NCBI GenBank assembly: GCA_009921265.1
Contig: RFYV01000026.1
Coordinates: 1-39,945, forward strand
DNA length: 39,945 nt
Source: Betaproteobacteria bacterium
GTDB lineage: Bacteria > Pseudomonadota > Gammaproteobacteria > Burkholderiales > Burkholderiaceae_C
Direction of reading: 5' to 3'
Part shown: piece after piece, positions 1 through 39,945 of the stretch
How positions within the stretch are numbered: position 1 is the stretch's first letter
Layout of the letters: each line of letters begins with the position of its first letter
Notes under the pieces: model-generated
The model's database searches: none
The model's input: only the letters and a program-made list of their open reading frames with translations
What the model was told of the DNA's origin: nothing
Translations under genes and position numbers: made by a program

Positions 1-759
1 GTGCATGGCCACATAGTCATCAAATTTGCTTTCACGTGCGACGTTGTAATGAATAATGCCATGTCCTGCATCTTTGACAGCTGTGGCCATTGCCAACATT
101 TCTTTCGATGATGCCAATCGACTGGGCACTGGCTTTCCGTCAAACCCGTAGTGCACAGTAGAAACTGAAGTTGCAAATGCGATGGCACCTGCACGCAAGC
201 CCTCTTCTACCAATGATTGCATCTGAGCAATTTCTTGGGTAGTTGCCTCGCGTTCAACCGCTTCTTCACCCATTACATACAAGCGAACAGGTGTATGCCC
301 AATCATGACGGCTACATTGATTGCAGATCCGCGTTTTTCAATCACGTCTAAATATTGAGGAAAACTCTCAAAAGGCCAATCTGCACCCAAACCTTCGTTA
401 AGAGCTTGCAAACTCATTGCCTCAACACGTTCTAATGTTCGCAAAATCAATTGTCGACCCGTTGGCTTGGTCGGTGCAACGCCAAATCCGCATGAACCCA
501 TCACTGCCGTTGTGACGCCATGCCAAGGGGAGATGGACAAAAAAGGATCCCAAAAAATTTGTGCATCGTAATGCGTATGAATATCAACAAAGCCTGGTGC
601 AATCACACACGATTGGGCGTCAATCACTCGAATTGCAGGCTCTGTCACCTCACCCAAAGCGACGATGACTCCATTGCGAATACCAATCGATCCCGCATAT
701 CCAGGCGCACCCGTTCCATCGACGATCCAGCCATTGATGATTTTGGTATCGAGTGTCAT
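1..759 (-). CDS. N-acyl-D-amino-acid deacylase family amidohydrolase (3' end beyond window)
   Basis: Read from the minus strand, an open frame of 253 codons runs from an ATG at 759 off the left edge, so only the N-terminal part is present. The N-terminus has the composite amidohydrolase pattern: a small beta domain (IINGWIVDGTGAPG), then APGFVDIHTHYDAQ with the HxH metal motif at about residues 61-63, then the GVTTAVMGSCGFG stretch typical of D-aminoacylases. These zinc enzymes hydrolyse N-acyl-D-amino acids or related cyclic amides; the true substrate is not visible. The start ATG overlaps the TGA of the upstream permease as ATGA (759-756), so the gene is translationally coupled to the ABC transporter. 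The transporter probably imports its substrate (inference). A dihydropyrimidinase-like activity is the main alternative. Confidence 0.85.
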   Translation of the reverse strand, partial: MTLDTKIINGWIVDGTGAPGYAGSIGIRNGVIVALGEVTEPAIRVIDAQSCVIAPGFVDIHTHYDAQIFWDPFLSISPWHGVTTAVMGSCGFGVAPTKPTGRQLILRTLERVEAMSLQALNEGLGADWPFESFPQYLDVIEKRGSAINVAVMIGHTPVRLYVMGEEAVEREATTQEIAQMQSLVEEGLRAGAIAFATSVSTVHYGFDGKPVPSRLASSKEMLAMATAVKDAGHGIIHYNVARESKFDDYVAMH

Positions 760-1565
760 GATCCTGATGTTCTCCAACGCAATGCACGCTGCTCGATTCG
801 TTTTAGAACAGCATTGAGAGTGATGCCAGTGATTGCTAATACGGTGAGGCCTGCAAACACACCCGCCGTATCAAACAATCCTGACGCTTGTCCAATTAAA
901 AAGCCAATGCCGCGATTTGAAGAAATCAATTCGCCAACAACAGCACCAATTAATGCATAAGGAACCGATACTTTTAATCCAGTGAGCACCCATGCAGCCG
1001 CCGAAGGCAAAACAACAAAGCGCATCTCTTGCCATTTGTTAGCGCCCAAAATACGAACCGCTGTTAAGAAATGTTGCTGCACATCGCGCACACCGGCAAA
1101 AGTATTGAGAAAAACCAAAAAGAAAACAATCAATGCGGCCATTGCGATTTTGGAAGAAAGACCAATACCAAACCACATAATGAGCAAAGGTGCCAATGCA
1201 ATTTTTGGTATGCAATAAATGGCAGTGATAAAGGGGTCAAATAACCTAGCTAAAAAAGGCGATCGACCCAAAACAAAACCCACAATAAAACCCAAAATAC
1301 TGCCAATCACAAACCCTGCAGCCATGGCTTGAAACGTATAAAGAAATGACATGCTCAAAGTGCCATCAACCGCCCATTGCCACAATTTTTGTACCACTGC
1401 AGATGGTGAACTGATGTAGAACGGATCAATCCATCGACCCGATAAAAACTCCCAGATCGACAAAAGTGCACCCGCCATGAACAACTGAGCCAATAAAAAT
1501 TGAAAACCTGTGCGCGTGGAATTGAAGTCATTGGTGGGCAATGCGTCGGCTTGTCCTGTCATCAT
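756..1565 (-). CDS. ABC transporter permease, SsuC/TauC type
   Basis: A 269-residue inner-membrane protein of the BPD_transp_1 family, the permease type used for sulfonates, taurine, nitrate and pyrimidine precursors. About six hydrophobic segments are visible, and the cytoplasmic coupling loop lies around residues 180-210 (EMRFVVLPSAAAWVLTGLKV). Its length is normal for the family. The ATG overlaps the TGA of the ATPase gene (ATGA at 1565-1562), and its own TGA overlaps the deacylase ATG, so three genes form one coupled operon. No periplasmic receptor for it lies in the window on this side. The NMT1-like receptor at the far right belongs next to another permease. Substrate unknown. Confidence 0.9.
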   Translation of the reverse strand: MMTGQADALPTNDFNSTRTGFQFLLAQLFMAGALLSIWEFLSGRWIDPFYISSPSAVVQKLWQWAVDGTLSMSFLYTFQAMAAGFVIGSILGFIVGFVLGRSPFLARLFDPFITAIYCIPKIALAPLLIMWFGIGLSSKIAMAALIVFFLVFLNTFAGVRDVQQHFLTAVRILGANKWQEMRFVVLPSAAAWVLTGLKVSVPYALIGAVVGELISSNRGIGFLIGQASGLFDTAGVFAGLTVLAITGITLNAVLKRIEQRALRWRTSGS

Positions 1566-2377
1566 GATGCTTCAACCTTGGCAAGACGCGCAATATCAGG
1601 CGCCAGCATTTCCCATAAGTTTTGGTAAATCATTTGAAACTGTGTATTGAATTGACCTTTGATGGGATCTCTAGGTCTGGGTAAATCGATTGAAACAATG
1701 TCTTTGATTTGTCCAGGTCGCCCCGAAAAAACAACCACTTGATCGGACAGCAAAATGGCCTCTGTCAAATCATGAGTGACAAATACAATTGTTTTTCCAG
1801 CGTTTTCCCACAAGGACAACAACTGCATTTGCATCGATACCTTGAGTTGTGCATCTAATGCTCCAAAAGGTTCGTCCATCAAAATTGTTTGTGGGTCATA
1901 CACCAAGACTTGGGCCAACGATGCGCGTTTTCTCATGCCCCCCGATAGTTGCGACGGAAAGTGATTGGCAAAACGCTCGATACCCACTCGTTGCAACATT
2001 TCAGTCACACGATGTTTTGCAGACGCCATCGAATGCCCTTGAATCAAAAGTGGCATCGCTACATTTTCTGCAGTGGTTCTCCATGGCAACAAGTTGTCTT
2101 GCTGCGTCATGTATCCAACACGTGTATTGATACCGCTGACGATTTGATCATCTTGAACGATGGAGCCTTGAGTGGGTTCAATCAATCCTGCAATCATGTT
2201 GAGTAACGTCGTTTTACCGCATCCAGAAGGTCCCACAAGCGACACGAAAGATCCAGTGGAAATTTTTAAATCGGTGGGTGATAAGGCGAGGGTTGGTTGA
2301 TTTTCAAAAGAAAAAGTTTTAGAAACACCTCGTACATCAATCACACGCCACTCCAGTTGGGTTAACCACCAATCCAT
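1562..2377 (-). CDS. ABC transporter ATP-binding protein, SsuB/TauB type
   Basis: A 271-residue ATPase that powers the adjacent permease from the cytoplasmic face. Walker A is GPSGCGKTT, the signature is LSGGMRKRASLAQ, Walker B is TILMDEPFGALD, and the switch histidine follows in VFVTHDLTEA. The C-terminus carries the LPRPRD motif common to nitrate/sulfonate/taurine ATPases. The start is uncertain: ATG at 2377 is used here, with an in-frame TTG at 2383 and a GTG at 2344 as alternatives. The GTG would begin right at the conserved VIDVRGVSKTF domain edge and is preceded by a GGAG. The stop overlaps the permease start by four bases. Confidence 0.9.
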   Translation of the reverse strand: MDWWLTQLEWRVIDVRGVSKTFSFENQPTLALSPTDLKISTGSFVSLVGPSGCGKTTLLNMIAGLIEPTQGSIVQDDQIVSGINTRVGYMTQQDNLLPWRTTAENVAMPLLIQGHSMASAKHRVTEMLQRVGIERFANHFPSQLSGGMRKRASLAQVLVYDPQTILMDEPFGALDAQLKVSMQMQLLSLWENAGKTIVFVTHDLTEAILLSDQVVVFSGRPGQIKDIVSIDLPRPRDPIKGQFNTQFQMIYQNLWEMLAPDIARLAKVEAS

Positions 2378-2425
2378 ACGCAAAGTTTAGAGCGATGCGA
2401 TTTTTCTGTCAATGAGACAATTGAT

Positions 2426-3508
2426 TCAATTCAATGCCTTCATTACTCTCTCAACAAAGCCATCAAACCGATTGGACTCCAACCAACGCACAACAACAAC
2501 CGTTTGTTCTTCGGGCATTATCCAAACATAGTTACCGCCCGCGCCCACCATGAAATAACTTTGCTCGCTTGCGTGTGTAAATGTCGTGCGATCTGTATTG
2601 AGCCATACCAACCAACCATAAAAAGACGCTAACGGACAGGGTTGCATCATTTGATTAATCCAATGCGCAGAGATCACTTGTGTTTTTTTACTGTGATGAA
2701 ACCAAGCTCCTTTTTGCAACATCAACTGTCCAATTAAGGCTTGATCGTGCGCACTAATTGATACACCCGCCCCCCAATGCGTACCACCTGGCACCGACTT
2801 CACGCGTTGCGCAGGTCTTCCATCTTTTGCAGGCAAATCAACCCATGCATCGTCATAACCACGCCATTGCGCATCATCAGTTGCACCAATGGGTGTTAAT
2901 ATTTTTTCTCTCCATACATCGGGCAATGACTTGCCAAACAAATGCAACAAGGCCAATGACAATTGATTGATGCGTACATCGTTGTATTCCCAATAAGTGC
3001 CTGGTGTTTGCAAAGGTCTTGCCGTTCCTTTCACACCCATCACAGGTCTTGGATCGTGCGACACGACGCGGTATCGATCAACCGTGTCTTCAATACCCAA
3101 ACAATTGCCCTCCCATTCACTCACTTGGGTTAATAAATGACGCCAAGTAATGGTTTGGTTGTGGGGAGAATCAAACCCGATTTCTTTTAAACGTCTAGAC
3201 ACAGGCTCATCCACATCAGGCAACAAACCTTCGTCGTGCGCAATACCTGCGAGCATCGCCAAATAAGTTTTGGCCACGCTGAATGTGAGATCCGAGCGAT
3301 GTGGCTCGCCCCATTGAGCGACCATCTCTCCACGCTGACGAATCACGCCAGAGACGGGGCCACGCTCGTGCACAGGGCCCAGCAATCGATTCCAAGGTGG
3401 TGGATCAGGATGATGAACGCCCCAACGATCGGGATCTTTTGCAGGATCGCGAGGCCAATCAACTTCGTGCAATTGCGAAAAAGCAATCACGTCACTCCAC
3501 TGTGTCAT
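2426..3508 (-). CDS. Serine hydrolase, beta-lactamase (class C-like) family
   Basis: A 360-residue protein of the beta-lactamase/transpeptidase-like fold. The nucleophile motif SxxK is visible as SVAK (Ser77-Lys80). The second motif appears as YND (Tyr175-Asp177) in the WEYNDVRIN context seen in this hydrolase subfamily. A Gly-rich VGAGGNYVW segment near the C-terminus sits where the third motif is expected. There is no signal peptide, so a cytoplasmic esterase or amidase is more likely than an antibiotic-resistance enzyme. It lies 49 bases upstream of the ABC operon and 22 bases downstream of the alcohol dehydrogenase gene, on the same strand, which suggests one transcription unit. The ribosome-binding site before its ATG is weak. 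Substrate unknown. Confidence 0.85.
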   Translation of the reverse strand: MTQWSDVIAFSQLHEVDWPRDPAKDPDRWGVHHPDPPPWNRLLGPVHERGPVSGVIRQRGEMVAQWGEPHRSDLTFSVAKTYLAMLAGIAHDEGLLPDVDEPVSRRLKEIGFDSPHNQTITWRHLLTQVSEWEGNCLGIEDTVDRYRVVSHDPRPVMGVKGTARPLQTPGTYWEYNDVRINQLSLALLHLFGKSLPDVWREKILTPIGATDDAQWRGYDDAWVDLPAKDGRPAQRVKSVPGGTHWGAGVSISAHDQALIGQLMLQKGAWFHHSKKTQVISAHWINQMMQPCPLASFYGWLVWLNTDRTTFTHASEQSYFMVGAGGNYVWIMPEEQTVVVVRWLESNRFDGFVERVMKALN

Positions 3509-3530
3509 AAAAAAATTTCTAACAAAAAAA

Positions 3531-4583
3531 TTAAGGAACTAAAACTGTACGTCCAATCAATCGACCCGCTTTTAAATCAACCAATGCATCATTGGCTTGT
3601 GAAAGCGGTCTTTTGGTAATCGGAACAGACAATGCTTTTGAGTGATTGACCAAATCAATTAATTCTTGGAGCTCGGTGGGATTACCAACGTAAGAGCCTT
3701 GCACTGTGATGGCACGCATGGGAATCAATGGCAACGACATGGTGATTTCTCCACCATACAAACCAACGATCACCAACTTACCACCTTTGACCAAACAGTC
3801 CAATCCCAATTGAGCAGAACTTTGCGCACCAACCAAATCAATCGCGCCCCACAGAGCGCCTTTGGCGTGTGCCATCACTTGTTTGGCCGCATCGGGTGCA
3901 TTCACGTCAACCACTGCCAATGCGCCCGCTTTCATAGCTGCTTCCCGCTTGGATGGATCAATATCAGCCACGATGGCGCCACGTCCACCCATTGCTTTTA
4001 ATAAACTAATACACATCAAACCCAAACCACCCGCACCCAAAATCAAGATGGGTTCGGTTTTGATGGCTTCGCCAATTTTTTTAATCGCGCTATAAGTAGT
4101 AACGCCAGAACATGCCAAAGGAGCGGCCTGCTCTGCACTTAATTTTCCATAGTGCAATAAATATTTAGCGTTAGGAACAATCAAATGATCGGCGTAACCG
4201 CCTGGTCGATGAACACCAATAAAGTTGGGAGCCAAACATAAATTTTCTTCACCCCGCAAACACACGCCGCATTTGCCGCAACCAATCCATGGGTAGACCA
4301 ATCGACGATCGCCTACTTTGACACCTTTGGCTTGTGGACCCAGAGCAACCACTTCACCGACATTTTCATGACCCATAGTCATGGGCAATTTGATGCCTCG
4401 ATCGGACAAACGCAATTGCTTACCACCTCCCAAATCATAAACACCATCCCAAAAGTGAATGTCGCTGTGACACACGCCTGCAGCAAGCACGCGCAATAAA
4501 ACTTCTTCACCTTGTGGTGTGGGTGTGTCGCGAACATAATGTTTGAGTGGGCATCCGCATTCTTGTACGTCATAACTATTCAT
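3531..4583 (-). CDS. Zinc-dependent NAD(P) alcohol dehydrogenase
   Basis: A 350-residue medium-chain dehydrogenase that oxidises an alcohol or reduces an aldehyde in the cytoplasm. The catalytic zinc site is visible as Cys38 and the GHE motif (His72-Glu73). The structural-zinc lobe is complete, with Cys102, Cys105, Cys108 and Cys116. The nucleotide-binding glycine motif is LGAGGLG near residue 185. A somewhat long stretch between Cys38 and GHE (DGVYDLGGGKQLRLSDRG) matches a subfamily annotated in Burkholderiales as alcohol dehydrogenase catalytic-domain proteins. A GAGGA ribosome-binding site lies seven bases before the ATG. It heads the leftward gene run and is divergent from the MipA-like gene. 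Substrate cannot be told. Confidence 0.92.
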   Translation of the reverse strand: MNSYDVQECGCPLKHYVRDTPTPQGEEVLLRVLAAGVCHSDIHFWDGVYDLGGGKQLRLSDRGIKLPMTMGHENVGEVVALGPQAKGVKVGDRRLVYPWIGCGKCGVCLRGEENLCLAPNFIGVHRPGGYADHLIVPNAKYLLHYGKLSAEQAAPLACSGVTTYSAIKKIGEAIKTEPILILGAGGLGLMCISLLKAMGGRGAIVADIDPSKREAAMKAGALAVVDVNAPDAAKQVMAHAKGALWGAIDLVGAQSSAQLGLDCLVKGGKLVIVGLYGGEITMSLPLIPMRAITVQGSYVGNPTELQELIDLVNHSKALSVPITKRPLSQANDALVDLKAGRLIGRTVLVP

Positions 4584-4637
4584 GATTTATCCTCTGGTTT
4601 TTCAATTATTTGCTTGATTATCAGTCAACCGAGCCTA

Positions 4638-4666
4638 TTGGCGAGACGCTTGAAACTACGTAGAAT
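4638..4666 (+). promoter_or_regulatory. Sigma-70-like promoter for the MipA/OmpV-like gene
   Basis: A TTGGCG box (4638-4643) is followed after 17 bases by TAGAAT (4661-4666). This matches 4 of 6 and 5 of 6 consensus bases with ideal spacing, in the divergent gap before the outer-membrane gene. The predicted start of transcription would leave a leader of about 15-20 bases. Visual match only. Confidence 0.45.
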
Positions 4667-4689
4667 GAATTGAAGATTTTTAGGAATTC

Positions 4690-5433
4690 GTGATTGTGAA
4701 AAAACTCCCCATCCTCGCGTTTACCCTTGTATGCCTTAATACATCTGCGCAACTCAAAATGCCCGATCACTTGGTGGGTGACGTGGGGGGCGCAGCTTTC
4801 ATCACACAATCAATCATCAAAGGCGACACCAACATTCAAAAAGTATTGCCTTATATGTACTTTGACTATCAAAACGCATTCGCCAGGATAGATACTTTTG
4901 GCCTAAAAACAATTTCAGTGGGCAATGGTCATCTCGAATTGGTGGGTCGAATCAGCTTTGAAGGGTTTAAAACCAACAGTTCCATCAACGGGATTCAAAA
5001 CCGCAACAACCCGATTCCCTTGGGAATTGGCACACGCCAACTAACCGACGTCGGCGCTTTTTTCTTATATGGCTTTTATGACATCACGTCGGGTGGCTAT
5101 GCACAAGAATTTACCTACGCCACCAAATTCAATTACGGCAAAATCAATTTTTATCCGCAACTCGGTTTAGAAATGCGCAGCGCCAAGTACGTTAATTATT
5201 TGTATGGCGTCAATAGTGCGCAAGCCACTGCAAGTGGTTTATCAAGCTATACCGCTCACGCATCCAACATTCCTGTTTTGGGCTTGGCCATGGAAGTGCC
5301 CATCGACAACAGTTGGAATATCAATTTTCAATATCGCACCAAATGGTTAGACAATTCGATTACCAACAGCCCGCTGGTTTCTACAAAAACACAATACAAC
5401 GGATTTGTAGGTCTCACCTACTCCTATAAATAA
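4690..5433 (+). CDS. MipA/OmpV-like outer-membrane protein
   Basis: A 247-residue secreted protein. A Sec signal peptide (KKLPILAFTLVCLNTSAQ) is followed by alternating beta-barrel segments and an aromatic C-terminal end (FVGLTYSYK), usual for outer-membrane barrels. The pattern of an early PYMYFDYQNAF strand and later GLGMEVP-like strands resembles the MipA/OmpV family, first known as MltA-interacting scaffolds in murein synthesis. Many members simply respond to envelope stress. The start is a GTG: 4690 has AGGA four bases upstream, while a second in-frame GTG at 4696 gives a longer spacing of ten bases. It stands alone between a divergent dehydrogenase and a convergent yggT gene. Confidence 0.75.
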   Translation: MIVKKLPILAFTLVCLNTSAQLKMPDHLVGDVGGAAFITQSIIKGDTNIQKVLPYMYFDYQNAFARIDTFGLKTISVGNGHLELVGRISFEGFKTNSSINGIQNRNNPIPLGIGTRQLTDVGAFFLYGFYDITSGGYAQEFTYATKFNYGKINFYPQLGLEMRSAKYVNYLYGVNSAQATASGLSSYTAHASNIPVLGLAMEVPIDNSWNINFQYRTKWLDNSITNSPLVSTKTQYNGFVGLTYSYK

Positions 5434-5449
5434 TCACTGGGTTTGATAT

Positions 5450-6004
5450 TCAAATCGATTGCTCGACATAACGCAACACCACTTCAAGTATTTGCAATAT
5501 CAACAAAAAAGCAATCGGGGACAAATCAATCCCACCCAGCAATGGAATGAATCGTCGAATGGGATTGAGCAGAGGATTGACCATTTGCTCCAGTACAAAA
5601 CTCAAATCGGAGTCTGCACGCACCAATGACAACAACGCATAAGCAATAATCAACCACGACAAGGCGGTGATTGAAAGTGTGAGCAAAGCAAACACAGCAA
5701 TCAAAAACAACATCGCCCATTCGCCCATCAATCCCGAAAATATCCACAACAAGGTGGTTTTAACCAAAACAATCAAATAAGCCGCGACTAAACTTGATGT
5801 ATCAACGCGACCCAGCGGAGGGAGTTTTTTTCGCAGGGGCAATACCAACCAATTGCTTGCTGCAAAAATAAAAGAAGACAATGGATTACCAGAACCCAAG
5901 GACATGCTAATGCGGTGATATTGCATATAGATTCGCAACAAGCAGACCGTGGCGAGCAGTCCAGCCGCCAGATTGAGTATCAACGAAAAAATGGAATAGA
6001 TCAT
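5450..6004 (-). CDS. YggT family integral membrane protein
   Basis: A 184-residue inner-membrane protein with two copies of the YggT repeat, each a hydrophobic hairpin around a PLR/NPLLNPIRR loop (residues about 50-65 and 140-155). YggT proteins are found beside proC in many proteobacteria and have been linked to osmotic stress tolerance, but their biochemical role is not settled. Here no proC is next to it. It is convergent with the MipA-like gene, 16 bases away, and divergent from the Lon-domain gene, 35 bases away. Confidence 0.9.
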   Translation of the reverse strand: MIYSIFSLILNLAAGLLATVCLLRIYMQYHRISMSLGSGNPLSSFIFAASNWLVLPLRKKLPPLGRVDTSSLVAAYLIVLVKTTLLWIFSGLMGEWAMLFLIAVFALLTLSITALSWLIIAYALLSLVRADSDLSFVLEQMVNPLLNPIRRFIPLLGGIDLSPIAFLLILQILEVVLRYVEQSI

Positions 6005-6039
6005 GTCTCTAGTTTAAAGGCAATAGCAAAATATAAAAA

Positions 6040-6642
6040 ATGAGCACATCCAAAATACCCCTCTTTCCATTGCAACACGGCATTTACCCTGACGGCATGT
6101 TGCAACTGCAAATATTTGAAGTTCGATATTTAGACCTCATCAAACGATGTCATCAAACACAATCTCCATTTGGTGTGGTGTGGCTCAAAGCAGGCCACGA
6201 AGTACAAATTCCAGGTGAGAATCCCCAGCTTCACACCATCGGATGCTTGGCGCATATTCGAGATATTACTGCATTGCAACCTGCGTTGTTTCAAATCAAA
6301 TGTCAAGGCGGTATGCGATTTGAATTAATCAAACACGAAGCAGGTCCCTACGGCGTATGGATGGGCGAAGTCAATTACATAGCCATGGATGAAGCCACTG
6401 CAATACCCGATCAATTCCAAGCCAGCGCTGATTTATTGGGGCAATGGATTGCAAACGCTCAGCAACATAGTCTAGAGGAGCAATTACCGATTTTTAAACC
6501 CTACCAACTCGACGACTGTGCTTGGGTATCGAATCGATGGTCAGAAATATTGCCGATAGCGACCGATGAAAAGAGAAGATTGTTGGCTTTGACCGATCCC
6601 GTTGAACGATTGGCTCAAGTTCAGTTGTATTTACCCGATTAA
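6040..6642 (+). CDS. LON peptidase substrate-binding domain protein
   Basis: A 200-residue cytoplasmic protein made only of the Lon N-terminal (LAN, PUA-like) domain, without the AAA+ or protease parts. It begins IPLFPL, then has LQIFEVRYLDLIKRC and SPFGVVWL, the hallmark strands of this family. Stand-alone versions are common in betaproteobacteria, but their role is not defined; protein quality control or substrate capture is presumed. The metal-uptake cluster follows closely on the same strand, though the connection may only be positional. Confidence 0.88.
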   Translation: MSTSKIPLFPLQHGIYPDGMLQLQIFEVRYLDLIKRCHQTQSPFGVVWLKAGHEVQIPGENPQLHTIGCLAHIRDITALQPALFQIKCQGGMRFELIKHEAGPYGVWMGEVNYIAMDEATAIPDQFQASADLLGQWIANAQQHSLEEQLPIFKPYQLDDCAWVSNRWSEILPIATDEKRRLLALTDPVERLAQVQLYLPD

Positions 6643-6675
6643 GTTTTTTTAATGGCATGTGTTAGTATTTCTCTC

Positions 6676-7029
6676 ATGAAACTTTGGCCTTTCAATTCCA
6701 TTAAACAACCGCGCTTAGCGTGGTTGTTGGCATTGTTATTGATGTTGCCATTGGCTCAAACACTGGCATCTGTTCATTTACTGTCACACGCACCTTCGTA
6801 TTTATTAGGCAGTGATGACGCAGGTAAATCGACCTTAGAAGACGCATGCGATCAATGTACGAGTGCTGCAACGCTGACTGGTGGCGCACTACTCCACACC
6901 ACTTTTCTAAATGTTAACTCTCCACAACCCGCTCAAAAAATACAACCGCTTGAATCTGTATTTATAAGCGACTCTAAGCTCACACGCTACGCCATACGCG
7001 CACCTCCTAACTCATCACTCCAAGCCTAA
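6676..7029 (+). CDS. Small secreted CxxC protein at the head of a metal-uptake cluster
   Basis: Function not recognised with certainty. The predicted protein has a hydrophobic N-terminal segment (LAWLLALLLMLPLAQTLASV) that should act as a signal peptide or anchor, then His residues (VHLLSHAPS) and a CDQC pair near the middle. This layout resembles the DUF2946-like small periplasmic proteins found beside metal transporters. ATG 6676 (MKLWPF) is used because it puts a basic N-region just before the hydrophobic core; an in-frame ATG at 6652 is possible, and neither has a clear ribosome-binding site. It is followed by an outer-membrane barrel and ZnuA/ZnuB-like genes, so a zinc or other metal-binding role is inferred. 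Confidence 0.6.
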   Translation: MKLWPFNSIKQPRLAWLLALLLMLPLAQTLASVHLLSHAPSYLLGSDDAGKSTLEDACDQCTSAATLTGGALLHTTFLNVNSPQPAQKIQPLESVFISDSKLTRYAIRAPPNSSLQA

Positions 7030-7086
7030 ATCCTTAACGCTTGGTCCAGCTAACAAGTGATTTGTTATTTTTTTAGAGAATTTGTG

Positions 7087-8289
7087 ATGAAATTTTTAAA
7101 TATATTTTTGAGCACGGGTATGGCGTTCACTTCTTTGTGTGTTTATTCGCAAAACGCGCCTAGTACCTCAACAACTGGAACGGGAATTAATCCTTCCATC
7201 TCTTTGATTCTTTCGGGAGGCTATAACCGCTCCCGTCAAAATCCTGACGATTACAAACTCACGGGCTTTCATCAAAGTACGGATGCAGAAGGCATCAAAC
7301 GTGGTTTTTCTTTGGGAGAAACTGAATTGGGGTTTTATGCCAATATTGATCCTTGGTGGTTTGGGTCTGCCATGATTGCGTTGGATTCTGATGGTGCTAT
7401 TTCGATTGAAGAAGCTTTTGTTCAAACGAGTCGACTAGGCAATGGCCTCACAGCAAAAATGGGAAGACATTTCTCTGGTATTGGTTATTTAAATCCACAA
7501 CACGCGCATACATGGGATTTCATTGATGCACCGCTTGCGTATCAGGCTTTTTTGGGTGGGCAACTTAAAAATGATGGTGTTCGGATGTCATGGTTAATGC
7601 CCACCGATCAATTTGTACAATTGGGATTGGAAGTGGGACAGGGCAATGGCTTTCCATCGTCCAACGCCAATCAAAACAAAATTGGTCATAGCGCACTCAC
7701 CTTGCACACGGGCGGTGATATTGGGCCCAGTCACAACTGGCGTGCAGGAATTTCATCTGCACAAATCAAAGCCACTGATCTGTCATTGATGGTTGATAAT
7801 TTTTCTAACGAATCCAAAAGTAGTTTGTTCAGTGGAAACACACAACTGCTTGTATTGGATGGTGTTTGGAAATGGGCACCCAACGGCAATACGAGTCGCA
7901 ATAGTTTTCAATTGCAAGGTGAATACATCAAAAGCAAAAGAAGCGGTCACCTCACCCTCGATACATTGGGAACCAATATTACACACGCACTCAGCCTTCC
8001 TCAATCTGGCTGGTATTTACAGAGCGTCTATCAATTTCAACCGCTATGGAGAGCAGGTATTCGAGTTGAGCGGCTTGATTCAGGAACACCTGTTTATGCA
8101 GCCAACGCTTTAGGCGGCACTCAATACAATCCATCCAAAAACACAGCTCTCTTGGAGTGGCGTAAAAGTGAGTTTTCTAAGTTTAGAGCACAGATAGCGA
8201 ACGATTACTCGCGCGAAGGTGCGCCAGATCGCATTATTTCATTGCAATACCAAATGAGTTTGGGTGCACACCGTGCACACAGCTATTAA
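7087..8289 (+). CDS. Outer-membrane beta-barrel protein of the metal-uptake cluster
   Basis: A 400-residue protein with a Sec signal peptide (KFLNIFLSTGMAFTSLCVYS) followed by porin-like alternating strands. Motifs such as SLGETELGFYANIDPWWFG, MGRHFSGIGYLN and a C-terminal series ending in ISLQYQMSLGAH suit a barrel of roughly 14-18 strands. ATG 7087 follows an AGAGAA, and a GTG-initiated extension to 7057 looks spurious. The gene precedes the ZnuA-like receptor by 15 bases, so it probably carries the same metal, or a metal complex, across the outer membrane. It lacks the plug domain and TonB box of a TonB-dependent receptor, so a passive channel is favoured. Confidence 0.7.
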   Translation: MKFLNIFLSTGMAFTSLCVYSQNAPSTSTTGTGINPSISLILSGGYNRSRQNPDDYKLTGFHQSTDAEGIKRGFSLGETELGFYANIDPWWFGSAMIALDSDGAISIEEAFVQTSRLGNGLTAKMGRHFSGIGYLNPQHAHTWDFIDAPLAYQAFLGGQLKNDGVRMSWLMPTDQFVQLGLEVGQGNGFPSSNANQNKIGHSALTLHTGGDIGPSHNWRAGISSAQIKATDLSLMVDNFSNESKSSLFSGNTQLLVLDGVWKWAPNGNTSRNSFQLQGEYIKSKRSGHLTLDTLGTNITHALSLPQSGWYLQSVYQFQPLWRAGIRVERLDSGTPVYAANALGGTQYNPSKNTALLEWRKSEFSKFRAQIANDYSREGAPDRIISLQYQMSLGAHRAHSY

Positions 8290-8304
8290 TTCGAGAGTAT
8301 CCAA

Positions 8305-9219
8305 ATGAAAAAAACAATCTCTTTATTTTTTGTAAGTGTTGTGTTGTTCAGTAGCATTGCAACGCAAGCACATGCAGGCATCAAAATATTTTCCTGTGAG
8401 CCCGAGTGGTCTGCTCTCGCAACAGAGCTCGGAGCCACTGCTGCCGATGTTTATACCGCCACTCACGGCTTGCAAGATCCCCATCACATTCAAGCTAGGC
8501 CCAGCCTCATCGCCAGAGTGCGCAACGCTGATTTGGTGATTTGCACAGGCGCTGAACTTGAAGTGGGTTGGCTTCCACTTTTGTTGCAACAATCGGGCAA
8601 TCCCAAAATTCAAGTGGGCCAAACGGGTTATTTTATGGCCACTGATTTTGTAAAAAAATTAGAAGTGCCCAAACGCGTTGATCGATCGATGGGCGATATT
8701 CACGCAGAAGGCAATCCACACATTCAATTAGACCCGCGATTGATAGCGACGGTGGCGCTGGCACTGTCACAACGCATGCAACAAATCGATCCGTTCCAAC
8801 GCGAGCATTACGCCAACAGTTACAAGCAATTTAGCGAACGCTGGCAGCAAGCCATTCAACGATGGAATCAACTAGCAGCGCCTCTAAAAGGTGTTCCTGT
8901 CGTTTCACAACACAATGGTTTTGTTTATTTGTACGATTGGCTGGGTATCCAAGAGATCGCCGTTTTGGAGCCCCAACACGGCGTTGATCCCAGCGTGTCG
9001 CATTTGCAAAAAATACTTAATAATCTAAAACAAAAACCTGCGCGTATGGTGATCTATGCGGGTTATCAAGACCCGCGTGCGTCACAATGGCTAAATAAAA
9101 ACGCAGGATTGCCCGCGGTTCAACTACCATTTACAGTAGGAGGTTCCACCAGCGCCAACAATCTTTATAGCTTGATGGACGACACCCTTGCAAAGCTTTT
9201 AAAGGCAAACAACCCATGA
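8305..9219 (+). CDS. Zinc/manganese-type ABC transporter substrate-binding protein
   Basis: A 304-residue periplasmic receptor of the ZnuA/TroA cluster. The signal peptide ends at THAHA-like QAHA|G near residue 24. Expected metal ligands are in place: His60 or His61 (DPHH), His139 (GNPHIQLDP), His203 (VSQHNGFVYL) and an acidic residue near Asp256 (GYQDPR). The long His/Asp-rich loop of enterobacterial ZnuA is absent, so the metal cannot be assigned firmly; zinc is favoured over manganese because of the ZnuB-like partner. Its TGA overlaps the permease ATG (ATGA at 9216-9219), giving translational coupling. Confidence 0.9.
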   Translation: MKKTISLFFVSVVLFSSIATQAHAGIKIFSCEPEWSALATELGATAADVYTATHGLQDPHHIQARPSLIARVRNADLVICTGAELEVGWLPLLLQQSGNPKIQVGQTGYFMATDFVKKLEVPKRVDRSMGDIHAEGNPHIQLDPRLIATVALALSQRMQQIDPFQREHYANSYKQFSERWQQAIQRWNQLAAPLKGVPVVSQHNGFVYLYDWLGIQEIAVLEPQHGVDPSVSHLQKILNNLKQKPARMVIYAGYQDPRASQWLNKNAGLPAVQLPFTVGGSTSANNLYSLMDDTLAKLLKANNP

Positions 9220-9977
9220 ATTGGCAAGCCATTGATGTTGGATTACTGACGCTCCCCTTTGTTGCAGGCCTTTTGGTTTTAATCACGCACGTGCCATTGG
9301 GTGCACAGGTTTTGCAACGTGGCATTGTGTTTGCTGATTTAGCGATTGCACAAATTGCAGGCCTTGGAGTGGTGGCGTCCAGCGCAATGGGCTTACCCAC
9401 CGATAGTTGGCTCACGCAAATCGTTGCCATTGCCAGCGCCCTATTGGGCGCCGTGATTTTACGTTGGACCGAAAAAAATACACCCGAGCAACAAGAAGCG
9501 CTGATTGGTGTTTTATTTGTTTTGGCAGCAACTGCCACCATCATCTTGGTTTCTCATAATCCGCATGGTGGAGAAAATTTACAAAATTTGTTGGGTGGAC
9601 AAATTTTGTGGGTCGACACCATGCAAATCAAAGCCTTAGCGGTGGTCAGCGTGTTGGTGATGTATGGTCTCAAGAAAAAATGGGATCAGTCCAACCATCG
9701 ATACAGTTTTTATTTTCTTTTTTCAATTGCAGTCACTGCTTCGGTTCAACTGGTTGGCATTTATTTGGTGTTTGCCAGTTTGATTATTCCTGCATTGGCT
9801 ACACGTCATCTCACCAACAAAAAATATTGGAGTTTATTTTTTGGCGCGTTAGGTTACGCATCAGGACTCATCGTATCGGCGTTGTTTGATTTACCCTCTG
9901 GCGCTGTTATCGTTTGGGCTTTGGTGATTTGTTCACTCATAGGCCATCAATTCATAAGGACAAAGTCAACCGCATAA
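9216..9977 (+). CDS. Metal ABC transporter permease, ZnuB-like (ABC-3 family)
   Basis: A 253-residue inner-membrane protein with about eight hydrophobic segments. Family features include an early VPLGAQVLQRGIVFADLAIAQIAGLG (close to the usual LGxxLVxRxxxFxGDALAHxxLxG pattern), a DTMQIKAL loop and a late YLVFASLIIPALATR. Coupled by ATGA to the receptor gene. The cognate ATPase (ZnuC) is not present: the next gene, four bases downstream, is a Kef-type antiporter, and none of the preceding genes has Walker motifs. The ATPase must be encoded elsewhere or shared. Confidence 0.88.
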   Translation: MNWQAIDVGLLTLPFVAGLLVLITHVPLGAQVLQRGIVFADLAIAQIAGLGVVASSAMGLPTDSWLTQIVAIASALLGAVILRWTEKNTPEQQEALIGVLFVLAATATIILVSHNPHGGENLQNLLGGQILWVDTMQIKALAVVSVLVMYGLKKKWDQSNHRYSFYFLFSIAVTASVQLVGIYLVFASLIIPALATRHLTNKKYWSLFFGALGYASGLIVSALFDLPSGAVIVWALVICSLIGHQFIRTKSTA

Positions 9978-9981
9978 AATC

Positions 9982-11730
9982 ATGGGCATGCACACGCCCA
10001 TTGATACCACTCTTATTTATTTGCTCTTTGCAGTGATCGGAGTGGTTTTGTGTCGTTTGTTGCACTTGCCTGCTCTTTTAGGTTATCTCATTGCAGGCAT
10101 TGTCCTTGGTCAAGGTGGTTCTTTTTTTGAAGATCACGAATCCACAGTCGCTGCTGTCGCAGAGTTTGGCGTGGTACTTTTGATGTTTGTGATTGGTTTG
10201 GAATTTAATTTACCCAAACTACTCAAGCTCAAAAAAATGGTGTTTGGTTTTGGAATGGCGCAAGTGATGCTCATTGTGTTGGGCACCATCGTTGGTCATT
10301 TTGTCTTGCTTTATGCGCTGCAATACCTTCAGTTGGAATGGCATCTCACTTGGCAAGGCGCCGTTGTATTGGGTGCGTCGATGGCGATGTCAAGCACCGC
10401 CATCGTTGTCAAACTCATGGCCGAGCGCTCCGAGATGGAGTCTTCGCACGGTCGAATGGTGATTGGCGCATTGTTGTTTCAAGATTTAGCAGTTGTTCCT
10501 TTGTTGGTTTTAATTCCTGCCCTCGGTCATATGAATGAGGGCAATGTTTGGCGAGAACTGGGTATGGCCCTTTTAAAAGCCAGCGCCATTATTGGATTAC
10601 TATTTTGGGGCGGTCAAAAATTGATGCGCGTTTGGTTGAGCGTTGTAGATAAAAGAAACAGCGATGAACTGTTTATGCTCAATATTTTATTTTTGACTTT
10701 GGGCTTGGCTTGGCTCACCGAACACGCAGGTCTATCGATGGCGATGGGCGCATTTTTGGCAGGCATGTTGATTGCAGAAACCGATTTTAAGCATCGTGTC
10801 GAAAACGAAATTCGACCCTTTCACGATTTATTACTGGGTTTATTTTTTATCACCATCGGCATGAAACTCGATTGGGTAGTTTTGCAATACCAATGGATTT
10901 GGATCATCGTTCTTACCGTGATTCCTGTTTTTATAAAATGCGCCTTGGTGACCTTATTGGCTTATTTCAGTGGCGCGGCCAATGGCGTGGCCGCACGCAC
11001 AGGTATTTATTTGGCACAAGCAGGCGAATTTGGTTTTGTATTGTTGAGTCTCGGGCTTCATCAATCCCTGATCGAGCCACAATGGTCAAATCCCATTTTG
11101 GCAGCGATGGTGCTCAGCATGATTGCAACGCCCATCCTCATTCATTACGCCGACAACATTGTGTATCGATTTTCAAAAGACGATTGGCTGTCGCAATCTT
11201 TGCAGCTCACAACGATTGCGCAACACGTGATCCAAAAAGATCACCATGTGATTGTTTGTGGCTACGGCTTAACAGGTCAAAGTCTGTGTCATCTTTTAGA
11301 AAGTCAAAACATCGCTTACGCTGCGATTGATCTCAATGCTGAACTCGTCAAAGAAAGTGTTTTATCCAATCACCAAGTCGAGATGGGGGACGCTACACAA
11401 TTAGCGCACCTAATGTCTGCGGGCTTGGTACGAGCCTCTGCAGTCGTGGTGAGTTTTGATGATGTACACGGCGCGCTCAAAATTCTTGAACTGGTTAAAG
11501 AGCATGCGCCTCAGGTACCCGTGATTGTTCGTATGCGTGACGATCACGACACCGATTTACTTAAAAATGCAGGTGCGGCTGAAGTGATACCCGATGTGTT
11601 TGAAGTGAGTTTGAGTTTGGCCTCACAAACATTTAATTACTTGGGATTGCCCAAAGATCAAATTGTGAGGTTGATACAAACGCAAAGAAGCTCGCAATAC
11701 AGCAATCTCAAAGAGCATACACACGATTAA
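9982..11730 (+). CDS. Kef/CPA2-type monovalent cation:proton antiporter with RCK-N domain
   Basis: A 582-residue protein: about 12-13 membrane segments (residues 1-390) followed by a cytosolic TrkA-N/RCK Rossmann domain (about 410-530) with VCGYGLTGQSL as the NAD-binding glycine motif. Such proteins exchange K+ or Na+ for protons and are gated by NAD(H) or glutathione adducts. Resembles YbaL/KefB-like members; no separate KefF/KefG ancillary protein is adjacent, and there is no TrkA-C domain. The ATG at 9982 lies four bases after the permease stop, with a second ATG at 9988, so it may be co-transcribed with the metal cluster. Convergent with the Tyr/Pro-rich protein gene. Confidence 0.92.
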   Translation: MGMHTPIDTTLIYLLFAVIGVVLCRLLHLPALLGYLIAGIVLGQGGSFFEDHESTVAAVAEFGVVLLMFVIGLEFNLPKLLKLKKMVFGFGMAQVMLIVLGTIVGHFVLLYALQYLQLEWHLTWQGAVVLGASMAMSSTAIVVKLMAERSEMESSHGRMVIGALLFQDLAVVPLLVLIPALGHMNEGNVWRELGMALLKASAIIGLLFWGGQKLMRVWLSVVDKRNSDELFMLNILFLTLGLAWLTEHAGLSMAMGAFLAGMLIAETDFKHRVENEIRPFHDLLLGLFFITIGMKLDWVVLQYQWIWIIVLTVIPVFIKCALVTLLAYFSGAANGVAARTGIYLAQAGEFGFVLLSLGLHQSLIEPQWSNPILAAMVLSMIATPILIHYADNIVYRFSKDDWLSQSLQLTTIAQHVIQKDHHVIVCGYGLTGQSLCHLLESQNIAYAAIDLNAELVKESVLSNHQVEMGDATQLAHLMSAGLVRASAVVVSFDDVHGALKILELVKEHAPQVPVIVRMRDDHDTDLLKNAGAAEVIPDVFEVSLSLASQTFNYLGLPKDQIVRLIQTQRSSQYSNLKEHTHD

Positions 11731-11743
11731 GTGCGATTGATTT

Positions 11744-12163
11744 TTATCTGCGATGCCCGTTATAACCGCGGTAATAACCCACACCTAAATTAAAGCTGAA
11801 TGGAAATGGCGTGTAGCCATATGCGTAAGGATAAGGGTATGGATAGGCGTAGGGATAAGGCGTCACAACAACGGTTCGAACGACAGGTGCAGGAGCAGGC
11901 ATCACTGTGGTAATGGTGGTTGTGGTGACCGGTTCGGGCTGAACCACTTGAACGTATAAATAAGGGCCAGGGTCTTGGGGCATTTGAACCGTATAGGTTT
12001 GACCCTGAAAGTGATACGAGACGTTGTAGAGAGGTGGTTGATTGGCTTCGGCTTGGATCACGGACGTCGATGAAATCACACGCACTTGTTCTTGAGCAAA
12101 AACGAGTTGTGGCCATATACATGCAAGCCAAATAGATACACATGCAAATAGACGTTTATTCAT
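11744..12163 (-). CDS. Small secreted Tyr/Pro-rich protein
   Basis: Family not recognised. 139 residues: a clear Sec signal peptide (KRLFACVSIWLACIWPQLVFA), a Gln/Val-rich domain with YNVSYHFQGQTYTVQMPQDPG, a Thr/Val/Pro linker (TTTTITTVMPAPAPV) and a tail of alternating Pro-Tyr and Ala-Tyr dipeptides (positions about 104-118) ending NGHRR. Such tails are low-complexity and may be extracellular or cell-wall associated. A good AAGGA site lies seven bases before the ATG. The tail is written in repeated 6-base units, visible around 11810-11870, so length variation between strains is plausible. Confidence 0.75.
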   Translation of the reverse strand: MNKRLFACVSIWLACIWPQLVFAQEQVRVISSTSVIQAEANQPPLYNVSYHFQGQTYTVQMPQDPGPYLYVQVVQPEPVTTTTITTVMPAPAPVVRTVVVTPYPYAYPYPYPYAYGYTPFPFSFNLGVGYYRGYNGHRR

Positions 12164-12181
12164 GATAGGGTCCTTATGGAT

Positions 12182-12209
12182 ATGAGCAAACTAACGGTAT
12201 TGTGCTCAT
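12182..12209. repeat. 7-bp inverted repeat between two minus-strand genes
   Basis: ATGAGCA (12182-12188) and TGCTCAT (12203-12209) form a hairpin with a 14-base loop, immediately past the stop of the TrhO-GST gene. A short T run follows only when read on the plus strand, so it is a poor factor-independent terminator for the minus-strand gene. It could be a weak terminator or a chance stem. Confidence 0.3.
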
Positions 12210-12210
12210 T

Positions 12211-13839
12211 TTATCCCGCAAACACAACCTGCCTTTGACCCATGTGCCAAGGCTTATAACTGGCCATCACACGGGCAAGGCGATCGGAAGATTCAAAATC
12301 GACGAGCCATTGTTTAAGCGCATTCCAAGACTGTTGCTTAAACCATTCGCGATCTGTTTTTGCAAATTGACGCACAAAAGGTGCAACTGCGGCATCAAGC
12401 CATCGCCATTGATCGTCAATTAAAAAACGATACTGCTGAAGTTGCGCATCAAGCTGAATTAAAAATTCACAAGCCGCGTCGCGATGACTCAATCCATCGA
12501 CAATGTCGTAGCGATTGGGATATTTGTATCGATCTAAATTGAATTTAAAAACGCCATCGCATTGTTCAACAATTTGAAGCGCGCGTTGTTGAACTTCAGG
12601 TTGCGTGGGTAACCAAGATTGCGGATCATTTTTTTGCAAAGCCCACATCATGATTTGCATACTCTCTTCAATCACTTGGTCTGGCAAAACCAACACAGGT
12701 ACCGTACCCTTGGGCGAAGCCTCTAACAATTGCGGGGGCTTGTCTTTAAGAGCGACTTCGCGCAGTTCGCAAGGAATGCCACTGGCCATCAATCCAAGTC
12801 GCGCGCGCATGGCATAAGGACAACGCCTAAATGAATACAACACAGGCGCATTCATGGGCAACAAAGTAACGGGTTTTTTGTTGGGCGGTTGAGCACCGAC
12901 ATGTTGTTGCTGCTTGGCATGAGCCAATTGCCATTGACGTTGACGCTCACGCGCACTGTTTTTTTGTTCTTCGGTGGTGTGATCAAAACATCGGGGACAA
13001 CTCACACCCACTTCGTACAACGGGGAATCGAGCGCACCATCGGGCAAAGGGTCGCGACAACTGCGACACAACTGATGCAAGCCAGGCTCAAGACCATGCC
13101 CAACCGATACTCTTTCGTCAAACACAAAACACTGACCATCCCATAAACTTTTTTGTGGCGCAACTTGTTCAAGGTATTTGAGAATGCCGCCCTCAAGATG
13201 AAAAACCTGATCAAAGCCTTGACTGCGCAAATAGGCGGTTGATTTTTCACATCGAATGCCACCCGTACAAAACATGGCTATCTTGGTTTGTTGACCATTT
13301 TTTTGAATCAGGTCTTTTGATTTTTGCAACCACTCGGGCAACTCAGAGAATGTTTTGATGTTCGGGTTGATCGCACCTTTGAAGGTGCCGATTTCAACTT
13401 CGTAATCGTTACGTGTATCAATCAGTACGACTGATGGGTCTTGAATCAAATCGTTCCATTGCTCTGGTTTGACATAGGTGCCCGCCATTTGGGTGGGACT
13501 GATATCGCTCAGGCCCATGGTGACGATTTCTTTTTTAAGCCGCACCTTCATGCGATAAAACGGCGCTTTGTGCGAAAAAGATTCTTTGTGCTGTAAATCC
13601 GAAAAAACCGTGTCTTGCTTTAAATAATCGAGTACGGCGTACACGTCGCTAGCTTTTCCGGCAATCGTGCTGTTGATGCCTTCACGTGCCAGAAGGATTA
13701 ATCCCTTAACTTGATGCGCCTCGCAAAAGGCCAACAAGGGGGGCTTGCGGTTTTCGTAATCGGGTAAATCCACGAACTTGTAAAAGGCGGCGGTAAGAAA
13801 GCCGGATGAGTTGGCGGTTTGCTGAACGTTGGTTTGCAT
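12211..13839 (-). CDS. trhO: TrhO-type tRNA uridine 5-hydroxylase fused to a glutathione S-transferase domain
   Basis: A 542-residue two-part protein. The N-terminal part (about 1-300) matches TrhO/YceA, the rhodanese-fold enzyme that makes 5-hydroxyuridine at the tRNA wobble position: an acylphosphatase-like start (AFYKFVDL...LLAREGINSTIAG), the rhodanese loop CTGGIRCEKS with the active Cys at about 191, and a Cys cluster (CRSCRDPL, GVSCPRCFD). After a Gln/His-rich linker, a GST-type domain starts near 331 with YSFRRCPYAMRARL and PKGTVPVLV, and a helical C-terminal half follows. ATG 13839 is chosen because AAGGGA precedes it; a GTG at 13878 extends it by 13 residues. The frame is unbroken across the junction. 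TrhO is normally about 300-350 residues, so the fusion is the odd feature. Confidence 0.9.
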   Translation of the reverse strand: MQTNVQQTANSSGFLTAAFYKFVDLPDYENRKPPLLAFCEAHQVKGLILLAREGINSTIAGKASDVYAVLDYLKQDTVFSDLQHKESFSHKAPFYRMKVRLKKEIVTMGLSDISPTQMAGTYVKPEQWNDLIQDPSVVLIDTRNDYEVEIGTFKGAINPNIKTFSELPEWLQKSKDLIQKNGQQTKIAMFCTGGIRCEKSTAYLRSQGFDQVFHLEGGILKYLEQVAPQKSLWDGQCFVFDERVSVGHGLEPGLHQLCRSCRDPLPDGALDSPLYEVGVSCPRCFDHTTEEQKNSARERQRQWQLAHAKQQQHVGAQPPNKKPVTLLPMNAPVLYSFRRCPYAMRARLGLMASGIPCELREVALKDKPPQLLEASPKGTVPVLVLPDQVIEESMQIMMWALQKNDPQSWLPTQPEVQQRALQIVEQCDGVFKFNLDRYKYPNRYDIVDGLSHRDAACEFLIQLDAQLQQYRFLIDDQWRWLDAAVAPFVRQFAKTDREWFKQQSWNALKQWLVDFESSDRLARVMASYKPWHMGQRQVVFAG

Positions 13840-14016
13840 GGCTTGTATTTTCCCTTGGTCTGGGCTTGGGTTGGGCACATCCGCCCCTCAATTGGGAAAT
13901 AAACATTCAAAATCTTCATATTTAATTATATAAAACTATTTTTTATATTAAATGAATATTTTTTAATTAATTTATCTAAACTTTTCTTCGTAGTCGTTGA
14001 TCTGAGTCCTTAAGTA
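13840..14016. other. AT-rich divergent intergenic region
   Basis: Between the divergent trhO and Kelch lipoprotein genes. Bases about 13919-13985 are almost pure A/T (runs of T6 and TTAATTAATTTA), unlike the flanking coding DNA. It should hold promoters for one or both genes, but the many A/T hexamers prevent picking a single -10. No RNA gene was seen. Confidence 0.5.
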
Positions 14017-14082
14017 ATGGGGCATCAAACCGAAACCAGTGATGTGAAGGTATTTTTGTATCAACAGGTATTTGAATCACAC

Positions 14083-15816
14083 ATGAACACGCAACAATTC
14101 AATTTCAAGATGAACACACCAGTGTGGCTTAAATGCTTAGGGGTGATGGTATTGTTTTGCTTGTTAACGGCCTGTGGAGGCGGTGGTGGTGGTGGTGCTA
14201 GTTCGGGTACGCAAATGACCGTTTCTGCAATTGCGCCTCCGCCCCCTGCTATCACATTAAATGTTGCAGAGTATGGGGATAATTTATCGATAACACCCAG
14301 TTTTAATTTTGGAACGGGAATTATTTCTCAAACGGGCAGTGCTACACAAATTCAAGCCACTTCGGGTTCTGTGATTTCCATTACAAAACCAACTCAAACA
14401 ACAACTTTTAAATTGACGGTTCAATACCAATACCAAGATCCATCAACGATTAAGCCGAGCAACTTAAGTGGCAGCATTGAAACGACGGCAGTTTATACAG
14501 TGACGCCGACTACGACACCGCCTCCAAAACCAACCTTAGGCATAACAGCCACTAATAATGGCGTTACATCAAGCACGAGTATTACCATCAATAGTGGTGA
14601 TCCAGTTGTTTTAAAACCCACCTTTTCTTTTGATTCTGGCTACATAACATCTGCAGAAATAATTCGACCCAAAAGGGCAAGTGACCCTGGATACAGCCCC
14701 AGCGCTTTACCGCCTGAAACAGTTTCAGTTCAAGTAAATAACTTAACAACAATCACAGATTACCCACTCGAAACCACTCGATATACCCTCAAGGTCTATT
14801 ACGAAAATATTTCCCATGATATACAAACCCCTGTAAACAAATACATTGAAGTTGTTGTAGTTTCTTCTCCAGGCAAAGTTTCGATTGGCGGCAATTTAAC
14901 AAGCCCAAGAAGTGATCACGCCTCTGCAAATATACCAAGCAGTCCATTGGTACTTGCTTCTGGTGGTACATCAGATGGCACAACTGTTCTAAAAACCAGC
15001 GAGGTCTATGATCCCGTCAATAATAAATGGCAACTCACGGGCGATATGAAAATCGCAAGAAGAGGCCATATTGCGACTGCACTTCAAAACGGAAAAATAT
15101 TGGTAACAGGTGGATACGATGGTAAAAACGCTTTAGCAACAGCCGAAATATATGACCCCTCCAACGGCACTTGGACAGCAACAACGGGGACCATGTCGTT
15201 AGCACGACGCTTTCACACAGCTACACTTCTAGCAGATGGACGAGTGCTTATCGCAGGCGGAACAGTTGTGGGAAATGGAGATCCTAAAATCACAGAACTG
15301 TACGACCCGATCGATGGAAAGTTTTATATTGGAACAAGTTTGCCTGAGCCACGATTGGGACATACAGCAACATTACTTAATGAGGGCAAAGTTTTAATCA
15401 CCGGAAACAGCACGAGCGGACTAGATGGTAAGAAGACAATTTTGTTTAATTACTTACCTTGCACACCACAACCTTGTACAGATTCATCAACTATTATTCC
15501 AGTCGGATCCATGTTAAATAGCAGGTCAAATCACACAGCTACATCATTAACTGATGGCAATATTTTGGTCACTGGCGGATTCGGAAATGGTATTGATAAA
15601 GCCGAGATTTTTAACATCACACTTCGAAGTTGGTCTGCAACAGCATCTGGAATGAACGGGCGACATGCTTTACACACTGCAACCCTATTACAAGATGGCT
15701 CTGTATTAATTGTTGGCGGATACGACGGATCTACACCTACAAACATCATAGAAATATATAAGGATTCATCTTTTCAAACAGGAAAAACAAAGTTGTACAA
15801 CGTCAAATACATCTGA
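14083..15816 (+). CDS. Kelch-repeat outer-membrane/surface lipoprotein
   Basis: A secreted lipoprotein of about 577 residues. The lipobox is LLTAC with the acylated Cys codon at 14173, followed by a run of seven glycines typical of betaproteobacterial surface lipoproteins. Residues up to about 270 form two Ig-like, Thr/Pro-linked domains. The rest forms Kelch beta-propeller blades, recognised from repeats such as SEVYDPVNNKW, GKILVTGGYDG, RFHTATLLADGRVLIAGG and HTATLLQDGSVLIVGG, about five to six blades. Start options are ATG 14017, 14083 or 14110; 14083 or 14110 give a sensible signal peptide. Such proteins usually bind partners or polysaccharide at the surface. A small barrel gene follows 93 bases downstream. 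Confidence 0.82.
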   Translation: MNTQQFNFKMNTPVWLKCLGVMVLFCLLTACGGGGGGGASSGTQMTVSAIAPPPPAITLNVAEYGDNLSITPSFNFGTGIISQTGSATQIQATSGSVISITKPTQTTTFKLTVQYQYQDPSTIKPSNLSGSIETTAVYTVTPTTTPPPKPTLGITATNNGVTSSTSITINSGDPVVLKPTFSFDSGYITSAEIIRPKRASDPGYSPSALPPETVSVQVNNLTTITDYPLETTRYTLKVYYENISHDIQTPVNKYIEVVVVSSPGKVSIGGNLTSPRSDHASANIPSSPLVLASGGTSDGTTVLKTSEVYDPVNNKWQLTGDMKIARRGHIATALQNGKILVTGGYDGKNALATAEIYDPSNGTWTATTGTMSLARRFHTATLLADGRVLIAGGTVVGNGDPKITELYDPIDGKFYIGTSLPEPRLGHTATLLNEGKVLITGNSTSGLDGKKTILFNYLPCTPQPCTDSSTIIPVGSMLNSRSNHTATSLTDGNILVTGGFGNGIDKAEIFNITLRSWSATASGMNGRHALHTATLLQDGSVLIVGGYDGSTPTNIIEIYKDSSFQTGKTKLYNVKYI

Positions 15817-15909
15817 AGTATGGCTGAAACCTGTACCTTAAACAATATCAAGTTTCACAACCCCACACCGATATCAATTACACACGATTTCAAACTCAGA
15901 AGGTCTCAC

Positions 15910-16476
15910 ATGAAAAAAACTCTCACACTCATTGCATTGCTTAGCGCATCTCATTTTGCGTTGGGTCAGGCGACTAAGCCTACGAATGCAGCCTATGAAG
16001 GTTTTAGCATGAGCCTTGGCGCAAGTTACAACTCAACCACGGCCTCATCAACACCCAGCATATCTGCTAAAACAACGGCAGGTGTTGCAAAAATTAACTA
16101 TACATTTGCACTTCCCTTCCCTGGTAAATTAGGTTTATCGGCTACTTTCGATTTAACCAATTCAAAAATTGCCGATCAACAATTTCTTGCAACAAAACTA
16201 CCCAGTGAAATTACAGTTGATCCTGTTTTCCTGATGGTCAATCAATCGATCGTTTATGGAAAAGTTGGCATGTATACGGCCACCTACGAAAGCACATTAG
16301 GCACTCGCAGCCTGACAGGTAGCGCTTATGGCCTGGGCTTGAAAAACTATTTCTACGGCAATAATTTTGTACAAGTTGAATGGACGCGTCGCAACACCGA
16401 TACAAACAGTGCAGGTCTTGGCGGCGATAAGTTTAAGCAAAACGCAAGCTCCATCTCTTTCGGCTACAACTTTTAA
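15910..16476 (+). CDS. Small outer-membrane beta-barrel protein
   Basis: A 188-residue protein with a Sec signal peptide (KKTLTLIALLSASHFALG|Q), followed by amphipathic strands ending in aromatic YNF (SSISFGYNF), the usual barrel C-terminal signature. About eight strands would fit (OmpA/OmpX-like size). No specific family is recognised. ATG 15910 has AGAAGG seven bases upstream; the in-frame extension to 15820 lacks support. It follows the Kelch lipoprotein gene on the same strand and may be its membrane partner (inference from position only). Confidence 0.75.
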   Translation: MKKTLTLIALLSASHFALGQATKPTNAAYEGFSMSLGASYNSTTASSTPSISAKTTAGVAKINYTFALPFPGKLGLSATFDLTNSKIADQQFLATKLPSEITVDPVFLMVNQSIVYGKVGMYTATYESTLGTRSLTGSAYGLGLKNYFYGNNFVQVEWTRRNTDTNSAGLGGDKFKQNASSISFGYNF

Positions 16477-16501
16477 TACATAAAAAACACCTTGTTAATT
16501 C

Positions 16502-16530
16502 ACTTCGATTGAGTTAAATTCAATCGAAGT
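16502..16530. promoter_or_regulatory. Perfect 11-bp inverted repeat upstream of the SMP-30 gene
   Basis: ACTTCGATTGA (16502-16512) and TCAATCGAAGT (16520-16530) are exact reverse complements separated by seven bases. The centre lies about 30 bases before the SMP-30 ATG. There is no T run after the second arm, which argues against a simple terminator. The arms suit a dimeric repressor operator for the catabolic genes downstream, or a leader hairpin near the AGG ribosome-binding site. Confidence 0.5.
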
Positions 16531-16546
16531 TGAATAGGTGTGCGAA

Positions 16547-17434
16547 ATGGATTACTCTTTAATTTCAGAAGTTAGTTGCGGCACAGGTGAAGGCCCCGTT
16601 TGGATCGGCGCAGAGTCTGCACTGTATTGGACCGATATTCCTGCCAAAAAAATATACCGCTGGCATGAACCAACTCAGAAACTCTCGCATTGGGATACGC
16701 CCGAGATGGTGGGATGCTTTGCGCATTGCACGTCGGGTCAATGGTTAGCGGCGATGGAGTCGGGCTTATTCAAACTTCTACTCAAAGAAAACGGCGAATG
16801 CATTGCGCAAAAAGTGGCATCGGTGAATCATCCCGACCCTAATATGCGTTTTAATGATGGGCGATGCGATCGACAAGGTCGATTTTTTTCTGGAACTATG
16901 CACTTTGATTTAAAAGCAGCACACGCAATTGGCTCGTTTTATCAATACCGTCATTCAGGTCAATTACAAAATTTATTAAGTGGCTTTATTTGCCCCAACG
17001 GACTTGCATTCAGTCCTGATGGGAAAATTTTATACATGTCGGACTCGCATCCCAATGTTCAAACCATTTGGGCGTTTGATTACGGCATCGATGACGGTGT
17101 GATGCACAACCGTCGCGTCTTTGTTGATATGCACCACCATCAAGGCAGACCCGATGGTGCTGCCGTGGACGCTGAAGGCTGTTATTGGATTTGTGCTAAC
17201 GATGCGGGCATGGTGTCTCGATTCACACCCGAGGGCAAACTTGATCGATCGGTGGAGGTGCCTGCGGCCAAACCCGCCATGTGTGCTTTTGGTGGCGACA
17301 ATTTAGATACGCTGTATGTCACGTCGATTAGACCATCGGGACTTACTCCGGATGAACAACCACTCGCTGGCCGAGTGTTTGCAGTCGATCCTGGCGTCAA
17401 AGGATTGCCCGAGCCCTCATTCAAAGACAGTTGA
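16547..17434 (+). CDS. SMP-30/gluconolactonase/LRE family protein
   Basis: A 295-residue six-bladed propeller enzyme that hydrolyses sugar lactones or similar esters, cytoplasmic (no signal peptide). Visible signatures are EGPVWIGAESALYWTDIPAKKIYRW at the N-terminus (metal Glu in EGP), FNDGRCDRQGRF (Asn ligand), CPNGLAFSPDGKILYMSDS (Asn and Asp ligands) and PDGAAVDAEGCYW. ATG 16547 is chosen over GTG 16538 because AGG at 16536-16538 is correctly spaced for it. The gene lies 22 bases before an enolase-superfamily gene, a pairing typical of acid-sugar catabolism. Confidence 0.92.
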   Translation: MDYSLISEVSCGTGEGPVWIGAESALYWTDIPAKKIYRWHEPTQKLSHWDTPEMVGCFAHCTSGQWLAAMESGLFKLLLKENGECIAQKVASVNHPDPNMRFNDGRCDRQGRFFSGTMHFDLKAAHAIGSFYQYRHSGQLQNLLSGFICPNGLAFSPDGKILYMSDSHPNVQTIWAFDYGIDDGVMHNRRVFVDMHHHQGRPDGAAVDAEGCYWICANDAGMVSRFTPEGKLDRSVEVPAAKPAMCAFGGDNLDTLYVTSIRPSGLTPDEQPLAGRVFAVDPGVKGLPEPSFKDS

Positions 17435-17456
17435 TACTTTTTACACTTCATCTATC

Positions 17457-18617
17457 ATGAGCATCATCAAAAAAATAGAGACGCATATTTTCCATGCCGC
17501 ACCCAAAACCAATTGGATTTTTATTTCAGTCACCGATAGCAATGGTGTTCAAGCGTGGGGCGAAGCATCGCTCAATGGATGGGAGCCTATTTTAAAAAGC
17601 ACGGTTGACTATTTTGCAACTGATTGGATTGGATTGAGCTTAGATCAAGCCCAACAACAATTGCATGCATCGCCGCGTCTTCCTGGTGGCTTGGTGGTGA
17701 ATACCGTGATCAGCGCTGTTGCACAAGCTGTGAGTACGCTTCAATCGGCGCATCAAAATATCACTGCTTGCCAGGTGTTAGGTAAAAAAAACCGCAGCAT
17801 TGTTCCTCTTTATGCCAACATCAATCGCGCCACCACACTGCGCACGCCCGAAGGTTTTGTACAAACCGCACGTCGCGCAAAAGCACTTGGATTCACTCGT
17901 TTCAAAGCCGCACCTTTTGATGGCTTGATGCCTCATTTGTGCCACACAGATGAAGGAAAAAAACGCATCGCGCACGGCATCGACTGCATGCTGGCTTTGC
18001 GAGACGCCCTTGGTCCCGATGCTTTACTGATGGTCGATTGCCATTGGCGATTTGACGAATCACATGCGATCGCGACACTCAAAAATCTTCAGCCCGCCAA
18101 GTTATATTGGTTTGAATGTCCGATTGGCGAAACATATGCCAATTGGAACGCCACAAGACGCATACGCAGCATTGCCAACGATCAAGGCGTTTTATTGGCT
18201 GCGGCAGAAAGCCAAATGGGAATCGAATCGTTTCAAAACGTGTTTGATGAGAAATTGTTGGATGTGGTGATGCCCGATATTAAATATTGTGGTGGCCCTT
18301 GGGAGATGCTGCAAATTGCTGAGCGTGCACAAGACAGTGGCGTGAAGTTTTCTCCACACAATCCATCGGGTCCGATTTGCACTTGGCATAGTTTGCAAGT
18401 ATCGGCAGTTGCACCGCAGTGCGACATGTTGGAAATTCAATTTGAAGAAAGCGATGACTACGATTTGCTTCAAACAGGCACTCAACTTATCTTTAAAGAA
18501 GGTGCGTTTTTGGTACCCGACGCACCTGCGCTTATGCCAAAAATCGATATGCAACTTTTAAATAGCAAGCCCTATCAAAAAGTGCCTCCAGGCGTGGAGA
18601 CACTGCTCTATCGATAG
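17457..18617 (+). CDS. Mandelate racemase/muconate lactonizing enzyme (enolase superfamily) protein
   Basis: A 386-residue enzyme with the N-terminal capping domain (IKKIETHIF...WGEASLNGWE) and the TIM-barrel. Metal ligands are seen in order: Asp in LLMVDCHWRF, Glu in YWFECPIGE, Glu in AAAESQMG. A His in FSPHNPSGP fits the general base/acid position on the last strands. The second-strand KxK motif is FKAAPFDG, so only one Lys is kept, as in some acid-sugar dehydratases and in degenerate members. Longer in-frame ORF upstream overlaps SMP-30 coding DNA; the ATG at 17457 is the first sensible start but has a weak ribosome-binding site. Substrate is likely a sugar acid or lactone product. Confidence 0.88.
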   Translation: MSIIKKIETHIFHAAPKTNWIFISVTDSNGVQAWGEASLNGWEPILKSTVDYFATDWIGLSLDQAQQQLHASPRLPGGLVVNTVISAVAQAVSTLQSAHQNITACQVLGKKNRSIVPLYANINRATTLRTPEGFVQTARRAKALGFTRFKAAPFDGLMPHLCHTDEGKKRIAHGIDCMLALRDALGPDALLMVDCHWRFDESHAIATLKNLQPAKLYWFECPIGETYANWNATRRIRSIANDQGVLLAAAESQMGIESFQNVFDEKLLDVVMPDIKYCGGPWEMLQIAERAQDSGVKFSPHNPSGPICTWHSLQVSAVAPQCDMLEIQFEESDDYDLLQTGTQLIFKEGAFLVPDAPALMPKIDMQLLNSKPYQKVPPGVETLLYR

Positions 18618-18622
18618 ACCGA

Positions 18623-19591
18623 TTATTCTGCGGTATATCCCGACGCTTTAATCGGCGATTCCCAACGTTTGTAATGCGAGGCTTGCGTACTGGTGAGACC
18701 TTGTGCATTGGAATAACTGGGTACCAAACCAAAACCACGAATACGCGATTGAACTTCTGGATTATTCAAAGCTTGTGCCACTGCATCACTGATTTTTTGA
18801 ACTCGATCAGGTGCCATATTTGCGGGTCCATACAAGCCAAAAAATGCATCGGCCACGACATTGATACCCAACTCTTTGAGCGTTGGAACTTCGGGTAGCG
18901 CCGATGATCGCGCCTCACCTGTCACAGCTAATATTTTGAGTTTTCCAGAGCGATGATGCTCAATGGTTTCAGATGCAGTGTCCACCATCAATGGAATTTG
19001 TCCAGCCAATAAGTCTTGAGCCGCAGGTGCGCCTCCTTTATAGGCGACGTGTGTGAAAGGTATGCCCACTTCATTGGATAACAAAATACCTGCAAAATGC
19101 GGAACAGTGCCCGCACCCGATGTTGCAAAGTTGGCTTTGGTGGGATTGGCTTTTAACCATGTCATGACACTTTTGAGATCGCCTGCGGGTGCGCCTGGTC
19201 CTGCAGTAACAGCAAAATCAAAAGTAGTGACACGCGCAATTGGAGAAAAATCTTTCATCGGGTCGTAACCCAAGTTTTTGTATAACCAAGGAAAAATAAC
19301 CAATGCACCGCTTGGTGCCAACACTAACGTATTGCCATCTGCTGTTGCTCTTTTGAGATCACCCAAAATAATTCGACCACCTGCACCTGGTTTGTTATCA
19401 ACGATGACGTTTTGATCCAATGTGGTCCTCATCCGTTCGGCCAAGATTCTCGCTACCACGTCAACAGAACCCCCAGGTGGGAAACCCACCCAAATTTTGA
19501 TGGGCGGCTTATCTTGAGCCATCGTGAGGCTTGGCAATGCGCTCAAACCCAAGGTAACTGACGCCAACAACATTAGGGTTTTTCTTTTCAT
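18623..19591 (-). CDS. Bug-family tripartite tricarboxylate-type receptor
   Basis: A 322-residue periplasmic binding protein of the TctC/Bug family, capturing carboxylate-bearing solutes. The signal peptide is KRKTLMLLASVTLGLSALPSLTMAQ. Motifs include WVGFPPGGSVDVVARILAERM, VDNKPGAGGRIILGDLKRA and the middle FATSGAGTVPHFAG. ATG 19591 is preceded by AGGA at good spacing. No TctA/TctB membrane components are nearby. It is convergent with the enolase-superfamily gene and divergent from an amidohydrolase gene, whose substrate it may bind or sense. Confidence 0.93.
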   Translation of the reverse strand: MKRKTLMLLASVTLGLSALPSLTMAQDKPPIKIWVGFPPGGSVDVVARILAERMRTTLDQNVIVDNKPGAGGRIILGDLKRATADGNTLVLAPSGALVIFPWLYKNLGYDPMKDFSPIARVTTFDFAVTAGPGAPAGDLKSVMTWLKANPTKANFATSGAGTVPHFAGILLSNEVGIPFTHVAYKGGAPAAQDLLAGQIPLMVDTASETIEHHRSGKLKILAVTGEARSSALPEVPTLKELGINVVADAFFGLYGPANMAPDRVQKISDAVAQALNNPEVQSRIRGFGLVPSYSNAQGLTSTQASHYKRWESPIKASGYTAE

Positions 19592-19722
19592 GATCAATCC
19601 TATGGAGCAATAAAAATACAAGAAGTGGAAAGTCTCACCGCAATTATCGTTTGGTGCATTAGGGTTTTCATGGTGATGCTGTCACTCTTGTTAGGATAGA
19701 GGCTATTCAAGGAGATTTTTCC

Positions 19723-20703
19723 ATGCCTGTTATTGATATTCACACCCATATGTTCACCCCCATGTGGCTCGAACTACTCAAAAAAGAAGGAGGCATGTAC
19801 AACATCAAAACTCGCCCAGATGGACAACAAGAGGTATTTCGGGGAAACACACCCGTTGTGATTCCACAAAAGGGACATTTTGATTACGCACTGCGCATTC
19901 AGCACATGAATCAAGCGGGTATCGATATCTCTGTTGTATCTCTCACTTGCCCGAACGTTTATTGGGGCGACGAGAAAATCAGTTGCCAAGCTGCGATCGA
20001 ATCCAATGACACCATGGCTCAAGCACAAGCCACCTACCCTGATCGCATTCGTTGGTTTACATCACTGCCATGGGAATATCCGGCAAGAGCCATTGAAGAA
20101 TTGGATCGTTCTTGTAAAAACGGTGCAGTGGGGGTGATGGTGTTGGCTAATATTTCGGGCCGGAGTCTCACTGATTCTTTTTTTGCTCCGATATGGGCAG
20201 AAATCAATCGACGCGGTTTGCCCGTGTTAGTTCATCCCACTGACCCACCTGGCGTTGACATGATGGATATGACCAAATTTGATTTGAGTTGGTCGGTCGG
20301 TTTTATGTTCGATACCACACTGGCAATCACACGCATGATATTTGAAGGATTCTTTGATCAATACCCAGATCTCAAAATAATTGCATCTCATGGCGGAGGC
20401 ACCTTGCCTTATTTGGTTGGTCGATTTGAAAAAGGCGATGAAGTTGAAATTCCTACACGTCGTCAAATGAAAAGAAAACCAACGGATTATTTGCGCCACA
20501 TTTATTACGACACCATCACATACAACCCTCATTCACTTCAATACCTCATCTCAGTGGTGGGTGAAAAACAAGTGATGTTTGGAACCGATTGGCCTCATCA
20601 AGTTCACGACACAAAAGGTGCATTTGCCAATACTGCATTGCTCTCGCCCAGCACCTGCGCAGACGTCAGAGGCGGCAACGCCATTCGTGTATTTGGTTTT
20701 TAA
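19723..20703 (+). CDS. ACMSD-like metal-dependent amidohydrolase/decarboxylase
   Basis: A 326-residue cytoplasmic TIM-barrel enzyme of the amidohydrolase_2 family, whose members decarboxylate aminocarboxymuconate semialdehyde and hydroxybenzoates or hydrolyse related compounds. All metal positions are visible: His7-x-His9 (IDIHTH), a central His (LPVLVHPTD), SHGGGTLPYLVGR, and the Asp in MFGTDWPH. An AAGGAG site precedes the ATG. Its stop codon interlocks with that of the convergent Nudix gene (20700-20703). It points to degradation of an aromatic acid ring-cleavage product; the exact reaction is unknown. Confidence 0.9.
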   Translation: MPVIDIHTHMFTPMWLELLKKEGGMYNIKTRPDGQQEVFRGNTPVVIPQKGHFDYALRIQHMNQAGIDISVVSLTCPNVYWGDEKISCQAAIESNDTMAQAQATYPDRIRWFTSLPWEYPARAIEELDRSCKNGAVGVMVLANISGRSLTDSFFAPIWAEINRRGLPVLVHPTDPPGVDMMDMTKFDLSWSVGFMFDTTLAITRMIFEGFFDQYPDLKIIASHGGGTLPYLVGRFEKGDEVEIPTRRQMKRKPTDYLRHIYYDTITYNPHSLQYLISVVGEKQVMFGTDWPHQVHDTKGAFANTALLSPSTCADVRGGNAIRVFGF

Positions 20704-21593
20704 TTTAAAAAATCTTCAAAACCACCCAAGGGCTCAAATCGCTGATTGATCACACGCAATCGCGTGGGGCCTGGTAATGCGCGCTTTTTGACAGGATGCA
20801 ATTCATCGCCTGGATAGCACAATACTCGAACGCCATCTTGCTCAATCGGTTCGGGTTGAACGAGGGCAGGTTTTTTCTTTTTGGCTTCGTTTAATACATC
20901 GTCCACCGTTTGATAACGAGTGAGATGCGAAAGACTCATGATTTGAGGGGCCGCCATCTCAATTTGTCGATCCCAATATTGCTCGAGCGCATGCTTGGGT
21001 CGCATCCAAACGCTGTGCGTCATTTCATGGTCATCGTGTTTTGCAACTTGATCGTCAGGTACTCGCGCCACAAAAAAGCGCGTGTCAAAACGTTTTTTGG
21101 ACAGTGTGGGTAGATTGGGCGTGATCCAACGTGACCAGGGTTGTAACTCTTTGGTCGTTAAATTCAAAGCTAAATTTTTCAAAATCTCTACAAAGGCGAC
21201 GCCTTTTTTTAATTCAACCAGTGCTTGTGCATGCAAATTAATCGCATCCTCGGTGTCCAGATGATCGAGATCGACCAATAAAACACCTGACTCTTCAAAG
21301 GCTTCACGAATAGCGGCGATATACAAACTGGAGGCGTGTGTGATTGTGATCGAGGGCTCGCCCAATAGTTTGTGAAATTGCTTGTGTGGTCTATCCAAAC
21401 GAGATAAGAGATAAGGGTGAGAGTCGGTTTTATCTAATTTGCCTCCTGGAAAAACATACAGGCCTCCCAAAACCGACGAGGCTTGATTTCTTTTAAGCAA
21501 TAAAACTTCAATGCCATCGTAGGTGTCACGCAGCATCACAATACTCGCCGCGTCAACAGGGGTTTCGGTTAAAAATTGATTATTGATTTCCAT
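20700..21593 (-). CDS. NUDT19-like Nudix hydrolase with insertion in the Nudix box
   Basis: A 297-residue hydrolase. The Nudix box starts at FPGGKLD (Gly50-Gly51) and ends in REAFEESG (96-103), so about 30 residues are inserted where the standard box has 7. This split box is characteristic of NUDT19-type enzymes, which cleave CoA and acyl-CoA to 3',5'-ADP and phosphopantetheine. That makes a CoA diphosphatase the best guess, though other nucleoside-diphosphate substrates are possible. The stop overlaps that of the amidohydrolase gene tail to tail. Divergent from the MhpD-like gene. Confidence 0.88.
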   Translation of the reverse strand: MEINNQFLTETPVDAASIVMLRDTYDGIEVLLLKRNQASSVLGGLYVFPGGKLDKTDSHPYLLSRLDRPHKQFHKLLGEPSITITHASSLYIAAIREAFEESGVLLVDLDHLDTEDAINLHAQALVELKKGVAFVEILKNLALNLTTKELQPWSRWITPNLPTLSKKRFDTRFFVARVPDDQVAKHDDHEMTHSVWMRPKHALEQYWDRQIEMAAPQIMSLSHLTRYQTVDDVLNEAKKKKPALVQPEPIEQDGVRVLCYPGDELHPVKKRALPGPTRLRVINQRFEPLGGFEDFLN

Positions 21594-21653
21594 GATTAAA
21601 TCAGGTGATGAGGCAAATGTTAAAAATAATGAAGCACAAGGGAGTTATACAAA

Positions 21654-22448
21654 ATGAATTCACAACAATTGTTACAACACTTGGATGAGGCTACTCTTTG
21701 GCAAAAACCGCAATCAGACGCGCCCAAATACGATCTAAAAAAAGCCTACCAAGACGCCAAAGATGTACGACAAATCAGACTCAATCGAGGCGAAATACCC
21801 AAGGGATACAAAATTGGATTTACCAATCGTACCATTTGGCAACGCTACAACGTCTCAGGCCCGATTTGGGGTACCGTTTGGGATACAACACTGTCTCACT
21901 TTAATAAAAGCAAGTCCCTTTCGCTGTCTCTCATTTGTCAACCTCGAATCGAGCCTGAAATCGTTTTTTCGCTAAGCAAAACACCTCCTAAGAGCCCCAC
22001 TTTGCAGCAACTCTTTGAATGCATCGATTGGATTGCTCCATGCTTTGAAATTGTGCAATGCCATTTGCCCGATTGGAAATTTCAAATTGAAGACACAGTC
22101 GCAGATTGTGGGCTTCACGCACATTTAAAAATGGGTCAACCAATACCCATTCAACAAATCGCGCCTAACGCCGAGCAATTACATCAACAATTGTCAAACG
22201 CGCAATGTCAATTGTTTAAAAATAGTCTACCCATTGATTCTGGAAAAGGTTCTTATGTGTTGGATAGTCCTTTGCATGCATTTCAATTTTTTCTAGAAGA
22301 ACTCCGACACGAAGGACTTGATATCCAAGCACACGATGTGGTGACAACAGGTACGTGGACCGATGCGTATGCTGTTCAAGCCGGCGAGCATTGGCATGCT
22401 GAATTTTCTTTTCCGTCAACGCGCATTGATATTGAATTTTCCAAATAA
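21654..22448 (+). CDS. 2-keto-4-pentenoate hydratase-like (MhpD/fumarylacetoacetase superfamily) enzyme
   Basis: A 264-residue enzyme of the hydratase/decarboxylase branch of the FAH superfamily. Seen are GYKIGFTNRTIWQRYNV (substrate loop), the metal-binding RIEPEIVFSL (ExE) and a late TTGTWTDAYAVQAGE, where TGT-xxAxPxxxGD is the family pattern. These enzymes add water to 2-hydroxypenta-2,4-dienoates made by meta ring cleavage. An AAGGGAG ribosome-binding site lies eight bases before the ATG. No ring-cleavage dioxygenase is adjacent. Its context with ACMSD-like genes supports aromatic catabolism. Confidence 0.85.
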   Translation: MNSQQLLQHLDEATLWQKPQSDAPKYDLKKAYQDAKDVRQIRLNRGEIPKGYKIGFTNRTIWQRYNVSGPIWGTVWDTTLSHFNKSKSLSLSLICQPRIEPEIVFSLSKTPPKSPTLQQLFECIDWIAPCFEIVQCHLPDWKFQIEDTVADCGLHAHLKMGQPIPIQQIAPNAEQLHQQLSNAQCQLFKNSLPIDSGKGSYVLDSPLHAFQFFLEELRHEGLDIQAHDVVTTGTWTDAYAVQAGEHWHAEFSFPSTRIDIEFSK

Positions 22449-22473
22449 CCCCCATTTTTTTGAGGTTTTTTGT

Positions 22474-22501
22474 TTGCAGATTTCGATTTATGCGTTCTAA
22501 T
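22474..22501 (+). promoter_or_regulatory. Candidate promoter of the riboswitch-terC transcript
   Basis: TTGCAG (22474-22479) is separated by 16 bases from TCTAAT (22496-22501), which matches 5 of 6 bases of the -10 consensus. Transcription would start near 22508, a few bases before the first conserved riboswitch segment. The -35 box is weak (3 of 6). Confidence 0.45.
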
Positions 22502-22510
22502 GATTCTATC

Positions 22511-22665
22511 GATGGGGAGTAGCTTAATTTTTACCTGAGATAAGTTTCAAGACTGCGGGTAAAAATCAACAAATCGTCAATCCGGAGTTTATCTCCCGGT
22601 TTGTTGGGCATACAAAATTAATACAAGCATAGCAAGACCTTCGATCCGTCCTCCCCATTGGGGAA
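22511..22665 (+). promoter_or_regulatory. yybP-ykoY manganese riboswitch
   Basis: A structured leader before the TerC-family gene. It has the conserved first segment GGGGAGTAGC (22514-22523), internal stems including CCGGAG...CTCCCGG (about 22580-22597), a GCATACAA segment, and the conserved closing segment GCAAGACCTTCGATC (22632-22646). The 5' GATGGGGAG can pair with 3' CTCCCCATT (22651-22659) to close the outer stem. The same CCCC (22653-22656) could instead fold with GGGG (22660-22663) into a small hairpin. This class binds Mn2+ and turns on export genes, and the TerC/Alx family is a classic target. The ribosome-binding AAGG is at 22681-22684. Confidence 0.85.
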
Positions 22666-22690
22666 TTTGATTGATCGTTAAAGGTTTCAC

Positions 22691-23401
22691 ATGGAAATTT
22701 TCTCACTCCCATGGTGGTCTGCTTTGCTTGCCATCGTATTAATTGATTTGGTTTTAGCTGGCGATAACGCCATTGTGATTGCACTAGCAGCACGTAATCT
22801 GCCTCAACATCTACAAAAGAAAGCCATTGTCTGGGGTACCTTGGGCGCCATTGTGATTCGCTCATCCATGACCGTTGGCGTTGTTTGGTTACTCAAAATA
22901 CCAGGCCTCATGTTGGTGGGTGGTTTAGGTCTACTTTGGATCGCCTATCAACTGCTCACCGACAACTCGCAAGAAAATCACGGCGACGTCAAAGTGCATA
23001 GCTTTTGGAGCGCCATGCGCACCATCATTGTGGCCGATGCGCTCATGGGTATAGATAATGTTCTGGGCGTGGCGGGTGCCGCACAAGGTGCTTTTGATTT
23101 AGTCATCTTGGGCCTCTTAATCAGTATTCCAATCGTTGTATTTGGAAGCCAGTTTGTTTTAAAACTGGTTGAACGTTGGTCTTTTATCATACAAATTGGT
23201 GCAGGTGTTTTAGCCTTCACTGCCGCACAAATGATTGTGCAAGAACCTTTCCTTGACCCCATCTTTGATGGTTCAGGATACATCCATGACGTCTCGAAAT
23301 GGGCCACCTATAGCCTGTGTATTGCAGGCGTCTTGCTATTGGGATGGTTCACCAATAAACGGCAAAACTCAGAATCCTCAACTCAAACAATTTCCACATA
23401 A
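22691..23401 (+). CDS. TerC-family integral membrane protein (YjbE/Alx-like), Mn2+-linked
   Basis: A 236-residue inner-membrane protein with about seven hydrophobic segments. The two family signatures with metal-binding acidic residues are present: LIDLVLAGDNAIVIALA (Asp19, Asp25, Asn26) and ADALMGIDNVLGVAGAA (Asp116, Asp122, Asn123). TerC proteins handle Mn2+ or Ca2+ efflux, or metal supply to secreted proteins. Translation starts at ATG 22691 with AAGG six bases upstream, directly after a Mn riboswitch, so metal-dependent expression is expected. A small gene follows at 13 bases and is probably co-expressed. Confidence 0.92.
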   Translation: MEIFSLPWWSALLAIVLIDLVLAGDNAIVIALAARNLPQHLQKKAIVWGTLGAIVIRSSMTVGVVWLLKIPGLMLVGGLGLLWIAYQLLTDNSQENHGDVKVHSFWSAMRTIIVADALMGIDNVLGVAGAAQGAFDLVILGLLISIPIVVFGSQFVLKLVERWSFIIQIGAGVLAFTAAQMIVQEPFLDPIFDGSGYIHDVSKWATYSLCIAGVLLLGWFTNKRQNSESSTQTIST

Positions 23402-23413
23402 AAGGAGCTTCTC

Positions 23414-23857
23414 ATGGAAACATTCATTGCATTTATTGATGACGGAGAGCACGCGGTTCAAAGCATGATTCCCATGCTTCATAGCACGACTCAAGCGAAA
23501 TGGATTTTGGTGGCATGTCCACCCAAACTCAATCGACATAGCAGCAAATGGATCACTCAAAAAGCCATGAAAAGATGGCAGAGCAATTGGTCACAAAAAT
23601 GCTTGCAATCATTGATTGAGTTGCTGAATACAAAAAAAGATACTTATATCACTCGCACAGCGAATGGCTCATTGATCGATTTATCGACGCAACTCAAAAC
23701 TGAGTATCAACCGTCCCGAATATTGGATTGGAGAAGACCTAAGTTGGGCGTTCAATTAGAACCTCTCACAATTGACCAACCCCAAAACGACAACAAATGG
23801 GTCATACCCAGTGGCGTCATTGCTTTGGGCAGTGTGATGGCCATCGCGATTGATTGA
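23414..23857 (+). CDS. Small hypothetical protein downstream of terC
   Basis: Not recognised. 147 residues, soluble through most of its length with a hydrophobic C-terminal segment (VIPSGVIALGSVMAIAID). The N-terminus METFIAFIDDGEHAVQSMIPML looks like the start of an alpha/beta sensor or stress-type fold, and a basic, Trp-containing middle (KAMKRWQSNWSQKCLQSL) follows. An AAAGGAG site precedes the ATG, 13 bases after the terC stop, so it likely shares the Mn-regulated transcript. Perhaps a tail-anchored accessory protein (inference). Confidence 0.75.
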   Translation: METFIAFIDDGEHAVQSMIPMLHSTTQAKWILVACPPKLNRHSSKWITQKAMKRWQSNWSQKCLQSLIELLNTKKDTYITRTANGSLIDLSTQLKTEYQPSRILDWRRPKLGVQLEPLTIDQPQNDNKWVIPSGVIALGSVMAIAID

Positions 23858-23863
23858 ATTCTC

Positions 23864-24591
23864 TCACGGTTGAACGCATCGAAAACCAATGTAAGCCACT
23901 CGGGTATCGGGTGACTTGCTTGCAACATCCGATTGCATTTGGCGTGATGCGTCGTACCACCATGAACCACCTCGGGTGATGCGCTCACTCCCGATCGGTG
24001 TATCTACCCATTCCCAAACATTGCCGCCCATGTGATACAGGCCGTTAACACCTGCGCTACCCAATAATACAGGTACATGCCCTGTACCCCTATTTAAGCT
24101 GCCCTGCGGTGCAGCTCCATTGAAATTGGAACACCCTTGCAAGCAATGACTTTGCTTGGCGCTTTCACCATTGGGATATAAATATTGTTGACCTGTTTTA
24201 AATCCATCGGGTGGATTTTGTCGTTGCTCATGGTAGGCCGCTGCTACCCATTCGGCATCGGTAGGTAATCTTTTTTTAAAAAAACGACAAATCGATTGCG
24301 CCTCTTCAAATGTGAGATGAACAGCAGGCTCATCGTCTTTGGCAGTGACGCCAAATGGTTTTCGCCATGACCAATATTTTTTTGCGTCCACCCCGCATCG
24401 TAAATAAATCCACCGCCATCTTTTTCTGCGCGGCTGACAAAACCAGTGGCTTTGGAAAATTGACTCACTTGCCCCACCGACATTTCATGGATGTCCCAGA
24501 GCAAATCATGAACGCGATTTTGATGCGCTATTTGCCGCGAATGACTCATTGAAATCGAACAAGCCAAAATAAAAAATAAAATAATTTTCAT
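23864..24591 (-). pseudogene. SUMF1/FGE-domain secreted protein interrupted by a -1 frameshift at an A7 run
   Basis: Two overlapping frames together encode one protein. The N-terminal frame (ATG 24591) gives a signal peptide (KIILFFILACSISMSHS), then DIHEMSVGQVSQFSKATG and GGGFIYDAGWTQK. The C-terminal frame carries KKYWSWRKPFG, EAQSICRFFKKRLPTDAEW, GGNVWEWVD, TRGGSWWYDASRQ and GFRCVQP, the classic SUMF1 pattern. The frames meet at seven A's on the coding strand (T7 at 24377-24383). One extra A would restore a 242-residue protein. The zero-frame codons around the run read A AAA AAT, a possible -1 slippery heptamer. The Cys pair of true formylglycine oxidases is absent, so a non-oxidase SUMF1 role is expected. 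Pseudogene, recoding or sequencing error remain open. Confidence 0.8.
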
Positions 24592-24720
24592 GGTCTGTTT
24601 TGAAAGTCAGATGTGATGAGTTTAACTTTGAGCCCAAGGGGATAAAAATACACATCAACACAATTTTGAATTAAAACCTACAATAACATCTGGCATAAAA
24701 AAATAACCACAGGAACGCCC

Positions 24721-25176
24721 TTGAATTTACCCCCGCACCAGATGGTCATGACCCTCTTAATGACGCCTGACATGGCCAACTTTTCGGGCAATGTTCATGG
24801 AGGCACGCTACTCAAACTTCTTGATGAGGTAGCCTACGCATGTGCGAGTCGATACGCGGGCACCTATGTGGTGACCATGAGTGTTGATCAAGTTATTTTT
24901 AAAGAACCCGTGCATATCGGCGAGATTGTTAACTTCATGGCGTCCATCAATCGAACCGGCAAAACCTCAATGGAGGTGGGCGTCAAGGTGGTTGCAGAAA
25001 ATATACAAACGCAACAATTGCGACACGTCAACAGTTGTTACTTAACGATGGTGGCGATGGGCACTGATAAAAAACCCATTCCAGTCAAACCTTTTGCTCC
25101 CCAAACACCCGAAGAAATTCGAAGGCATGACGAAGCAGAAAAACGTATTGAGTTGCGCAAGGCTTTCAAAAAATAA
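24721..25176 (+). CDS. Acyl-CoA thioesterase, hotdog fold
   Basis: A 151-residue YciA/BFIT-like thioesterase hydrolysing acyl-CoA in the cytoplasm. The signature GNVHGGTLLKLLDEVAY (Asn24, His26-Gly-Gly, Asp35) and the strand VTMSVDQVIFKEPVHIGE define the family, and the C-terminus is a charged helix (RRHDEAEKRIELRKAFKK). The start is a TTG at 24721, supported by AGGA seven bases upstream; the first in-frame ATG comes seven codons later. A SulP-type transporter gene follows 20 bases downstream. Confidence 0.9.
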   Translation: MNLPPHQMVMTLLMTPDMANFSGNVHGGTLLKLLDEVAYACASRYAGTYVVTMSVDQVIFKEPVHIGEIVNFMASINRTGKTSMEVGVKVVAENIQTQQLRHVNSCYLTMVAMGTDKKPIPVKPFAPQTPEEIRRHDEAEKRIELRKAFKK

Positions 25177-25196
25177 TACCCAAAGGGAGTTCTGAA

Positions 25197-27401
25197 ATGA
25201 CGGTTTCCACACTCAAACACAACATGAGTGGCGATATTTGGGGTGGGTTTGCAGCTATGCTCGTTGCACTGCCTTCTGCGATTGCATTCGGGGTCACCAT
25301 CTTTGCACCTCTTGGAAGTGAATTTGGCGCCAAGGGTGCACTTGCTGGCATGCTAGGCGTCACTGCATTGGGTTTGATTGCCGCCATCTTTGGTGGCACT
25401 CAACGATTGATCTCTGCGCCTTGTGCACCTGCTGCCGCGGTCTTATCGGCCATTGCGATTGAATACACACGACAAAACATGACACCTGAAATGATTGTGC
25501 TTTGTTTGTTTTTAATTGCACTCAGTGCAAGTCTTGGACAAATTTTATTTGGCGTCCTCAAAATTGGACGACTGATGCGTTACATGCCCTATACCGTGGT
25601 GAGCGGTTACTTGAGTGGTGTTGGAATCGTCGTGATATTGAGTCAAATCCCCAAATGGCTTGCAACACCTAAAGGAACAAACTGGTGGCAAAGTTTAATC
25701 AGCCCCGATTTGTGGCAACTCCCCAGTCTATTGATTGGACTTGTAACAGGTTTGGCCATGATTTATGGACCGAAGTTAACGCATAAAGTTCCTGCGGTCA
25801 TCATTGGACTGGCGGGTGGAATAATCACTTATTGGTTGCTAGCGTTCAATCAATGGCCTATTCTTTTGAATATAGAAAACAATCCATTTGTGATTGGTCA
25901 TCTGTCGGCCGATTTCAATGGCATGGTCGATAACATTCAAGGACTTTGGCAAAGTTTATTTGTCAATGCAATTCCAAGGTGGGATCAAATCTTAGTGCCC
26001 GCTATCACTTTAGCGGTTCTGTTATCGATTGATACGCTTAAAACCTGTCTGGTTCTGGATGCGCTCACAGGATCGCGTCACAACTCCAATCAAGAACTCA
26101 TCGGTCAAGGGCTTGGCAATCTCACATCTACTCTTTTAGGCGGCGCGCCCGGTGCTGGAACCATGGGTGCCACTTTGGTTAACAAAGCCAGTGGGGGTGA
26201 GACTTTTTTATCGGGAGTTTTTCAAGGTGTTTGGGCTTTGCTGGCAGTTATTTTTTTGACGCCACTGATTGCATGGATACCCACAGCCTCGCTGGCAGCT
26301 TTGCTTTTGGTGATAGGTTATCGCATGATTGATGTGCATAGTTTTAAATTACTCAAATCAAACGATACGTGGTTAGATTTTGGCGTGATTGTGTTGGTGA
26401 TCATCGTTGCCAACACAGTCAGCTTGATTGCAGCATCCGGATTGGGTGTGCTGCTTGCAATTTTGTTGTTTATTTCTGAACAAGTCAATTCCAGCAACAT
26501 CAAGCAAAAAAGTTTTGGCGACCAACGTTTTTCAAAACGTGTCCGAACAAGACAAGAAATTGAAATCCTAAAAAAAGATAGTCGAACCAATGTGATTATT
26601 GAGTTACAAGGAAGTTTATTTTTTGGTACCACCGATCAACTCTTTGTGGCTTTAGAAGAAGACTTAAAAACAGCCAAATTTTTAATTTTAGATTTCAAAC
26701 GGGTGCAATCTTTAGACTTTACAGCAGGTCATATGCTCGAGCGATTTGAACAAACCTTGCGCGAAAGAGGTGCAAAATTAGTGTTAAGTAGGCTTCCAGA
26801 AAAAACGATAGCAGGTAAAAACATAAAAACTTACATCAATCATGTGGGTCTGCAAAATTCAGAGGTGACTCATTTATTTGACGATCTGTTAGACGCTTTG
26901 GAGTGGGTAGAAAATGAAACCCTTAACAACAGTCATCTCAAAATGGAGTATACGGACGACTTGAGTTTGAATCACTTTGAGTTATTTAAAAATCTTGAAT
27001 CCAATGAAATCCAAATACTTGAAACCATTATTCAGCACCAATATTTCAAAAAAGGTGAAGTGATTTTTAAAGTGGGGAAATCGGGCCAGCAACTCATGAT
27101 GATTTCCAATGGATTGGTTCGCATCAGTATTCAAACGCCTGAAAATCACACATCCCACTTAACAACCTTGGGAAAAGGGCAATACTTTGGCGAAATATCT
27201 TTTGTTGACTTGGAAAATCGATCGGCAGACGCGATTGCAATAGAGGATACGCACTTGATTTGTATCTATCGCTCAGAGTTTGACAGCCTGCTCAAGTATC
27301 AAATGCCAATCATACAAAAAGTTTTTGCTAATATTTCACTTTCATTGGCACATCGATTACGAAATACAACGGATGAAATGCGCCATTTAATGGACGGCTA
27401 A
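25197..27401 (+). CDS. SulP/SLC26 anion transporter with STAS and cyclic-nucleotide-binding domains
   Basis: A 734-residue protein in three parts. Residues 1-430 are the SulP membrane domain (DIWGGFAAMLVALPSAIAFG, GLGNLTSTLLGGAPGAGTMGATLVNKASGG), moving sulfate, bicarbonate or a similar anion. Residues about 460-570 are a STAS domain (VIIELQGSLFFGTTDQL, FLILDFKRVQSLDFTAGHML). Residues about 600-734 are a cNMP-binding domain with the phosphate cassette YFGEISFVDLENRSADA, including Glu666 and Arg675, which contact the ribose and phosphate in active members. So cyclic-nucleotide gating is plausible. An AAAGGGAG site precedes the ATG. It follows the thioesterase closely and is convergent with the DUF1345 gene, three bases away. 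Confidence 0.93.
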   Translation: MTVSTLKHNMSGDIWGGFAAMLVALPSAIAFGVTIFAPLGSEFGAKGALAGMLGVTALGLIAAIFGGTQRLISAPCAPAAAVLSAIAIEYTRQNMTPEMIVLCLFLIALSASLGQILFGVLKIGRLMRYMPYTVVSGYLSGVGIVVILSQIPKWLATPKGTNWWQSLISPDLWQLPSLLIGLVTGLAMIYGPKLTHKVPAVIIGLAGGIITYWLLAFNQWPILLNIENNPFVIGHLSADFNGMVDNIQGLWQSLFVNAIPRWDQILVPAITLAVLLSIDTLKTCLVLDALTGSRHNSNQELIGQGLGNLTSTLLGGAPGAGTMGATLVNKASGGETFLSGVFQGVWALLAVIFLTPLIAWIPTASLAALLLVIGYRMIDVHSFKLLKSNDTWLDFGVIVLVIIVANTVSLIAASGLGVLLAILLFISEQVNSSNIKQKSFGDQRFSKRVRTRQEIEILKKDSRTNVIIELQGSLFFGTTDQLFVALEEDLKTAKFLILDFKRVQSLDFTAGHMLERFEQTLRERGAKLVLSRLPEKTIAGKNIKTYINHVGLQNSEVTHLFDDLLDALEWVENETLNNSHLKMEYTDDLSLNHFELFKNLESNEIQILETIIQHQYFKKGEVIFKVGKSGQQLMMISNGLVRISIQTPENHTSHLTTLGKGQYFGEISFVDLENRSADAIAIEDTHLICIYRSEFDSLLKYQMPIIQKVFANISLSLAHRLRNTTDEMRHLMDG

Positions 27402-27404
27402 AGA

Positions 27405-28097
27405 TTAAATCAGCCCCGAAGCAATATTGATGGTTAAAGCAATTAGCGTTGTATTAAAGAAGAAAGCAAAAATGCAATGCAGCAGTACTGTGCGGCGCAT
27501 GGCAACGCTTGCGACACTGACGTCGGCAGTTTGAGCAGACGTGCCTATGATGCAAGAAAAATATATAAAATCGGAGTAGGTTGGTTTTTCTTCGCCTGGA
27601 AACAAGAGACCAGCATTCATACCATGGTGCTTGGCGTAATAGTAGTCGTGTGCATAATGCTGGGCAAACATCACTTGAGTGAACAACCAAGAAGAAATCA
27701 CAGTGAGGCCCGCCAAAACAATATGCTCGAGCTTGAGTATTCCATGAAGGTTTTTGGCTGACGACAAAAGGCTGACAATAGAGCCCAAACAAATAATGGC
27801 CGAAAGAATCACAAAAATAAGCACCAACCATCGTCCTACGTATTGATCCAATGCACGTCGATGCACATGTTGTTCATGCGTCATCAACAAGATGTGCGTG
27901 GCTAAAAGCAAATAAAGAATAGCGCCACTATTCCAACCCACAATCCAACGAATCGTTGAATTTTGAACGATCTCAATGGGTAGAAAAAAACCAACCACAA
28001 GTCCCACAATCAGACCGATCATCAATCGGGGACGCGAGCGAATCGTTTGACTTAAGTGTTGATAGATGTTTTTCAAAGTTCGCCAATTTGATTCCAC
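27405..28097 (-). CDS. DUF1345 family membrane protein
   Basis: A 230-residue protein with about five to six hydrophobic segments. Family motifs are RLMIGLIVGLVVGFFLP, FAQHYAHDYY and YSDFIYFSCIIGTSAQTADVSV. Function of the family is unknown. The GTG at 28097 overlaps the end of zwf by 25 bases; a TTG at 28076 would reduce the overlap to a few bases. Both options indicate translational coupling to zwf. Confidence 0.88.
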   Translation of the reverse strand: MESNWRTLKNIYQHLSQTIRSRPRLMIGLIVGLVVGFFLPIEIVQNSTIRWIVGWNSGAILYLLLATHILLMTHEQHVHRRALDQYVGRWLVLIFVILSAIICLGSIVSLLSSAKNLHGILKLEHIVLAGLTVISSWLFTQVMFAQHYAHDYYYAKHHGMNAGLLFPGEEKPTYSDFIYFSCIIGTSAQTADVSVASVAMRRTVLLHCIFAFFFNTTLIALTINIASGLI

Positions 28098-29611
28098 GAC
28101 CGACCTGAAGCGTGAAGTAATTGATCGACCTCATTGGGCCCTTGTGATCCAGCTTCATAAAATGCCAATGGCGCATCACCTTGACTCCAAGCCTTTTGCA
28201 AAGGCTCCACAATTTTCCAACCCGCCATCACACTGTCAGATCGCTGGAAAAGAGTAGCGTCGCCAATCATGCAGTCGTATATCAAGGTTTCATAACCAGT
28301 GCTTGGCGCATTTTGAAAATAATCTTTGTAATGAAAGTCCATTTTGACTTGGCCAATATCGATTTTAGGCCCCGGAATTTTGGCGCCAAATGAAAGCGTA
28401 GCACCCTCGTCGGGTTGCAACTTCAAAATTAAAGTATTGGGCTTTAAAGAATCGGTAGCCGTGTTTTTGAATAACGACAAGGGCGGTCTTTTGAATTGAA
28501 TAACGATTTCACTTTTTCGTTGCGCCATGGCTTTGCCTGTTCGCAGATAAAAAGGAACACCTGCCCAGCGCCAATTGTCGACACCCAACTTGAGAGCGAC
28601 GTAGGTTTCTGTTTGACTCTTGGCGTCGACTCCATTTTCTTGGAGATAGCCTGCGTGTTTTTTTCCATCGAGCGCGCCTGGTGAATACTGCGCACGCACG
28701 CTATCGGTGAGTGGATCGACAGCATGCACCGAATGCAAAACTTTTGTTTTTTCGTTGCGCACAGAATCGGCGTCAAAGGACGCAGGGGACTCCATAGCTG
28801 TTAGTGCCAAGAGTTGAAAAACGTGATTGGGCACCATATCGCGCAATGCGCCAGTAGTTTCATAAAACGCTGCGCGACTCTCAACACCCACGGTTTCTGC
28901 AACCGTGATTTGTACATGATCGATGTGATCGCGATTCCATAGGGGCTCAAAAATTCCATTGGCAAATCGCATCAACATGATGTTTTGCACGGTCTCTTTA
29001 CCCAAGAAATGATCCATGCGGTAAATTTGTGACTCTGACAAACTCACACGCAGTTGATCGTTAAGCGATTGTGCGGATGCTAAATCATGACCAAATGGTT
29101 TTTCTACCACCACGCGTCGCCAGTATTGCGCGGTTTCTTGAACCAAGCCAGCATGCCCCAGTTGATCCACAATGCCGCCAAAAAAGCGCGCGCCAACAGC
29201 CAAATAAAACATAACGTTGTCACTGACTTGGTGAGTGGTCTTGAGTTGGCCCAAGCGATTTTTTAATTCAAGATATGATTTTTCTGCTGAAAAATCTAAA
29301 GACATGTACACCATGCTTTTGATCAATCGTGAAAGATTGGCTTCGTCTAAAGTTTGTGCGTAATGCTTATCGGCTGCAAAAGCTTGGATAGCTTGCTCCA
29401 CGTGCGCTTGAAACTGTTGATCGGTCATCTCTAATCGATCCACGCCCACCAAGGCAAAGTTCGCTGGCAATAGACCCGTGCGTGCAAGGTTGTAGAGCGC
29501 AGGCATCAAGAGGCGTTTGGTGAGGTCACCGCCCGCACCAAAAATAACCATGGTACAACTTGGTGCAGGCTCACCTGGGGCTGTGCTGGGGTGTTGAATG
29601 TCTTGTGCCAT
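28073..29611 (-). CDS. zwf: Glucose-6-phosphate 1-dehydrogenase
   Basis: A 512-residue cytosolic enzyme oxidising glucose 6-phosphate to 6-phosphogluconolactone with NADP+ (or NAD+). The nucleotide motif is VIFGAGGDLTKRLLMPALYNL near residues 22-42, the active-site block is YRMDHFLGKETVQN, and the EKPFGHDLASA segment is present. Length is standard. The Thr-Lys-Arg following the glycine motif suits the NADP-type family. No pgl, edd or eda genes are adjacent; the DUF1345 gene overlaps its 3' end. The ribosome-binding site is weak. Confidence 0.97.
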   Translation of the reverse strand: MAQDIQHPSTAPGEPAPSCTMVIFGAGGDLTKRLLMPALYNLARTGLLPANFALVGVDRLEMTDQQFQAHVEQAIQAFAADKHYAQTLDEANLSRLIKSMVYMSLDFSAEKSYLELKNRLGQLKTTHQVSDNVMFYLAVGARFFGGIVDQLGHAGLVQETAQYWRRVVVEKPFGHDLASAQSLNDQLRVSLSESQIYRMDHFLGKETVQNIMLMRFANGIFEPLWNRDHIDHVQITVAETVGVESRAAFYETTGALRDMVPNHVFQLLALTAMESPASFDADSVRNEKTKVLHSVHAVDPLTDSVRAQYSPGALDGKKHAGYLQENGVDAKSQTETYVALKLGVDNWRWAGVPFYLRTGKAMAQRKSEIVIQFKRPPLSLFKNTATDSLKPNTLILKLQPDEGATLSFGAKIPGPKIDIGQVKMDFHYKDYFQNAPSTGYETLIYDCMIGDATLFQRSDSVMAGWKIVEPLQKAWSQGDAPLAFYEAGSQGPNEVDQLLHASGRSWNQIGEL

Positions 29612-29673
29612 AGAGTACTGCTCGTCAATGATGGGTTAAAAAAAAGCGAATCACTTGTAATTTACCACTAACG

Positions 29674-30564
29674 CTACTTCACTGTGGGCGTTTGCCATTG
29701 CCAGTGTGGCAATGAGTTGAGTTTTTGTTGTTGATACTCGTCCACCGCATGCGGCGATTGTCTTTTGGCAGCCACCCATTGGCCCAATAAAAATCCTTTG
29801 GTATCGATGTAATCGTGTGGTACGTTGGTGGTTTGGTGTTCTTTGACGTAATCGAGCAAACTCAAATAACCACGAATCCAATCGATGTATTCGCCTCTAA
29901 CGGGCTTGGGGAAATGGGCCTCTTGAACCGGCGTGGTTAATAAGGCATTGACAAATTCGAGCAACAGCAAATGATGTTCGCCGCGATGCCAATGCGGTTG
30001 TTGATTTTTTTTGAGATACCAACTTTGTTCGCTCTCTAGATGGCATCCAATTAAACCGACTGAGCCTTGAATGATGGCCATCGGGTCGCCATTTGCATAG
30101 GTGGCGATGGTTTTGAATTCTCCATTGGTGTAGCAACAGCCATCATAAAAATACATTTGTTTGTCTTGACCTTGCCAACGAATAGGTACAGTGGTGCCAT
30201 AGGAATGGGTTACGTCGGCCTGGGGTCGTTTGATGTATTGCACTACGCGCGTGTCTTGCAAAATATCGAAGTAATAGGCGTCTGCCCAATATGCGCCCAT
30301 ACAAATACCCAAATACTTGCCACCTTGGCTTAAAAAGTTTTTGATGGCGTCAATGTTTTCTTTTAATAAATATTCAAACGAATCTGCATCGCCCTCGCCG
30401 CCTGGATAAATCACCATTTCGACGTCATCAAAAAAACCGTCTTGAACGGCGTGGCGCGTAAAAATTTTGATGTTGTATTGAGGCGAGAGTGCGCGAACGA
30501 TCCCATTGACAGACTCAACGGAGCATTTTGGGTGATGCAAAAAAATGGCGATGTTTTTTTTCAC
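29674..30564 (-). CDS. BPL_N-domain, class I glutamine-amidotransferase-like protein
   Basis: A 296-residue soluble protein resembling the biotin-protein-ligase N-terminal (BPL_N) family, a branch of the class I glutamine amidotransferase fold. Visible features are VEMVIYPGGEGDADSFEYLL, the nucleophile elbow LGICMGAYWA (Cys88) and the GCHLESEQSWY motif with His175 and Glu177, giving a full Cys-His-Glu triad. The molecule hydrolysed is unknown, and no biotin-ligase domain follows. The start codon is GTG (30564-30562) followed directly by an A8 run. Upstream is a divergent membrane-anchored endonuclease-like gene. Confidence 0.82.
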   Translation of the reverse strand: MKKNIAIFLHHPKCSVESVNGIVRALSPQYNIKIFTRHAVQDGFFDDVEMVIYPGGEGDADSFEYLLKENIDAIKNFLSQGGKYLGICMGAYWADAYYFDILQDTRVVQYIKRPQADVTHSYGTTVPIRWQGQDKQMYFYDGCCYTNGEFKTIATYANGDPMAIIQGSVGLIGCHLESEQSWYLKKNQQPHWHRGEHHLLLLEFVNALLTTPVQEAHFPKPVRGEYIDWIRGYLSLLDYVKEHQTTNVPHDYIDTKGFLLGQWVAAKRQSPHAVDEYQQQKLNSLPHWQWQTPTVK

Positions 30565-30661
30565 TGATTGAGAGTCTAGAAAGATAGCACCATTATCGAG
30601 CTATACAAAACCGCTTAAAATAGATACTATTGATTTATACCTATTTTTGCAGGCTCATTCC

Positions 30662-31234
30662 GTGAAATTCAAAATGTCGGAAAAATCGCTGTTTGCGATT
30701 TTGTTGCGCTCACCTTGGTGGGTTAGCTTTGTGCTCGTTGCCATCATTGCAACGTCAGCCTTTCAATTTTTACCGCAAGCCTACAAGGCTGTCGGCATAT
30801 TATTTAGTTTTCCGTTTGTAGTCATTGGATGTATTGCTGCATGGAAACAAAAAAATGTGCCGAACAAACAACAGAGTGAAAAAATTTTAGAAAAAATATC
30901 TATATTAAATTGGAAAGATTTTTCTACTTTGCTTGAAAAAATATATACCCAACAAGACTATCAAGTCAAAAGAATTGATTTGGAATATGCAGATTTTTCG
31001 ATTACAAAAAAAGGCGTCACCACATTGATCTTTGCTAAACGCTGGAAGGCCGCCACGATTGGCATTGATTATCTAAATGGCTTGAACAAAGCACGGCAAC
31101 AATTGGATGCATCGCACGCTGTGTGTATTAATTTATCGGTGCAAAGTTTAAGTACGCTGGCTTATGCAAAAGAAACTCGCGTCAGTTGGGTGACACTTGA
31201 GCAACTGGTTGCGATGGTGCACAAGAATAGATAA
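30662..31234 (+). CDS. Membrane-anchored Mrr/restriction-endonuclease-like protein
   Basis: A 190-residue protein with two N-terminal hydrophobic helices (PWWVSFVLVAIIATSAF and GILFSFPFVVIGCIAAW), then a soluble domain resembling Mrr-type PD-(D/E)xK nucleases: the NWKDFSTLLEKIYTQQDYQVKR opening and ADFSITKKGVTTLIFAKRWK. In active members the second half reads with an acidic/Gln residue two before the Lys (QxK); here it is Phe-Ala-Lys, so the site looks damaged. GTG 30662 has AGG eight bases upstream; TTG 30647 and ATG 30674 are alternatives. A role in restriction of DNA is doubtful. Confidence 0.7.
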   Translation: MKFKMSEKSLFAILLRSPWWVSFVLVAIIATSAFQFLPQAYKAVGILFSFPFVVIGCIAAWKQKNVPNKQQSEKILEKISILNWKDFSTLLEKIYTQQDYQVKRIDLEYADFSITKKGVTTLIFAKRWKAATIGIDYLNGLNKARQQLDASHAVCINLSVQSLSTLAYAKETRVSWVTLEQLVAMVHKNR

Positions 31235-31387
31235 CTCAAATTATTTGTAAATTTTCCTACTTTTAAGAGACAAGTGAAGGGTTTTCCATCAGTTATTTTC
31301 TCGAAATTGGAGTAATAATTTTTATAGGGCTTGGTTACCGAAACCCGAGCAATCAATCGAAGATTACCCTATCGAAAGGATTTTCAC
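31235..31387 (+). other. Intergenic leader before the molybdenum hydroxylase genes
   Basis: A 153-base gap. It is A/T-rich up to about 31330, with TAATAATTTTTATAG as a possible -10 area, followed by GGTTACCGAAACC, a short imperfect hairpin. No regulator site is identified with confidence. An AAAGG before ATG 31388 is the ribosome-binding site. Confidence 0.35.
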
Positions 31388-31846
31388 ATGAGTTCCGTTT
31401 CTTTCACCATCAATGGCAAAGCCACCAAGGTTGACGTTGAGCCTAAAACCCCCTTGCTTTGGGTGATCCGAGAGCATCTGAATCTCACTGGAACCAAGTT
31501 TGGTTGCGGTATTGCATCATGCGGCGCCTGCACTGTTCATATCAATGGACAATCGGCTCGCTCATGTGCGGTTCCTGCAACCAGCGTTGCTGGTAAAACA
31601 GTGACCACCATCGAAGGCCTCTCTCCTGATGGCAATCATCCCTTACAACGTGCTTGGGTTGCCGAACAAGTTCCTCAATGCGGTTACTGTCAGTCGGGTC
31701 AAATTATGCAAGCGGCCACTTTACTTGCTAAAACTAAAAAACCCACGCATCAACAAATTGTTCAACACATGGATGGCAATATTTGTCGATGTGGCACCTA
31801 CAGTCGAATTGTCAAAGCCATTCAACGCGCAGCGAATGAGGTGTAA
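31388..31846 (+). CDS. iorA: 2Fe-2S subunit of isoquinoline 1-oxidoreductase-like molybdenum hydroxylase
   Basis: A 152-residue small subunit carrying two [2Fe-2S] clusters for electron transfer from the molybdenum site. The plant-type cluster ligands are Cys40, Cys45, Cys48 and Cys60 ([12 protein letters not shown]). The second cluster is Cys98, Cys101, Cys133 and Cys135 ([22 protein letters not shown]). ATG 31388 is used, with AAAGG before it. The large subunit starts three bases after the stop. The two-subunit arrangement without an FAD subunit is that of isoquinoline 1-oxidoreductase and related aldehyde or N-heterocycle hydroxylases. Gene name by family likeness. Confidence 0.9.
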
Positions 31847-31849
31847 GCC

Positions 31850-34078
31850 ATGAATACAACTCAAACTCAAAATAAGCCAGATGTACAAATCAATCGCAGA
31901 CATTTTTTAGCAGGTGCGGGCGGCCTCACTTTTGCTATTGGTTTAAGTGAAGGATTAATCACTGGTGCATTCGCACAATCCAACGATAGCAAATCGAGTC
32001 TTTCTGCATGGGTCACCATTGGATTTGATGACACCATTACCATCATGACACCAACAGGTGAAATGGGACAAGGAACGCTCACTTCTTTACCATTGATTCT
32101 TGCAGAAGAACTGGACGCAGATTGGTCACGCGTCAAACCAGAATATGCACCACCGAACCCGCAAATATTTGGAAATCCAAACCCACTTTTAAATGGCGGT
32201 CAAGCGTCGCTTGCAAGTATTGCGGTTACAGGTTACTTTACAAAAATGCGCGTTGCAGGCGCACAAGCGCGACGAATATTGATGGATGCCGTGGCACAAA
32301 AATGGAATGTGCCCTTAAGTGAACTCAGCACTGAACCCAGCACAGTGGTTCATGCCAGCAGCGGTCGAAAAATTCGTTACGGTGAAATAGCCCGTTTTGC
32401 AACCATGCCTACACAAGCACCAAAGATAAATCCCGAAGACCTCAAACCCGTCAATCGATTCCGATTGATTGGAAATAAAAGCATCGGTCGTCTTGATGTG
32501 CCTTCTAAGGTCAATGGCACTGCCAAATATGGAATCGACGTTCAAGTACCTGGAATGGTATTCGCATCGGTTCTGGAGTCTCCCATGGAAGGCGCAAAAC
32601 CCGATTTTGTTTATAGCGCCGACGCCTTAGATATTCCTGGCGTTTTACAAGTCTTGCCACTTCCATTTGGTGTTGCCGTGATTGGTAGCACCGTCGAGGC
32701 CACTCGCGCGGGTCGCAATGCATTAAAAGTTCAAACCACTTGGAACACATCAGGTGTGGTTGCTGCAACTTTTGATTCTGAGCTTGCAAAACCCGCCTAT
32801 GAACGTCATGCAAAGGATCCACAAGCCAAGCCATTGGATCATTTCAAACGTGGAGACGCATCAACTTCATTGCAAAGCGCCAATAAGATCATTGAAAGCA
32901 GTTATTGGACCGAGCATTGTTATCACGCACAAATGGAGCCCATGAATTGTGTGGCGCATGTTGCTGCTGATGAAAAATCTGCTGAGCTGTGGGTCGGTAC
33001 ACAAACTGCATTTTTAGCAACGGTTGTAGCTGCGGGTATTCTCAAAACCACACCCGACAAAATAAAAATTAACCAACAACTCATTGGTGGTGGTTTCGGA
33101 AGAAGAATTGCAGCAGATATCGTTGCACAAACCGTTGTGATTGCTAATGCCATTAAAAAACCGGTCAAACTCATTTTAAGTCGGGAAGACGATATGGCCG
33201 CGGCACGCCCACGTCCAATGACATATCACCGCATGCAAGCGGCCTTGGATCCACAAGGTCAATTGGTGGGATGGCATCACCGAATCGTCGCAGAAAATGT
33301 GGATGCCATTGCCGCTCCACCCAGATTCACTGCACGCGGTGGTCGAGACTATATTGGTTGGAATGGAATGGATATTGAGTACTACAACGTACCCAACATC
33401 ATGGCTGAGGGCGTTCGTGAAGTCCGTGGCATGCGAGTTCAACCGTTGCGTGGCATTGGCTCAGGTCACAATAAATTTGCAGTTGAATGTTTTGTTGACG
33501 AAGTCGCAATCGCGCGCAATATGGATGTTCTCGCGATGCGACTTGAGTTAACCAAACAAGAACCTAGAGCACAAGCAGTTCTTCAAGCTGTTGCAGAAAT
33601 GGCTGATTGGAAAAAACCTCGCAAGGGTCGCGCATTAGGTTTGGCCTTGGCTGAGTACCACGGCACTTTTGCAGCGGGCATTGTTGAAGTCTCACTCAAC
33701 AAAAGTTCAGGAAAAATAAAGGTGCATCAAATCTGGTTGACAGTCGACCCTGGTTTAGTGATACAACACGATAATGTTTTGGCACAACTTGAAGGTGCAG
33801 CGGTATACGGCTTGTCATTGGCTTTGATTGAAGAACTTAATATCCAAAAAGGTGCGGTTGTTCAATCCAATTTTAATGATTACCCTGTTTTGCGAATGAG
33901 CGATATGCCCGAAATTCATACACGTATTATTTCATCCAACGCCCCACCAACGGGTATGGGTGAAATTGGTGTTTTACCAATCGCCCCTGCTATTTCAAAT
34001 GCAATTTTTCAGCTCACAGGTAAACGTTTGAATCATCTGCCGATGTCGCCCAAACGCGTTAAAAAAGTAATTGCTTAA
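31850..34078 (+). CDS. iorB: Molybdopterin-binding large subunit, isoquinoline 1-oxidoreductase/xanthine dehydrogenase family
   Basis: A 742-residue catalytic subunit. A Tat motif NRRHFLAGAGG (Arg16-Arg17) with hydrophobic stretch and AFAQ indicates export by the twin-arginine pathway together with IorA. Molybdenum cofactor regions include GGGFGRRIAADIV and the C-terminal PTGMGEIGVLPIAPAISNA, where the Glu is the catalytic base of this family. The substrate may be a nitrogen heterocycle or an aromatic aldehyde. The subunit pair stands alone, without an electron-accepting cytochrome or XdhC-type cofactor chaperone in this window, so these must be elsewhere. Confidence 0.92.
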   Translation: MNTTQTQNKPDVQINRRHFLAGAGGLTFAIGLSEGLITGAFAQSNDSKSSLSAWVTIGFDDTITIMTPTGEMGQGTLTSLPLILAEELDADWSRVKPEYAPPNPQIFGNPNPLLNGGQASLASIAVTGYFTKMRVAGAQARRILMDAVAQKWNVPLSELSTEPSTVVHASSGRKIRYGEIARFATMPTQAPKINPEDLKPVNRFRLIGNKSIGRLDVPSKVNGTAKYGIDVQVPGMVFASVLESPMEGAKPDFVYSADALDIPGVLQVLPLPFGVAVIGSTVEATRAGRNALKVQTTWNTSGVVAATFDSELAKPAYERHAKDPQAKPLDHFKRGDASTSLQSANKIIESSYWTEHCYHAQMEPMNCVAHVAADEKSAELWVGTQTAFLATVVAAGILKTTPDKIKINQQLIGGGFGRRIAADIVAQTVVIANAIKKPVKLILSREDDMAAARPRPMTYHRMQAALDPQGQLVGWHHRIVAENVDAIAAPPRFTARGGRDYIGWNGMDIEYYNVPNIMAEGVREVRGMRVQPLRGIGSGHNKFAVECFVDEVAIARNMDVLAMRLELTKQEPRAQAVLQAVAEMADWKKPRKGRALGLALAEYHGTFAAGIVEVSLNKSSGKIKVHQIWLTVDPGLVIQHDNVLAQLEGAAVYGLSLALIEELNIQKGAVVQSNFNDYPVLRMSDMPEIHTRIISSNAPPTGMGEIGVLPIAPAISNAIFQLTGKRLNHLPMSPKRVKKVIA

Positions 34079-34112
34079 AGAAATTTAAAAAGCGAAGCCA
34101 AAAACTCTGCAT

Positions 34113-35135
34113 CTATTTGGATTGCATGAGTTTTTGCGCATTGCCACAGCACACTGCGTGAATATCTTGCGGTGTGAGTCCTACATTAAAGATCGAGTTG
34201 ATGCCTTCGCGTATATACATCTCGCCACCCTCAGGGTCAAACGGACAATCGCTGGCAAAAACTACATGATCGGCTCCAAAAAAATCTAAACCACAACGCA
34301 ATGCAGATGCTGAGCCACCCAACACCGTATCGCCATAAAACATTTTGAAATAGTCAATCGGCGCTTTTTGAAGTGACTTTAATACGTTGGCTTCATTGCC
34401 ATCGGCACTGCGCGAACCCAATTGAGCCCACAAGGTTTCTGCTCTTCCACCAAAGTAAGGCAACATGCCTCCACAATGGTGAGTGATGAGTTTGAGTTCA
34501 GGCAATCGATCAAAGAATCCCGAAAAAACCATTCGCGACATGGCCACACTGGTTTCGAATGGCCAGCCCAATACTTGCCACACTTCAAATTTAGATTTTT
34601 CTTCATCGGCATAGTCTGGTTTTTTTGCAAGACGAATCGGATGCATCCAAATCGGCTTCTTGTGGTGATTGGCCATACGCTCAAACACTGCAAAATATTC
34701 GGGGTTGTCCAATGCACGACCGTTAACGCTACTTAAAATTTGTACACCTGCGGCTCCCATGTTGTTGATCGCGTGGTCCATCTCTTCAATAGCTGCTTGC
34801 GGATTGTTCATAGGTAATGACGCAACAAAATTAGGAAAAAAATCAGGCCATTGTTGACACATCGCTTGCATACCTTCATTGGCAATGCGCGCCAATTGAG
34901 GAGAAAGCTCGGGGCCCGCAAGCATCTCAGGAGATGGAACAGCCAGACTCAAAATTTGTTTGACGTCCGGATATTTTTTGAGCATCTCCACGCGCACAGG
35001 AATATCCCAGAGTAATTGCAAACTCGTCATTCGCTTAACCATGCCTGGATCGGTGCTGTATTTTTTCATCTCCTCCAAATAAGTCAGAGGCATGACATGG
35101 TTATAAATATCAATACAAGCTTGCTGTGTTGTCAT
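34113..35135 (-). CDS. ACMSD-like amidohydrolase with altered first metal motif
   Basis: A 340-residue amidohydrolase_2 member. The first metal motif is IDIYNHVMP, with Tyr11 where HxH or ExH is usual, and His13 retained. The other positions are present: PIWMHPIRL, LITHHCGGMLPYFGGR and FASDCPFDPEGG. The loss of one ligand could lower metal affinity, or may be a subfamily feature. Four bases separate it from the upstream Bug receptor gene, so the two are co-transcribed. It faces the IorB gene convergently (34-base gap without a terminator-like stem). It probably acts on an aromatic or meta-cleavage acid. Confidence 0.87.
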   Translation of the reverse strand: MTTQQACIDIYNHVMPLTYLEEMKKYSTDPGMVKRMTSLQLLWDIPVRVEMLKKYPDVKQILSLAVPSPEMLAGPELSPQLARIANEGMQAMCQQWPDFFPNFVASLPMNNPQAAIEEMDHAINNMGAAGVQILSSVNGRALDNPEYFAVFERMANHHKKPIWMHPIRLAKKPDYADEEKSKFEVWQVLGWPFETSVAMSRMVFSGFFDRLPELKLITHHCGGMLPYFGGRAETLWAQLGSRSADGNEANVLKSLQKAPIDYFKMFYGDTVLGGSASALRCGLDFFGADHVVFASDCPFDPEGGEMYIREGINSIFNVGLTPQDIHAVCCGNAQKLMQSK

Positions 35136-35139
35136 AGAT

Positions 35140-36129
35140 TTAATTCAAAGGAATGTTGGCCTGTTGAACTAATTTTTTCCATCGGTCCAAATCGGTTTTG
35201 ATGATGTCTCTTAATTGATCGCTGGTGGATAGGCGAACAAAAATTCCTGAGTCTGACAATTGTTTTTTCACTTCATCCATTAGCATCACGTCAGAAAAAT
35301 CTTTGTGAATTTTGGCTTGTATGTCTTTGGGTGTGTTGCTGGGACTCAGAACCGCATACCAAGGAAACAAATTTTCCATCTCAGGCAATCCTTGCTCAGT
35401 GAAAGTGGGTACATCAGGCATGAGTTCTGATCTCTTAGCGCCCGTAACGGCCAACATTTTTATTTTTCCAGATTTTGCTAATGGCAGGAGAGAATTAAAA
35501 GTGGCAAACATCATTTGCACTTGTCCACCAATCAAATCGGTTTGTGCTCCTGCAAGTCCTTTGTAGGGCACATGCAGAAGATCCAAGCCCCGAAGTGTTT
35601 TGAGGTACTCCATATTGAGGTGATGGGGCGTGCCGCTTCCGGGTGTTCCATAATTGAGTTGCCCTGGTTTGCTTTTGATGTATGCAAAGAGACTGTTTAA
35701 ATCTTTTGCAGGCACATCGTTATTGATGGCCATCACATAGGTGGCCACTGCAAGCCGAGAAATCGGTGCTAAGTCATTAATTGGATCGTAGGGCAAACTT
35801 TTATATATGGCTGGCGTCATTGTCATCGTATCAATGGCCATCAGCAAGGTGTAACCATCGGGCACAGCTTTGGCCACTTTGTCTGTGCCTAGATTTCCAC
35901 TCGCACCCGCGCGGTTATCGACAACCACGGCTTGTTTCCATTTTTCGGAAAGCTTAGGCCCCACAATTCTGGCAATCGTGTCGCTTCCACTCCCCGATGT
36001 AAACGGAACGACCAAGGTAACGGGTCGATTGGGAAAGTTATTGGCACCCGTCTGCGCGATGGCTTGAAAACCAAGTAGCACATACAAAGAAACAACGGCC
36101 CATGACAAAAATAATTTTTTACTGCGCAT
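35140..36129 (-). CDS. Bug-family tripartite tricarboxylate-type receptor
   Basis: A 329-residue periplasmic receptor. Signal peptide RSKKLFLSWAVVSLYVLLGFQAIAQ, then VTLVVPFTSGSGSDTIARIVG and VDNRAGASGNLGTDKVAKAVPDGYT, the Bug-family opening motifs, and YGTPGSGTPHHLNMEYLK. ATG 36129 has GGAG six bases upstream; GTG at 36141 is a less likely start. It sits between another Bug gene and the amidohydrolase in a co-oriented run. No membrane components of a TTT transporter are in the window. Confidence 0.93.
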   Translation of the reverse strand: MRSKKLFLSWAVVSLYVLLGFQAIAQTGANNFPNRPVTLVVPFTSGSGSDTIARIVGPKLSEKWKQAVVVDNRAGASGNLGTDKVAKAVPDGYTLLMAIDTMTMTPAIYKSLPYDPINDLAPISRLAVATYVMAINNDVPAKDLNSLFAYIKSKPGQLNYGTPGSGTPHHLNMEYLKTLRGLDLLHVPYKGLAGAQTDLIGGQVQMMFATFNSLLPLAKSGKIKMLAVTGAKRSELMPDVPTFTEQGLPEMENLFPWYAVLSPSNTPKDIQAKIHKDFSDVMLMDEVKKQLSDSGIFVRLSTSDQLRDIIKTDLDRWKKLVQQANIPLN

Positions 36130-36158
36130 ACGAGTCTCCACAAAAAAATGATTTGAAA

Positions 36159-37124
36159 TTATTCAATCGACATTTTTGCGCTCTTGACGATGTCAGCAAA
36201 TTTTTTGGAGTGTGCTTCGGCTTCTTTTTGAACATCGACAGGTGAACCCAGCCATGCTTCAAATCCAAAGGTACCCATGTTTTTTTGCACCTCTGGGTCG
36301 CTCAATGCGTTTTTCATTTCTAAATTAAATTTGTCAATGGCTGATTTGGGCGTGCCTCGCATTGCATAAATCGCGACCCAAGTTTTGAGTTCAAAATTTT
36401 TGGGGCCTTGCGCTTCAGTGACGGTTGGAATGTCGGTGTAGCCTGCCAATCGTTTGGGAGCAGCGATGGCTAAAAATTTAACCTTCTTGGCACGGTACAA
36501 AGGCCCTGCAGAGGCTGCCGTTCCAAATGCCCAATCAACGTCGCCATTGTCAACCGCCGTATAGACCTGTGGCAATTCTTTGAATGGAATGTGCGACATC
36601 GGCGCACCTATTTCGGCTTCCAACATGGCGGCGCCCACGTGCCCTGCACTACCTATGCCCCATGAGCCATAGGTGAGTGTTCCTTTTTTTTCTTTGGCAG
36701 CAACCACTAAATCGGCCACGCTATTCCATTTGGAGTTGATGGGTACAACGATGAAAAAATTAGTCCAATAAAAAGGCGCGGCAGGCTCAAATTCTTTGTT
36801 GAATTCAAAAGGCATTTTTTTAAACAAATGCTGTTGCAAAGATACATGCGTGTTATCGACTTGCAAAAATGTATAACCATCTACAGAAGATTTTCTAACC
36901 ACATCGGCTGCAATCCAACCGTTGCCGCCAGGGCGGTTATCGATCATCAAAGGTTGGCTCATTGATTTACTCATTTTTTCACCCACGCCACGAAGCAATG
37001 CGTCGGGCCCGCTACCCGCAGAAAATGAGGTGAGGATTTTGATGGGCTTGTCGGGATAATTTTGTGCAAATAATGAACTGATCGCCAATGCACTCATAAC
37101 GCATGTGATTAATAATTTTTTCAT
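36159..37124 (-). CDS. Bug-family tripartite tricarboxylate-type receptor
   Basis: A 321-residue receptor, related to but clearly different from its neighbour. Signal peptide KKLLITCVMSALAISSLFAQ; motifs ILTSFSAGSGPDALLRGVG, MIDNRPGGNGWIAADVVRKSS and LTYGSWGIGSAGHVGAAML. ATG 37124 with AGGAGA is preferred over the 13-codon extension that reaches into the monooxygenase stop. It follows the monooxygenase gene by about 35 bases and probably captures its substrate or a related compound. Confidence 0.93.
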   Translation of the reverse strand: MKKLLITCVMSALAISSLFAQNYPDKPIKILTSFSAGSGPDALLRGVGEKMSKSMSQPLMIDNRPGGNGWIAADVVRKSSVDGYTFLQVDNTHVSLQQHLFKKMPFEFNKEFEPAAPFYWTNFFIVVPINSKWNSVADLVVAAKEKKGTLTYGSWGIGSAGHVGAAMLEAEIGAPMSHIPFKELPQVYTAVDNGDVDWAFGTAASAGPLYRAKKVKFLAIAAPKRLAGYTDIPTVTEAQGPKNFELKTWVAIYAMRGTPKSAIDKFNLEMKNALSDPEVQKNMGTFGFEAWLGSPVDVQKEAEAHSKKFADIVKSAKMSIE

Positions 37125-37159
37125 GGTTGTCTCCTGTTTTTTGTTGATTCTAAATGGAA

Positions 37160-38776
37160 TCACTGTCCTGTGATTTGTTTCAAAAATGCCTTTTTATCGA
37201 TAGGAATGTCATCACCGCGCCAAGCCACGTGTTGATCGGGTCGAATCAATGTGAATCGCTTGGGGTACAACTCAGCAATACCCGACTCTTGAGGTGAAAT
37301 GATCTTGCATGGTATTGCAAAAGATTTCATTTCAAGTTGAAAGTCTTGCAGTTGGCTTGAATCAGGGCTGTGAGCGATGAGGGTATACCCGAGGCTGAAA
37401 TGATCGAAAAGCGAAGTTCCATCGTGCAACCATGCGTGAGGTGCCAAACAACCTGCGCGTGAAGACGCGACGTAGTTAATAAAGTCGTGAGGTGGATAAG
37501 GCGCACCATCGTAAACAACGATGGGTGACTGCTCGTAGCGATAACCCAAGATCACACCTAGCGTTGAAAATTCACGCAGTTTGGTGCTCTCAATTTTTTG
37601 CCCCACTTGATGACGCAAAGCCGCGCCTTGTGGTGTGGCGTCTTCTAATCCATCGACCCATAATTGATTACCCAATACAGAATGATTAACGACCGCTTCG
37701 TTCATTACAAAATCGTGCACTTGACGTCGTTCGATTTCATAACTGTTGAGTAAATGAGGGCCGCCCCAACCTTGTAAGTGAGCTGCGATTTTCCAACCCA
37801 AATCAACACCATCGGCAATTCCCATGTTCATGCCGTAGCCACCAAATGGCGGATGCAAATGGCACGCGTCGCCAGCCAAAAAAATTCGTTTGTCTTGATA
37901 TTTATTTGCAATCAAACGACTGGCAATCCATTCGTCGGATGAAAGAACTTCGTAGGGCAAATCAATACCCGTTGATTTTTTAATCAACTCAGTTGACGCG
38001 TTGATATCGAACTTGGCGTCTTTGGGCAAACCCGTTGGCATAAAAAACCATTTGTCTTTGTCCATCGGACCAATGAGGCCAGGTGCATCGGGATTGACTT
38101 GCCAATACATGATGGCGGGACCGAGTTGATGCGCCTGATCCAAACCTGGTGCACGAAACACGATGTTGTAATTTTTGGAAAGACCGTGCACGCCTTCCAT
38201 TTTTGCGCCGATTTCTTCTCGCACTTTGCTGCGTGAACCGTCAGAGCCGATTAAAAATTTAGCTTTGATCGGGAGCACTTCGTTATTTTGTAATGACTTA
38301 ACGGTTGCAACCACGCTGTGGTCGTCTTGTGATGCACTGACCAATTCGGTATTGAATACGATTTGCACATGCGGCAGTGATTGAGCGTGTTTTCGCATCA
38401 CCTCCTCGACGGTGTATTGCGGCACCCATTGCGAATGTTCGGAGTACAAAGGGTTGCGGCCTGGCGCACAATAAAAAGCATTTTCAAACCGCATGAGTTC
38501 AAACGCAGACAGTCGCGTACAAAAAATAACATTGGATGGATAGTTCATGCCCAAGGGAGACTCTTTGCGCAGTTCGTGTGCAATCCCCCAGCGACGAAAG
38601 TGTTCTCGCGTGCGTGCGTTGGTGGTTTTGGCTCTGGGCGCATAACCCACGCGCTCGTTGCGCTCCACCACCAAGCACGAAATTTGTCGATGTCCCAACT
38701 CAATAGCAAGCGCAAGACCCACAGGCCCTGCACCCACAATCACGACATCAACGGGTTTTAAATTTTGAAGTGACAT
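37160..38776 (-). CDS. FAD-dependent aromatic monooxygenase (MhpA/PheA-like)
   Basis: A 538-residue flavoprotein hydroxylase of the group A (PHBH-fold) type. FAD/NAD motifs are in the expected order: VVIVGAGPVGLALAIEL (GxGxxG at 15-20), the DG motif FLIGSDGSRSKVREEIG and RIFLAGDACHLHPPFGGYGMNMGIAD, the GD motif. A thioredoxin-like C-terminal domain of the MhpA/phenol hydroxylase type is suggested by the length. It would hydroxylate a phenolic or hydroxy-aromatic acid. Transport genes on both sides (NMT1-like ABC receptor upstream, Bug receptors downstream) support a role in uptake-linked degradation. The ribosome-binding site is weak. Confidence 0.93.
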   Translation of the reverse strand: MSLQNLKPVDVVIVGAGPVGLALAIELGHRQISCLVVERNERVGYAPRAKTTNARTREHFRRWGIAHELRKESPLGMNYPSNVIFCTRLSAFELMRFENAFYCAPGRNPLYSEHSQWVPQYTVEEVMRKHAQSLPHVQIVFNTELVSASQDDHSVVATVKSLQNNEVLPIKAKFLIGSDGSRSKVREEIGAKMEGVHGLSKNYNIVFRAPGLDQAHQLGPAIMYWQVNPDAPGLIGPMDKDKWFFMPTGLPKDAKFDINASTELIKKSTGIDLPYEVLSSDEWIASRLIANKYQDKRIFLAGDACHLHPPFGGYGMNMGIADGVDLGWKIAAHLQGWGGPHLLNSYEIERRQVHDFVMNEAVVNHSVLGNQLWVDGLEDATPQGAALRHQVGQKIESTKLREFSTLGVILGYRYEQSPIVVYDGAPYPPHDFINYVASSRAGCLAPHAWLHDGTSLFDHFSLGYTLIAHSPDSSQLQDFQLEMKSFAIPCKIISPQESGIAELYPKRFTLIRPDQHVAWRGDDIPIDKKAFLKQITGQ

Positions 38777-38781
38777 CTGTT

Positions 38782-39786
38782 TTATTTGCGTAATTCTTTA
38801 CCGACTGATTGATTGACGAAATCAAACACAGCAACTTTTTTTAAATCGACATCGCCCGCTTTATACAGGCCCGCCTTGACCATCTTGTCATAAAAATCTT
38901 TGACACGATTGGCATTCATGGCGCCAATGCCACGATCCAAGGCCTCACCCGATTCCACCACACCTTGTTGTTTCATCAAAGCCACCGATCGCTCAAGCTC
39001 ATCGTCGGAGAGTTCTGGATTTTCTTTTCGCATCAACGCGTTGGCGGCCTTGCGATCTGCATACAAATAGTTGTACCACCCTCGAATCGATGCATCGACA
39101 AACCGTTTGATTAAATCTGGATTTTTTTGAACCATTTCGGCATGGGCCTCAATGAGCGTGGAATAGGTTGAGAATCCATGATCGGCTAATAAATGAACAA
39201 CGGGTTTGAATTTGCCTTGGTTTTCGATGTAAATAGGTTCTGCAACCGAATAGCCTTGTTGCACTGAAGTTTTGGAAGCCAAAAAAGGAGACAAGTTGTA
39301 GTTGTAGGGCTTGAGTTGCTCGTCTTTGAACCCGTGTTGAACTTTGAGCCATTGCCACCAACTGAATTGCCCATCTTTAGCAACCATCACAACGGTCGCC
39401 TTGGCCAATGCAGCAAAGTTTTCATAGCCTTGCCCCGGATGTGCAATGAGAGCCTGAGGATCTTTTTGAAACATAGCGGCCACTGCAACCGTGGGCACAC
39501 CGTTTTTGACGTTGTCGAAAGGATGAAGCAAATTACCCGTCATCAAAAATTGAATTTTTCCTGCGGCCAATAAGGGGCGATTGTTGACTTGTGGACCGCC
39601 TTGTTGAATCGTTACATTCAAACCTGCTTTGGTATATGTGCCGTCCACCAGTGCTTGATAAAAACCGCCGTGCGCGGCTTGTGCTTTCCAATTGGTTGCA
39701 AAAATAACTTTGTCTTGCGCCAGCACTTGTATGCAAGAAAAGATACATGTTAATGCGATCGAAACCGATAGAAATTTGTTTTTCAT
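38782..39786 (-). CDS. ABC transporter substrate-binding protein, NMT1/THI5-like
   Basis: A 334-residue periplasmic receptor. The signal peptide is KNKFLSVSIALTCIFSCIQVLAQ, then VIFATNWKAQAAHGGFYQALVDGTY, a classic NMT1/THI5 opening (ATNWxAxxxHGG), and PQVNNRPLLAAGKIQF. ATG 39786 follows AGAGGA closely; the longer in-frame start at 39813 overlaps the permease gene. Relatives bind pyrimidine-type, thiamine-precursor, sulfonate or aromatic acid ligands; the neighbouring monooxygenase hints at an aromatic ring compound. Its permease precedes it. Confidence 0.92.
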   Translation of the reverse strand: MKNKFLSVSIALTCIFSCIQVLAQDKVIFATNWKAQAAHGGFYQALVDGTYTKAGLNVTIQQGGPQVNNRPLLAAGKIQFLMTGNLLHPFDNVKNGVPTVAVAAMFQKDPQALIAHPGQGYENFAALAKATVVMVAKDGQFSWWQWLKVQHGFKDEQLKPYNYNLSPFLASKTSVQQGYSVAEPIYIENQGKFKPVVHLLADHGFSTYSTLIEAHAEMVQKNPDLIKRFVDASIRGWYNYLYADRKAANALMRKENPELSDDELERSVALMKQQGVVESGEALDRGIGAMNANRVKDFYDKMVKAGLYKAGDVDLKKVAVFDFVNQSVGKELRK

Positions 39787-39796
39787 AAAGTCCTCT

Positions 39797-39945
39797 TTAA
39801 ATTTCTGAATCATGCCAATGTTCTAAAAAAAATACTGACAACTGATTCAACAAAGAAAAAATGGCAACGCCTGTTAAAGAAACCAACACTAAAGCTGCAA
39901 ACATTTTAGGCGTTTCTGTTCTAAAGCTGGCCTCTAGGATGCGAG
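39797..39945 (-). CDS. ABC transporter permease, C-terminal end (continues past the window)
   Basis: Only the last 48 codons are present, read on the minus strand from the right edge to a TAA at 39799-39797. The residues (LEASFRTETPKMFAALVLVS, then GVAIFSLLNQLSVFFLEHWH) end in a membrane helix and short hydrophilic tail like SsuC/ThiX-type permeases. Its stop lies 10 bases before the start of the NMT1-like receptor, whose transport partner it must be. The fragment is short, so the family call rests on context as much as on sequence. Confidence 0.7.
   Translation of the reverse strand, partial: RILEASFRTETPKMFAALVLVSLTGVAIFSLLNQLSVFFLEHWHDSEI

Follow-up and report, generated by a model that had tools for sequence, protein, structure and literature searches.

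How is the TerC gene of this locus switched on, and what is the small gene that follows it? The locus lies on a 39,945-base contig (hereafter the window) of a 3.56-Mb genome, and a preliminary description had assigned the leader of the TerC gene to the yybP-ykoY class of Mn2+-sensing riboswitches. This assignment was borne out by our analysis, and the explanation that we consider likely as a whole is that of a translational ON switch of the yybP-ykoY (Mn2+) class, driving a YjbE-type TerC gene together with a Usp-like partner. The coordinates of the features are collected in the table below.

As the preliminary description had proposed, the leader was searched with the Rfam model RF00080. With a permissive threshold the model matched end to end at 22502-22676 with 31.5 bits (E = 4.5e-7 for the stretch), and in a search of the whole genome the leader was the sole match (E = 1.1e-6). 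These low E-values go with a score that falls short of the curated cut-off of the model (gathering score 45 bits), so that Rfam at its default settings reports no hit in the window. Model R2, for which 27 relatives were used and the window was held out, matched 22506-22645 at 111.7 bits (E = 4.7e-26; next match 8.3 bits), and across the whole genome the window leader was again the single match. At its cut-off, RF00080 recovered 3 of 16 genus loci, with the window among the 13 missed, and 0 of 20 family loci (L085-L104 out of L085-L172 were tested). A miss common to 13/16 genus loci and 20/20 family loci reflects the reach of the model; since 33 of the 36 Burkholderiaceae loci of YjbE-type TerC tested are missed at the cut-off, this subtype is probably under-annotated. 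Matches to PsrR1 (29.3 bits, cut-off 42) and IS128 (15.6 bits, cut-off 80) upstream were taken as chance.

Relatives were collected with the small protein as bait, because loci obtained in this way are independent of the RNA. The small gene was found in 15 of 84 genus genomes, and in all 15 a TerC gene stands before it and GGGGAGTAGC...GCAAGACC lies upstream. Named genome records, whose genomes partly overlap the genus set, yielded 25 loci via the small protein, 24 of them with both TerC and the leader; the sequence of the 25th starts just 353 nt upstream of the small gene. Searching with model R1 gave matches in 17 of the 84 genus genomes, namely the 15 that carry the small gene, a sixteenth with a contig stopping inside it (G102) and one with a weak match (G047, E = 8.4e-5), and in 182 of 399 family genomes. 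From the family, 88 loci were fetched (L085-L172) and 79 parsed, the other 9 being dropped where the motif pattern was unmatched; TerC is present in 78 of the 79, and the small gene lies downstream in 57.

An alignment of 28 aptamers, window included, had 91.6% of the cells of P1.1, P1.2, P3, P3.1 and P4 paired, with double-sided changes in 12 of 29 pairs, 10 of the 12 in P3 and P3.1. The covariation score was 0.289, as compared to 0.149 for shuffled alignments (0 of 500 shuffles equalled it); slid partners gave no more than 0.123. Support differed between helices: P3 had 96% of cells paired and double-sided changes in 7 of 11 pairs, P3.1 95% and 3 of 5 pairs, and P1.1, in which AUCGA-U-GG (22508-22515) faces CC-U-UCGAU (22638-22645), 78.6% and 1 of 8 pairs, while P4 consists of two base pairs with no double-sided change. 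P2 is supported by the alignment fold of the short-platform leaders described below. The four-helix architecture of the class (P1.1, P2, P3/P3.1, P4) is therefore present, together with the L1 strands GGGGAGUAGC and GCAAGACC and an L3 with the Mn-binding adenosine; GCAAGACC is invariant in the aligned leaders, as are CGUCA and CG of L3 (28/28). The conserved segments that the preliminary description had listed are also in place, GGGGAGTAGC at 22514-22523 and GCAAGACCTTCGATC at 22632-22646. The leader is a true member of the yybP-ykoY (Mn2+) riboswitch class.

In the Lactococcus lactis riboswitch the Mn site is formed by G9, U39, C40, A41, U44 and C45, and P1.1 pairs A3-G7 with C96-C102, such that G6 and G7 lie within P1.1 and G9 in the Mn site (available text of PMC9190785); A10 of L1 makes a cross-helix A-minor contact (available text of PMC6754395). 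The core of the window reads GGGGAG at 22514-22519 and CGUCAAUCCG at 22575-22584. In our own mapping GGGGA would correspond to L. lactis positions 6-10, and in our reading of the alignment A22579 would be the Mn-binding adenosine (A41/A48). We infer that Mn2+ is the ligand of this leader. We also considered whether the loops of P2 and P4 touch (CAG/CUG in many leaders of the Limnohabitans group) and rejected this, as the best helices were no better than shuffles: the median p was 0.30 in 19 leaders with an ACAAGC-type P4, where p ≤ 0.05 was reached in 2 of 19 (the window, at 0.041 with a different helix, and L055), and 0.65 in 75 other leaders. This set comprised 108 aptamers minus 6 unparsed and 8 with short regions, with L044 parsed by hand.

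Table. Features of the riboswitch leader and the two genes behind it (positions in the window).
Feature	Position	Strand	Basis
Candidate promoter TTGCAG-16-TCTAAT	22474..22501	+	by eye; transcript would start near foot of P1.1
yybP-ykoY (Mn2+) riboswitch aptamer	about 22506..22646	+	RF00080, held-out model R2, covariation in 28 sequences
5' strand of switch helix P1.1 (AUCGAUGG)	22508..22515	+	alignment pair counts; L. lactis P1.1 (available text of PMC9190785)
L1 loop strand GGAGUA and P1.2 GC	22516..22523	+	invariant, 28/28 leaders
P3, L3 and P3.1; L3 core CGUCA..CG at 22575-22584	22566..22607	+	alignment
P4, GC/GC (22608-22609 with 22627-22628), 17-nt loop	22608..22628	+	100% of cells paired
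GCAAGACCUUCGAUC: P1.2 and L1 3' side, then P1.1 3' strand = anti-Shine-Dalgarno strand	22632..22646	+	
Hairpin UCCCC-AUU-GGGGA capping the OFF arm	22652..22664	+	pair probability 0.92-0.99
Partner of 22636-22646, GAUCG...AAAGGUU; holds Shine-Dalgarno AAAGG (22680-22684)	22673..22686	+	ensemble pairing
TerC family gene, YjbE type, 236 aa	22691..23401	+	PF03741 153 bits; TIGR03717 215 bits
AAGGAG ribosome-binding site of second gene	23402..23407	+	sequence
Small gene, 147 aa	23414..23857	+	probable degenerate Usp-like domain; hydrophobic C-terminal tail, residues 130-146

The TerC target and the two-gene unit that had been described both stood. The TerC gene scores well over the cut-off of the subfamily model TIGR03717 (R_switched_YjbE; 134.8 bits), as compared to 33 bits against a cut-off of 246 for the Alx-type model, and a TIGR03717 gene is a Mn-homeostasis target of the kind that goes with the class. 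We infer that both genes share one transcript. Upstream, TTGCAG-16-TCTAAT might serve as a promoter, and similar TTGnnA-16/17-TCTAAT/TTTAAT sequences were seen by eye in the leaders of several relatives; a scan for consensus promoters found none. The genome of the window (G000) has two more TerC genes over the Pfam cut-off (contigs C194 and C218), and the window's riboswitch is the sole riboswitch match in this genome.

The analysis supported the idea of switching by two mutually exclusive folds, also raised in the preliminary description. When 22495-22720 is folded without constraint, the bases of 22636-22646 (3' strand of P1.1) each pair into 22673-22686 with ensemble probabilities of 0.89-0.98; AAGG (22681-22684) is closed, and the Shine-Dalgarno sequence is paired with the P1.1 strand at 0.95. 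The mechanism that we propose is the following. At low Mn2+, the P1.1 3' strand GACCUUCGAUC would pair with 22673-22686, and the resulting OFF arm, capped by the UCCCC/GGGGA hairpin (CCCCATTGGGG), would bury the Shine-Dalgarno sequence. Mn2+ would join L1 and L3 and so hold P1.1, upon which the OFF arm would open and TerC would be translated; the second gene, 12 nt downstream of TerC, would use its own ribosome-binding site, and its product would likely sit on TerC. Translation would thus be the controlled step in this model. In the thermodynamic model the OFF fold lies 10.3 kcal/mol below the forced ON fold, in which the Shine-Dalgarno sequence is only partly free, and Mn2+ docking and co-transcriptional folding would have to offset these 10.3 kcal/mol. 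The whole window leader folds 1.7 SD below shuffles, 12 of 200 of which fold as well.

To compare relatives, leaders were sorted by eye, and not blind, into 16 with a short and 12 with a long platform, leaving out L022; the sorting preceded the duplex and ensemble measurements, with GATC and AAGG near the start already visible. The P1.1 strand covers the Shine-Dalgarno sequence at 0.60-1.0 in 14 of the 16 short-platform leaders, the exceptions being L041 (0.29) and L056 (0.0). Among the long-platform leaders, where no Shine-Dalgarno sequence was recognised in 2 of 12, such pairing was found in 1 of 10 measurable (L059, 0.63), and by another measure the P1.1 strand of four finds a partner near the start at 0.61-0.81. 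Duplexes that this strand forms with the 30 nt preceding the start codon had a mean z of -2.7 against shuffles in the 16 short-platform leaders and of -0.03 in the 12 long-platform ones; the duplex of the window itself was equalled in 30 of 300 shuffles and that of L041 in 197 of 300. The long-platform leaders must work by another route.

Because 15 of the 16 short-platform leaders share one and the same OFF strand, the OFF pairing displays almost no covariation. The cap hairpins of these leaders vary in sequence and are constant in position; folded alone, 10 of 16 were equalled by no more than 5 of 100 shuffles, that of the window by 12 and the weakest (L043) by 39. In the wider family, 57 leaders were classified (no start codon was found in 22 of the 79 loci), and the P1.1 strand pairs near the start in 4 of them; CCUUCGA pairs with a downstream UCGAAGG at 0.5 or more in 6 of the 57.

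The switch itself is an ordinary, widespread riboswitch, correctly recognised, and the partner gene is more interesting than the switch. It had been described as a small unknown partner: the gene is there and has no Pfam or NCBIfam model, but it can be placed as Usp-like and tied to TerC. The protein matches no Pfam family over the cut-off, including PF00582 (Usp; gathering cut-off 24), and that of the window no NCBIfam model, the 25 members giving scattered weak NCBIfam matches only; searches of plasmids and of PHROGs gave no match either. In a PDB sequence search the best match, a PHD finger protein (E = 0.065), was taken as chance. In 23 of the 25 members (exceptions L049 and L060) no other 17-residue stretch is as hydrophobic as the C-terminal tail, and the last residue is D or E in 24 of 25. 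The small gene is shortened in one copy (L042:1501-1872, the same gene in L060), which stops at 124 residues, without the hydrophobic tail.

Across the family the small protein was matched in 121 of 399 genomes, and 106 of the 127 matches listed have a listed riboswitch match 769-1138 nt before them on the same strand; the remaining 21 include genomes in which the riboswitch match is unlisted, contig breaks and weak matches. Sixteen regions around matches without listed riboswitch linkage were fetched, and following them up led to the TerC-Usp fusions described below. Five further genomes (L177-L181) have no YjbE-type TerC within the 2 kb fetched, and their small gene is divergent from another riboswitch of the yybP-ykoY class. 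This divergent switch precedes an Alx-type TerC in L177, L178, L179 and L181 (TIGR03718, 403-408 bits, cut-off 246); in L180 the tested frame behind it gave no family. Two further loci, L112 (G187) and L184 (G235), carry two riboswitches back to back, one serving a YjbE-type TerC with the small gene and the other an Alx-type TerC (TIGR03718, 406 bits in L112; 52 bits in L184, where the gene is truncated to its start).

In five of the 399 family genomes (G220, G223, G313, G320 and G393), the match to the small protein is the C-terminal part of an open reading frame with an N-terminal TerC, and each of these fusions scores 155-164 bits for Pfam TerC and 69-89 bits for Usp (PF00582). The fusions (L186-L190) are open frames of 426-541 aa from Burkholderiaceae. 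Three riboswitch motif patterns were sought in the sequence available upstream of them and did not occur there, and all five genomes are absent from the matches of model R1. A profile of the small protein matched the five Usp halves plus a stand-alone Usp (L182) over its full length (97.4%, E = 1e-11). The match held over 99 columns with the tails removed (95.9%, E = 5e-9) and against the five fusions alone (93.8%, E = 1.7e-7), as compared to at most 0.3% in controls for the tail-less match (one reversed, eight column-shuffled).

The window's genome encodes three Usp proteins, which the Usp profile made from the fusion halves and L182 matched at 98.0%. The small protein itself, compared directly with these three, gave a negative result (0.3%), so that its link to Usp runs through the fusions only. 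All five fusions end in the same kind of hydrophobic C-tail as the small protein. The GTAR..SVT stretch of Usp, which we take to be the region of the nucleotide-binding motif, is changed in the small protein to DARRPK.. (DWRRPK in the window). That the profile of the small protein matches the Usp portion of the fusions, tail included, suggests that this protein is a Usp-like subunit of TerC, probably a degenerate one. By analogy with the natural fusions it most likely sits on TerC, which would entail physical contact between the two proteins. One may go further and propose, with confidence and doubt evenly balanced, that the model-less family, which in Burkholderiaceae is mostly encoded directly after TerC genes with a Mn2+ riboswitch, is a membrane-tailed, degenerate Usp subunit that gates or localises TerC, with the switch setting the amounts of both, and that some lineages have fused the two.

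The proposed pairing of the P1.1 strand with the Shine-Dalgarno sequence has to be weighed against the two specific folds that the preliminary description had named, in which a closing stem of GATGGGGAG (22511-22519) and CTCCCCATT (22651-22659) alternates with the CCCCATTGGGG hairpin (22653-22663) just before the ribosome-binding site. This 9-bp stem can form, with one G-U, and is unusual for the window, beating all but about 0.3% of shuffled platforms (p about 0.003, 5000 shuffles); a fold forced to contain it (-54.7 kcal/mol) is 5.2 kcal/mol better than one forced into canonical P1.1 (-49.5). The window is not alone in such pairing, since strong helices joining the L1 strand to the platform also turned up in L066 and L067 among 28 leaders tested (p = 0.006 and 0.018); these helices are different ones, however, and no shared element emerges. 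On the other hand, the stem consumes L1 loop nucleotides of the metal site, its fold is 5.1 kcal/mol worse than the free fold, one of its inner pairs has an ensemble probability of 0.0002, and its 3' half, CTCCCC, occurs downstream in 1 of 29 leaders and is missing from the 28 relatives checked; we therefore rejected it as the closing helix. The folding check that had been proposed bears out the hairpin, whose CCCC/GGGG pairs form at 0.98-0.99, but not the long stem. Even so, 16 nt lie between the hairpin and AAAGG, and it does not extend to the Shine-Dalgarno sequence; located outside P1.1, it caps the OFF arm and does not compete with that helix. The alternation of these two folds is thus very improbable, and the pairing between P1.1 and Shine-Dalgarno strands is better backed.

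Control at the level of transcription termination, intrinsic or by Rho, in place of translation appears unlikely to us. The L. lactis switch does act by termination (available text of PMC11087558), premature stops were inferred by the authors in Bordetella pertussis (available text of PMC8546581), and Escherichia coli mntP combines a riboswitch with Rho (available text of PMC11647493); in the window, the hairpin at 22649-22664 is listed as terminator-like, one of 6 such sites in the stretch as compared to 1.8 in shuffles. However, the tail after this hairpin is AUUUGAUUGA and not a U run, for which an intrinsic terminator at the leader was rejected, and the recurrent cover of the Shine-Dalgarno sequence in 14/16 short-platform leaders argues for translation. 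That the small gene encodes an unrelated co-transcribed protein resembling Usp by chance would agree with its lack of family matches and with the negative comparison to its own genome's Usp proteins, but seems quite improbable given the tail-less profile match far above its controls, the same tail in the fusions and the riboswitch linkage in 106 of the 127 matches listed. We give almost no credence to the view that the leader has decayed or is a relative of the class that does not sense metal, as the 31.5 bits against the cut-off of 45 might indicate: the low score is a trait of the Burkholderiaceae TerC subtype, in which 3 of 16 genus loci and none of the 20 family loci tested reach the cut-off, the low-scoring loci keep the GGGGAGTAG and CAAGAC strands and the TerC gene, and the held-out model gives 111.7 bits.

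Compared with known systems, the translational ON switch favoured here shares with the L. lactis yoaB and Xanthomonas oryzae yebN aptamers the L1 strands, the invariant adenosine of L3 and P1.1 as the switch helix. It differs from them in its score below the Rfam cut-off, a long variable P2 and a P4 of two pairs, and in a platform where the partner of the P1.1 strand is the Shine-Dalgarno sequence and not a terminator. The E. coli alx riboswitch, which is translational, and that of mntP are of the same Mn2+ switch class, and the alx target is also of the TerC family; the target in the window is of the YjbE type (TIGR03717), not the Alx type, and is followed by a Usp-like gene. E. coli mntP is a translational riboswitch as well (available text of PMC11647493), and Mn-responsive yybP-ykoY control is known from B. 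pertussis, another member of the Burkholderiales (available text of PMC8546581). The terC gene of Vibrio parahaemolyticus is similar in being a Mn2+-induced TerC gene behind a predicted yybP-ykoY switch, and unlike the window in that the available text of PMC13274385 mentions no Usp-like partner. With Usp (PF00582) and the five Burkholderiaceae TerC-Usp fusions, the small protein has in common the profile similarity over its whole length including the C-tail; unlike them it is encoded by a separate gene, scores nothing for PF00582 and has an altered GTAR..SVT stretch.

TerC has been described as a Mn exporter and as a metal loader of exoenzymes (available text of PMC10550928 and PMC13274385). 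The partner could offer a testable entry to how TerC is regulated or coupled in Mn export or enzyme loading (available text of PMC10550928): if a Usp-like subunit is tied to TerC by gene order, a shared switch and fusion, it would be a regulator open to deletion and assay at once. Among the open-access titles and abstract starts listed, there was no description of an operon of TerC and a Usp-like gene or of a TerC-Usp fusion.

Two further loci, L020 (G082) and L021 (G065), have short riboswitch matches upstream of an open reading frame for a LysR-type regulator and not a transporter; the call rests on Pfam HTH_1 and LysR_substrate in L021 and on inspection by eye in L020. In the window itself, positions 25197-27398 (+) encode a sulfate-permease-type transporter with a STAS domain and a C-terminal cyclic-nucleotide-binding domain, for which the nearest NCBIfam model is BicA (237 against a cut-off of 880).
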